From Amylostereum areolatum (Eukaryota > Basidiomycota > Agaricomycetes > Russulales > Stereaceae): a DNA stretch of 64,000 bases. Shown one piece after another: positions 1 through 64,000 of the stretch. The notes beneath the pieces were generated by a model, which saw only the letters and a program-made list of their open reading frames with translations, ran no database searches and was not told the origin of the DNA. Location of the stretch: the NCBI GenBank assembly GCA_012932865.1, contig SAXG01000081.1, forward strand, positions 119,485 through 183,484, read 5' to 3'. A program made the translations under genes and the position numbers. Numbering within the stretch: the stretch's first letter is position 1; the number at the start of each line of letters is the position of its first letter.

Positions 1-172
1 TGAAACCCGGTTGCGAAACTGTTGCACTTGACGTGTCTTTGTGTTGTATCAGTGCCAGAGCCGCAGGAGCTTGCTTAGGCTGACTCTGTGACTCTGTGCC
101 ATGCTGAGAACCGGTGTTGCGACTCCCATCATGACGGGCTTTGATGATGTCGTCCGTGAGTCCAAAATCAAT

Positions 173-1393
173 CTACACTTTTATCAGACTCGGACACAGT
201 GAGGTGCGAGCATGATATGAACACACCAATGTGTATGAAGACACCGGGGTGTGCGCAGCCAAGAGGATGGCGTACTCGATACGATCCGCAAGCTTGAAAG
301 TTGGAGACCATGGCCGTGTCTCCGGCCAAACTGCTCTTTCGATCGTGTTCCAAGTGCAGTCGGGGCACGAGAAGCTGTCATCCTGGACAGAATGGGGAAG
401 AATAGAGAAATCCGGGTCCAGAGGTGCTCCTACAGCGTGGAACAGCTCCTGGAACCCCCGAATGTCGCGCTCCTTCAGCTTCCAGTTAAGTGAATCACCA
501 TATGAGAGCTGGTTGAGAAAGAAGTCGAGCTTGACAGCGCAGAAATGATTGTCATGCTCGGATGCACCAGTGGCAAGAGGACAGAGGATAACGCGTATGT
601 GTCTTTGGTGTACATCCTCGGTGATACGGCTGAGATGCTTGAGCTTTCCTGGACTGTTGCTGCTGATTGTGCTCCAGTCTGTGTGGGGGTCAAGGAACGG
701 GTATTGGAAGTCGAGGGTCTCGATGCGAACATCAGAGAGTGTGGTGTCCGTGCTCGCCCATTGTCGAAACATGAGAAGAACTGCATCAAGAAGTCTTCCT
801 GAAAGTGGTGCATCGGAAAAGAGATCAGCGAGCTTGCAGCTACGGATGCTGTTTCCCAAGTCAACATTCCATCCGAGCACCATGAATAATGATTTGACAC
901 TGGATGGGATATGTGAAAGGTACGTTGGTACACGATGGGGGATGCCAACAATCTCTGTGTCGAACCAGCGCTTTGCGGCGATCCACCGCTGCCGGCCACA
1001 GACGGAATCACGCATCTTGATCCAAAAAAACACACACCACAACGGTAGGAATCGATCTTGACCATCAACGAGCAGGTGTGATAGCGCGATGCTCCGACAC
1101 CCTCGTATCCACACTTCGGACTTCATTCCACTATCCAACTGTGATTGAAGCAGTGCAAGGGTCTGCTGAGGCGGAATTGGGATAGATAGAATGATTTGCG
1201 GTGATACATGGGTGGCCGGTTCGAACGAAAAAATCGTATCGAGTGTAGGAAGGAAGGAGATGATGTCAGGGTCAGGAGTGAGAGAGGGCAGATGGAGGTC
1301 AATAAGGTCCTGAATTGGAAGAGCGTCGTCAGGGATCAGTCTAGAGAAACGTTCCGGGATTGAGAGCGCCATTCTCTCTAGCGCACGTCGCAA
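173..1393 (-). CDS. Ulp1/C48-type cysteine protease domain protein
   Basis: A single 406-residue open frame. The C-terminal half carries the order expected of Ulp1/SENP-type (C48) proteases: His283 in an HFCAV stretch, Asp300 in YGDS, Gln337 and Cys343 in QDDSFSC. The N-terminal half has no recognised domain. Such proteases remove SUMO-like modifiers, but in basidiomycetes many lone Ulp1-type ORFs belong to DNA transposons, so this may be a transposon passenger or relic; no transposase is visible in the 172 bases to its left, where the window ends. The first ATG is followed closely by another (residue 8), and either could be used. The catalytic assignment is by motif only. Confidence 0.6.
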   Translation of the reverse strand: MRRALERMALSIPERFSRLIPDDALPIQDLIDLHLPSLTPDPDIISFLPTLDTIFSFEPATHVSPQIILSIPIPPQQTLALLQSQLDSGMKSEVWIRGCRSIALSHLLVDGQDRFLPLWCVFFWIKMRDSVCGRQRWIAAKRWFDTEIVGIPHRVPTYLSHIPSSVKSLFMVLGWNVDLGNSIRSCKLADLFSDAPLSGRLLDAVLLMFRQWASTDTTLSDVRIETLDFQYPFLDPHTDWSTISSNSPGKLKHLSRITEDVHQRHIRVILCPLATGASEHDNHFCAVKLDFFLNQLSYGDSLNWKLKERDIRGFQELFHAVGAPLDPDFSILPHSVQDDSFSCPDCTWNTIERAVWPETRPWSPTFKLADRIEYAILLAAHTPVSSYTLVCSYHARTSLCPSLIKV

Positions 1394-2218
1394 GATTCGA
1401 AGGTGGGGGGATAAAATCCAAGGTGGGGAGCCGAGTGAAAAAATCTTACCACTCTTTATAAACTGCAGTGGAGATTAGAGTGATGGTGTACTAAGTAAAT
1501 GAAACTCAGATATGCATGCTATTGTCTCTGCCCCGGTTGCGTTCATGCAAGTGGAGCCAAGCGGAGCCGGAGGATGAACTGCGCTACGAACGAACTTGAA
1601 CATGAACAATGGTCGTAACGCGTCACGCGCCTCCTCTGAACATCATTCGGGCCGAACTTTTGCCCCGTAACGCATAACGCAAAATCCGAACGAACTTATG
1701 GTCGAAAAACTACAGTACTGCGGATACCACGGGTTTGAGCCTTGAGGTTGAGCAGCAGAGTTTGAGTAACGAAAGCAGGGAGCCTGGAGTCGGAAGACGC
1801 ACCTGATGGTCCTGATCCCACTTGAGCACCTCCTTATCCTATAGCTCCTTCACCTTCACCGCATACACACGCCCGCTATCTTCCTCCATCTACGACTCCG
1901 AAACTCGCATGGTGCGGGCCAACCGCTGGCGCCGGGACTTCAAGTGTAGCTCGCACCAAGGGGAGCATCTTTTGGTCGCTATTTGAGGTGCGCTTGCAGG
2001 CTGGACGGGTGCGGCGAGAAACGAGGAGGATTGTGAAGTCTGGACATGTTGACATTAACAGAACTGCCGTCGCCGTTATCTTATCTTTTCGATCTTGGTA
2101 CTTCTCGGCAATGGCCGAATTTGACCATGGTCAAAATCGCCTCTGCCATACTAAAACCCACGCTGACGGACAGGATGCGTCCTACCCTCAGCCTCAACTC
2201 GCCAATCGAACCACAACC
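1394..2218. other. intergenic, no gene seen
   Basis: No convincing coding sequence. The last ~130 bases form the upstream region of ACR3 copy 1 and are similar to the upstream region of the inverted ACR3 copy near 34.2-34.3 kb. Confidence 0.5.
2120..2135. promoter_or_regulatory. Palindrome TTTGACCATGGTCAAA upstream of ACR3
   Basis: A perfect 16-bp palindrome 83 bases upstream of the inferred ACR3 start. The second ACR3 copy keeps the same arms (TTTGAC-N4-GTCAAA) at 34265-34280 although surrounding sequence differs. TGAC half-sites are typical of bZIP targets, and a bZIP gene lies next door. Regulator binding is inferred. Confidence 0.5.
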
Positions 2219-3782
2219 ATGGATAACGACAAAAGAACTCATGCAATCCGCCCACAGCAAGGCTTGACCCCGGCTATCCCGCTACTGCCTTTGACCCCAG
2301 ACTCTCCTGGCTGCCAGTGTCCCCGCCCTCGGACTTCCTCGAAGCGTACGCGCCACCTTCCGCGTATTATAGGCTGTAAAGTCTAACGAATAATCTCACT
2401 AGGCCTTTTTTCACGGCTGAGCCTCACTGACCGTCTCCTAACCCCCGCTATTCTTCTCTCCATGATCGTCGGCGTCCTCATTGGCGAGTTTGTCCCGGGC
2501 GTCCAAGCCGCGTTCGATACCGCGCGGTTTAGAGGCGTCTCCGCACGTACGTCTCCTCGTCGTGACCCTTGCTCCTGCATAAACTTACATCTTCCGTGAA
2601 GCAATCGCCATAGGTCTGCTCGTCATGATCTGGCCCATCCTCGCCAAAGTGCGCTACGAGGCCCTCCCAGTGCGCTTCTCCCGACGTATCCTCGCACCTC
2701 TCCTGCTCTCGCTCTTCCTCAACTGGATCGTTGGTCCCCTGCTGATGCTCGGACTCGCATGGGCTGCACTCCCCGATCTCCCCGCGTACCGCACCGGCGT
2801 CATCCTCGTCGGCCTCGCGCGGTGCATCGCGATGGTCATGGTGTGGACCGCGCTCGCGCGCGGGGACGCAGAACTCTGCGCCGTGCTTGTCGTCATCAAT
2901 TCCGTGCTACAGGTGGTTCTGTACGCGCCGCTCGCGGTGTTATTCGTGAATGTGATCGGTGGGGAGGGCGGAGGACTGAGGTTGGCGTACGGGGATGTCG
3001 CGATTTCGGTGCTCATCGTGCGTTTGGTTCTTTGTCAATCGGTGCGTTGGATGACGGGCGCGCGTACGGGATAGTATCTCGGAATCCCCCTCGTCGCGGG
3101 TGTCGCAACGCGGTACACCGTCCAGTGGCTCACGAGCAAGACGTTCCTCGAAGAGAAGTTCCTGCCCAAGTTCGGGCTTCTCTCCCTCCTCGGGCTGCTC
3201 TACACCATCCTCGTCATGTTCGGTGCGCATCCCCTCCAGCTCTATCTCCTACACTCACCTTACGATCGCACCCCCCGTCCGCGTAGCGTACCAGGGCCAC
3301 GCCATCATCCACAACCTCGGCCCCGTCTTCCGCACCGCCGTCCCGCTCGTCGCTTACTTCATTCTGATGTGGACCAGCGCGTTCTGGGGGGTTTACCGCC
3401 TCGGGAAGCGCGCAGGCGCGCAGGGCGGGGGAGGTGGCGGGTATGAAATGGCGGTGGTGCAGAGCTTCACTGCGGCGAGCAACAACTTTGTGGGTTCTTT
3501 CATTTTGATCAACGCGGGGCGTTAACGGTACTGAGGCGGACCTGGGCGCAGGAACTAGCTATCGCGGTCGCCATCGCGGTGTACGGCGTCGACTCAAAGC
3601 AGGCGCTCGCTGCGACGATAGGCCCGCTCGTGGAGGTGCCGGTGCTCCTCGCGTTGACGTGGGTCGCGCTCTATCTGCGAGAGAAGCTGGTGTGGGCGGA
3701 TGATGTCGACGACGACGCAGACGCCGCTGAGACTGACTCCGAGAAGAAAAAGGAGAAGGTCGACTTGGATGGAAAGTGTTGA
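2219..3782 (+). CDS. ACR3: Arsenite efflux transporter ACR3, copy 1
   Basis: ACR3-family plasma-membrane arsenite exporter. Inferred exons: 2219-2261, 2403-2546, 2602-3017, 3075-3222, 3287-3489, 3552-3782. Family signatures are the PIAIGLLVM / [10 protein letters not shown] segment, the GLARCIAMV and LVVINSVLQ segments with the conserved Cys, the [10 protein letters not shown] segment, and FTAASNNF joined over the last intron to [10 protein letters not shown], followed by [18 protein letters not shown]. The protein is hydrophobic throughout, as expected for a 10-TM carrier, and ends in a short acidic/lysine-rich tail. The start ATG is chosen because exon 1 joins in frame as QQ|GLFSRL and the other copy has the same join (MDPK...LQQ|GLFS). 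The first intron would start with GC, not GT (the second copy has GT). A bZIP gene follows on the same strand. Confidence 0.88.
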
Positions 3783-3922
3783 GACTTTTGTTGGACGTGG
3801 AAGATTGAATTGAGGAGGTGTATATCATTGTGCTTTTCCGTGCGCCTTATCCTCATAATGAAGAGTTCGACTGCAGAGGGCGGGCAAGCGTGGGAAAGGC
3901 GTCTGATTTTGATTTCGACGCT

Positions 3923-3932
3923 CGAATTTGAC
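3923..3932 (+). promoter_or_regulatory. CGAATTTGAC block upstream of bZIP gene
   Basis: The 10-mer CGAATTTGAC lies about 120 bases upstream of the bZIP start. The same 10-mer forms the left half of the palindrome site upstream of ACR3 copy 1. It is also kept upstream of the bZIP copy at 25534-25543. It may be a shared regulatory half-site; this is inference. Confidence 0.35.
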
Positions 3933-4048
3933 GCGGTCCCCTGCATGTCTCTCGTATTCGCATAGCTCGCTACGATCAGCATCATCTCTCACGATACCCA
4001 CCCAACACCAGCCTCTTTATCCCGCCAATCCACACCCAAACACTACCA

Positions 4049-4770
4049 ATGCCCCGAGGGCGCAAAAAAGACCTCACGACCCCACCCTCCCGCGCGCTCG
4101 CTCACCAACGCAACTACCGCGCCCGACGGGCCCAATACGTCGCCGATCTGGAAACGCGATGCCGGACCGCGGAGGAGGAGGTCGTGCGGCTGCGTGCGGA
4201 GCTCGCGCACGCAAGAGGCGAAACGGCTGGGGGCGACGAAGGTGGAAAAGAGGAGGAACGCGCGCGCGCGGAGCTGGTGAGTTTATGGTCGGACTGGGAT
4301 GCTGATTGAAGGCTCGAAGTGCTGATTGGGGTGTTTGTATGCGGGGGTTGGGTCGGGTGTGTATAGGATGTGATGTGTAGGGAACTGGTAAGACATCTGG
4401 CGACGACGACGGCGGCGGTGGAGCGCTTTCAGACGCGAGTGGGTGGCGGAGGACAGTCGCGGGCGAGGTAAGTTTCGTTTCTTTCGTCGGGTCGGGCATG
4501 CTCGTCGCTCGAGCATAATTAACGTACGGTAATCTCCACAGGGATGAAGCCCCGACCGCGTCTTCGCCGCCGCCTTCCACGTCCAACACGTCCAACCTCG
4601 ATCTCCTCGTCACCGCCATCCTCTCCACATCACCTCCTGCCGCGCGCAGTGATCCACGCGCACTCCAGGAAGACGCCTCGTCTGCCGCGGGTGAGGACGA
4701 GGAAATGGATCCGTCGGATGCACGCTGTTGTGGCGGGTTTTTGGATTGCAGGGATCTCGTCGTGGGTTGA
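4049..4770 (+). CDS. bZIP transcription factor with Cys-rich tail, copy 1
   Basis: Exons 4049-4276, 4367-4469, 4542-4770. The N-terminus holds a compact basic region (RNYRARRAQY, about residues 24-33) running directly into a heptad segment (LETRCRTAEEEVVRLRAELA), the standard layout of a DNA-binding bZIP. Exon 2 continues the helix (CRELVRHLATTTAAVERF). After an Ala/Ser/Pro/acidic linker, the C-terminus ends with DARCCGGFLDCRDL, a Cys cluster that is identical up to FLDCR in the second copy. It follows ACR3 on the same strand with about 270 bases between stop and start. The pairing resembles S. cerevisiae ARR1 (Yap8 bZIP) beside ARR3, so an arsenic-responsive regulator is a reasonable inference; the cysteines could sense As(III). 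Confidence 0.75.
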
Positions 4771-6595
4771 GTCCAACACATTGCGCACTCAGGCTCTCTG
4801 AGAACCCATCGCTGTCAGCGTCCTCTCATACGCCCGTAACTTCGGGTATTTGGTGCAGTTTCCAAGCGGCGGTACAAGGGGGCTGATGTCAACATACACA
4901 ATGTTCACTGACAGGCGACAGGGGTCGTCAAGTCGGGGGGACAGAACTGGCCGTCGGGCGCTGGTTTGTATGCTCATACTTACACGCCATATACACCGAG
5001 TATCGTTCACACCTCTTGTCTCGATGTCCTTCACCTTCTCCCCGTCTGCGACCCAGACCTCTTTCGACCCTCCTGATACCGCGCCGCAAGCTCGGTTTCC
5101 GCCTGCGCTCTGCTCTCCATGCTCCCCGCGTCGTACGCGTCGCGGCCGGCATTCTTTCCATCCTCACGACGTGGAGAGATGTCCTCGGCGTGAGTGTTTA
5201 CGCCCGATGCGGTGGGCGATTCGTCGACGAGGTTGGGTTGGGTAGATGCGCTCGAGCGGAAGCCGCCCGAGGAGGTAGCTGTGTGCGCGCGTTTGTGCGT
5301 GTGAAGAAACAGTATGGAGAAACGTACTGTCGTCTGGAGGCGGGTAGTTCCCCGTCGTATGATCCGAGGTCGAGGTCGAGGTCTTCGAGAACCGAGGGTC
5401 GGTGTCGGGTGCGGCTAATGATAGAATACATTACCGATCAATGGCGGCGAGGCGGGAATGAAAGAGGGTGCGTACTGCTATTCAAAAAGGATTTTTTGAA
5501 TCCTGAGTTGGCGCATTCGTCGCTCATGGTTTTGAGTTGGATTTCTGGACGTGCTTTAGGTTTGGGAGGCGTTTATATACGTACGAGGGTGAGGAAATTG
5601 GAGTGAGGGGGTGAGCTCAGAGTATGATGTCATTGGCAAGCCCATAAGTTACTTATGTCAGCCCGAGTCAGGTGATCTGGGGGACGCGCCAATGCGCCGA
5701 TCCCCACGTCCTCATTTTACTTCTTACACCTCCTACTTACCTTCCTCTCGTGTAACCTTCATGCGACGCAGAGGGTTCTCCGTAAGTACAGGGCGCGAAG
5801 TACACTTGGGCCTGGCAAGCAGCCACAATCATCTTATCCGCTTAGTAGCCCGCGCTCAAGTTCAACCCATCGTCAGGTAACCCAGGTTCGAACTTCGAGT
5901 CCATCCTTCGATCATCTCCTCTCAATTTACGGGAGTACTTAGTACGACGCACATGGGATCAGGTCGGTCCTCGGCTGTCTGTCCATCTCAGTACCCCCAT
6001 GGTTTTCAACTCCTCTCTGCTCTGCTTCGAGCTCACGACCTTGCGACAGTGTTTGCGTGTGCGGGCAACGTCCTGGCGCGGTTGAAGCGCAGGTGGTGCG
6101 CGCAAGTGCGTCGCATACCTACCTCAGTACGATGTCCCCGAGTTTGACTTCTGAGAGTGCCCAGACCCACTAGATGTAGATCGACACGGCAGCGTGTGGA
6201 CCACGGCCCAACAGCAATGCCACGATGAGGTCCGCATTACACCACATACACCACATATGCACTGCCCAACGAACCCAATGGCGACAACTTTGATGCCAAA
6301 GGGCATCTCCCTCAAGCTTCTTCAAGCCCCCCCTCGACCGATTATGTAGGCGAACTTCTTTGCACATGCTCCCGTCGGCGCTGGCGCACTGATCCGTGAA
6401 ACGCAAAGGAACCGCAGGGTGCATGGGAAAGCCGGACAGTCGTCGGAAGAAGTTCAACCGACCCCAATCCATTACTTATAAACCTCATCATATCATGATT
6501 TACGCCCATACACGCCGTGTGCCCCCTTCAGCGCAACATACCCTCGAACAGCCCCCTGTGCGCATTGTGTTCTGTTTGGGGCGCATTGTCCGCGG
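4771..6595. other. intergenic, no gene seen
   Basis: The first ~90 bases still align with the inverted copy downstream of the second bZIP gene. Beyond that I see no supported coding region. Confidence 0.4.
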
Positions 6596-8048
6596 ATGGG
6601 CCTCGATGGCCCTGTGAAGCTCAAAAGTGCGTATCCGCGTCTGGTCTCGTGGACAATGGGGCTGAGAGACCGCGCCGTAGTCACGGAGTCGGTGTGCGGG
6701 TTCGTGGCGATAGGCGCGACCGGGTCGAGGCTGTGGATCCGGAGGGAACGGTTCTGGTGGGACGACGCGTGGGCGGCGTTCTCGATGCTCAAGTGAGTGC
6801 GCTTTTTTGCTATTTTCATCCTGTGCTCTTTGGTGCACTCGCCGGGGAGAGGATGTTCAGCCGTTGCTCCCGTTGTCATGCTCGGGGGAAGTTGACGGGC
6901 CTGATCGATTGCCTGCAGTCTCTTCGTGCAAATCGCCGGCGTATTCATGCATGTCGACGATCCACGTGAGTCCTTCCTCTCCGCCGCCCCGTTCAATTGC
7001 CAACGCCCTCTCGACCCCCCCTCCGCGCAGATGATCTCTCCAAACTCAACCGCGTCGCGGCGTACTACCTGATCGCGACCACGTTCTACGCCATCATCTG
7101 GTCTGCGCGTCTCTCCATCTTGTTCTCCATCCTGCGCATCGACCCGGACCAGCACTGGCGTCGCCGTCTCAAGTTCATCGCCGCGCTCTTCGTCGCCGCT
7201 CTCCTCTTCTTTCCTCGCGCAGCTCCTCTGGGTCTGCGAGCGCCAGCCGCACTGGAAGGACCGTCCGAGCCCGCAGTGCCCGCTCACCATGGACGTCGCC
7301 ATCTGTCAGCTGGTTTGTGAGTGCCTACACTCTTCTTCTGCGCGATGCGCGATATTGATTCGCCCCCACGTCGCCAGCCGACGTCATAGCGGACCTCCTT
7401 CTTATAACGCTTCCCCTGCGCCTCATCCGTTCCATCCGCGAGACCGCCCTCCGCCGACGTCTTATCGTCATTTTTTCCACGAGCAGTACGCCGCCCCCCT
7501 CTCTAGCACCTCCATACCCAACCCGCTGACTCCCACAACACCACCCAGTCGTCACCACAATCGTCTCTCTCGTGCACGCCTCCTTCATCCTCACCACCGG
7601 CGGCATCGACGTCGTCCTCGCCGCCTTCGTCGAAGACTGCATGTCGCTCACCGTCGCAAACCTCCCCGTCGTCGCCACCGCGCTCCTCCGCCTCCTCCCG
7701 GCCCGCACCTCTCGATCCCTCGACGCCCTCTCCGACGACACCACCCACGCCAACCGCACGCACATGTCCACGTTCCGCTTCCGGCCATTCTCCCTCTCTC
7801 TGCGCACCATCGGCGGCGACGCACAGTCCAGGTTTGCCATGCTGTCAAGGGCGCCGGCCAGGATCGCGGCGACGGCGGGTCCGACGCAGAGCGCGATGTC
7901 GTGGGAGACGGAGCCGGCGCGGTTGGATGTGAAGGCTCCCGCCGTGTCCGAGAGCGCTGAGAACGAGCTCGAGCGCCCGTTCAGCGCGCGCGCGTCGAAA
8001 GCGCGCGCGGCGGCGGGCGACGACGGCTCTGGGATCGACATGGGATGA
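6596..8048 (+). pseudogene. Fungal rhodopsin-like 7TM protein, copy A (frameshifted)
   Basis: Exons by comparison with the downstream paralogue: 6596-6626, 6681-6792, 6919-6965, 7031-7316, 7378-7485, 7549-8048. The product matches the fungal rhodopsin-like integral membrane family: WWDDAWA, then NRVAAYYLIATTFYAIIWSARLSILFS, an AVICQLV-like segment (here DVAICQLV), SDVIADLLLITLPLRL and VEDCMSLTVANLPVVAT. In exon 4, near 7208-7214, one extra T (TTCTTTCC where the paralogue reads TTTTTCC) shifts the frame, so the LAQLLWVCE segment and later exons are lost from the first frame. Splice sites and downstream exons remain good, so either a recent pseudogene or a sequencing error. No function beyond a membrane role can be given. 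Confidence 0.7.
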
Positions 8049-10251
8049 ACACGCGATATATGTTCAGGAATCGGGATACACGCGCCGAAGGACATGCGCG
8101 ATCGTTGGACGTCTGTTTCGCCTATGCGCCTTTCGGGCGGACCGCGGCGGGGGAATCTGTAGGACTACGATGATGGGCGTCGCTGTGGACCCCCGGAGAG
8201 GTGCGTCGAGCGCGATTCGAGCATGCTCCCCTACTGACCGTCCTCGTCGCAGACGCATGTACCATATATCCAGGAAAACGGGACGGACCCCCGTCCTGGC
8301 GGTCTCGCCGTGGCACATGTTGTCGTGTTCGCCGTCCTGCACCGTTCTGTATCGCTTTGATTCACACTGTGAACATGTGAGCTCTTGCGGTCTATTGATT
8401 GCGCGACCACACGGTCGGCCCACTCCATCTCGAAACACTAGTACGAGAACATACAGATGATATTCTCCAGTTCGACATGTGTCGTCGTCCATGAATGTGA
8501 CATGTCCCAGAGGATCGTTTCAGGGAATCCGTCGCGGTCGTCTGAGAACGGCAACGTCGTGGCGGTATTCAGTTCATGAGCAGCGGATTGAGGAGGCGTC
8601 GACGCCTTTCGCAAGGTGGGGCGTTCTCATCATCATTGGCCTTGCATTCTCACCGACCCAAGGGCGTGTACACCCATCATCGTGGACCTGTATCGTATGT
8701 ACACACTGCATGATCCCGCTCTATGTAAGTATAGGTGTTTTTGACACAACTCAATCAATGGTAGGAGTCCTTACAACCTGAGGGAACAACCTCCTGACCT
8801 CGTCCAGGTCGAACGAAGCCTCGTTCGTCCCAGACCGTCCATCTGCAACACGGAGAACAGGATCCGGGATCGCGCGCGACCTCGTCCGCACTGGTGCTTC
8901 CACCCACATCTCATCCTTGAGTATCACACGTGGCTCGTGGTTGTGGTCGCGGAAATCGATGCAATACGTGCCGTGTGGCCTATTCGCGCAGGTGGATTAC
9001 TGCAGAATGGGACTGCGAACGAATGCCACGATAAGAATGAGGACATTGGCAGGGAAAGATGGGGCGGGTTCCTGGATTCATCCCACTTGGTCGATCGAGC
9101 GGGTGCCTACGTTGATTGATTCGACGAAGAACGTCCGAGGACCTCCGTAAGTTAAGATGCATTCTCCCAGCGCTGTGCGGGGATAAGATCTTGCATGCGC
9201 TTTTGGTGGCCCAGTCCTGAAGCATTGAAGCTTGAAGGGTAGAATGCGGCGAAATGGACTGCTGCAAGTCGTGCATTCCAGGATCCGGCGCGTTCCATCT
9301 CCTACCCACGTGGCAACGAGTAATGCAAATCTCGTTCACCACAGAATGCGCCGTGCAGAACATAGCCCCAAGTACTAGATGTGTAGGCCGACCACAGCGG
9401 AGTGCATACTTACATCACTCACCTCCTGTGAGCCGCCGAGCCACGAACTGAATGGGCTTCCTTACCAGGCAAGAGAAAATTGGGCGCGGCGTTTCTCCGA
9501 TGTGACAGATACATCATCATGGGACTGCAGAAATTTGGCAAGGGAGGGTGCGCGTGGTGGATATCACGCGTACAGTAGCCATTCCAAGGACGAAAAGCAG
9601 AGATGGAGAGGCTCGAAGAGCTTGCAAGGACCGGGCTTGGAGATCGTGTCAGAGAAGTTGGACAGATGCGATGCGATGCGATCGTAAAAGCGACAAGTCG
9701 CGAGCGGAGGATGTGGGAGTCGTCGAGCCTTGGTGTGGGGAGGGGGCGCAATGAGTATCAGATGACACGACACAAGGCCTGGGAGTGGAAGCGTGAAAAG
9801 CTTGTTTGAAGCTCGCATCCTGATGCACCCCTGTCCGAACTCCAAGTACCGCCGGCGGAGCAAAAAGATCAAACCTGGGACGACGAAAAGCCGCAGAGTT
9901 GGAAAGAGAGGGCACAGAGAAAGCGACGAGCGAGTCGGAGGTCGACGGCGTTCTGCATCGATGACCTGATCGGACGGAGAGGGAAGCGCTGAGGACGGGA
10001 AAATGGAATATCGCGGGGTTATCTTATCTTATTTTAGATCCCGCTGAGGTAATCCAAGGTAAATAGGTCACCGGGAGATTGGCGCCCCCCTGCTCCCTGC
10101 CCCGCGTCCGCGCGACAAAACCCGGATTGCCAATCGAAAATGGACCGTCCTCATCAACAACCCTTTTCTCTCCCCCCGTCCCCGCCCGCCCATCCTCAGT
10201 TCCGCTTTTTCACCCGCTCGCTCGCAGAGCGCGAGCTCGTTTCTTCTCCCG
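8049..10251. other. intergenic, no gene seen
   Basis: About 2.2 kb between the two rhodopsin-like genes without a supported gene. The ~100 bases before each paralogue's start are not obviously alike, apart from the start region itself. Confidence 0.4.
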
Positions 10252-11896
10252 ATGGGTCTCGACCTCAACGACAGTCTCGTTCGCCTCAAGAGTGCGTACC
10301 TCTCCCTGCTTCACTCACTCACACATGACCGCAACGGACTGACTCACCGCTCGTAGTCACCGAGTCCGTGTGCGGTTTCGTGGCGGTGTGCATGACCGTG
10401 GCGCGAATATGGATCCGGAGGGATCGGTATTGGTGGGACGATGCGTGGGCTTTCTTCTCCTTGCTCAAGTGAGTCTTCTCTCTCCGATGCACAACACGAC
10501 ATTCCCCCCTGCCGACGTTTGCCGCGGATCGACGCGCGCTGTATATCGGCCTGTGGCGCATTGAATGGGCGGAGGGGAGGGATCGCTGCGTGGACCTTGA
10601 TGTCCGTCCGGTCATCAGCGCCGCCTGTCAGATCGTACGGGCGTCATGGGGGACGATGCTGGAACGACGGCGCTGACGGTGTGTACCCAGCCTCTTCGTC
10701 CAATTCGCGAGCGTGTTCATGCACCTGGACAACCCAGGCGAGTCGCATCTCACCTTTTCTTTTCTTTCCTGCCGCCCTCCTAACCCTAACCCACAGAGGA
10801 ACTGTCGAAGACGAACCGGGTAGCGGCGTACTACCTCATGGCCGCCACGTTCTACACCGTCATCTGGTCCGCCCGCCTCTCCATCCTTTTCTCCATCATC
10901 CGCATCGACCCCGACCCCATCTGGAACCGTCGCCTGAAATACATCGCCGCCCTCTTCATCGGCGCCCTCGCCTTTTTCCTCGCTCAGCTCCTCTGGGTCT
11001 GCGAGCCCCAACAGGCGTGGAAGGACCTCCCAAGCCCGCAGTGCCGCCTCAACAAGGAAGTCGCCATTTGCCAACTCGTCTGTGCGTACCCCCTTCCCTC
11101 GCCTTTTTCGTGGATAATGGTGTGCACATTCGTTCGCATGCAGCGGACATCGTCGCGGACCTGCTCCTCATCACGCTCCCGCTGCGCCTCATCCGCGGCA
11201 TCAAAGACAGGCCCCTCCGTCGTCGCCTCTTCTTCATCTTCTCTACAAGCAGTACGTCCACGTCCACCCTCCCCCTCTTCCCCGCCCTGCCGAGTCACTG
11301 ACCCTTCACCCGCCTCCTCTCCAGTCATCACCACGATCGTCTCCCTCGTCCACGCCGTCTTCATCATCACCACCGGCGGCCTCAAAGTGCTCCTCTCCGC
11401 CCTCGTCGAGGACTGCATGTCCCTCACCGTCGCCAACGTCCCCGTCGTCGCCACCGCGTTCCTCCGCCACGTCCACAGCGGCCACACCCCCGCCCCGAAC
11501 CAGGCGCTCTCCGACGAGTCCCCCGACGGGCCCCGCTGGACCTCCTTCCGCTTTCGCACGAATCCGGACCACCAGGGCACCTCCCGCTGGGGCGTGTCCA
11601 CCTTCGCGCGCGGCGCGGGCGCGAAACCGGTGCGGGTCGCGACGGCCGTGGGCTCGGTGGGGACGACGGACAGCACGTTTTCGGAATCGATGGACACGAA
11701 GGATAGATACGCGGCGGAGCATTATATCAGCGTCGGGTCGGTCAGGCCGCCGGATGGGGCGAGGTGTACGGGGGAGGAGATGGAGATGGAGTGCGGGAGG
11801 GGGGTGGAGAGGACGCCGAGGAAGCAGGGCGAGGGAGAGAATTATATCAGCGTGGGCTCGGTGCGGTACGATAACCAGGAGAGCTCGCGGTGGTAA
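10252..11896 (+). CDS. Fungal rhodopsin-like 7TM protein, copy B
   Basis: Inferred exons 10252-10291, 10357-10468, 10691-10735, 10797-11081, 11144-11251, 11325-11896. The start MGLDLNDSLVRLK is chosen because copy A starts the same way (MGLD...VKLK) with a splice at the same position. Membrane segments in order include TESVCGFVAVCMTVARIW, LFVQFASVFMHL, AAYYLMAATFYTVIW, IAALFIGALAFFLAQLLW, SDIVADLLLITLPLRL and TTIVSLVHAVFIITTG, followed by a ~190-residue soluble, Ser/Gly-rich tail that holds two copies of YISVGSVR. It is the intact paralogue of the gene upstream. The third intron appears to start with GC (CCCAG|GCGAGT), where copy A has GTGAGT. The ligand and role are unknown; related families include PTH11-like receptors, but no CFEM domain is present. 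Confidence 0.75.
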
Positions 11897-12688
11897 GCAA
11901 GGCTGGCGCGCCGTGCTCTCGTGGCTGCCATCGCATCTTGTCCCCCGTCTTGTCCGTGTACGACGCGCATTTATGATATCCTCCCCCCCCCTTCTTGTTT
12001 TTCTTGTCCTGTCGCAACTCGTGTATCCACTTACTTATCTGTCTCCCTTTCGTCCCTCCTGGCCCCCTCTGTATCTGTGTCCACTATCGAATCGTGTATG
12101 CCCCATGGATCTCCTCTTATATTCTCGCTCTCGCCCGTGACTCGGATTGATCGACGCTGTACGACGATCCTCGTTCGATTGCGTCACAGCGGGGAGGTTT
12201 ACTCAAATCTACTCATGACGGCTTCGATAATTTACACCGCGCGTCCCAAGTACAATCGGCATAGGTGCGGCCGCGAATCTAGCAATCCGTACCCCACGCG
12301 GGGTCCTTTGCAGCCGGCACGATATGATAACACCGTTCCCCTGAGAACGGCTCGCTCAAGGGGCGAACGTCAAAAGAGGTTATACAATTTATGGCCTTGG
12401 ATCCATAACGCGTGGAGGTCGAGGCGGAACGAACAAGTGGGAGGGGGGTCCGTACGGGATAAGGTGACGGTCATGGTTCGCAGGTACTAAATTGTAGCTG
12501 ACTATCCCACGACCGAGCGTACGGTACACACAGGGATCGAAAGGGTGCCGAACTGATAGATATTATAAGATAAACGGGCCACATCCTGTCGTGGACGGTC
12601 TCAGCAAACCAGGGTGGATGAAAGGGGGGGCGGGAGGGGAAGGCGAAGGAAAACGCACCGGTGTGCTACGCCCACAGCTCCTAACCTC
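11897..12688. other. intergenic, no gene seen
   Basis: 3' flank of the rhodopsin-like gene and of the convergent cupin-like gene. No coding potential recognised. Confidence 0.4.
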
Positions 12689-13273
12689 CTAATCCAACGC
12701 CTCGATCGCCCGCTTCCTTCCCACCAGTAGCTCCTGCGCGCACGGGCCCGCGGCGTCGATAACGTCGTGCGCGGGGATGGCGTTGTCGGGGATGGGGATC
12801 TGGATCGCGCGGGTCTCCTCGCCGGAGGGATAGGTCGTGATGTGGCCCGCGCTGCTGTTCGCCGCGACGTCCGTGGCGAGGATGGTGCCGAACGCGCCGC
12901 CCGCGACCCAGGCCTCGGTCGCGTACGCCGTCGTCGTGTTGTCGATGGGCAGCGTCGCGTTCGGGAGGGTGATGTGCGCCAGACCGGACAAGAACACGAC
13001 CCACCTGGGGGAAGTTCGGCGGTTCAGTAAACACAAGGGGAGACTGCGCGGGAGAACGTACTGCACGTTCGGCGCGTTGTGCTGGCCCGCGGCGAAGCGC
13101 GCGGGCAGGATGGAGTAGCTCGCGTTGGCGAGCGCGCCGAGCTGGAGGATGGACGCGCCGGCGGTGCCCGCCTGGGACGAGGTCGCGAAGCCGGACTTGA
13201 GCGCCCAGCACTGGAAAATGGACTTTCCGTTGAGGGTGGCGAGCGCGGTGACGTTGAGCGTGTTCGGGGCCAT
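12689..13273 (-). CDS. Small cupin-like protein of fungi
   Basis: Two exons, 13063-13273 and 12689-13005, joined over a 57-nt intron as HNAPNVQ|WVVFLSGLAHITLPN. The product has ~175 residues. The HNAPxVQWVVF...G.A.I.LPN core and the later GHITTYPSxEETxAIQIP segment match a small family of fungal secreted cupin-fold proteins as I remember it. This copy lacks a visible signal peptide at the chosen start (MAPNTLNVTALATL), so either the protein is cytoplasmic or an upstream leader exon is missed. It converges on the rhodopsin-like gene B. No enzymatic residues can be pointed to. Confidence 0.55.
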   Translation of the reverse strand: MAPNTLNVTALATLNGKSIFQCWALKSGFATSSQAGTAGASILQLGALANASYSILPARFAAGQHNAPNVQYVLPRSLPLCLLNRRTSPRWVVFLSGLAHITLPNATLPIDNTTTAYATEAWVAGGAFGTILATDVAANSSAGHITTYPSGEETRAIQIPIPDNAIPAHDVIDAAGPCAQELLVGRKRAIEALD

Positions 13274-14743
13274 CTCGGGGCGGGGGGCAGGCGAGGCGAA
13301 GGGTTAGAGAAGAGAGGAGGGGACTTGGAGGGGGGAAGAGACCACGAACGAGCCGAGGGCGCGGGCGGGGTCATTCGAGTACTTTATAATCAATTTATTT
13401 GCGATATGTCGGCGTGATCCTTTCGGCCGCGGTGAGACATTCGTGCCCACTGCTTTGGATACGTTTGGGAATATTGGTGGGCGGAGTGCCTCAAGGGCGA
13501 GGACCTGTGCCTACGATCTGAGCACCGTTCACGATAGAATCGGGCGAGATAGCAGGAGACAGCAGCAGTGGGCGACCTTGGGCGACGGAGAGGGGTTGTG
13601 TGATATCGCGACTTCGTCCTCGTCGCCGCCCGTAGTAAAACTTGGCGGCGGCGAACCTCGTGGGCGAAAGCCGCCGCCCACGTGCGACCGGACGTTTGGA
13701 GCGGAGGACAAGGTGGGGTCTGCGACAATGTCCAGGGTGAGTTGTGACGCCCGCTTCTACTTTTTGCATCCGTCTTTTCTCCTTTTCACAGCGAGAGGAA
13801 CGACGTCGTCGATGCTCGAGGACGGCAACCTGACGAGACCTGGCGGCGATTGTGACTCTTTCAATCGTCCTGGTGGTGGAATCAGCCTGGAACGTGGAAC
13901 CCGCATGGCCATGCACCATGGCCCGTCGCGTGTCGTACGTCAAAGCCAGGGGATTTGTTCACCGATTCCTCGACATCGCTTCTCTGGTTTATCTGTACGC
14001 GCTCTAAGCCACGAAATGGTGCGACTTGCCACGGTATCTCTTGTCTACTATGGCCACCTGCTCTCACAACTCATACACTTCAATGCCAAGCGTAGCAGCG
14101 GAGGGCAGCGGGTCCATTCAAACATGATCTCTCTCACCGACAACAAAAAGGCTACCCTGACCCACAGGTTTTCCCTGATCTCCTGGTATATCACACGTGT
14201 CGCCTGCTTTCCTTCGAAAGGATATACCAATCGTTGACATGGCCTCCTCCTGCTGTCAACATGCGCATCGGCAGTGCCTGCGCTATTGGTACGGACCTAC
14301 TACTTACGGCCGCCGTTAGGACGGACGCGCATGCGAAGTTTGACGTTGACCTCATCGATATCTGTGAGGCTTACCTGCCTTCCCACCATGATTTTGTACC
14401 ATGCTTGGGCATCCGAGCGTGCTACGGACGATCACGACATGTCATAATTCAGTGTGTACGTGAGTCGGCCGCAATTCTCCTCTCCCGTTTATGATCTCAC
14501 CACACCTGTAAGCGCAGCTTTACCGTGAAGACTTATACAGGTTCAGGCCACATGGATCACTTTGCCGATGTCAGAATTTCCAGGAAACCCACTTACTCTG
14601 CCAGACTCTGCCCATCATGTGCGAGGTAAGCTCTTGTCACACCCGCGCTGGTAAGAGGAAACTTGACTTCAGGTTCTCTATTCCCTGTCAATGAGCTTGG
14701 CGGAACGTACGGTAAGCATATGTAGTACCCAGTCGAACCCGAA
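13274..14743. other. intergenic, no gene seen
   Basis: A long plus-strand open frame (13443-14237) crosses this stretch, but it has no recognisable domain, skewed composition or splice-site logic, so I treat it as chance. Confidence 0.4.
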
Positions 14744-15849
14744 TCACTTCGCATATTTCTCCACAGCGTCTCCCTCGCCCTCCGCCACCAAACTCGCTCT
14801 CAAGTGATCTTCCATAGCCCGCGCGGGCCTCCCCAGCAGCTCCTCCAACAGCGGATCGACGTGCCCCGTGTCGCCGTTCGCCATCGCCGGGAACGTCGTC
14901 GCCCATTCGCGCAGGAAGGACGGTTCGCCGCGTATGCCGGCCTCGGGGTTGGTGTGTTTCTCGACGTACTCGTCCACGGAAACAAGGCGGACGGCGATCT
15001 TGCGCTTGAGGATGTGCGAGAGGATGTCGGCGAGCTGGGCAAGGGTGAGGGCGTTCTTGGACGGGCCGGAGAGGAGCACGGTTTGGTTGACGAAGGCGCG
15101 CTGGCGTGCGTCGGTCGCGTCAGTTCAGGCGAATTATTATTGTCAATGTGTCGTCAGCTTGGCGGAGGGGCGGGGGACGAAGGGAACGCGCTCAACTTGG
15201 GCGATCATGCGTGCGGTCGCCTCTCCCAGATCCTCTCGCGATGCCCAGGCCACGGGGCCATCGCCCGGGACGTACACCTCCGACTCGCCGTTGGACGGGT
15301 CGAAGAAACCTATATAGCCATGTAAGTATTGATAATCGCATTACTCAGCCTTTGCCGTGGCTCTCTCATCCACGCACGGCGCACGCACCGAGGTAGAGCG
15401 GGTACGACTCCGCATAGATTCCCTCCCTCACGATCGTGTACGCGATCCCGCTCCGCTTCAAGTACGCCTCGGTGTCGAAATGCGCCCGCATCACCGCCGC
15501 CCCGCTCCCGTCCGCAAACGCCAGACTCGTGTAATACACGTGCTGCACGCCCGCCCGCCGCGCGGCGTCGATCGCGTTGACGTGCGCGCGCACGCGGATC
15601 TCGTGCGCGATGGACGGGTACGAGACGAGGAGGAGCGTCGACGCGCCCGCGAAGGCGGCCGCGAGTGTGTCCGGGCGCGTGAAGTCGCCCTCGCGCACTT
15701 GGACGCCTTGAGGGAAGGCAGAGGTGATGTCTGGCCGGGAGGGGTCGCGGAGGGAGACTGACGATGGAGGTGGGCGGGACGAGCGTGCTGAGATGCTTGA
15801 GGACTTGCGACCCTAGGCCGCCGGTTGCGCCAGTGAGGACGATCGACAT
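14744..15849 (-). CDS. NmrA-like NAD(P)-binding reductase (possibly frameshifted)
   Basis: Exons 15387-15849 (see below), 15197-15309, 14744-15100. The start MSIVLTGATGGLGSQVLKHL contains the GxxGxxG dinucleotide motif of atypical short-chain reductases. Later landmarks are REGDFTRPDTLAAAFAGASTLLLVS, an HVYYTSLAF segment, YTIVREGIYAESYPLYLG, GDGPVAWASREDLGEATARMIAQ and VLLSGPSKNALTLAQLADIL, matching the NmrA/quinone-oxidoreductase-2 type of protein. Frame changes around 15755-15765: the expected SIVVSLRDPSRPDIT needs one base fewer than the sequence has (ATCGTCAGTCTCC). A 32-nt intron there would be too short and does not restore frame. This suggests a single-base insertion or sequencing error. 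Substrate unknown. Confidence 0.7.
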
Positions 15850-16120
15850 GATAGAGAGAGAGTGGGAGGGAGGGAGATGTCGGGGTTGTGCGTCATGGGT
15901 AGGCGGGGGAGCGTCATATGTACTATATCGTAGAACCTTCGGGTGGTTCCGTCGACCGTCTTATTCAGCTGAATTGGAGCTGGGAACACATTATATTGGG
16001 GACAGAGAGGCCTAGACTAGGCTAAAGTGGAAATACATGGTAAGATAGTCCATACAGTATGATAGGCAGGTGAGAAAAGAGAACACGGGAAAGAGAACAA
16101 CGCGAAAAGCGTGGACGCGC

Positions 16121-17321
16121 TCACCCATGCATGGGCACGGGGACGAAAGGAGGACGCGGGTCGAACCCCATCTGGCAGCGAGGACAATAGACGTTCTAAA
16201 GCAGAGCGAAGGTCAGCGTCGATCGTCGCCCACGAGACGAGGAGGGAATACTCACCCAGCCCGAGTACGAGTACGGAGGCAGGTAAGCAGGACCCGCCGG
16301 GGGCGGGGCGAACATGGGCTGCTCGTTCCCCTGCAGCTGCACCGGTGCCGGCATGACTTGACCTCGAATGGATGCCCGACCGTGCCCCTGCACAAACACA
16401 CACCGCTGCAACTCCTGAATCATCATCTCCTGCGCCTGCACCTTTGTAAACAGAGTCTCCAGATCCACATGGACCCCATCGAACCTCGACTGGGGAACCC
16501 CCTGACGCCACCTGGCGACGTCGCTCCCTCCTCCAGTCACGGGCGCGATGTCCTCGGGATGGTCCAGACGCTCCTCCAACTGTTCTCTGTCCTCGTCTTG
16601 AGAAAGCACGATGGGGGGAAGGGAGGCGACAGACTCGAAAGAGCCTCTGGGCGACGACGGCGGGGTGGCCGTGATAGGAACGCCTCTGCTCTGGCTGCGA
16701 CTGGGCGGGTTGGATTCTGGGTCGCCGTCGATCGTGATACGCGGAAGTGGAGGAAGCAAGTTGGGTGGTCTGGGTGGAGATGCAGGTTCAGGCGCGAACG
16801 GCTCTGCTTCGGGGCTTTGCGGGAGCGAGTTCTTGAGAGCGCACGCGTGTAGATCATAGCGGTTTCCGGCAGTCGGCAGCGATCGACGTGGGCCGCTTTT
16901 CGTATTGTTGGCAGGACGAAGGCGGATCGCCTGTGGGGGTGAGTCAGTCAACGTAGGTAGAGGTCAAAGAGGAATGAAAACGTACGGAGTCGCTGACGCG
17001 AGGACGAGGCCTACGAGTGACGGGCGGAGGGCTGCGTTCGACGTTGTACTGGTCCTCCACCACCGAGAGGCTGTCGAGCCGGGAAGCGGCCTCAGACGAT
17101 TCCTCGCCAGAGTGTCCCATCGTAGTAATAGGTGTCGGTGTCATCTCCGCGCTCGATGGAGGCGAACGCTCCGCCCGCGCCGCGGATGTACTGGAAGGCG
17201 GACCACAAGAAGTAGAAGTCATAGGAGAAGAAGGGCAGGTAGAAGGGGCAGTTGAGCGCAGGGAGCATGTAGGAGACGATGGGGTGTGGGAGGAAAGGGA
17301 GGTGGGGAGGGTCGACGACAA
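16121..17321 (-). CDS. Ser/Pro-rich protein with C-terminal CxxC
   Basis: Exons 16986-17321, 16256-16930, 16121-16195. The protein is mostly low-complexity Ser/Pro/Arg, with a short helical segment in the second exon (VDLETLFTKVQAQEMMIQELQRC) that could form a coiled coil. It ends in WNVYCPRCQMGFDPRPPFVP, a CxxC knuckle. Frames join cleanly at both introns (SDS|AIRL and SGW|NVYC). The N-terminal ~70 residues are uncertain, because another frame there is also open. No family recognised; a regulatory or scaffold protein is possible but not shown. Confidence 0.5.
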
Positions 17322-17539
17322 ACGGGAAGAGTTATATCGTGTCGAAGGACAAAGAGGTCGTGCTCAAAGGAAGAAGTCTTTCAGAAGACGCAGGGTCGGA
17401 ACATGGCGTACGGGGCCGGGACGCCACTCGTATCATAAACAAGCCGCCCGTCGGTTATCGAGCGAAAGAGAAAGGAAGGAGGAGACAGACAAAGGAGAGA
17501 TATAGAAGGTTGCGCCACCCCGTAACGTGCTTGTCCTGA

Positions 17540-18646
17540 TCACAGTTCGATGGTTTCTTTGTGCTTGAACTTTCGCCCGACGCGCTCGGCGGAGCGATAC
17601 TGGAACTGATTGCCGTATAGTTCAAATTCAATGTGAGGGCTGTCGAGAACGGTGCTGGCCGCCTTTTCTGGTGGAGCGACCGTGTTTGAACCGGACGTTG
17701 ACCCGCTCGGTGCTTCGGTGGTGGGAGTAGATGTAGGGGAAGGTGTCGTCGAGTACAGCGGGACAGCGAAAGTGAAGACAGAGCCATGTTTAGGGATCAC
17801 TGATGACGGAGGTTAGGCAGGCCAAAGCCATAGATGACGACCACTCACGCTTCAGCTGGTTTTTCTTCGTGATGACGCGGAAGGCATTCTCGGTTTCGTG
17901 GATGACGATTCCTGAGAGTTCGACAAGACATGGGTTCTTGCTTTGGCGGACTAAAAACGGCCAACTATAAGAGACGTGAAGACGAAGGAGGAAGGAGAAG
18001 ACGCACCGGTCATGATGGAACCGTGGAAGTCGGCCTTCACGAGCTTGGCGTGCATTCCGGCTGAGCTGGGCATGGCGCGTGCGTCTGCTTGTCCAGAAGA
18101 TGGGGCTGGCGAAAGAGAGAGCAGCTCGGACATGTAATCCATCCACATGCGGTGCAACGGCACGAAGAGGTCGTATCTGTCAGGGTCAAGTTGAACCAGG
18201 TGAGAAAACTTTCTTATGATAATAAAAATCCACCTACTTCGTCTGCTCCTTCCTCAGTTTCCAGACTCCCTTCTGTGCGGCCTCTTTCCTGCCCATGACT
18301 CCGCTTTTCTTCCGCGCCATCTCCTCCTGTCTTCGCAGGCGGCGCGCAGCCCGGTCTTGTTTTGCGCTACTGATGCGGTGTGGATTTTCAAGAAGAATTT
18401 GTCGGCGTCGAACGCGTTCGTTGTAAAGGGCGGCAGAGTTGTCTACGGTGAGACTGGATTGTACGTATTGAGGCGTGAAAGGGATGTCGCTGCTGTACTT
18501 GACTCGACCTGTCTGCGAGGACGACGTCAGTCTCGTGAGGAAAGCAAAGGCTGACACGTGAAGCAACGCACAGGAAGGGTGTGAGCATAGCTCGTCCTTG
18601 GTCGCTCGTATGTATTCTGTGTGGGTGCAGGTTTGATACCGATCAT
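17540..18646 (-). CDS. POP4: RNase P/MRP protein subunit POP4 (Rpp29)
   Basis: Exons 18572-18646, 18238-18512, 18007-18176, 17849-17950, 17540-17799. The C-terminal half carries the family signature: LVPLHRMW-like segment (FVPLHRMWMDYM), KLVKADFHGSIM, VRQSKNPCLVELSGIVIHETENAF, RVITKKNQLK, IPKHGSVFTF and, after a Ser/Thr/Pro insert, ELYGNQFQYRSAERVGRKFKHKETIEL at the very end. Eukaryotic POP4 binds the RNA of RNase P and RNase MRP in the nucleolus for tRNA 5' end and rRNA processing. The basic N-terminal region (RRRQILLENPHRISSAKQ) is also usual. It is divergent from the NDR kinase gene, with a shared ~310-bp promoter region. Confidence 0.9.
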
Positions 18647-18960
18647 TGAGCTGCATGCTCGAAGATGCGACGTACCGGGTCGTAAGGAATGGCACCTTCG
18701 GTGTCCTTCGACAAGGCGGAAAAGCCGGGATACAGAGAGTATAACGAAAACATCGTAAATGGCGAGATGGACGAGGGGGTTGGGACGAAGGCCAGCGCGG
18801 GACTCGAAGATGGTGGGAGGAGGACGCAAGGAGCAAGTTCAAAATTTGAAGCGCGTTTGCGCGGTCGTTAGTTACCGGATAAGGGAATTATGAAGGGACG
18901 TTTAGAGAGGGACTACAAAGTGCTTTCTGGTTCCGTTCGACGCTCATCCTCCGCTTTGCC

Positions 18961-20908
<1,948 letters not shown>

Positions 20909-21501
20909 ACCCATCACGCTCTGCCTCGCCTCGCTTCGCCGCTCTGTTCACGGATTTTTTTACGACTCGGATCACGACTTTTTCACGCGGATAGACCTGT
21001 ATTTTATGGGGGATTTTTTCTGTACTTGTCAGTCTAATGTACTGTACGTTGTGCGAATTGGCGAGCTTTGGTTCGTTTGCCGGTTATCCCGACAAAGGGT
21101 GCCCGACGACGCTTGGTAATGAAGAAGCGCCGTGTCTGCCGTGCCGTACGCCGCGCATGTATTCTGAACCGTGCTCTCCACCGTCTTTCACTCTTTTCCC
21201 TTCACGATACCCCATTTATTCGATACGAGACGCAATGGAAATATACCATGGACCTATACCACCTCTTCCTTCCCTCTTTCTCGAGAACTTGGCCCGGATA
21301 TCGGATACAGCTCAAGACACAGCACATCAAGCTCATCAACTTGTGTCAACCTTGTGTACACAGCAACGGGCAGGAAGGTATCTATGGGAGAAGACCAGCT
21401 CCTGACAGGTGTGCAATATCATGAAGGACACGACACGGTGCCTATCGCACGCCCTTAGATGCTTTAGCACTGAACAAGGTGAGAAATTCTTCGCACCCGC
21501 C
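20909..21501. other. intergenic, no gene seen
   Basis: 3' flank of the NDR kinase gene. No supported feature. Confidence 0.4.
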
Positions 21502-22190
21502 TCATCGCCGAGTTCGACAAAAGCCATCGAGCGCCGAGAGACACCGTTTGTCTGCCGACATGCGCTTCGATTGGACGATGCGACTCTTTGGCACTGTCTG
21601 CCACAATTCTTCCACTTGAGGGTCCTCACGCATGGGGGTAGGAGGTCGGGAGACAATCGACGGTGATGATCTGAGGGGTTGGACGGAGATAGGTGGGGAG
21701 TGAGGGTTGTCGAGCATGTCGGCCAAGGACTGGTTCCAGCGCGGAGATCCGAAATCGAGCTCTTGATCGAGCCTTGAAGACACGAAGCACAGATCGAGAG
21801 GGGAGAGTAGGGAATGGGATGGGGATGGTGGGCCATGCGCAGGACTGGACCGACTGGTTTCAGACCGAAGCAACATCTCACCAAGTTGCGCGAGGACCGG
21901 GCTGGACCAGTTAGGGGAGTTTGTGGGTAGCGAGGGGAATCTCCGAGCTGAACGTTGAACGCGGGGGTCGACGGCACGGTTGGGGATGTTGAGGTTGAAC
22001 CAGGGCTGTGACGAACTGGTGGTCGTTCGATGGGACAGAATGTATCATCGGAGCGAGTGAATAGGCTGGATGGGGCAAGGGGGTCGGACTTCGCGGGAAC
22101 ACTGGTTGTATTGGAGGGATACATATCGTAGTGAGTGAAAGACAGCGAGAAACGTGCGCCTGGCGCGCTTAGGCTCTTGCTCTCAACCAC
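21502..22190 (-). CDS. Possible Ser/Pro-rich protein, structure unresolved
   Basis: Two overlapping minus-strand frames look partly coding: a Ser/Thr/Pro-rich frame from 22190 and a second frame from about 21876 with SRLDQELDFGSPRWNQSLADMLDNPHSP-type acidic and amphipathic sequence. They could be exons of one gene, and the short frame at 22190-22372 may be another exon. I could not establish splice sites or a family. Confidence 0.25.
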
Positions 22191-22457
22191 TACGGCAGTT
22201 CGTTACTTGGTAAGAACAAATCGTCACTGGCGTCCGAGGAGGTCGTAGTCAGTTGCTGAGTTGCCCCTGCTGCCACACTCTGCCTATTTTCACCGTTAAC
22301 GCATTCTTCAGCCTGAGAAAGTCTCTGCAAGTCGGTCTTATCGTCGTATTCCTCATCGTTCCGCACAGCCACAGACGATCGTTCGTTGTGTCGGACCCGT
22401 GCGTAGTTGTCCTAGCTTTCAAGACGTCTCTGACCTCTCTCGCGTTCATAGGCTAAG

Positions 22458-24123
22458 ATGGATGACTTAATAACGTATCCCAACTCTCCCCCTATCGCCC
22501 AGCTGCCCGTCGAGATGCTCCTTCACATCTTCGCACTCCTCATCCACAAGAGGACCCCGTCACCTCCGGATGATACATCCCTCATCCTATCTCATGTCTG
22601 CCGCCACTGGCGCGCTGTCGCGATCGGCTTCGATGCCCTCTGGACGACGATCTCAACCTCCAACAAGCCCGAGTGGACCACCCTCTCTCTCGAGCGCTCG
22701 CGCTCGGCGCCTCTCGACGTTTTCATACTACACCACCAAAATACCGACCTGCAAGAACGATACCACCGTGTCTCCTGGGACGTGTCCCGGTTTGAGAGCT
22801 TGAACCTCGCCATTCGCTCATGGCCCGACGAGACGGACGCTTTCCTGCGAGCACAACACGACATGCTCGCACGTCTCGCCGCGTGCCCCGCACCCCTCCT
22901 CCGCCGCCTAACCATCTCGTCCTCCCCCGACGTCGAGCCTCTCTCCACCTCGCTGTTCGCAGGCGCCACCCCTCCCAATCTCCGCCATTTGGTTTTAGTG
23001 CTATGCGCCGTCCCGCCCGGGTGGCACGTTTTCAGCGCACCGCTCGTCCATCTCGAGCTCAACCAGTGCACGTTTGTGCACGGGGACACCAGAGAACACC
23101 TCCTCAACGCGCTGTCCAAGCTCCCGACGCTCGAGACCTTCGTAGTCGATGGCATCAGCAGATTTACGGAGTTCGTCAGTGGGGACATAAACAAAGTGTA
23201 CCTTCCAAACCTAACCCACCTCAAGATTTGCAGTACCATTGATATCACCGCGACTATGCTCCGGTGCCTCTCATTCCCTCCCAATGTCCACATCGAGCTT
23301 CGGGTGGGTGACGATGAATTCACACTGCCGTTTGTCGAATATATGCAACTTGTCATCAGCATGTTGGTTTTTTCGCTTTTCTCGCACTTTACCTCCGTCA
23401 TCTCAGGCGGCAACGGCATTTGCACTTGCGCCATCGACATTGACGGGCGCGCCGGGAAGGAGAACGAGCCAAGCTTTACCTTCTCCCGCGTCCCACACCA
23501 CACCCGAGGCCCTAGACGCATCTCCGACAACCCTTCCTAGCCCCACTTTTCACCTCACTTTTTGCGGTCAACGAGAAAATGGCTTGCAACACTGCATCTA
23601 CCTGCTTAAAACCCTCGCATTTCTCCCAGGCATCATCTACGCCCCGATTCTTATCGTGTGGCCCCACCCCCTCCTCATGACGCAGCCTGCGCACTGGCGG
23701 GATGGTCTTAGCGAATTCTCCCATTTGCGGATCATCAAAATCCTTGGGCAGGCGGTGTATGGGTTCGTCGGCGCGTTGGATGGCCAGAACTCGGATGCGC
23801 CGCCGCTGTTTCCGAACCTGGGTGAGGTAGACATCGAAGATGTTGACCTTACCACCACGTATGCTACTCAAGCTCAACGTAGCAATCCCCCGGGCATGGG
23901 CCCTCCCGAAGGTACTGGAAGTCACATGCCAGTTGTCGACCGACTCGCCGCGGCTGTCAAGTGGCGGGCAGCCCTGGGATGCCCTCCTATCGTGTTCACG
24001 ATTCGCCGTTGCAATGTAACACAAGGACAGATAGACGGGCTCATGGGTGCCGTAGAGCCAGGACTTTCCGTGGTCTGGGACAGGGAGGTGGAGGGGCTGA
24101 CGGAGAAACAACTGACCAACTAG
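22458..24123 (+). CDS. F-box domain protein with leucine-rich region
   Basis: The first open segment, from 22458, starts with a clear F-box: IAQLPVEMLLHIFALL (about residues 12-27) and VCRHWRAVAIGFDALWTTI (residues 52-70). Irregular leucine-rich stretches (PNLRHLVLVL, LVHLELNQC, LPNLTHLKI) follow, as in basidiomycete F-box proteins that recruit substrates to SCF ubiquitin ligases. The C-terminal part (AHWRDGLSEFSHLRIIKILG...SVVWDREVEGL) is in another frame. A short intron around 23364-23410, ending TCATCTCAG, would connect them, but no fully convincing donor was found, so a frameshift is possible. Agaricomycetes carry large families of such genes. Confidence 0.65.
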
Positions 24124-24699
24124 AAGAAGAGAGCGGCAGGGTAGAGACTATGGGGAGATATGGTGGGCACCAGCGAGTTTATCACACCTAAACAGGTCGG
24201 AGGAGACTGAAAGTGTTTTGGGCTTTACTACCTAGTGTTTCGTTTATGTGGACCTTCCAGTATCAGCCAGCTGAATAGCCATACCTTGATTATTGGGCTG
24301 GTATCTTCATCGTATCGTAGTGCTTCTGATTAATCCAGCCTCCCCTCTCCTCTCTCAAGCCGAACTTCACCGTGCGCTAGTATTCCTTCATCCCTCATGA
24401 CGCCTCCGTTCCCGTACCCGAAATTCCGGAAGCACCGGTACTACAAACAGTGACAGCGCATCGACACGTACGTACATTCAATACACGAGGAAACATGGTG
24501 CAATTGAACCCCCGGCCTCCGTAAAGATCGTGTCCACGGACCACGTCGGAGTCCCAGTACTGTGACCCTCATAAGGAATGCACCAAGCCCCGGACATACG
24601 GTCGTATGAGAAGGAAAGGACTCCGGCATTTGGCGTTCAGAGTTGTACGGCTCAGAGTGTGCAACGCATGTAAGCATTCCCGCCCCGCGAATCCCGCAC

Positions 24700-25417
24700 T
24701 CAACTCGCGACGAGCTCCCTGCAATCCAAGAATCCGCCACAACAGCGTGCATCCGACGGGTCCATATCCTCGTCCTCGTCCGCGGCGGACGACGCGTCCT
24801 GTTCAGGCGCGCTGCGCGCGGCAGGGGGTGATGTGGAGAGGATGGCGGTGACGAGAAGATCGAGGTTGGACGTGGAGGGCGGCGGCGAAGATGCGGTCGG
24901 GGCTTCGTCCCTGTGGAGATTACCGTACGTTAATTATGCTCGAGCGGCGAGCACGCACAACCCGACGAAAGAAACGAAACGTACCTCGCCCGCGACTGCC
25001 CTCCGCGATTGCCCACACGCGTCTGAAAGCGTTCCACCGCCGCCGACGTCGTCGCCAGATTTCTTGCGAGTTCCCTACACATCACATCCTATACCCACGG
25101 GACCCAACCCCCGCAGAAAAACACCCCATGAATCAGCACTTCGAGCCTGCACCCAAAGTATGAATATCCCAGTCCGACCATAAACTCACCAGCTCCGCGC
25201 GCGCGCGTTCTTCCTCTTTTCTACCATCATCGCTCTCACCCGCTTCGCCTGTGGCATGCGCGAGCTCCGCACGCAGTCGGACGACCTCCGCCTCCGCGGT
25301 CCGGCATCGCGTTTCCAGATCGGCGACGTATTGGGCCCGTCGGGCGCGGTAGTTGCGTTGGTGAGCGAGCGCGCGGGAGGGTGGGGTCGTCAGGTCTTTT
25401 TTGCGCCCTCGGGGCAT
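24700..25417 (-). CDS. bZIP transcription factor with Cys-rich tail, copy 2
   Basis: Exons 25190-25417, 24985-25088, 24700-24910, with intron positions identical to copy 1. The basic region and zipper are nearly unchanged (RNYRARRAQYVADLETRCRT), while the linker differs by substitutions and small indels. The end MDPSDARCCGGFLDCR is kept exactly. No stop or frameshift is seen, so this copy is likely functional although its neighbour ACR3 is disrupted. It lies downstream of ACR3 copy 2 on the same strand. Inferred role: regulator of arsenite export, by analogy with the yeast ARR1-ARR3 pair. Confidence 0.75.
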
Positions 25418-25533
25418 TGGTAGTGTTTGGGTGTGGATTGGCGGGATAAAGAGGCTGGTGTTGGGTGGGTATCGTGAGAGATGATGCTGATCGTAGCGAG
25501 CTATGCGAATACGAGAGACATGCAGGGGACCGC

Positions 25534-25543
25534 GTCAAATTCG
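25534..25543 (-). promoter_or_regulatory. CGAATTTGAC block upstream of bZIP copy 2
   Basis: Counterpart of the block at 3923-3932, kept at the same distance upstream of the bZIP start in the inverted copy. Confidence 0.35.
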
Positions 25544-26859
25544 AGCGTCGAAATCAAAATCAGACACCTTTCCCACGCTCGCCCGCCCTCCGCAAAGTCG
25601 AACTTTTCGTTATGCAGGATAAGGCGCACAGAGAAGCACAATGATATACACATCCTCAATTCAATCTTCCACATCCAACGAAAATCTCAACACTTTCCAT
25701 CCAAGTCGACCATCTCCTTTTTCTTCTCGGAGTCAGTCTCAGCGGCGTCTGCGTCGTCGTCGACATCATCCGCCCACACCAGCTTCTCTCGCAGATAGAG
25801 CGCGACCCACGTCAACGCGAGGAGCACCGGCACCTCCACGAGCGGACCTATCGTCGCAGCAAGCGCCTGCTTCGAGTCGACGCCGTACACCGCGATGGCG
25901 ACCGCGATAGCCAGTTCCTGCGCCCAGGTCAGCCTGCCGTTGATGACCCCGCGTTGATCGAAACGAAAGAACCCACAAAGTTGTTGCTCGCCGCCGTGAA
26001 ACTCTGCACCACCGCCATTTCGTACCCGCCACCTCCCCCTCCCTGCGCGCCTGCGCGCTTCCCGAGGCGGTAAACCCCCCAGAACGCGCTGGTCCACATC
26101 AGAATGAAGTAAGCGACGAGCGGGACGGCGGTGCGGAAGACGGGGCCGAGGTTGTGGATGATGGCGTGGCCCTGGTACGCTGGTCGGACGAAAGGTTCGA
26201 GTAAGCCGAGTGTAGGAGATAGAGCTGGAGGGGATGCGCACCGAACATGACGAGGATGGTGTAGAGAAGCCCGAGGAGGGAGAGCAGCCCGAACTTGGGC
26301 AGGAACTTCTCTTCGAGGAACGTCTTGCTCGTGAGCCACTGGACGGCGTACCGCGTCGCGACGCCCGCGACGAGGGGGATTCCGAGATACTATCCCGTAC
26401 GCGCGCCCGTCAGCCAACGCACCGAGCGACAAGAAACCGAACGCACGATGAGCACCGAAATCGCGACATCCCCGTACGCCAACCTCAGTCCTCCGCCCTC
26501 CCCTCCGATCACATTCACGAATAACACCGCGAGCGGCGCGTACAGAACCACCTGAAGCACGGAATTGATGACGACAAGCACGGCGCAGAGCTCTCATCAG
26601 GGAAAACCTCCCCCCCTAAGGTGATGCTAAGGTGCGTCAAAATTTGACGACCTTTAGAGAGAGCCGCCGCGAGCACTCTAAAAGCTCGAAGTCCATCTAA
26701 CCGCTTCTAAGTTTCTTTCGTAGTTTCTTGTCAAGTTCACGCGGCCCCCTTCGTCGTCGCCATTCTCGCTCGTATAGTCGTCCCTTCTGTCCCCCGACTG
26801 CCTCTATACATTGTCTGACATCCGAATGATACAAATATATTTTATTGTTTGCTATTTTG

Positions 26860-29800
26860 TCAAAATACCTTCATGTACGTGTTCCGCTCGAGGAAGGGGT
26901 TCACTCGAAACTTGGAACACTCCTCGAGCACATTGTAACTCGTCCAATGACGCGGGGCCGTTGCCCCAAATCGGGGGAAGAGTTGCACGCTACGTTGGAT
27001 ATCTTCCACAGGTATGATCTCCACTTCGCGTCGACCGTTGCGAATGGACCGAGAGACTCGGTACATGAGCGTGTCGTCCTCTGGCTCGGCCGCGAAGGGT
27101 GAAAACCATTCGACGTATGCAAGATGCCGCGGGGGCGACGGACGCGATTCGTCGAAGACTTGGGTTGCGACCTTCGTTGCGAGGTGAAACACGACACGGA
27201 CCTGAGCCACGCGAAGTCCTGGACCTCAGGATATGAGCAAGGAACATGGTGAACCGTCAAGAGGTACATACCAACAACCCCCTTCGATGATCCATCGTGA
27301 CCAGTGCGAACCAACACGGTATCGAATCGTCCAGGGATTGGCCGGCCACGGTTGTCCGAACGTTGAGGACGAACATGGGCAGCGTCACGGTCATCTTCGC
27401 CGTTTTCGCGCCGCAACGCGTCGTGGTTCCAAAACTTGATCTTGTGGTACACGGCGACGGAGGTTGTAGGAATGAGTGTATTGTCTGCCTTGTGACGAGC
27501 AGCTGAAGGTGTGAGATGGGGGAAGTTGTGTTTGACAATGAAGGCGGCCAGAGCATCTCCGAAGTCAACGGCGCCGTACGCGTCGCTGAGAATATTGAAA
27601 GAAACGGACTTGACGGAGGCATGTTTTGTCATCTCAATGTGTGTGTGTAGGAAGACCTCGGGTACATGTTCAGCGGTGACGGCGGGTTTGCCAGCGAGGC
27701 GCCACTGGAGAAAAGCAGCATGCGATTGAACTTTCTCGTGCCGTTCGAGCCAGGTTGTCATCTGGGGGTATTCATCTTTGCAGTTGGTGGACCTGTACGC
27801 GTCCTTCGTGAAGTCGATGTGCAGCCTTTCCGTTTGCTCCGTGTTGTAATTGTCTGTTGTGCCGAACAGCTCGATGCTGGACCTGTAGTGACGCAAACCG
27901 TGGAGCTTGGGTAAGTTGAAATCAGTGCGGATCCCTAACTCGATGAAAATAGCCTTGTTGTCGTGGAAGCGCTGAAGAGCATCGTCCATGGCGGTCAGGG
28001 TCGCGTCGGTATGCAACGGGTACTGAGCAAGATAGAGAAAGTCCAAGAGGCCTCTGACTGCGCGTATGAGTCGTGCAGGATTACGGCCGTCGGGAAGGGG
28101 GAGGTCGGCAATGAGACCCAAAAGAATGCGGCACATATGCTTGTGTTCAGTGCCAGAGATGCGCGAGAGCGTGGTGATTCCTTTGGTGAAGAGGTGTGCG
28201 TTGTGATTGGGAGGCATGCGACGGCAGCGGGCATCGATCTCGTCGGGTCCAAATGCTTGCGGGTCTGAAACCCAGCCCACAACGTGCTTGACTACGCCTT
28301 GATACAACTGATGGAGGATATCTGGGGTACAGGAGACAAAGATGTTGGTATAAGGAAGATCCTCCCAGAACGGGTGGAAGATGGGTCGAAAGCGTGCGTC
28401 GCGACACGCAGCATGGAATATGGCTGGTTCTTCATCAGCCAGCTCGAAGACATCCAGAGCGTCGTCGACAGAGCGAAATGGATAGTCACTGTCATCGTTG
28501 TAGTCGCCGAGCTCATTATGACGAGCGGGACAGCGCGGACAGTCACCATAAAGTGTTGAGGTGACGAGGACTTGCTCGGGATAATCCCCGACGAACGTAG
28601 CATAGATTAGGTGGCAGCGCCGCCAAACGCCGTCCCCGCTAACCATAGCGATACCGCACTCCGAGGAGTCCTTGATGGGAGCGAGGATCCTTCGCATGCA
28701 TTCATGAAAGACATTCCCAACTGCCCGGCGCCGTGCTGCCTTGTTGGTGATGTGTTCAAGCTTCGCAGTAGGCAGATACCCCACGAGAACCTGTGCGCGG
28801 CGTGACGGTTTGCGGCGGATGCTTTTTGGAATGTTTCCGATTGTCATGTAAACCGGATAAGCTGACTTGCCACGGAACATGGTAAGTTGTGTCTTGTCGG
28901 AGGAGATGATAAGGGGGACAACAGTTGCGCCTGGATGGATTGCTTCAATAGAGGACTGTACATAAACATGGTTAGAATCTACAGCTACTTCTTCGACGGA
29001 CGAGGTGACGGACCTGAACATTCCACCACCACTTTCCTGTGTTCATCTCATCGAAAATGCGAATTGTCATGTCTTCATCTTGATAGTGCCGCTCTGGCGC
29101 GAACATAAGGTGCTCTGCGAACTCAGGATCACCGTACAACGCACGGACACATGGTATGATGTCGCGCATGTAAACCTCAAATGTCTCGCCGCCGATCCGA
29201 ATCTCTTCCATTGAAAACTTGGGCCGACCTGGAAGCTGCTCGTCGATGATCTTGTTGAGCTGCGCAGTGGTTCGATACGAGAGGCCAAGTTTTTCAGGCA
29301 GCTAGAGACAAGATCAGTTTCGCCGATTGCAGCTCAAAAACCAACAGAAAACATACCTCATCCATTTGGAAGAGTTCCGAGACGGCCGACGAGGTTGGAC
29401 CCCTGGTCTTCGCCCAGTACGCCATGGTCCAGTCTATCTTGGATTTGAACGGGGCCCATATGTTGCCCTCACCACCAGCATCGAAATGCGAACCCAGTGC
29501 CTCGTAGCGAGACACGGCGGGCGTGCAGTCGAGAGGGGCACCGGCACCTTCACCCGGAAAATGCTGAATGATGGGACGTTTCCAAAGCTGACCTTCCACA
29601 TGGAGGCGTTCCGCTGGTGTGAAAAGACGGCCGGAAGTCCCAGAGTTGGGAGATGCACCACCCCAAGCCGTATCGGGCTCCTCCACATGAACCAGGGGGG
29701 CATTTGGGTTGATATCCGACTCAATGTGGTGCTGGCGGAGGGCTTCTAGGATTTGCGCGTCATTCTCTTCATCCGAGTCGGCGTCGTCGGTAAGGCCGGG

Positions 29801-30238
29801 GACCGTGTCATCATCCTCATCTTCATCGTCAACTTGATCGGTTGGACTGGGGATGGTAGGATGGCCTTCGAGAAATGTGTCGGGGTGGTCTGATGGTGCG
29901 TCAATATCCATACGGTCTCCATGTGCGCTGGAAGAGGGGCCATCGCTGTCCCAGACTCCGAGATCGGCGGGTGAATATGAAGTGGCGAAATAGTCGCCCG
30001 TGAAATGTTGTTCGGCTTCAAATGCATTGTCATCCTTGTGTACTGCGTTGGCAGGGGGTCCGGGTACACCAGGATGACCAGAGAAAATGCCCAGAAATTC
30101 AGTATCTCGACGAGCCTGACTAGCGGCACGGCAGACGTCTCGACGGGTTTGTGCCCAGTGATTTGCAAGGCCCTTGCCGGTAAAGGACTTGTCACATCCA
30201 GGGCATGTGTTCGTTGATTCTGACGCTGTTTTGGGCAT
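26860..30238 (-). CDS. Plavaka transposase
   Basis: Exons 29357-30238, 29014-29301, 27272-28955, 26860-27218, with introns of 53-58 nt. The N-terminus has a Cys/His finger (CPGCDKSF, residues 12-19, then NHWAQTRRDVC) typical of Plavaka proteins, followed by a long acidic region. After the first intron come LPGRPKF, RDIIPCVRALYGDPEFAEHL and IFDEMNTGKWWWNVQ, then VVPLIISSDKTQLTMFRGKSAYPVYMTIGNI and RRKPSRRAQVLVGYLP, the family hallmark. The catalytic RNase H-like core follows, with CPDILHQLYQGVVKH and NLPKLHGLRHYRSSIELFGTTDNYNTEQTERLHIDF. No stops interrupt the exons, so it may be active. It cuts and pastes the element carrying it. Confidence 0.85.
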
Positions 30239-30496
30239 GGTGACGTGGTGAGAATGGATAACGAGGTTGTTGTCGGAGTTGAGGAGAAAGAATGCACATT
30301 CGCCCCTGGCTATGGCCTCGCGACCGTAGGAACCCTCTAAAATCCAAAATCTCTAAACCAAATCTACCTTGAGCACATGTCAGCTCAATGGGTTGCGCTT
30401 ATAAGTTGACGCTCACTTACAGTCAACTCTCCATCTCCCTCCAATTCCCCATTCTTTTCCACTTCTCTTCATTCTCTGACTTAGTACTCGGGCACC

Positions 30497-32998
30497 ATGA
30501 GCAAACGCACAACCCGTACCTCTACTTCGAAGCCGCAACAGCGCACGACATCCCCGACACAGGCTGCCAGCACACCGGCGTTGACCAGGGGCGAGAAAGC
30601 CAAAGCAACCCGAGCTCGCACCAAAGCCGCTGCGCTCGCACTCCAGAATGCGAATGAGTCGTCTTCTAACCCAGCAGGTGCGTTAGGTTTTGCACCATAC
30701 AGACGAATTCTACGAGACTTACCATTGTGTCATCAGAACCAGTCCTTGTGCCAGTGGCCCCCGGTGCGTGTTCATTTGGTGCCGTTTTCCTCAATTCTCA
30801 TTGACCTATATGAATAACATTTCAGCCGACACTACTGCTCCTGTCCCCGCAAAAAAGCGCAAGGCCCATACCTCGAACGTTGACCTTGTTGGCAGTGCGG
30901 ACGCAGTCGAACCACCCAGCAAAAAGACAAAAGCCCGTAAAGGTGCGTATCTCTCACGCTGTGGTGCAGTGACGCGTCGTCCAACTAATTTTCATCTTCC
31001 AGGACGTGTTCCTCCACTCGTCCTGGACGAGGACACGCCGCCGCTGGCTCCACTGAAGATCTGGTCAGACCAGACGGCTCCAGCTCCTTCTCGTACATTG
31101 GCAGCCTCGGGCAACGTTCCGGTTGCGGCTATCGAGGTACGGGGTTTTCTTGCAACTCTCGGATTCGGTTTACTTACCTCGAGGGATACACAGGTCGACG
31201 ACGACGACGACAGCTCCCTGCCCGCACTCTCTGATACGGAGGGCGAGAACTCAGAGCCGGACGACATGGAGGAGATGCATTGTATGGCCAAGGGGAACTC
31301 CCGGGCCCTCCAGAAAGCTATGGATCTTGAGGTGCGCCCCATATTTCGCGCATCTTCCACTCAAAATTGGACTGATGCACGCAATGACAGCGTCCTCAAT
31401 GGATGCGCTCACTTGTCAAGTCCCCTGTGCCGCAGAACATCCATGCGGTGACGGTCTTTTCCGCCTTGGTTCCATCCCCGTCCTTCCACGCGATATCCAC
31501 CGGAACTCCCGAAGGTCTGGCACTGCTACCCGCTCCAACTTCTCAGGCTCCCCCGGCAGTCGTGGCAGGCAATCAGACAATGCCCAACCCCTCTGAACAT
31601 CAAGAGGATGATATGCCCGAGCTTGTGACAGGTCTGTAACATCCGTCTCTCCTTGTTTCTTTCTACTTATATCATCTTAGATGGTGCTACTGTTCCCTCT
31701 GCACCTCAACCGGATGCTACGCCTCTGCCGCTGGTCGCTGCGCCTGCCACGCAACAACCTTTGCAACATACCGACGGACTCGTTGGAGGTAACTTTTCTC
31801 AGAGTCGCATGTGGCGAATCCTGGGTCTGGTAGGTGACCGATATGTATCTGATGCCGACGGTCCTATAGGAGCTGGTGTTGTCAGCCTTCCCGACGCAAC
31901 AATTACCGATCCCAACGAGCCTCACCCTCCACACACTGACCTGGTCCTTCCGCCCCAAGGACAACGGATGCGCCTTTCGCATCAGTCTGACATTGTTCAG
32001 CGGATGGTTCGCGACGCATTCATGCAGCTTATGCTCCATCTGTACTTCGTCAACAGTTTTCCTGATGGCATCTTGGCTGCCTCGTTTGCTCGGCAAGCTC
32101 TGACTGTTGCAGCATCACTGCGGGAGGTTTGCCGTCACATATATAGGCGTGTCTTGCAAGAAGGGGCATATCTCGAACCTCTCATTCCATTGGTACATCC
32201 TGCAGCTCATCGTGAAGATCTGATTAACCATGTTATAGATTTCCGCTCGTGTCGCACTCTACCGCAAGACCGTCAAGGACCACAGTGATAGCCTCGTCGT
32301 GGCAATGTTCAATCTACTTCCGAACGGAGTGCACTGTGAACAAAGGGTGACCGCTGCACTGTTGGACTATGCGTATATTTTCCGTCGCAACTCGCCGGTA
32401 ATTTACATACATTGTCAGCTTATCGAGTTTCAACTAACGATACCTAGGATGGTTTGACGGGAGCTGTGCGCCGTAGCTGGCCGTACCGCCATCCCATCGG
32501 CATCACAATCATGAACCGTCTGCTTTTTGCGCGGGGCCTCGCGAACCAGCAACGTCCATGGTTTCCATTTCGCGTCGACTCTGTCACCAACGAGTATCAG
32601 CTTGAGCTCCCTCAAGCTCTTGTTGCACTCGTGTACACGGCGGTACGTAACACTTCTCGCATCTCACCGGCAATACTAACACATCTTTCGGATACTAGGT
32701 CTATGCATCTCTATATGAACACCGTTCCGGTCAGCAACAGAGGGGCGATTTCTCCTCCGACGCATTCCTTGACGTCTACAACGGCCACATTGCGACTCTC
32801 GAGAACATCAGGACCACTCGCCCAGAGCACTACCACCGCATGATGTTCAATCTGTACACGGAGGTCTCGTAAGTCCAAATCAACACTACCGTGATATAAT
32901 CATACTAACCTCCGCCTAGAGCTGCTGGCACATCTTCTCCTGCCCCAAATGCAGTCTTTGCCGGGGCTATCACGGCAATTGAGTTTGAGGATGCGTAA
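30497..32998 (+). CDS. DUF6532-like protein carried by the transposon
   Basis: A multi-exon gene divergent from the transposase. The N-terminus is basic and Thr/Ser/Ala-rich (MSKRTTRTSTSKPQQR), with two possible nuclear-localisation stretches (KKRK, KKTKARK), then an acidic region (DDDDDSSLPALSD). The C-terminal ~350 residues form the recognisable domain: HIYRRVLQEGAYLEPLIPL, RKTVKDHSDSLVVAMFNL, WPYRHPIGITIMNRLLF, ELPQALVALVYTAVYASLYE and SSDAFLDVYNGHIATLENIR, which I recognise as DUF6532, common in agaricomycetes and often near Plavaka transposases. The stop is at 32996-32998. Individual exon borders between 30680 and 32450 are approximate. Function unknown. Confidence 0.6.
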
Positions 32999-34157
32999 AT
33001 TGTGTACTCCCACCGCCTCCCCCATCATACACTGTTCTCTTTCCTTGCGTCGTTATACCTGTCTCGTTCGTCCTGCCCCCACTTACGTCCTGTCTACTAA
33101 TGTCTTTCGTGTCCATACTTACCACTACTCTCCATTCCGTATTCTGCCTCCCATCCCCCGCTACGCGTGTCCACTCGTTTACGTTTCATCCCCCCCCCCC
33201 CGCCCGGCTGTCTGTTTGTATCGTACTATCCTGCCCTGTGCTAATGTTTCTAATGACCATAATTCTGGTCTAAACCGTTTGAACCCGCGAGCTAACCCCG
33301 AACAAATGGCACGGGTATATGTCTTCCTAAATTTATCCTAATGTACTAAACCCTTGCCAAGGCGGACGCACCGACCGCCGCCTTAGCAAAACCTAGTACA
33401 GTTTTAGGCCAGGATTACCCGTCATTTTGCTTCTAATAAGAGGGGGACCTTCCTAAACTCCTAAGCCGCAAATTAGAGCCAATAAGATCAAATTATTACA
33501 ATTTTGCAGGGGAGGTTTTCCCAGAGCTGCGTCTCCGCGCGCGAGCGCGGTCCACACCATGACCATCGCGATGCACCGCGCGAGGCCGACGAGGATGACG
33601 CCGGTGCGGTACGCGGGGAGATCGGGGAGTGCGGCCCATGCGAGTCCGAGCATCAGCAGGGGACCAACGATCCAGTTGAGGAAGAGCGAGAGCAGGAGAG
33701 GCGCGAGGAGACGTCGGGAGAAGCGCGCTGGGAGGGCCTCGTAGCGCACTTTGGCGAGGATGGGCCAGATCATGACGAGCAGACCTATGGCGATGGCTTC
33801 ATGGAAGATGTAAGTTTATGCATGAACAAGGGTCACGACGAGGAGACGTACGTGCGGAGACGCCTCTAAACCGCGCGGTATCGAACGCGGCTTGGACGCC
33901 CGGGACGAACTCGCCAATGAGGACGCCGACGATCATGGAGAGAAGGATAGCGGGGGTTAGGAGACGGTCAGTGAGGCTCAGCTGCGAGAATAGTCCTGTT
34001 TCAATCGTCAGCATGCAATCCATGAAATACGGGTGGGGTTACACGCACGCTTCGACGAGCAGTCTCTCGGAGGATGACCGCGGCAAAGACGGCTGGGTGT
34101 TGCGTCGGGCGAGGCCAGACCTTGCTGTAAATTGATTGTACTTGATTTTGGATCCAT

Positions 34158-36687
34158 TTACGTTGTTGTATTTGGTATCCGAGGGCGGGAACGGAAAGGA
34201 GGGAGGGGACTCATCCTGGCGGTCAGCGTGGCCTTTAGTACGACGGGAAAATGACGGGGGTGATTTTGACCATCGTCAAATTCGGCCGTTCGCGAAGCAG
34301 TTGTCAAGAGATAAGATAAGGGTGCTCTTCGGCGATATCCGAGCTTGTGAATCTCCGTACGCGCGAATCTGCCACCCATCATCCCGCTCGTTCTCCTTCC
34401 TCCCTACCTTCACCAAGAAACAACATCAGACACATGGAAAGACAACTGAAAAAACGCAAATGCGCGACGGAGGATGCACGTACGGATGCGTCGACATCCT
34501 CACAGGGAGAGGGTGGACCGTATCCTCTACGCATGGGTTAATACTTTGCAGGCCCCGAACCCGAACGCGTCCCGCTCAACGTGTGTTTCCGCCTCTGATC
34601 AGATTCATATGTTCAAAATGACGTTCCAGAGAATGGGATGGAGAATATAAATGCGATCGTACGTCTCGTTCCATCGTCCCGGCGTGTGCATTCGCCCATT
34701 CACATTTCAGTGCCTGCATGATACCCCTCCACCTACAATGTAACCTGAACGAATTCGTTGGTATGCTCATCCTCTGAGCGCATTGCATTTCTTCCTACCA
34801 CCTTTGACTTCTTCGCCGCAAAACTAAGCGCGGACACCGTCGCTTCGATCGACGCGCTGCACGCGTGCCTGCTCAAGCGCTCAAGACCCACCGGCACTTT
34901 CTTTAACACGAACGTATGTCTCCCTCTTCCATATGTGAATACGAGCACTGACGCAACGGCTTTGGTAGCATTATCAGAAGGACATGCAAGTCTGCATCGA
35001 CTCCATCCTGCTCGCGCCCGCCGAGCTCACCACGAACGCAGACACCTACATACCTTGGCGAGGCGCTTGCACAGATGCTCGTTGTGGCTGAAGTTCGTAG
35101 GTACGCCTTTTTCTTTTCCCTACCGACGCATATACTAAATGGCGATGCCCTCGCACAAGTTGTCGGCGCTCCGATTCGTGCTCGAATGGAAATTTGTGGA
35201 TCCCCTGTGCGATCTCCTTCAACACCGCGTAGAAAGGTGGGGCTATGCACATAGGATCGCGCGAAACATGAGCAAGGATGTGCCGCGAGGGGCAAGCGGT
35301 GGGCAGAAGTTGACGGAGATAGTCGTCGTTCTGGAAGAATAGGTGCGTCTTCTGATGTCTTCTCGGTCGAGAGCGTATGTCGCTGAAAACAATGGTCGAA
35401 AGCTGCTACTCCCGACGCCTGGGGAAGAGGTATACAAGAACGACCCCCATCTCTGACCAGATTCAGCTTTGTATACTGGCGCTCGCACTAGCTTCATTTC
35501 TCAACAATGTAGAGTACGCGCCGTCCACGGTGGATGTTGGATGAACGCTTGAGCGTGGAGGCTCTGATCCACCAAACTTACACTGCCAAAGTACGTCGAT
35601 CTCCCTCGCAGTCTGTTATCGTCAGGCCCCTCCCGCCGTCTCTCCGTTCCACAACTAACCACAGCTTGTAATACTAATGCGGACGCTTTCATTGGTGGAT
35701 CAAGGCCTTTGTACCGCAATCAGACGGTGAACAGCCTCGAACGTTGACCGGGACCGGGGCACGCGTCCCCCACTGGCGTCTCGCCTGTGTAGGGAACGTG
35801 TTCGCCCCTCAAAGCTGTCACCGAAAATTCATCCTCCGCTTCGCATGCTGGATAAGTAGCAGATGACCGCCTCTCACTCACGGAACCTCATATCCGTATC
35901 AGTCGCGTGTGGTGTTTCTGGCGAATCATGGTCATCATCTATCACGCGTCGCCGGGGAGGGTGGGGCCTGAGGGATGGCGGGCTTTGAGCAGGCATGAGT
36001 CGTCGGCGGACTCTCGAGGAGATTGGGGCGACTTGCAGGTGTGGAATACCTACCGGTAAGTGTCCATTCGTCGCACCGTGTTGGTCTCCTAATGCTGTCT
36101 TTCCGGTAGAACTTCCCTCCCGTATACCGACTCATTGAGTGCATGTAGTACAAGATCCTGCATCAGACGTGCGTGCAAGCGCCACCAATTCAAACTCTTG
36201 CCCTGGTATCTTGACCATACCTTTTGACCCTCCTTATCTGTTTATACTCCCTGCCCCTCGTTGCAACGGAATGCGAGAAACCGAGGCAGTGCGCACCAGG
36301 GCATTGGTGTAAACGGTCCCGACTGTTGACTCACAGTCTGTATTTGACAGACTATACAGTGCTACCAGCTTTCGATAACGGCACTGCGGGGCCCGCCAAG
36401 GTGGCCAGAATTCAGTGCCCCCACCGAGTGCGAACTGTAAACTGTGCCTTTGCAGTTACGGAAAGCCTCGTACTTTGTCCCCTTTGTATCGACGCGGTGT
36501 TCTGATCGCAGGCTACTTGGTTGTTCGACGGCGTGGCATACTGCCGACTGCGGCTGTCCGTTGAAGGCCATCATGTCGGTTTAAATCAGCGCATTTCCCA
36601 TACTCGGTATGCAGTGGCGCCTTATATCAATCGCCCAGCCAGCTCAAGGCGGTCTTATTTCCCTCTCCCCCGCCCCGCTTATGTGCC
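34158..36687. other. Intergenic with gene fragments
   Basis: The first ~190 bases are the ACR3 copy 2 promoter. The rest shows no full gene. A minus-strand fragment at about 35040-35497 contains a segment (FQRHTLSTEKTSED in one frame) with a partner in opposite orientation near 50.2-50.3 kb (FQQHTLSTEETEDV), so it is probably the remnant of a duplicated gene. Confidence 0.4.
34265..34280. promoter_or_regulatory. Palindromic TTTGAC-N4-GTCAAA upstream of ACR3 copy 2
   Basis: Counterpart of the site at 2120-2135, located 107 bases upstream of the copy 2 start. The central four bases differ (CATC on the plus strand), but both six-base arms are unchanged. Confidence 0.5.
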
Positions 36688-39600
36688 ATGCCCATCCGTC
36701 CCTACGGAGGCCCTCGACGTCGACTCGTCCTCGCGTTTGATGTTGGGACCGCGTTCAGCCATGTTTCGTACGCCATCCTGGAACCCGGTCGTGTGCCAGA
36801 GCTCAAGACCGTGGTGCGGTGAGCCTCGAACGGTCTTGTCTTTGTCTTGGCCCATTCGAATACTGATGGCTTGGGCCGTAAGGTATGCCCGCCAAGGACC
36901 CGCGAAACCTATCCAGACCGTTGTATACTATGCCGCCACCGGAAAGGCATTCCTTGTTGCGGGCGAGGCACCTTCAGAGGAAGGTGGTGGTCCGCGGCCT
37001 TGGAAGGTCGAAAGGTGCGTTATCCTGTGCTCGTTTTTCTCGGGGAGGGCCAGTGCTGATACATGCTCGATTCCAGATTCAAGCTTCTTCTGTTCCCCAC
37101 GTCCACTGCTACCAACGGCATCACACACCCCACGCTCCCGCCCTCGAAGACGATCGTCGACGTCTACGCCGATTTCTATCCGTTCCTCCTCCAGTGCGCC
37201 AGCACGCACATTCGCATGACGCACGTCGACGGCGACCGACTCTGGGAATCGATCCAGGACGACGTCGCCTTTGTCCTCAGCCATCCGCGCGGCTGGGGAG
37301 CGGAACAGCACAAGGTGATGCGCCGCGCCGCGGTGAGAGGGCGCTTGGTGCCCGACACGCCCGAGGGGAGGGCGCGGATCACGTTCGTGGCGGAGGGTGA
37401 GGCAAGCCTGCATTATCAGGCCCTCGCGTGGGGGTTCTTCTCTGAGGAAACGAAGGTGTGTTGCGCGTGGTTGTGGCTCGGAAGCGCGGGGTTTTTTGAC
37501 TGCCCGGGACTTTGATAGACGTGCAGAAACTTTATGGTGATCGATGCGGGGCGGATGACGGTCGACCTTGCGACGTATGCCACAGCATCGGATGGCTCGT
37601 CTGCCACGAATATGAAGGAACTCGCTCAGCCCACATGTACGTCGGTGCTTGTCTTGTTTTCGCTTTCGCTTTAAATAATACTCCCTTAGGCATCTTCGAA
37701 GGCATAGAGTTCGTCCGTGAACGAATCTCGCGCCATCTCAAAGGTAAGGATAATCCCGCCTGTGCCTTTTGAAAGCCCTCGACGGTATGTATTCTCACGC
37801 CCGTTTGCGCCCAGGGAAACTTCTCCATTCACGTTTCGGAACAGAGGAGTACTTGGGGGAGATCATCCGGCAGTTTCGACGGGTCAATATGCGGGAGTAT
37901 CGTGGATTCAGCGAGCTTTCCGTGAAGTTTAGCAACGATAGGACCCTGCGCGACAAGAAAGTTGGGATCAAGGACGGACGCATGAAGCTCTCGAAGTGAG
38001 CGCTCGATCCGACATTGGCGGGACCGGTGTCGCTGACCGTTTCTTCTCAGCCACGAGTTGCGCGTACTATTCGATCCGAGCTTCGAGGCGATCGTGCGCG
38101 CGATCAAGCAACAGCAGACTGCCGCGGGCCAGCGTATTGGAGTGAGCAGCGTGTGAGACCTCCGTCGTTATGTTGGTTTGTTAATCGCGAACGTTCCACA
38201 GACCTACCTTCTTATTGGTAGCTTCGCTGAAAGTGAATATCTCTACAACGAGTTGCGTTCGCTTCTGGGAAGTTCGGGTTACCATTTGAACCGCCCAAAT
38301 TTACCGTCGTAAGCTTCCCCTCGTTTGCGGCTGTCTCTCGCATATCTGACGCCGCCATAGGAAGGCGGTAGCCGAGGGCTCTATCCTGAACTACCTTAGT
38401 TCATTGGAGTCTGCTCCTCAGACCATCACCGGGGTGGTTGGCGGCCTCACTGCAGACCCAGTGCAAGTCCATCCTCCAAGCTCTCCTTCAGGGGCAATGG
38501 ATAAGTGCGTATCGTTTGGCTCCAACTCAAGTGTCCTCCTAACCTTCCGAAACCGCAGTCCTGTTAGCGTCGCAGCCACGAATGAATTATCGTCATCTCA
38601 GCTCGAACAATGTGCCAAAGATGGTCCAGGATCTACAGTTACTTTCCCGCCCCATAACCTAGTTTCGAGCAGCGACGAGCCCACGTTCATCTCAGTAGCG
38701 TCCCTACAGGAAGATACACAATCGTCCGACGGGTCTGCAGATTCCATGGGCACGCTCCGCTCCGACGGGAGTCTGATAGATGAGGCCACCTGGATCCCAG
38801 CCACCTCGACGACCTCGGACGCGAGCACCGATGAACGTCCCGGGTATGCGTTCATAATCCTCCAAACAGAAGCTCTTCTCACCACCATTCGATCCCAGGA
38901 TTCCTCCGCACGATGCTGCGCATGAGGCCCGTCTGCGCGATATGACAGAAAGAGCGGAGGAAAATCTACGAGTTCAAGCGTGCGTTCTCGTCTGGGACGT
39001 TGTTCGATGCCTTGCTCACACGTCTGAATCCTTGTTCTTTCTAGTGAAGTGATGGGGGCAGCTTTGCCACCCCGCCTTTACTTATCGCCACCGTTCGGAG
39101 GGGGAAGCTCTGGACCTCGTTCAAAGTGCGTCTCTATACTGTGAATATTCTTGCCCACGACCAACGCGTCTCGCTAGGTTCCCGTTCTTTACGCGCAAGA
39201 CCCGCGGCGTGGCACCTGTTCCGTCAGCCGGGTGAGAGAGTTACGCATATCATCTTACGTGACAATCTCTGACACCTCTTCCAGTACCCGCGCACTCTCT
39301 GAATCATCGACGGTGGTCGCACAGCCCGCAAATAAGCCTACGTCCGTACCCTACGGACAAATGCCTTCCCCATCCGCCCTTCCCCGACCTTTGCCCAAAG
39401 ACGTCTGTCGCCCATCCATCCAAGTCTCCAGACCGCGTCGGGGCTCCCTCACTCTCGACGAGCTCGGGCGGCCCATATCCGACTTCGAGCACCACGGCTG
39501 GCGGCTGTACACCGGCCTGCAGACGGGCCCAGAATATTTCCACCATCCGGACCTGCGTGTGGTCACGAACCTCGATCTGCGTGCGGTGGACGTGTTGGAT

Positions 39601-40494
39601 CATGTGCGGGAGTTTTTGGATGGGGGAGAGGAGGAGAGTGAGTGGAGGCCGCCGGAGGGGTGGGAGATGTGGCTGAGGATTCCGAGGGTGTACCCAGGCG
39701 CGGACGGGGGGAAGAGGGGGTGGAAGTTTGAGCGGGTATGGGTCCATCACAAGACAAGGATGGTGTCGTTTAAGTACCCCGAGCAGCAGCATAGGGACGA
39801 TGTTGAGATGAACCAAAGCCGCAGTAAGCGCCTTTTTTTCTTCGCCATTGTCGTATAAGAGCGCAAGTTCATCGAGGTGATCGTACTAGGCACCGACGTC
39901 GAACGCGTGTATTGGTCCTACGTCGAAGCACACGCCGCGCACGTCTCGCTTTCGCGCGAGGTCGTCGCCGAAGCAAAGGCCCTCCTCGACCTGCACATCC
40001 TCGACTCCATCGGAAGACCCCCCGCCCTGCAGTCGTCAGCGCTCTCCACGGAAGAATGCCAGAGCCTGAAACAATTCCTCCAAGACCTCGATGGTACGCC
40101 ACTTTCACCGGAGTCGTCGTGCGCGCTATGTTGCCTGAAGTTGCGCTTACGGACGCCTATCGCAGCGCCGAGCCTGACCGAATACCCAATCTTGTACACC
40201 CGAAAGCTGGCCAAAGTCATGCTCAAGATCAGTAAGTGCTCCTCCCGCTCGACTTCCTCGTGGCCTGCCCGTTGACCGCCGGATCTCTGCTCAGTCGCCT
40301 CACGGCCCGAGACAACGTCGCCGACGCCGTCATATCCCTCTGGATGTGATCCTCCACCGTGTCTCTCGAACATGGCAGCCCATGAGCCCGTGCATCGTAC
40401 AGGGGGGCGGCAAGACGTACGAGCGCTCGAGATAGCCGTCCTCGTTAGCGTAGCCGTGCCACTCTTTCTATACCTCTTGAAACTACATATTTGA
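36688..40494 (+). CDS. HSP70-12-like ATPase half fused to a WW-like, tail-anchored protein
   Basis: Inferred first exons: 36688-36818, 36883-37014, 37077-37455, 37519 onward. The N-terminal ~450 residues align with the HSP70-12-like gene downstream, but nucleotide-binding motifs have decayed: FDVGTAFSHV for IDLGTTYSGI, DAGRMTVDL for DAGGGTVDL, LIGSF for LVGGF. Similarity to HSP70 ends at KAVAEGSILNYLS; the substrate-side half is missing. Frame continues over splice sites into a Ser/Thr-rich linker and a region with ISDFEHHGWRLYTGLQTGPEYFHHP and YWSYVEAHAAHVSLSREVV, resembling agaricomycete WW-domain-like proteins. The last frame ends with a hydrophobic segment (IAVLVSVAVPLFLYLL) just before the stop, a possible tail anchor. 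One chimeric gene is my reading; two adjacent genes are possible. The last two introns are uncertain. Confidence 0.55.
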
Positions 40495-41142
40495 GCTCAG
40501 AACTTTCGGAATATACCCCTCGCGTCTCGTATATGTAGCTGCGTTGCATCTGTTGGACGTTCTCGTAAATAATTGATTTCATCGCGAGGGATACGTTCAA
40601 CCGTCGGCGTGATTATGCGTGACCAATCGCAAAGTCACCGACGGTCACCAACGTCACGAAGACGACTCGGCGTTCGCGGGTTTACAATGATGTTTCAATA
40701 CAGCTGCAGCCAACCAGCACCTTCTCCTCTAACACGGTCCACTACCACATAACCCTCCCATACTCCCATTTCACGGACGACATGATACAAATCCTCAAGA
40801 TGGGCGTCAGAAGTCGAACCCGGCGGCCGATGGAAGGTTAGTGGCTTGCGCCGACACGAGGCCTGCAGTATATCAGGCTACTGAAACCGGAGTTCCCATC
40901 CTCCACGCGTCCAGTGCGCGATTCTACGGTCTTCAGGCGTGGCCCATAGCAAATACTTATTCAGAACATATAACCATTCTCCAACGTTGCAATCGTTGAA
41001 TCCTCGATAAAGCACGCGACGAAAAGGGCCTGCTACCCCATCGCCTACGGTTAGGAAACAATCAAGTCTCTTTCTCTTCCCAAGTCCGACAGCCTATCCA
41101 ACGCCATCTCTGGGCATCCTGTTCGCGGTATAACCCTGAAAT
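40495..41142. other. intergenic, no gene seen
   Basis: Upstream region of the second HSP70-12-like gene. Nothing recognised. Confidence 0.4.
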
Positions 41143-43533
41143 ATGGCCACTCGCAAGCCGTTCCACGGTCTCAAACGCGGACTTGTCATCGCCATCGACC
41201 TCGGGACAACATATAGCGGGATTTCATACGCGATCCTTGACCCGGGACATGTACCGGAAATACGTCCAGTCACTAGGCGCGTTCCTTGGATCTGCCAGTT
41301 CTCACAATTGCTAAACTGATTGGAATAGGTACCCCGGGCAGGACGCAGGCGACTCGAAGATCCCGACGGTCGTTTGGTATGACCACAAGGGCAAGGTCTT
41401 GGCGGCAGGTGCGGAGGAGCCTGAGATGGACTACGAGGAGGACTGGCCGTCGTCTGAACCACTGAAAGTAGAATGGTACGTGAACGTTGCCAGCCCATCG
41501 CACAACTCTCTCCACTCATCTTCGTCCACCCGTAGGTTCAAACTGCTCCTACGGCCCCGTCCCCCTTCCCCCGACAATCTATCGATCCCTACTCCGACTC
41601 TCCCGCCATCGAGGGACGTCATTGGCGTCTTCGCCGACTTCTACCGCTACATGTACGACCGCGCCAAGGCGTACATACGCGAGACGAACGTCAACGGCGA
41701 TTCGTTGTGGAACTCCGTCCAGGGCGACATAAACATCGTTCTCAGCCACCCGAATGGCTGGGGAGGCCCACAGCAAAACGCGATGCGACGCGCGGCGATC
41801 ATGGCAGGCATGGTACCGGATACGTTGGCCGGGAAGGAAAGGATCACCTTCGTCTCTGAAGGCGAAGCGAGCTTCCATTACTGTGTCTCAAAGGGGCTCA
41901 TGGCTGATGCTGTTGAGGTACGGATTGTTCTTCCCACCGTGCAGCTTTTGTTGACCTCTTATAACGTCGGGAAGAACGTCATGGTCGTTGATGCCGGCGG
42001 CGGGACGGTCGACCTAAGCACCTACTCCTTCACCCAACGGTCCCCAATCAAGATCGCGGAGATCGCTCCCCCAGACTGTGCGTCGCTCGTCCTCCTACCC
42101 ACCCCCTCGTCACCTACCACGACCTGCATACAGGCATCATCCAAGGCTCTGTCATTGTCCGCCAACGAGCACATGATTATCTAAAGAGTAAAAATTCCTA
42201 TCTCGTCTTTCCTTGACAGTACTTCTCACCTTTAGCTTCCTCTAGGCAAGCTGAAGGACTCGCGCTTTGGACAGAAGTCTTATCTGGATAGCATGTGCGA
42301 AATTTTCGACCAGACAGCCAAGAAACGGTTTAAGGGTGTGGGCGACTCGACGGTCAAGTTCAGTAACATGCTCAACGATCGGGATCCCAAGGTTGGAATA
42401 CGGAATGGCCAAATACGCCTATCCAAGTGCGTAGGTTTTATGCGTGTGACCTATTCGTGTATCGGGTACCAAGGTTGGCTGACATGGTCGTTTGTAGGGA
42501 TGAAGTATGTGAGTTCTTCGATCCATCTGTCAAGGCCATCATTGGCTCTATCGAGGCGCAGAGGAAGAGCGCAGGCCAGAAGAAGATCTCGGTATGTGCT
42601 TCTGCAATCCCTGCCATCACACCCGGCGACCCACTGTAATGCTCGTCGTTTTCCATAGGCGGTTTGCTTAGTCGGAGGTTTTGCTGCAAGCGAGTATCTG
42701 TTCTGCGAACTGAAAAGATGTACGGATGAACATCACCTGCAGCTGTTCCGTCCCGATGAGCACACGTCAGTCTCCATTCAAATGAATCGTCGTACGGTTA
42801 CTGATACTTTCGTTTTTTCAGAGGAAAAGCTGTGGCCGAAGGTGCTGTATCGTTCCATCTGGACCACTTCGTTTCGTCTAGGATCGCCAAGGCCACATAT
42901 GGTATCCAAGCGTCCATACTGTACGACCAGTTCAGAGAGGGCCACTATGAACGGCGTTCGACGCACACCTACACAGATTTCGCCGGAGATCTTCGCATTA
43001 CCCGGTGTTTCTTCCCTATCCTTTGGAAGGTGCGTCTACGGTGCTCTTCTGTGTGTAGCCTATATCGACGGTCATAACCCAAGGGAACCCAAGTATCTGA
43101 AACGAAGGAATTTCAACAAATCTTTTCGCGAACCGCTCTCAAGAAGAAGGATATCGGGGTTGTGGAGGTTGAGATACTTTCTTACAAAGGGGACTGTGCT
43201 CCCGACTTCATAGACCAGCCGAACGGTAAGACATCCTTGCTTGCCTGTACAGTGGTAATGTATATCTAACTGTTGGCCATCTGTCTTTAGCGAACCTGTC
43301 GACGCTCTGCACGATCTCCGCGGACGTATCGCATGTACCAACGGAAGTCGGTCACGGTCTGAGGGGGATCACATACAACACTCGGAACTTCCATGTCGTA
43401 CTTTCGCTGGGTCTGACGGAGCTGAAAGCACATATAGCATGGGATGAGAATGTGGGTTTACTTATCGTACTCGACTGACTCGTTCGCTAACTGTTTTCTT
43501 TAGGGCGTTACCAAACGGTCGGTCGTTCTTTAA
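41143..43533 (+). CDS. HSP70-12-like ATPase (HSPA12 family)
   Basis: Multi-exon gene. MATRKPFHGLKRGLVIAIDLGTTYSG starts with the phosphate-1 motif of the actin/HSP70 ATPase fold. It continues with a conserved DINIVLSHPNGWGGPQQNAMRRAA segment, RITFVSEGEAS, the phosphate-2 motif VDAGGGTVDLSTY and the adenosine motif LVGGFAASEYLF, then GKAVAEGAVSFHLDH and a C-terminal part ending near WDENGVTKRSVVL. The layout matches the HSPA12 (HSP70-12) family, which lacks the normal HSP70 substrate-binding lid and is greatly expanded in agaricomycetes. The stop is at 43531-43533. The intron following DAVE (about 41915-41946) could also be read through in frame. Residues needed for nucleotide binding are all present, unlike the copy 5 kb upstream. 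Confidence 0.75.
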
Positions 43534-45894
43534 AGCCTAGCTCGGGGATTCATCTTGACACCGTCTTTACCAGGGGCCCGGCAACCATCGTGTACGATGA
43601 CGACTACCCTGTTACTGTTCCCGATCTTTAGTGCTGTTCGTGCATCCTGTTTTATCGGTCCTCCACGCTCCACGTCCTTCTTCCTTGCATGTATGTACGT
43701 ATCAATGGGATGTCCTTCTTGTTGTAAGCCACTGCTATGCGCCGTTCCGCCACTGGCAGACCGGAATGTCGCCTTACGTCGCTCCCGTTCAAGCTCGCGC
43801 AAGCAAGTCGAGCAACATCGCGTCTCCCTCCTCAAGATCGTTGCCCTCGAACCCCCCCCCCCAGCCCTGAGCCCTGCGCCTGCTTCGACCGGAAAACCTG
43901 AAGGTTCGACACCACGGCGCACGCCGCCCCCGACCAGGTCGGTACCGAGGTCGCGCGTGTGTGGCTCAACAGCGCATTGACGGGAGACCGGAAACCAGAA
44001 GATGTTCTTCTACTCACACCTGCGCCGTCGCACGACGCCCGTGACAAGCATGCAAACATGGGCGTCGGTATGGATTCCGACGAGGCGGTGTCCACATCTG
44101 CCGACGAACGTTCGATTGTGGCTGTGGCCCATGAATCTGATGCGCAATCCGTTCGTTTGGACGACGATCTTGGCGCGTTGCCCGCATCGGTAGATGTGGA
44201 AGAGCCTCCGGCGTTGAGTGAGTGATGCTTCCGTCATACAATGATCGCATCGATTCAAATGCGCGTTTATAGGGAGTCCCCGTTCAAGTTTTCTGCTGCG
44301 AGCGTTTCGTTAGTGTTGTACAGCTCCACAACGTCCCTGCGCTCGAGGACCGAATCACGTTCAAGGTGAGCGTACTAGTAGCGCTCCCACCCAGGGTAAC
44401 GCACGACATCTCTAACACGCAGAACCACAGAATCTTCCACAGTCGGAGTTCAACCACATAAAATAGACCTAAGACCATGGACGGACCGTCCGCGACGTCC
44501 TTGTGCTCCAGTTTCGAGTGCGCGACCCCATTTCTCGTCGCTCTTTCGTGCTCACTCGGTTGGCCCCAGGGACGAGGTGAATATCTCGAAGCCTCCCCTA
44601 CGACCTGACCAATAGATTCGTGCACGCCAGCCTTCCTCCCCCACTTCTCCACCCCGTGTGCACCGTCCGGAGGCGATCTTCCCGTTCCGGAACTTCGAGT
44701 ACAGCGGCTGGGAGCCGTGTGAGGCGGAAGCAGGCATGAGGCGATGCTACTTCGTGCAACGGATGTCGCGTTGCGTTGCGGATGTAGACATGCGCGCTGA
44801 AGGTGTTCTGTAGAGGGTGATGGCGCTTGTGGATGGGGAGGGTTTTGATGCGCCACCGGTTGGATGGGAGGTTAGGCTGGTGGACGGGGATGAAGACAAG
44901 CTGAGGCAGGCGTGGGTACATCACGGGCGGAGGATGGTGACGGGGGTATATCAAGATGTTGAGCGTGCGGACGTCCTCCCGGATTACCTCTCCTACGATA
45001 AACGTTCGTTCTCTAAAGCCGATTTTCTCGTTGAAAGTACTGATCACGCGCGCAGGACTGGGCGCGGACCGGAGGTACTGGTCCTTCGTAGACGCACATC
45101 CAGCGCATGTGCTGCCATCGAGCGACGCAGTGTGGGAGGTGATAGACGTGCTCATGTTATTACACGTCGGTAAGTTGTTCTATCTGCTATGTTGTTTTTC
45201 TACATCCATACTTTCAGAGGGAATGTGCTTGGGACTAGGTCGCCAGCTCCCAGTGATACAAAAACTCCTGAACGTCCTTCGTTCCATGCATAGTGCGCCT
45301 CCTCGTCGTTCCACGCCGATATCACGACAATTGACTTTTCCCACAGAGCATCCCTCCGTTTTCCGTCCAACGACGCGCACTCGGATGATCGCACAGGTGC
45401 ACCTGATGATAATAGGTTCGTATCTGCTCTATAGCCCAACATCGCACTCTGAATCTTCACCAGACGCGAACCGGCGACGCTCATCCACCAAGACCCTTCC
45501 CGCGACCTCGATCTTGAGCACGCATTTTTTGTGAGTGAGGGCGGTGGTGACGCAGACCGCAGGAACAGCGCTGCCAGTGGTGGCGAACCTGACTTCGACG
45601 ACAATCCTTTATACCCTTGTACGTTGCATCCTTCTGTGATTTTCTGTTGTAAGCTCATCGTAGATAGGCCCTCCTCTTGACGCTGGCGTTGGCGAAGCTC
45701 ATAACAACGACCACGTCCAGTCGCGCGTGAATCGTATTGAGACCTGTTTACATAAGTCTAATCGACCCCCTTCCAACTCGTGCGACGCTTTCGCTCCGCT
45801 CGCCAGCACCCCAAGCACACCTCTGCCACCAGAGACCGCCGTTCCCCGTGACGCATGCATGATGAGTCCGCCAGACGCGCTCTGACCTCAACGG
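43534..45894 (+). pseudogene. WW-like protein, second copy, with premature stop
   Basis: Lies downstream of the HSP70-12-like gene, as the WW-like part does in the upstream module. The segment FRNFEYSGWEPCEAEA at about 44690 aligns with FEHHGWRLYTG of copy 1, VADVDMRAEGVL with TNLDLRAVDVL, then an in-frame TAG at 44811-44813, and VMALVDGEGFDAPPVGWEVR continues the alignment with VREFLDGGEEE...PPEGWEMWLR. RRYWSFVDAHPAHVLPSSDAV matches YWSYVEAHAAHVSLSREVV. The region is thus colinear but interrupted. A 5' part (43.7-44.25 kb) is Ser/Pro-rich, as in copy 1. An unusual splice avoiding the stop cannot be excluded. Confidence 0.45.
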
Positions 45895-47798
45895 GCCGCC
45901 CCAACCAGTAGCGGTATTGTTACGGAGTGGTTGGGGTGGGCAGGTTTCAGTTGGTGCGGGGGATACAAGAACACGGCATGGGTCGCCGCTGCTCCCTCGT
46001 CTCTCTTTCCCCCCGCCAGGTCAGTACGCTGTCTAACCCTAACCCTAACCCTTACACGATGTACTCTATTTCCGCAGATTTCCGCTATACTAATTACGTG
46101 TGGGGTTTACTTATATCTTACCTTGAGGCTTGCGGATCGTCCAAGGAATGCACGACTGTACACCGGTGTATGAAATAAGGGCGGGAATTCGGGCGAAGAG
46201 TTGGGTGGAATGGAAGGCTGCAAGTTAGAATGACGTCGAGCGCGACCTCGTAAACCGTGGTCGTCCGACCCACCTTCCTTCGGTCCCTCCACCACCTTCT
46301 CAAAGATGCTTCTTCGTCGTGAAATGGGCCGGGGTTGCGTGAGCGTGCTCCAACACTCCATAAGAAAAAATGGGACTCACGGTTTATGGGCTATGTAACC
46401 ACGCTAAATACATCTGATTCTGCCACGATGGTCAAAATCCTGCTTGCCACAGATGACGATATAGTATGCCACAGCCTCCAAGATTCGTGGAAAATCTGAC
46501 GTCGTCACGTCCAGCCACCTCTGAGCCTCCCCTCGCTTCCATTGACCCCGCTTCAGCCAGCGAGAACGACCAGAAGAGTCGCGGACAGTTGATCGATGCC
46601 GTGAAGAGGTCAAGGAGAGGATTGAGGAGCGAATGCGGATGGTATGATTTCTTGACGTTGAAGGAAGGTGGTCCGTGCGGTTGTATCGAGAAATTGCGAT
46701 CCAAACAAACATGTGGTCCTAAAAGTACGGGTTCTGAGTCTTGGCTTTCTCTTAACTATAAGCTACGTACCCGTTTGACAGACTCATGACCGGTGACCCT
46801 GCACACCTGTTGTCTCTGCTGTTGGACAATGCTGCTTCCCGTATATCCAAACATGTCCATGGTTCGATGAAGGATTGTCCTGGCGGCCGATGAGACACCC
46901 TATATCATGTCCTCGGGGTGCGTCCGTTCCGTTACTGGCTCATAGCGATGATTCAAGGTGTCGACTGACCTGAAAATGTGGCGCCATGTAGCCTGCGAAA
47001 GAACCACGAGACCTGAAGGAAATCAGGAGGTACAAGAAAGAATCAGCGCGTGTGTAGAGATCATGGGTGATGAACGAGCTGTGCTCCTGAGTGGGGTGCG
47101 AGAGAATCAACCCTTCGAAGTGACGATGTCGGCGCCGCTAAGCGGGCAGTGTCAGTGAGGTGACACGAGCTATCGTGAGGGTCTGTTTCAAGCGTCGACC
47201 GCTGGTAGAATCACCGACGAAGCAAGTTCAAAGCGAACTACAGTGGGCCGGCGATTGGTGAAGAAGTATCTCTAAGTATCGGCGTCCGCCGAGCCTCCAG
47301 GCTCCTACGGCTACTTGTCTACGTGCAATGGTGCAAGTCAGGGGTGCCAAGGACTACCTACGGCCCGATCTGCGCTTGTGTGATCGTCACGACGCGCAAA
47401 ACTTTTGTCGGATTTCCTGACGGTGTACTTATTTTTCTGCCCAAAGCCAGCCTATTCCGAGCCCATTCAAGGTCTGTGCGCGGCGGCCTAGTTTCCAACA
47501 GGTCCCTCTTCTCCTTCCGCGACCGACCACGAGTCGATCCACAGCGCCGGGGGATATCCAACGGAACGACGGCGAGTGGTTATTCGTGCGAGGTGACGCA
47601 TCTTCGGCCCCGTCTCTAGACTCTACGCCGTTTGTCCATCGTGACCAAATCTTCACCCACTGGCTGAGGCGGGGCCCATTTCCGACCGACTCCCACGCAG
47701 GGGGGGAGGGAAGCGAGAGCGAGGCACGTGGCGGGGATACACAGATGATAAACTTCAAATAAAAAGGCGCAGCGCGAGACACCGTCGCCCCATCAACC
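45895..47798. other. intergenic, no supported gene
   Basis: Contains a short telomere-like tract (CCCTAA-type, about 46034-46052) and a plus-strand open frame at 46466-46789 of unknown nature. Nothing else recognised. Confidence 0.35.
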
Positions 47799-49957
47799 AT
47801 GCAGGCCCTCGCCACGCTCGACATGCTTCACCACCCCGACGTGCTCGCGAACGTTCTCTCCAAGCTCAGGTCTATCCCTGACGCGCTCGCCACACTCACC
47901 GACGCCGTCTCCCACCCCATCGCGCTCGCGCTCCTCGCGTCGACCGTACCCGCGTACTTACTCCTCGTCCGCGCTCGCCGTTGGCGCCTCTACAACGCCG
48001 TCCATGCGAAGTACGCCCACAGGATCGGCACGCTCACGCCCGTCGAGGCGCAGGAGATCGTACGCGTGTCTGCGGCATGGGACATGCCCGCGCTGCTCAT
48101 CTACGCGCTCTCGTTCGCGCTCATGCGCACGTATGCGATCGTGCGTTTACTTTTATTCGCTCTTTCGCATATGCAGGCTGATAGATGCGCCCCCAGCCCA
48201 CGATTTCGCGTATCCTGATGCAGACGAAGGAGCTCAAGCTGAAGGACACGGTCTCGAAGCGGTTCCTGGACGTGCGTCGCATCTAAATCTCTCTCTCTTG
48301 ACCACACCTGAGTCTGACCCTGCTGCAACGACATTTAATTGCATCGTGTTACGCAGACGGCCATTCTCGCCGGTATGTTCTCTCCCTTTCCTACCCGCCC
48401 TCCAATTCCGACCAGTTCCGACTCTCCGATCATCGACGCGTCCCCATACAGGCACGATGGCCCTCTGTCCCCTTTCGGCCAGCACCCTCCCCGATACCCT
48501 CCCCGCGGACCCGCATGCGCCGCCCTTGGACAAAGCACCGGTCATCGAGGACGACCCTCGCGCTTTCATCGCGATCGCGCGCACCAACTGGCTTCACGGG
48601 CACTACCCCATCGTGCGTCGCTATCCTTCACCTCGCTCTGGTAACTAACGAGGGTATCCGACAGCTAAACGAGGACTTCCTGTATACGCTCAGTCTGTTC
48701 ATCCGCGAGCCCATCGTGCGTGCTTTATTTTTTGCGCTGGTCATTACCGGTTGGGAGAAGGCTGATTTACGGAACAGAGGTGGGCGGAGAGGTACGGCTG
48801 GCGCCCGCTTTCGCCCCTCGAATGTGAGGTGCGGTCCTTCCCCTTTGCTTTCAACGCCGCGCAAAGACGCTAACAGGGCCACGGAACGCCAGGCGCGCTT
48901 CGTGCTGTGGAAGGCCGTCGGGGAACATATGCAGTTCAAGGACATCCCGCCGACGCTCGAGGCAATGTGCGAGTGGTCCGACGTGCGTCCTTTCCCTCGC
49001 GTCTTCGCTTCTCATCCTGTCGTCTCACGCGCGATCATGCGCACAGGCGTATGAAGAAGCATACGCCGTTCCCGACCAAGCCAACCATGATCTCACCTCC
49101 GGCATGCTCTCAGAGCTCGTGCATACCGTCCCCGAGGCCTTCGGCCTGCGCAACTTTGTGCTTCGCATCGTGTACACGCTCATGGAGGACCGCATCCGGG
49201 AGGCGATGATGTACGTCTTCTGCCTGCTCCTTGTCCTACACCCAAAGAAAAGGTTGACGGCATTCCTCCTCAGGTTTCCTGCCCAGCCTGCGTGGATGCA
49301 TGCCCTTGTTTATGGCGGAATGCGCACCCTCGCTTTCGCCCAGCGCTACTTGTGTCTCCCCCGAAGCAAGGCGACGCTCATCGTCCCGCTCGACGCGCCG
49401 CCGGCGCCGAAGGAGGCGGGCAAGCTCGCGCGGATGCATCCCGACTGGTGTGTGCATTCTGTCTTTTTTTCGTCTTCCCTCCCCGTGCCTCGCCGCGTCT
49501 CCCTGCTTCGCCCTCTCTATTGCGCTCCTGCTCACACATTCTACGAATTGCAGGAAGGGCCCTCAGCCCTGGTACGAAGCTCCTCGAACCGGCTTGGCGC
49601 GTGTCTGGCAAGCGATTGGGCTGGGGCTCGGTCTGGTCGATCCCGAATATGTGCCGGGGCCCAAGTGGCGAAGCGATGGCTATCGTCTGGAAGAAATCGT
49701 GCGTGTTTTACCTCTTTTCCCACCCCTACCTCCGACATTGACGCGTCTTGTCACTCCAGGGCCCGATTCGCTGGGAGAACGGTACGTCGAGTTTTTTCTT
49801 ATTCTACTTTACGTCGATGGGGTCTAAATCGCACACAGTCGGACACGCGCAGGTGATGAAGCAGGCGGGCGAGCTGCGCGGGTGTCCCGTCACAGGATTG
49901 TGGGCGCGCGATGTCGAGGTTGCGGTGGCGGCGAACGGGAATGAAAAGGCGAACTAG
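47799..49957 (+). CDS. MpaB/rubber-oxygenase-type membrane oxygenase
   Basis: A gene of about ten exons. The N-terminus (MQALATLDMLHHP...) includes a hydrophobic segment (IALALLASTVPAYLLLV) that probably anchors it in the ER membrane. Downstream segments fit the MpaB/MpaB'/Lcp (formerly DUF2236) catalytic domain: VEAQEIVRVSAAWDMPAL, FIAIARTNWLHGHYPI, LNEDFLYTLSLFIREPI, RWAERYGWRPLSPLE, RFVLWKAVGEHMQFKDIPPTLEAMCEWS, YEEAYAVPDQANHDLTSG and VYTLMEDRIREAMM. The conserved His residues are heme-ligand candidates. Penicillium MpaB cleaves a farnesyl side chain in mycophenolic acid synthesis, and bacterial Lcp cleaves polyisoprene; the substrate here is unknown. The final exon ends in NGNEKAN. No secondary-metabolite genes adjoin. 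Confidence 0.75.
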
Positions 49958-51445
49958 GAGTTCCGGTATTCGTTCACATTGCTATGTAGGATATAGTCTG
50001 CTTGTTATCTATGAGGTCAAATATGTTTTTCTCTGTATCATATTCCTTCGCCTGTGGGCGTACGTGCGCCTTAGCCCCGGGGAAGGTGGTCAGTGGTTAC
50101 TTGACGGGAGGCAGGGGAGGCGCTCAGGTTGGAAAAACCATGGCGTCATCGCAATCATCGCCGCCGACCAGGTCCAACTTGCTCAGCCTACCACGACCTT
50201 GTAAGTATACTGACCTCCTCCCTTCTCCCCAGACGTCGGGGTGCCTCCAACCGTTCTTTTCAGCAACATACGCTCTCGACGGAAGAGACAGAAGATGTAT
50301 GGCAATGCGCCTTCTCCGTCGCGTGTTTGCGTCCTCATATCCATCATGTACATTATTTTTTTGGCGGTAGAGAACGAGCGGGATGGATCACGGTTGGGTC
50401 TTGGTTGGGTCACTGTACGGTGGTAGTTCTCGCTTCGCGGCGATACTACCCGGGGCGAATATGCAGCATCTCTCTTGCCATTCTGAGCCGCTGTCACCAC
50501 TCCCTTGCACCCATGCCCGACGACAGCACATCATAAATCATATCGTGAAGTCCCATCACGGCTCATCATGGCGTTGCTGGTTTCTAACAGAACGACGCGC
50601 AGAGACAGCCATGATACGCGACGGCAATCCATGGAGTACCTCAAGAAGGCATCTTGAGCGGTGATGGCAGTTTCTACGCCCAAAAATACAGGTATGAGCT
50701 GCGAATTTTCCAGCGCGTTATGTGCTTGAAATTCGGTATGAGATCTGGACCACGCTGTCACAAGTGACATGCAGATTATCATCAATTACGACCGAAGTGA
50801 TGATGGAGAAAAGGCATACCGCTGCATAGTATTAGATGACGGACTTCGTCCCGAACTTAATTACTGCCATGACCGTGGCACTCCGTTCGATGCTCGCGCC
50901 AACGCACGGCTCTTCCTGCATGGCGGTTTTCATGGAAGACAATTGCGACATGACTGAAACATGCTTCAGCGACACTCGAATCCCTGAGAGATGGCGTGCC
51001 AACCCGCAGGTGGATCCTCGCCGCGACTCTTGTCCTCGTTGCCGCGCTCTCATGATTGTATAAATGATGAGATCCTGTGTGTATGTGTCCCGAAAATTGG
51101 TCTGAAAAGTCAAGGAAATGGTACAGGGAAATGGTACAGGGAACAAAGCTCGTGTCGTTGTAGTTCTTGTGGCATGTTCATTGTTCACTGTTCATTGTCT
51201 GAAGGCGGCTGGAAGGCGGTGGAGGCGGAAATGATGCCGGCCAGGGACGAGGAACGACCAAACATGGCCAAACAAGGAGCTCGCCGATGATCAAGCCCTC
51301 GCTCGTCGTGCTCGACAACGACGACGACCCCGCCCCGACAACTACCGCTATCCACCCGCCTCCCGCCCTCCGCCATCGCACAACCACGCCATAGACTGCA
51401 CCTCACTTTTAATCTGTATCCAGTCCCCGACTGCCCCATTTCTCG
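49958..51445. other. Intergenic with a repeated gene fragment
   Basis: Around 50226-50290 a ~65-bp stretch, including TTTTCAGCAACATACGCTCT, is repeated in inverted orientation at about 35362-35426. Reading frames correspond (FQQHTLSTEETED and FQRHTLSTEKTSED). No complete gene is visible. The remainder, up to the MUB1 gene, has no supported feature. Confidence 0.4.
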
Positions 51446-54410
51446 ATGAGAGAATCCAACTTCGCTTTCCCCGCTCAGAACAGGGCGTCGGTATGCATTT
51501 CCTCCCAGCTCTACGACAGAAGAGGTGCGTTCCCTGCTCTCCTCGTCGTCGACCACGTCTTTGACCCCGTTCTTTCAACAGCGCTCGACACCAACTCGTC
51601 GCTTCCCCTCTTCAACTCGCTGACTCACCTCGTCTATCTGACCTCGACTTCCCCCCGAATACGAGAAATTATGACCATGGATGGCGGTCTCGAACGACTC
51701 GTCCGCATCCTCCACGAGTTCTGCCTTTCCCCCCCGCCCGCTGAAAACCCCGCCATCCTCTACGGCCTCCTGCCACACACTTTTCACCCCTCAAAGCCCG
51801 CCCCGGTCCTCAACCCCAAATCTTTCGACAAGCACGCCGCCTACCGCTTCTCCCTCGCCTTCCAGTGCGTCGTAAACATTGGCGTCCGCGGCAGCGAGCC
51901 CATTCGTAGCCGCGTGGTCCAAGCCGGCACCCTCGAGGTCGTTGGATGCATCCTCGAGGCCTGGCTCGTCAACAAGGGATTCGCTTTAGGCCCCAGCTCC
52001 AGCGCCACAGGAATGCCCAGGGAGACCCGCGAGCAGCGCGCGGCACGCAGGCAAGCTATGGCCGACCAACGCAACCGAGAACAGCAGGCCCAGGCGGAGG
52101 AGCTCGCGCGCGCTCTGGAGAGGCAGCAGCTCGAGCGACAGCGGCGTGAGCTGGCCCGAGTGGAGATGACACGGATAAGTCGTCGGCGACCCCCCAGAGA
52201 GGTGTGTGGTTTTTGCGCTGCTCGCGTGCTCATCGCTCGTGTGACTGACTCATTGTGCAGGACGACACGATAGAGATCGCTGCGGATGCAAGCATGCTTT
52301 CCCTGCCCAGTTCTCCTTCCCCCGCCACAGACACGGACGCCGACACCTCTACCGACACTTCTACGAACCACACCCCCGCCGGTTCAAACACCCCCACGGG
52401 CACGGTCGAAGTCCCAGGACGGGATCGCAGCGGCACCATCATCGCCCGGCCCGTCTGGGATGTGGCATCTACCACTCGCCGGATTCATCGCCCCCGCGAA
52501 CGCCAGGGTACGGTCTCCGGATCCACCTCTCGGAATGCATCGCGGCCAGAAACGGAGACGGAAGACGATGTGGACATCGACATGGATCAAGACTCGAGAC
52601 ACACTTCCGACGCTTCCCCCGAGCCTATCCTACGCCCGGTCCAAACCTCCCCGCTTGCCCGACGCGCCGTGGGCATCGTCTCGGACGGGCCCGGAAACGC
52701 ATCGCTCGAACTCAACTCGGACGCCCACATCATCATCAACCACGATCAAGACATCGGCGGCGAAGGCGTCGGCGTCCCCGAGGGGATAGTCTCCCTGGAG
52801 CCAAACGACGATTTCGCGATGGGTGCCCCCCCTGGCGCGCCAGGCGCCATCGAGCCCGCTCGCACCATTCGCCCTCCCGACGTTCCCCCGACGGTGCGCC
52901 GCGTTCGCGGAACTGACGCCACGCCCCGAGCCGGCACCGCCAACCTCCCCTTCAACGAAGGCACGGAGAATACGCCCATGCGTCCACACGCGCCCCTGCA
53001 GCGTAACACCCCCCTCCCTGCCGTTGGCCGCAACGTCGCCAACGTCGATCTCACCGGCGGAAACCTTCCCAGGGGCACCGGCAACGGCAGCACCCACTCC
53101 CACTCCCATCACCGCCATTCCCACCACCATGACGATAGCGGTCCTTACCGCGATGAAGACGTCCTCCTCAGCCTCCAGCTCCTTGCGTACCTCAGCAAAT
53201 ATCCTCATGTCCGCCAAGCCTTTTATAATCAACGTACAAGCTTCCATCCCGCATCCGACACCGCTGCGCGGCTCGGTGAACGCGCTAGGCCGGCGCCGGC
53301 GCCGTCGTCATCTACCGCCTCCACGACTGGAAAGGAAAGCACTTCGTTTTTCAAGGCGTTTACCTCAAGGGGCAAGGAGAAGGAGCGCGCCCCGCCCGAT
53401 CCCGCCCCTGTTCTGAACCCGCCGCCACGCTTGACTAACGTCTTTTCGTTGGTGGAGCGGTTCACGTTCCGACCGAACGTGACGGAGACCGAGATGGCGA
53501 ACCCGCCTCCGATCCTGCCGCAGGAGATACAGTATTGGGCCGGGGTTATCATGCGAAACGCGTGCAGGAAGGACGAGAGCCGAGGAGGCATCCGCCAGTG
53601 TGCGAACAGTAAGCCACTTCTTTTCCCATAACCTCGGCCGCCTATCTGACGAGCCATTGCAGTGCTTTGCGGTCGATGGGAGACGTACCCCCGAGAATTC
53701 GCGAAGTGCCGACGCTGTCGGAAGGCGAAGTACTGTGGCAAGGAGTGTCAAAGCACGGCCTGGAGCGAAGGCCATCGTTTTTGGTGCAGCGCAAAGGAGG
53801 GCGACGACGAAGTGGAACACTTCGTCGGAGAAGGTACGATTGAGGTTCTGTCTTGACGAGGAACGTTTGGTGACGAACACATTCGGCAGGCGCGATGATG
53901 AGTGGACGGTCGGAGAGGAGGGATCGCGAGCGGGTACGAGAGCGGGTGATCGCCACGACGGCGGCGACGGTCAACCCAACGGAAGTCGCGCGGGCGGTCG
54001 CGCACGCGTATCGGACGACGGACAGCGAGCCAAGGGCAGTCGCACGACCAGGACCGGTGGACGCGGCGCCGGCGGCTGGACCTGCAAATCCTCAAGACGA
54101 AGCATGGCAGCAACAACAAGGATGGGGTCGCGCGATCTATGAAGCCTCGCCTTTCGGTATCAACCCGAACGGTGATCCAAGTGTCCTTGTCAGCGGTCGA
54201 CGGCGCGCGGAGACGATGCCGGGCGGCATGGTTCCCGTCGTCGACTCGCCTGTGCGCCTTCCACCCCCCAGGCCCGAGCGCAGCCGTTTCTTCAACCAGC
54301 AGCACGCGGACGAGATCCCGGCGATTGCGGGCCCTTCACGAGGGCTGGCCAGTCGTCGACCAGACGAGGGGTTCTACGGCGCGGAGGGCGACTACATGGA
54401 CGTTGACTGA
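51446..54410 (+). CDS. MUB1: MYND-finger protein MUB1/SamB
   Basis: Exons 51446-51524, 51582-52201, 52261-53608, 53663-53833, 53890-54410. The N-terminal region (MRESNFAFPAQNRASVCISSQLYDRRALDTNSSLPLFNSLTHLVYL) and the armadillo-like part that follows match fungal MUB1/SamB. After an Arg/Glu/Gln coiled stretch (about residues 190-230) and a long disordered region, REDVLLSLQLLAYLSKYPHVRQAF resumes a folded segment. The MYND zinc finger is CGRWETYPREFAKCRRCRKAKYCGKECQSTAW...HRFWC, split by an intron just before its first Cys. In yeast, Mub1 works with the Ubr2 ubiquitin ligase and Rad6 to degrade Rpn4; in Aspergillus, SamB affects septation and morphology. The protein appears intact. Confidence 0.88.
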
Positions 54411-55037
54411 ACGCGTTCTCCTCGCTTTCCGCCTCTTTCATCCCCATCTCCCAGGACACCCCCGCACATCTCTCCACCATACGCGCCGTCGTTTCCTCTC
54501 ATTGTACCGAAGGTCCCTCTCTCGCCTCATTTATGTGTTAGTAATGCAGTATCATCTTTTCCGGTTCGACGCGTCTTCCACCATCTCGTATCCTTCCAGT
54601 AGCCTTCTCCCCTCGTTTGTACCGTCGTGGAACCATCGTTACCTCGCTCCTTGCACCTCTGTCACCAACCCTTCATCCCTAGTCGACATATCGCACCCCT
54701 GGAGTATTTTTTGCACGCGTATATCACATCTTGTCGTCTTACAAACTCGCGCATTCGAATTTTCGTTGAAGTTCTGACTTTTCTCGTCGTGCGAGAACGT
54801 AAGCAATATAAGTATCTTGAGAGGAAGTTGCGAGTGAGCCGCCTCAGTGACGAGGGGGTACAGTTGCAGTTGCCGGCGGTATCGGTTTGTTTGTTCGGAA
54901 CAAACACAGGCGCGGCGGCAGAAAAGGTCGGAGGTGTTCGCGCACTTTCTTCAGCTCCGTCTCATCTCGCTCATCCACGTCCCCTTTTCTCTCTCCTCTT
55001 TCGTCGTCTCGCATTTCTACCGTCCGAAATATTCATA
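54411..55037. other. intergenic, no gene seen
   Basis: 3' flank of MUB1 and promoter of the HSP10 gene. Nothing else recognised. Confidence 0.4.
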
Positions 55038-55618
55038 ATGGTGCGTGAGGAATTTGGGCTGTTCGTTCGCGCCGGAAGACGCGTAAAGACTGACACGTCG
55101 TACGGGTCGTAGGCTGCCCAGGCTACGTTCAAGTCCATCAAGTCTCTCGTCCCTCTCTTCGACCGCGTGCTCGTGCAACGCTTCAAGGCTGACACGGTGC
55201 GCCGTTTTATCCTGCTCTCGCGTCTGGGCTCGCCGTGCTGACGCCGCGCTCTGACCGCCTGCGCAGAAAACCGCGTCCGGCATCTTCTTGCCCACGTCTG
55301 CGACGAACAGCCCCCTCCCAGAGGCGACCGTCATTGCTGTCGGTCCCGGCGCGCCGAATAAAGAAGGCAAGATCCAGCCCATGTCGGTGGAGGCAGGAGA
55401 CAGGGTGTTGCTGCCCGGGTGGGGAGGGAACGCGATTAAGGTCGGGGAAGAGGTATGTGCTTTTCCTTCCTTTCCCTCTTCGTGCCCTTCGCCCTTCCTG
55501 TTCCACGCCTCTGCTTTCTCTTTGTTTTGTCATGGACGTGAGTGGCCGTTACTGACCGATATCACAGGAATACTTCCTGTTTAAGGACTCGGAGATTCTG
55601 GCCAAGATCAAAGAGTGA
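55038..55618 (+). CDS. HSP10: Mitochondrial co-chaperonin HSP10 (GroES)
   Basis: Exons 55038-55040 (ATG only), 55113-55196, 55267-55452, 55568-55618. The first exon holds just the start codon, and the intron follows it immediately (ATG|GTGCGT). The protein of about 107 residues reads MAAQATFKSIKSLVPLFDRV, then LVQRFKADTKTASGIFLPTSA (mobile loop), PEATVIAVGPGAPNKEGK, MSVEAGDRVLLPGWGGNAIKV and EYFLFKDSEILAKIKE. This is full length for GroES, with the usual basic/amphipathic N-terminal targeting stretch. It forms the heptameric lid of HSP60 in the mitochondrial matrix. Confidence 0.95.
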
Positions 55619-56930
55619 GCGTGCGCGTGTTTGCGTGGGGGCTGGAGAGGGGTGCGAGGAGCGAGGGTGTGGGGTCGTACGCTAAAAGTTTGTTCGTCGC
55701 CTGCTATACTTTAGGTTAATGCTTTGGTTTGTTTCTCGTCGCATCCGTCCATCACCACTCAATCTACAGCATGTTCTCGCACTCTTTTCATTGTTGCTGG
55801 ACGCCTGAGGATGTCTCTCGGAGAACTTAAGGAGGACTGTATGGTTGGTTTTATCACCTCCCGACGGCTGTCGCGCGTGGTCTCATGAAGAACTCACGAG
55901 GGGTCTGTTTGGGTGTGAACCCTGGTTCGCCTACGCGCAAGTCATCCTCTTCTGACGACGTACTGATCGTCCAGCATGGCTGCAGATATGATCACTTCTA
56001 AAAGTGGTGAACGTCGGACGTACAGGTGAGCTTCTGCCAATTTTGTGCCATGTCCAGGCAATTGACGTGGAGGTAACCTAGCGTGAATAGGACATGGAGA
56101 CCCTACTTGTTTACTTGGTTGGAGATAACAATGTCGGTGTGGGGAGGACCAGGATCCGGTGCACGCCCAATCTACTATAGCTGCTCTCGCGAAGGATGCC
56201 TCATAAGAAGGTAACTTCACTGCTCTTATCCTATCCACGAACAACTTGCTGAAGTCTCATTACAGGAAGACGACGTCGTTGTCACCAACGTCACCCGACA
56301 TGACGTTCCCCGTACGATCGCCTGCCCCCCAAATCATGGCCATGTACTACTCCTTTATGGCCGTCGCACGCTACAGCGAGCATTGCAGGGGCGATATTCA
56401 CGAAACAGTACGCACTTAACATGTATATTCTGATCTCCGGTCTCATTTTCATCGCTAGCTCTATAGTAACCGGGAAAGTACAACGATAGCATGGTTCCAA
56501 TACGGATGGTCTCTTCAAGACGAGCTCTCGAGGCCCCATAGCCGACTGGAGCTCAGCGCTCACCACTCGCTTGCATCACTTGTGAATAAGTCCGAAGTGC
56601 GGTGCCGCGCCCTGTGCCGCGTCTTTCGTTTTGATTTTCATATTTTTGGCGTATGTGTACACAGGATGTCGACCTAAGTTTTGCATTTGTCCTTTGAGTA
56701 GCATGGAATAAAACACCCTTCCAAGGCCTACATTTACTTTGAGAGCGCGAAAAGTAACGGTCTGAGAGGATGCGCCAATCGGCAGCGACGCGCGTCGGAC
56801 CGCCACGTGCGCAATCAGCCGAATCGGGTTTACGGAACCGGCGAACTCGTTTCTCTGCGATTGCCACCTCCGCCACCCTCGCTTCCTTCGTCTCACTCCC
56901 TTCTGCTCACCGTCCTCGACGACGACGACG
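55619..56930. other. intergenic, no gene seen
   Basis: No supported coding region. Confidence 0.4.
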
Positions 56931-58028
56931 ATGGAGTCCCTCAATCTCAACACCCTCGCAACCTCCCTCCCGACATCCAGCTTCGCCAATGCCGACAAAC
57001 AGCTCATGAACGACTTCAAAGGTATGCGCGCACTCCGACCCGACCCCCTCTGCCCATTGGCGTGGCTGAAAACGACCCCTCTTCCTTTCTAGCGGCGGCG
57101 CTGAGCATCACCACTTTCTACCGCTCCTCAAGAACAACCTCGAAACGCGCGTACAACGCCGGCTACGCTTCGGCGTGTCAAGACCTGCTGCAAATGATAC
57201 AACAAGGCGTCTCCGTTTCTGACTCGGGCGAGATGACGATAGGCCGAGTAATGGACTGGGTCGAAGCCCGGCTCGACGCCGTCAAAGCACGTGAGGAGGA
57301 GGAAGAGGAGGAGGAGGAGCGCGAGAGGGAACGGCGGGAACCAGGGGGAAGCGGTAAACCGAGCGGGGTTGTTCGCTCGAGCAGCGCACCCGTCGTCCTT
57401 CCGCAACACAAAGACCCTGTGCGCTTTTTTCTCCTTCGCTTTACTTTTTGCTTTCCCGAGGACTGACGTTGTGCGGGGTTTGAAGGTCCCGCCCGCTCCA
57501 TCTAAGCTATCGCAGTCCATCGCCCGCCAATCGTCCTCACCATCGCCGCCAGTAGCGCCCACCCGCCCGCTTCCGCCATCAACCTCCGCCCCTCCCGCCA
57601 CCACCCGTTCGACCAAGCCACGACCGGCCAGCGCTCCTCGTGCGAGTTTACCCTCGACAACGCCCTCCACGCCTTCGCCTCTCGGCCACTCCACCACCGC
57701 GCCACCCCCCGCCACTGCGCCCGAGTTTTCCTTTCGCGCGACCTCCCCATTCGACTTCAGCGTCACCCCCGTCGTCGAACCCTTCACCGTCGCCGCGGGC
57801 GCCAAACGCCGGCACGCGATGATGATGATGCTCGACTCCGCCCCGGGGGAGAGCGGTGGATCCAGTTCGGCACCGTCGACGCCTGGCGCGGGGATAGGAA
57901 CACGGAGGAGGGTCAAGAGCACCCGGGCCGCCTCGCAGATGCAGATGCAGAATCAGAACGTGAACCAGACGGAGGCGATGGACGTGGAGGAGGAGGGGCG
58001 GGAACGCAAGCGCGTCGCGCGAAGGTGA
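56931..58028 (+). CDS. Conserved fungal hypothetical protein
   Basis: Exons 56931-57022, 57093-57418, 57486-58028. The N-terminal ~80 residues are the conserved part: MESLNLNTLATSLPTSSF, then FKAAALSITTFYRSSRTTSK, RAYNAGYASACQDLLQMIQ. A Glu/Arg-rich helix (about residues 105-125) is followed by a long Ser/Pro/Thr-rich region and a basic C-terminus (GTRRRVKS, RERKRVARR) suggesting nuclear localisation. I recognise the N-terminal block as widespread in basidiomycetes but cannot name a function. Frames join well at both introns, and no defect is visible. Confidence 0.7.
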
Positions 58029-59150
58029 ACCGAACCAACCGCCCTCGACACTGTATTTGTTTAGGTGCGTTCGCTCATCTTCGCCCTTGCTTTTCTTCGG
58101 TGGCTGATCTTTACGACGCAGCTTCACGTCCGATCCCGTCACGACCGTTTGAGCCTGCCGCCGCCCCCACGATCTTCACCTACGCACGTACCTACCATAC
58201 CATCATTGCTTCCACGGTTCCCCGCGCCCTCGCCTGCATCTGTATCCACCAATCCATTGCATCCATTTGACTGAATTATTCGTACGCGTACTACTACCTA
58301 TGCTTCGTAGCCTTCTTCCCCGGGCGGTCTCCCCGCCCGTCCCTTCCTTTTTTGTGGACGTGGTGACTCCTACTGTACGTCTGCGTCATGATGTGACTCT
58401 TTACTTCCCCAAGCCCCAAGCCCGTCTACCACCCATCCAACTACGTACGTTCCCGCTTCAATGCCATTGTGTAATCGACGACATGTGTTCGGAGTGCACT
58501 CGATGCCTGCCTTATCGTCCCCGACTAACACTGTCCATCCTCCATAGCCCCCATCCCCGACCAAGCTCCGGCGGACAAGAACCCCGCGCCCACGGAGGTC
58601 TTTTACCCACACTCGAGCCTCGCGCACAAGGTGCAAACGCCGCGTTCGGTTTCGGAAGCGAGTTTGTGTCAAGTTGTCATAAGAGCAAGGGAGGGAGAGT
58701 AGAAGTACAGAGATCATACATCTGAGAGTTTGTCGCGAGATGGGTAAAAGAAGGGTGCCGATAATGTATCAAGCGTGCGGTATTAGACAGGCCCCCCCTA
58801 ATGCCAATAAAGGACCTATATTAGTCAAGTAAAAAGGTGGAAACACATGTCCCATAGGTCTACCAACCCGTTGGTAACATGTGTCCCATGGTGGGCCCAT
58901 GGGGGTATGGGCCCACTGCAGAGTGGTCGGATCCGAATGTTAGTTAGTGTATTAGGTTTCGGTATGTCAGTTGTGTCTGATTGTATGGTGTTTTGCACAC
59001 CCCCCCTTGGGGTTAGCCGGGGGTCGTGGTTAGCTTCAAGCAAACCTCCAGCGTTTGACGCAGTACCACGCCCTGAGGGCGAAAATAACGCGCACAGTTG
59101 CCCCTTGAACTGTGCGCGCGAAATCGCGTTTGTAGTCCACTACGAAGCGT
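58029..59150. other. Gene-free boundary between core and subtelomere
   Basis: No gene seen. Beyond about 58.8 kb the sequence loses the coding/intron texture seen to the left. Confidence 0.4.
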
Positions 59151-59315
59151 TGTACCGACTTTGTAACCGACCACCGAGCGTTGCACCGACTTTGTAACAA
59201 AGAAAGTGAACCGACTTGTACCGACTTTGTAGGGCACTACGCACGCGCGTTCGGTGCCGACTTTGTAGCACGCTACGAGGTGTTGTACCCACATTGTAGG
59301 GGCACTACAAAGTAT
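59145..59315 (+). repeat. Degenerate short repeats with ACCGACTTTGTA core
   Basis: The motif (A)CCGACTTTGTA recurs about five times in ~170 bp, at 59155, 59186, 59227, 59258 and in a variant near 59290 (ACCCACATTGTA). It is often followed by a CACTACG/GCACTACA-like block. The array lies just left of the first internal TTAGGG tract. Confidence 0.6.
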
Positions 59316-59344
59316 TTGACAAGCGGGCGAAGGGGGGCTAAGGG

Positions 59345-59356
59345 TTAGGGTTAGGG
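59345..59356 (+). repeat. Internal telomeric tract (TTAGGG)2
   Basis: Two TTAGGG copies, preceded by CTAAGGG, directly before the first 326-bp unit. Confidence 0.9.
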
Positions 59357-59682
59357 AGAGCGTGTGCGAAGCACACGCGATATATCTATGCTACGAGAGA
59401 GGACGTGCGCGGGATGAGTGCGGCTTGGGGGGCCAAGTCGTTACCTACACTTTCGCCTTTATAGGCTCTTCAGATCCCTTAGTAATGCGCATTACTAAAG
59501 CGACGCGGGTCGTACGACTTTTGCGTCGTTCCACTTTTGTCAATTGCTAAGCTTGATTTGTCATCGGAGACGCGACTCCGGGACAGTCCAGACCGTCGAC
59601 GTCATATGTTGCGTCATAATCGGCCTAAGAACACCGTGCCAAGACACCTAGACTCCGTCTCGGGCTATCTCTAAGCCGAAGG
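59357..59682 (-). repeat. Telomere-interleaved unit, copy 1 (R1)
   Basis: 326 bp, over 97% identical by eye to R2 and R3. On the minus strand it reads: right part, 20-bp palindrome TTAGTAATGCGCATTACTAA, hammerhead ribozyme, then a terminal hairpin (CGTGTGC-TTC-GCACACG) next to the CCCTAA tract. The left boundary is the same base in all copies. Confidence 0.9.
59411..59478 (-). ncRNA. Type-I hammerhead ribozyme, copy 1
   Basis: Minus strand, 68 nt. Stem I strand GGGAU (from 59478), core CUGAAGA, stem II GCCU-AUAA-AGGC, core GAAA, stem III GUGU-A-GG paired with CC-GCAC (A bulge, one U-G pair) enclosing an inner hairpin CUUGG-CCCC-CCAAG, then U and cleavage nucleotide C, then the second stem I strand AUCCC. 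All invariant hammerhead core positions are present. The predicted cut is after the C complementary to 59416. The strand matches that of the neighbouring Penelope-like RT. Confidence 0.85.
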
Positions 59683-59706
59683 TTAGGGTTAGGGTTAGGG
59701 TTAGGG
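59683..59706 (+). repeat. Internal telomeric tract (TTAGGG)4
   Basis: Exactly four TTAGGG copies between R1 and R2. Confidence 0.95.
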
Positions 59707-60031
59707 AGAGCGTGTGCGAAGCACACGCGATATATCTATGCTACGAGAGAGGGCGTGCGCGGGATAGTGCGGCTTGGGGGGTCAGGTCGTTACCTACACT
59801 TTCGCCTTTATAGGCTCTTCAGATCCCTTAGTAATGCGCATTACTAAAGCGACGCGGGTCGTACGACTTTTGCGTCGTTCCACTTTTGTCAATTGCTAAG
59901 CTTGATTTGTCGTCGGAGACGCGACTCCGGGGCAGTCCAGACCGTCGACGTCATATGTTGCGTCATAAGCGGCCTAAGAACACCGTGCCAAGACACCTAG
60001 ACTCCGTCTCGGGCTATCTCAAAGCCGAAGC
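59707..60031 (-). repeat. Telomere-interleaved unit, copy 2 (R2)
   Basis: 325 bp. It differs from R1/R3 by a few substitutions and one deleted base in the ribozyme cleavage site. Confidence 0.9.
59761..59827 (-). ncRNA. Hammerhead ribozyme, copy 2, cleavage-site mutant
   Basis: Same arrangement as copy 1, but the C before AUCCC is missing (plus strand GGGATAGTG in place of GGGATGAGTG), and the inner hairpin strand CUUGG is changed to CCUGA. The core CUGAAGA and GAAA and stems I and II are intact. Self-cleavage should be lost or greatly reduced. Confidence 0.75.
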
Positions 60032-60055
60032 TTAGGGTTAGGGTTAGGGTTAGGG
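60032..60055 (+). repeat. Internal telomeric tract (TTAGGG)4
   Basis: Exactly four TTAGGG copies between R2 and R3. Confidence 0.95.
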
Positions 60056-60609
60056 AGAGCGTGTGCGAAGCACACGCGATATATCTATGCTACGAGAGAG
60101 GGCGTGCGCGGGATGAGTGCGGCTTGGGGGGCCAAGTCGTTACCTACACTTTCGCCTTTATAGGCTCTTCAGATCCCTTAGTAATGCGCATTACTAAAGC
60201 GACGCGGGTCGTACGACTTTTGCGTCGTTCCACTTTTGTCAATTGCTAAGCTTGATTTGTCGTCGGAGACGCGACTCCGGGGCAGTCCAGACCGTCGACG
60301 TCATATGTTGCGTCATAAGCGGCCTAAGAACACCGTGCCAAGACACCTAGACTCCGTCTCGGGCTATCTCAAAGCCGAAGCCGAGATGCCGAGCTGCCGA
60401 GCGTCTAGACGGGCCGAAGCCAGCGCCAATACTCGGACCGGAACCCGAACCGGATCAAGTCGGGGCGGAGCCGCCGAAATGAGCGCCCGGGATTAGCCGG
60501 GCGCTAAGAACCCGTGACCGGACCATGCCGGGCCGGAGGGCGCTTAACTCGGATAATGCCGACCTAGGCGAGGAACGAGCCTAGGTCGGGTTAGTTATCA
60601 TCCTACCGG
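60056..60609 (-). repeat. Telomere-interleaved unit, copy 3 (R3), longer form
   Basis: The first 326 bp (to 60381) match R1 and R2; the unit then continues another ~228 bp to the next TTAGGG tract. The extension holds two strong hairpins: AGCGCCCGG/CCGGGCGCT (60482-60505) and CCGACCTAGGC/GCCTAGGTCGG (60559-60589). R1 and R2 look like copies truncated at one side of this longer form. Confidence 0.8.
60110..60177 (-). ncRNA. Type-I hammerhead ribozyme, copy 3
   Basis: Identical in all 68 nt to copy 1. The predicted cleavage lies between the bases complementary to 60115 (C17) and 60114. The 3' product would be 59 nt up to the unit boundary at 60056, ending in the terminal hairpin before the CCCUAA tract. 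Confidence 0.85.
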
Positions 60610-60640
60610 TTAGGGTTAGGGTTAGGGGTTAGGGTTAGGC
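60610..60640 (+). repeat. Internal telomeric tract with one TTAGGGG variant
   Basis: Five TTAGGG-type repeats, one carrying an extra G. Confidence 0.9.
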
Positions 60641-60692
60641 TAAGATGGATGTTCTTTAGCAATTTTACATGCCGACTAAGGCATAGTACGTA

Positions 60693-60719
60693 CGTTAGGG
60701 TTCGGGTTAGGGTTAGGGC
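60693..60719 (+). repeat. Internal telomeric tract
   Basis: Four repeats of which one reads TTCGGG. It marks the left (3') border of the Penelope-like element. Confidence 0.85.
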
Positions 60720-63700
60720 AAGGTGGGAGTCCCTATCTAATTCGGTTAATACCGTCCGTCGCCTTTCGACTAACGATGTACCTACAAGAGTAGATTAATA
60801 GTTAAAGCCTCGAGACAGCTTTAAACTCCTATCTCAGGGATAGACAGCAAGACCACGTCCGCATAGTGTCCCGGGCGTTAACGTCGGGAGCGGACATGAC
60901 CCATGATCGGGGGACAAATACAGGCCTCCGGTGTAAGCACCTTAGGCCGAAGAGGGTACCCCGCCTTCCGCCGAAGCAATGCGCAGGCGTCCGAGCGGAG
61001 TTTCCAACCGCCGTACATGTTCCCAAATGTCCATAGCTGATCCGAAGACCTGCTAATGACCCTTCACAGAGGAGCCGCGTCATCACCGGTCCCGCCGGGG
61101 ACGCAAACGCGGCCAGGTCGTTAGACCACCAAGCGCACTGCGCCACCATTCTCGAAGGACCCCTGAAAGGACGCCGAGTTAGGGTGCGGCTTACGCGCGG
61201 CTTAAGATGGAATCAACCCAGATGCTGTCTACCAGGCGCCGGAGCGCCATGCTCGGGAGACAGGCGACGACGAGCGTCGGTGGATATTCGTTTCTTCTTC
61301 TTCATAGTCCACCTCGGCGTTACCAGCCGGATAGGAAGTCGAAACGGCAGAGCCGCCGACGAGAGATGTTGTACGGGTTGCGACAGGAGTGTCGTCGAAA
61401 GGGGCTGATACCTCCTCCCCCATACGCTCGTCGAGCTTTTCGATCACGATCTTTTTCCAAAGACTTGTTAAGTCGAAAAGATTACGAGTGCGCTTGCGGC
61501 TCGTAATCAATCGACGGTCAAGGATATCTAATTTACGGATATCCGGGAGGTAGATCCTCGAGCCGTCATTACGGGTACCGACAGGGACCAAAAGATCCGC
61601 TTTAGTGCCCGCTAGGCTAGAGAGTTCGCCGTCCGGAGCCGGGAATTCAGGAAAACTGTATTCGGCGCGATCGGTACGTGTCATGTACTCGCGCCAGTAT
61701 CCTAAGATCGTGTCGCCTAATTTCGAGGCGTCGAAATAGTTCCATGCTGAGTTGAACTCGGTTTTCAGAACGAGAACGTTGTCGTGCTTATTGACAGTAA
61801 CGTTTAGTCGTTTATCCCACCGTTCTCGGTGATTTTTCATCCGCCAAGATTCAACCAGTCTTCTCGGGTAGCCGCGTTTCACGTAGAGGGTTACTAAGTC
61901 CTCTAGTGCGGTATAGTAAGTACTAGGGGTACTACTCAACGTCGCTAGCCGGGACATCTCTCCAATAAAAGTACCACGCTTTACATCAAGCGGGTGGAAG
62001 GATATCCAAGGAATTCTTTCGGTGTGGTTCCGCGCTTTGCGGTACGGCATGTGCTGAAGGGTTCCAACCTCATCGCAATAGATTGCCATGTCTAAAAACG
62101 GCTGCCAAGAGGCAGACGCGGACCACTCTAAAACACAGTCATCGAATTTAACTTTTTCGCTCATATAGCGTACGGCGTCAGTCTCACTTTCGGCGTACAC
62201 GATGGCGAAGACATCGTCGATATAGCGACCATAGAACGGGACGTTCGGGTCGTCAAGGATTTTAACTTTACGCTCGAACTCCCACCCGTACAGGTTAGCG
62301 AGATCGGGCGAGTCGGCGACGCCCATTGCGAGGCCGATCTTCTGAAGGTAAAATTTATCTTGAAACTGTGTTACAAGCTCGGTGTTGCCGACGTCTAAGA
62401 GTCGTCGGAAGATACTTTGCAACATGCGCGCGCGAGGCGTATCATATTCGGGGTCGTTTTCCCAGTAGAACTCAAGGTAATGCGAATAAATAATATCAAG
62501 GCATTTCTTGATGGGAATCGATGGGTAATACGCGACGACGTCGGCGGTGATGATGAACCACTTTCGATCGCGACGCAATTCGAGCTTACTTAATTTTATC
62601 GCCAAGTCTTTAGTACCATGAATAATGGTTGGCGCCGCTTGTACGAGCGGTTTAAGTTTTTTAGAAACGTACTTTGCAGCGGGATTCATAACGGCGCTGT
62701 GGCATGGGATTATGGGCCTCATTTTAACCGGTTCTTTATGTATCTTAGGGATACCATAGAACTGGGGGACCTTGTGATTTGCGCCGGCGGGCGTAATTTT
62801 TGACCGCAAAAACTCGTCGACGGTACCTTCTTCCCAGAGATAATCGGTCGCCAACTCAGCGAGCGCGTCCATCTCAATACATTTCTTATCTAATATACGC
62901 GTGGCCTCTACCACAGACAACGGTTTATAGTTGTTAACATCTTTTAAGATGTCCGTACATTTTTCAACGATCCAGGCCCGTTGTGACACCGCGAGTCCTA
63001 AGTTTTTGTCGGTAGCAGTGACTACATAATCATTATCGACAAGGAACTCTTTTAGTCGGCGGGGAGCAGGAGCCAACGGCTTAAAAGTGCTCATCTCCAT
63101 CTCCGGCGGGACTTTGGCTATCGTATTCATCACGAAGAGCCGTCCTCTGCGGAGGCCGAGTTCTAAATAAAGCGGTAACTTCGGCGGCGTCTTTTTAGAG
63201 GGTTTGCGCACGTCGAAGTCAGGATCGTAAGGGGTATCATCCCCGTTCTCAAAGCTAAAAAACAGGCGCCATCGGAGGCGACGCTGAAAGTCGACCCAGG
63301 CATCCCAGATCAATTCGCTTTTCCGTGGTTGAAAATACATGTACCTCATGCCCACGGAGAGTTGGTGACTTATTTCTTTAGGCAAGTTCACCCCGGGCGA
63401 TGTGTGGATATCGTTTTTATAGGACTCGGCCAATAGTATTTCAATCGGCGTATACAAACGAATATAATTCATAGCGAGGGGGAACGGGACGTCTAAGATC
63501 GCGTCCGGGAGAGTGTCCGGTCTACCATACACATACGAGCGCATAAGGCGAGCTACTTCTTCGCCGGCTTCTTCCCTTTGCCCTTTACGCCGCCCTCCGA
63601 AGAGTTCTTCTTCTTCTTTTTGCCGTCGCCCTTCTTGCCTGGCCAGAGGTAAGGAAGTTTTCGCGACGGAGGGGGGACGTACGGACCTTTCGGCGCTCCG

Positions 63701-63892
63701 TCTCCCTTGGCGGCTTTGGAGGTTGACGAAGTTGTCTTCTTCGTCTTCGGGGTCTGCGGGGACTACAAAATCATAGTCAGCGTGGGACGATGAAGCGCGA
63801 TCCGCCGTTACTCGGCGCGCACGAACCTTCCCTTTGCCCTTCTGCTGCTTCTTCAGCTCGGCGGCGACGCCCTTAGAGATAAGATCCGCGAG
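60720..63892 (-). mobile_element. Telomere-attached Penelope-like retroelement (Coprina/Athena type)
   Basis: Bounded on the left by an internal TTAGGG tract and on the right by the terminal telomere. It contains one RT ORF on the C-rich strand and about 500 bases of 3' non-coding sequence. The orientation (5' end towards the telomere) is that expected if the G-rich 3' overhang primes reverse transcription of the element RNA. No GIY-YIG endonuclease domain is visible, as in endonuclease-deficient Athena and Coprina elements, which are known to sit at telomeres. Confidence 0.85.
61229..63892 (-). CDS. Penelope-like reverse transcriptase, 5'-truncated by the telomere
   Basis: Counting from the internal Met at 63544, 771 residues: KIHK (267-270) with MRPIIPC after it, motif A ITADVVAYYPSIP (Asp334), motif B GLAMGVADSPDLANLYG (404-420), motif C YIDD (441-444) and a motif D/E region with WQPFLDMAIYCD. 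The KIHK motif and the spacing are those of Penelope-like RTs, which are related to telomerase. No GIY-YIG segment follows. The frame is open upstream of that Met for another 116 codons to 63892, encoding charged sequence (KGVAAELKKQQKGKGKVRARR and acidic PADPEDEED), and then runs into the telomeric repeats as Pro-Asn dipeptides with no start codon. The true N-terminus is therefore missing. The C-terminus ends with a Ser/Arg-rich tail. Confidence 0.9.
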   Translation of the reverse strand, partial: LADLISKGVAAELKKQQKGKGKVRARRVTADRASSSHADYDFVVPADPEDEEDNFVNLQSRQGRRSAERSVRPPSVAKTSLPLARQEGRRQKEEEELFGGRRKGQREEAGEEVARLMRSYVYGRPDTLPDAILDVPFPLAMNYIRLYTPIEILLAESYKNDIHTSPGVNLPKEISHQLSVGMRYMYFQPRKSELIWDAWVDFQRRLRWRLFFSFENGDDTPYDPDFDVRKPSKKTPPKLPLYLELGLRRGRLFVMNTIAKVPPEMEMSTFKPLAPAPRRLKEFLVDNDYVVTATDKNLGLAVSQRAWIVEKCTDILKDVNNYKPLSVVEATRILDKKCIEMDALAELATDYLWEEGTVDEFLRSKITPAGANHKVPQFYGIPKIHKEPVKMRPIIPCHSAVMNPAAKYVSKKLKPLVQAAPTIIHGTKDLAIKLSKLELRRDRKWFIITADVVAYYPSIPIKKCLDIIYSHYLEFYWENDPEYDTPRARMLQSIFRRLLDVGNTELVTQFQDKFYLQKIGLAMGVADSPDLANLYGWEFERKVKILDDPNVPFYGRYIDDVFAIVYAESETDAVRYMSEKVKFDDCVLEWSASASWQPFLDMAIYCDEVGTLQHMPYRKARNHTERIPWISFHPLDVKRGTFIGEMSRLATLSSTPSTYYTALEDLVTLYVKRGYPRRLVESWRMKNHRERWDKRLNVTVNKHDNVLVLKTEFNSAWNYFDASKLGDTILGYWREYMTRTDRAEYSFPEFPAPDGELSSLAGTKADLLVPVGTRNDGSRIYLPDIRKLDILDRRLITSRKRTRNLFDLTSLWKKIVIEKLDERMGEEVSAPFDDTPVATRTTSLVGGSAVSTSYPAGNAEVDYEEEETNIHRRSSSPVSRAWRSGAW

Positions 63893-64000
63893 GTTAGGGT
63901 TAGGGTTAGGGTTAGGGTTAGGGTTAGGGTTAGGGTTAGGGTTAGGGTTAGGGTTAGGGTTAGGGTTAGGGTTAGGGTTAGGGTTAGGGTTAGGGTTAGG
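63893..64000 (+). repeat. Terminal telomere (TTAGGG)n
   Basis: About 18 perfect TTAGGG repeats to the window end, G-rich strand reading outward. This is the chromosome's right end. Confidence 0.98.

Follow-up and report, generated by a model that had tools for sequence, protein, structure and literature searches.

A predicted hammerhead ribozyme in the terminal 326 nucleotides of a telomere-attached retroelement of Amylostereum areolatum

Introduction

The reverse transcriptase (RT) elements HeT-A and TART of Drosophila are added to chromosome ends with their 3' ends facing inward, and their promoter lies in the upstream neighbor. In fungi, telomere-attached Penelope-like elements of the Coprina type, which are endonuclease deficient, were reportedly described by Gladyshev and Arkhipova in 2007, and Cervera and de la Pena are said to have found hammerhead ribozymes in fungal and protist Penelope-like elements in 2014, with variants that are stable as monomers. 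The endonuclease-deficient Penelope-like elements of bdelloid rotifers also go by the name Athena. The Terminons of bdelloid rotifers are described as having a hammerhead that abuts reverse-complement telomeric repeats on their upstream side (PMC6431247). According to a review, hammerheads are present in every Penelope-like element sequence available, mostly in a minimal form that lacks helix III (PMC6155905), while the role of the hammerhead in these elements is described as unknown elsewhere (PMC7761336). In Agaricus bisporus, Penelope-like elements were located at chromosome ends, in a genome paper whose accessible part lacks the word hammerhead (PMC7473861). Among the titles listed by our literature searches, none dealt with hammerheads in Penelope-like elements of fungal telomeres, which is not a claim of absence from print.

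Here, we analyzed a 64,000-nucleotide stretch of the Amylostereum areolatum assembly (GCA_012932865.1, contig SAXG01000081.1), referred to as the window; contigs are denoted by C and a number. The element at its right end matches the endonuclease-deficient telomeric Penelope-like elements in its predicted telomerase-like RT (at low TM-scores), in the lack of a visible endonuclease, in its telomeric position with the 3' end inward, and in 5' truncation capped by telomeric repeats. It resembles the Coprina type in being fungal, endonuclease deficient, and telomere attached, a likeness by description. Fungal and protist Penelope-like elements reportedly share with it a type I hammerhead with a stable stem III, again a likeness by description only. 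HeT-A and TART belong to a different RT class and are not known to carry a hammerhead, whereas the present element retains telomerase-type repeats.

With the Terminons as described (PMC6431247), the element shares the telomeric position, an RT without endonuclease, a 3'-end hammerhead followed by reverse-complement telomeric repeats, telomere-capped 5' truncation, and head-to-tail arrays. The novelty that the initial annotation had seen in hammerheads at telomeric tracts thus fails in part: a hammerhead beside telomere-complement repeats is already published for Terminons, and the pairing of a hammerhead with a telomere-attached Penelope-like element is known. Unlike the Terminons, however, the present element has TTAGGG repeats, a long stem III, and two internal telomeric tracts in its 3' UTR, and its cleavage site is separated from the tail by 59 nt that include a hairpin, while the repeats of Terminons are described as lying "immediately downstream." The long stem III, the 59-nt spacer with its hairpin, and the internal tracts are its own features. 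It is ∼4.7 kb long with one open reading frame (ORF), compared with up to 40 kb and accessory ORFs in Terminons. Short type I hammerhead repeats in tandem are also found in retrozymes (PMC7761336 and PMC7229834), but those are nonautonomous, with no RT in the mobile unit, whereas here the unit is part of an RT element in all 17 3'-UTR copies found and its copies are spaced by telomeric repeats.

Results

The right end of the window, closed by a terminal TTAGGG array (63892 to 64000), is likely a chromosome end. The RT reading frame lies on the minus strand (61229 to 63891); it is 5' truncated by the terminal telomere and open right into the array. Further features follow inward on the same strand: the 3' UTR proper (60720 to 61228, of which 60720 to 61199 served as the query for the genome search), a degenerate internal telomeric tract placed by segment mapping (tract 1, 60695 to 60719), a conserved 54-nt segment (60641 to 60694) that separates it from a second tract (tract 2, 60608 to 60639, element positions 4113 to 4144), and a 226-nt 3' UTR segment, U5 (60382 to 60607), which abuts the 326-nt unit U3 on its upstream side. 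This U3 copy, R3 (60056 to 60381), is followed by a telomeric spacer (60032 to 60055), a U3-only copy, R2 (59707 to 60031), a second spacer (59682 to 59706), and another U3-only copy, R1 (59357 to 59681). R2 and R1 begin after CCCTAA at U3 positions 1 and 2, respectively, and the three copies, of 325 to 326 nt each, are 98 to 100% identical.

To place these segments, we mapped them onto contig pieces and obtained a fixed order of RT, 3' UTR, tract 1, 54-nt segment, tract 2, U5, U3, and CCCTAA. All 17 copies of the 3' UTR have U5 110 to 115 nt downstream and then U3 directly; tract 1 was detected in 15 of them and is too degenerate for the search pattern in two C159 copies. Seen from the other side, 29 of the 33 U3 copies have U5 directly upstream (28 whole or nearly so, one with its last 32 nt). 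The 326-nt unit is the last 326 nt of the neighboring RT element and not a separate parasite. Given this constant order, the RT element of the window terminates on its 3' side in R3, and tracts 1 and 2 fall within its 3' UTR. The initial annotation had proposed a nonautonomous unit that is bounded by TTAGGG and parasitizes the RT next door. The parasite is contradicted by the junction of U3 with the RT element's 3' UTR in all 17 copies, and the boundary applies to R1 and R2, which have TTAGGG on both sides, but not to R3, which continues into U5 and past two tracts into the 3' UTR. The link that it drew between the hammerhead and the RT on the same strand is borne out, U3 being the 3' terminus of the RT element.

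Four U3 copies lack U5, namely R1, R2, C153:83705, and C154:2287. The C154 copy is truncated inside U3 and C153:83705 runs straight into a full-length RT element, which leaves R1 and R2; these are short copies of the RT element's 3' end. Two copies of the element (on C153 and C159) have a 5' end, and both read U3-CCCTAACC-5' UTR-ORF. In the C159 copy the tract at this joint is CCCTACC and the U3 hammerhead is broken by indels, while the full-length C153 copy has intact hammerheads on both sides (pieces L032, 5910 to 5977, and L022, 1145 to 1212). R1, R2, and the 5' U3 of C153 all begin at U3 position 1 or 2, and the substitution T247C occurs in R2 and the C153 leader U3 alone among the 18 copies of subfamily A (one C159 copy lacks that base). 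The start positions and T247C fit R2 as a leader copy begun at the inner CCCUAACC.

On the minus strand of R1 and R3, all elements of a type I hammerhead occur in order, as first annotated: GGGAU, CUGAAGA, GCCU/AGGC, GAAA, stem III with an inner hairpin, UC, and AUCCC. The core comprises CUGANGA, GAAA, UH, and stems I to III, of which II and III are closed. When both strands of the whole window were scanned with a strict pattern, it matched only R1 (59411 to 59478, predicted cleavage at 59416/59415) and R3 (60110 to 60177, predicted cleavage at 60115/60114), whose hammerheads are identical; it had no match in 100 first-order Markov sequences of 64 kb each. That R2 had not been named is consistent with its sequence: its hammerhead (59761 to 59827) lacks the cleavage-site nucleotide C17 and is predicted to be inactive. 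A 20-nt perfect palindrome (60178 to 60197), a hairpin, abuts stem I on the 5' side. From the predicted cleavage site to the last base of the unit, where the telomeric tract begins, the distance is 59 nt, as had been stated. An 8-bp hairpin (60059 to 60077) lies 3 nt upstream of the CCCTAA tail, which is unpaired in the predicted fold.

The MFE structure of the excised 68 nt of R1 and R3 is exactly the hammerhead three-way junction, and the same junction was obtained for a 67-nt sequence of subfamily B. With flanks (100 nt), the lowest-energy fold of the window-type sequence is not the hammerhead, and at 165 nt the free fold reaches −42.7 kcal/mol versus −40.8 kcal/mol with the hammerhead enforced; subfamily B at 102 nt retains the hammerhead fold with its flanks. 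The covariance search with Rfam models that the initial annotation had suggested did not bear it out. Its best result was a subthreshold match to the type III model (RF00008; 21.6 bits versus a gathering score of 48.5; E value 0.85 over 10 kb and 0.0086 over 101 bases) in a register that differs from the type I fold, and the Rfam type I model gave no match in searches of the 10 kb and the 101 bases. No curated model thus recognizes it at the gathering score, and the case for a hammerhead predicted to cleave itself 59 nt before the CCCTAA tail rests on the motif, on how the excised sequence folds, and on paired changes. Our own covariance model, trained on these same sequences, scored the R3 hammerhead at 93.6 bits. 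We also considered and rejected a second hammerhead elsewhere in the element; in 18 sources, the matches of this model were confined to U3 copies (34 rows, one copy being entered twice).

The assembly holds at least 33 U3 copies; the genome search scores best candidates only, so that all copy counts given here are lower bounds. They fall into two subfamilies, A (n = 18, the window type) and B (n = 15, including the diverged copies on C147 and C119), which are ∼91% identical. Among 13 distinct hammerheads, 93.9% of the structure cells pair, compared with at most 46% in slid-partner controls. Stem III pair 33-59 is U-G in four of the 13 (A), A-U in eight (B), and unpaired in one, pair 31-61 reads U-A in A but U-G in B, and three pairs of the inner hairpin differ on both sides between A and B, depending on the alignment. 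Paired changes of the kind called for in the initial annotation are thus present in stem III, while stems I and II, like the core, hardly vary among copies and so are silent on this point. Two of five shuffle measures do not exceed chance: 334 of 500 shuffles had as many pairs with changes on both sides as observed, and 495 of 500 had as many further pair types. The pairing structure was derived from the same sequences, and the A/B split counts as one event per pair. Where the cleavage-site nucleotide is deleted, as in two copies, aligner placement makes stem I pairs look broken. None of the 31 differences between A and B falls on the 35 fixed ribozyme bases, a result that 44 of 326 circular shifts equal and that is not significant alone. 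The 26-nt core segment occurs exactly in 26 places, and two further sites match it with no more than three mismatches. Tandem element arrays with dense one-base indels occupy C159:1-12148 and C1:1-8845, reflecting either decay or a poor consensus.

The copy on C153 has an intact, untruncated frame of 1,153 amino acids, while the window copy is cut by the telomere at element position 859. Pfam models gave no match to the 1,153-amino-acid protein at E values up to 10, hence no GIY-YIG endonuclease was seen, and RVT_1 was missed in this query as well; the window protein likewise has no RT match in Pfam. RVT_1 was matched in 12 of 30 aligned proteins. In a PDB fold search with the predicted structure (pLDDT 76.8), telomerase chains were the best four matches and seven of the best eight, at weak TM-scores of 0.22 to 0.36 by query length for these eight, so that the RT is predicted to be telomerase-like. 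A PDB sequence search with a profile gave no match, and NCBIfam models of bacterial defense and retron RTs matched far below their cutoffs. Among the 120 homologues listed of 408, the only Pfam domains are PF00078, PF26215, and PF28514, and no name is informative. We found no relatives in viral contigs, and bacterial and archaeal genomes yielded just three distant RTs, with 25 to 43% identity over short stretches.

A search for arrays of at least eight perfect TTAGGG repeats in 57 Mb found nine, on C12, C22, C33, C34, C112, C113, C121, C154, and C163. All nine adjoin the element; six are at contig ends, and the element lies beneath each of these six. Every telomeric array that we found thus caps such an element. 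The RT points to the centromere, and the 3' end, with its CCCTAA, faces inward. At least one CCCTAA-type repeat follows U3 in 31 of 33 copies; the exceptions are a copy on C107, which has CCCCGACC, and C159:3792, which has CCCTACC and then the 5' UTR of the next element. No copy among those found ends or starts at the cleavage site, and all 33 U3 copies retain the sequence beyond it. These near-uniform 3' ends indicate that the RNA still had the 59 nt downstream of the cleavage site when it was copied. Some copies, several in number, are internal to contigs. The subfamily B copy at C107:393335-396757 has no telomeric repeat on either side and may, read from these missing repeats, be an insertion or a relic away from the telomere. 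At C153:78369-83700, head-to-head element pieces and an N run precede an inverted TTAGGG stretch, which is probably a case of two chromosome ends joined by scaffolding.

We placed the 5' ends of 31 copies by reading; two are full length and 29 are truncated or interrupted, with 5' truncations capped by telomeric repeats. In eight of the 29 truncated copies (two on C153 and one each on C34, C33, C12, C121, C159, and C22) the 5' end falls inside tract 2, and these eight have eight different 3' junctions. A binomial estimate for this clustering gives 2e-11, which rises to 3e-6 when truncations are restricted to the final kilobase, on the premise that copies are independent, which they may not be. 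One of the two C153 copies lies beside the scaffold gap in the head-to-head arrangement, and on C34 and C22 the contig now ends at tract 2. Tract 2 is possibly a built-in telomere seed, which would offer a mobile element and telomerase a route to share capping.

With the eight of 33 copies on C159, C1, C147, and C119 set aside for their dense indels, the remaining 25 carry four private internal one-base deletions, a count that excludes a deletion at R1's first base and a position-137 deletion common to four B copies. In two of the four, those of R2 (A) and C34:1374-1699 (B), the missing base is precisely the one 5' of the cleavage site; genome-wide, this deletion is present at two sites and the intact motif at 29. 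The chance estimate for two such losses is 6e-5, made after the fact and with one of the four deletions readable as a substitution. We considered gene conversion, for which the tract between diagnostic sites would, by eye, be shorter than ∼17 nt, and read error, at a site that is not a homopolymer.

Discussion

Our preferred reading, to which we give a probability of roughly 0.7, is that a hammerhead predicted to cleave itself sits in the terminal 326 nt of a telomere-attached retroelement with a predicted telomerase-like RT, and that this element lives as follows. RNA that ends in, or runs through, U3-CCCUAA would be carried by the RT to a chromosome end, where CCCUAA would anneal to the TTAGGG overhang. 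The RT would then extend the chromosome end, copying the element toward its 5' end, and telomerase would cap the unfinished end. Because the 5' UTR is immediately preceded by U3 in both copies that retain a 5' end, self-cleavage would trim a leader from transcripts started in U3 or in the upstream neighbor, and the trimmed RNA would begin at AUCCCGCGCA. A promoter in the upstream neighbor, as in HeT-A and TART, would be one route to such a U3 leader. Since the template must keep its last 59 nt, the 3' copy would have to escape lasting cleavage, through delay, suppression, or reversal of the cut. R1 and R2 may derive from copying that began at the CCCUAACC between a leader U3 and the 5' UTR; a Penelope-like RT, that of an anole element, is reported to start internally (PMC11167929). 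Candidate reasons for keeping a ribozyme though the copied RNA stays whole are leader trimming, a fold that opens the tail, and circles made by cutting and rejoining. The role of the hammerhead is directly testable in this element, which offers 33 copies from two subfamilies, an ORF that is intact, 3' ends that are nearly uniform, and two copies without C17.

The alternative that fares best, which we hold to be improbable yet worth serious attention, is that the fold matters and not the cleavage: hammerhead and tail hairpin would hold the RT and leave CCCUAA single stranded for annealing. The retention of sequence beyond the cleavage site in 33 of 33 copies speaks for it, as does the predicted fold, with its unpaired tail and the 8-bp hairpin 3 nt off. 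The same proposal is published for Terminons (PMC6431247), and hammerhead mutants of an anole Penelope element, whose cleavage required its protein, were unaffected in insertion in vitro (PMC11167929). A scaffold, however, would not need a 26-nt core kept exactly in 26 places, and the loss of exactly the cleavage nucleotide in two copies also points away from a purely structural role.

Those same two losses enter a more speculative extension, which we regard as doubtful: tract 2 would ready a telomere end for unfinished or eroded copies, and both C17 deletions would stem from RNA that the hammerhead had cut and that was then sealed and reverse transcribed, perhaps from a circular template. Circles could also be the template altogether, in that RNA running from U3 to U3 would be cut at both hammerheads, closed by a host ligase, and copied from an internal CCCUAACC, which would yield head-to-tail arrays with one U3 in common. 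The intact hammerheads that flank the full-length C153 copy are consistent with this, as are the U3-CCCTAACC-5' UTR joint, with one indel, in two of two copies and the loss of the cleavage nucleotide once per subfamily, as expected from a misread joined scar; retrozymes use such circles (PMC7761336). We nevertheless find this model unlikely, since the variable telomeric spacers and scattered 5' truncations let separate linear insertions explain most arrays, and the shared U3 on C159 has a hammerhead broken by indels.

A nonautonomous self-cleaving unit that uses its neighbor's RT, as first proposed, appears very improbable to us. R1, R2, and one C153 U3 do begin at U3 position 1 or 2 without U5, with T247C uniting R2 and that C153 copy among the 18 of subfamily A, but U3 is the RT element's end in all 17 3'-UTR copies, 29 of 33 U3 copies have U5 upstream, and truncation or an RT junction leaves only R1 and R2 to be explained. 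A functionless relic or chance fold, to which the eight of 33 copies on indel-rich contigs or in indel-rich copies (C1, C119, C147, and C159), several of them with indels within the hammerhead, might point, is hardly credible given 0 matches in 100 random windows, 26 exact core segments, paired changes in stem III, and an intact 1,153-amino-acid ORF.

Farther from the end, two minor features of the window were seen by eye. Next to the innermost telomeric tract, on its inner side, 59140 to 59320 holds short and degenerate repeats centered on "ccgactttgta," and a spliced gene at 55038 to 55617 resembles a GroES/Hsp10 cochaperonin.
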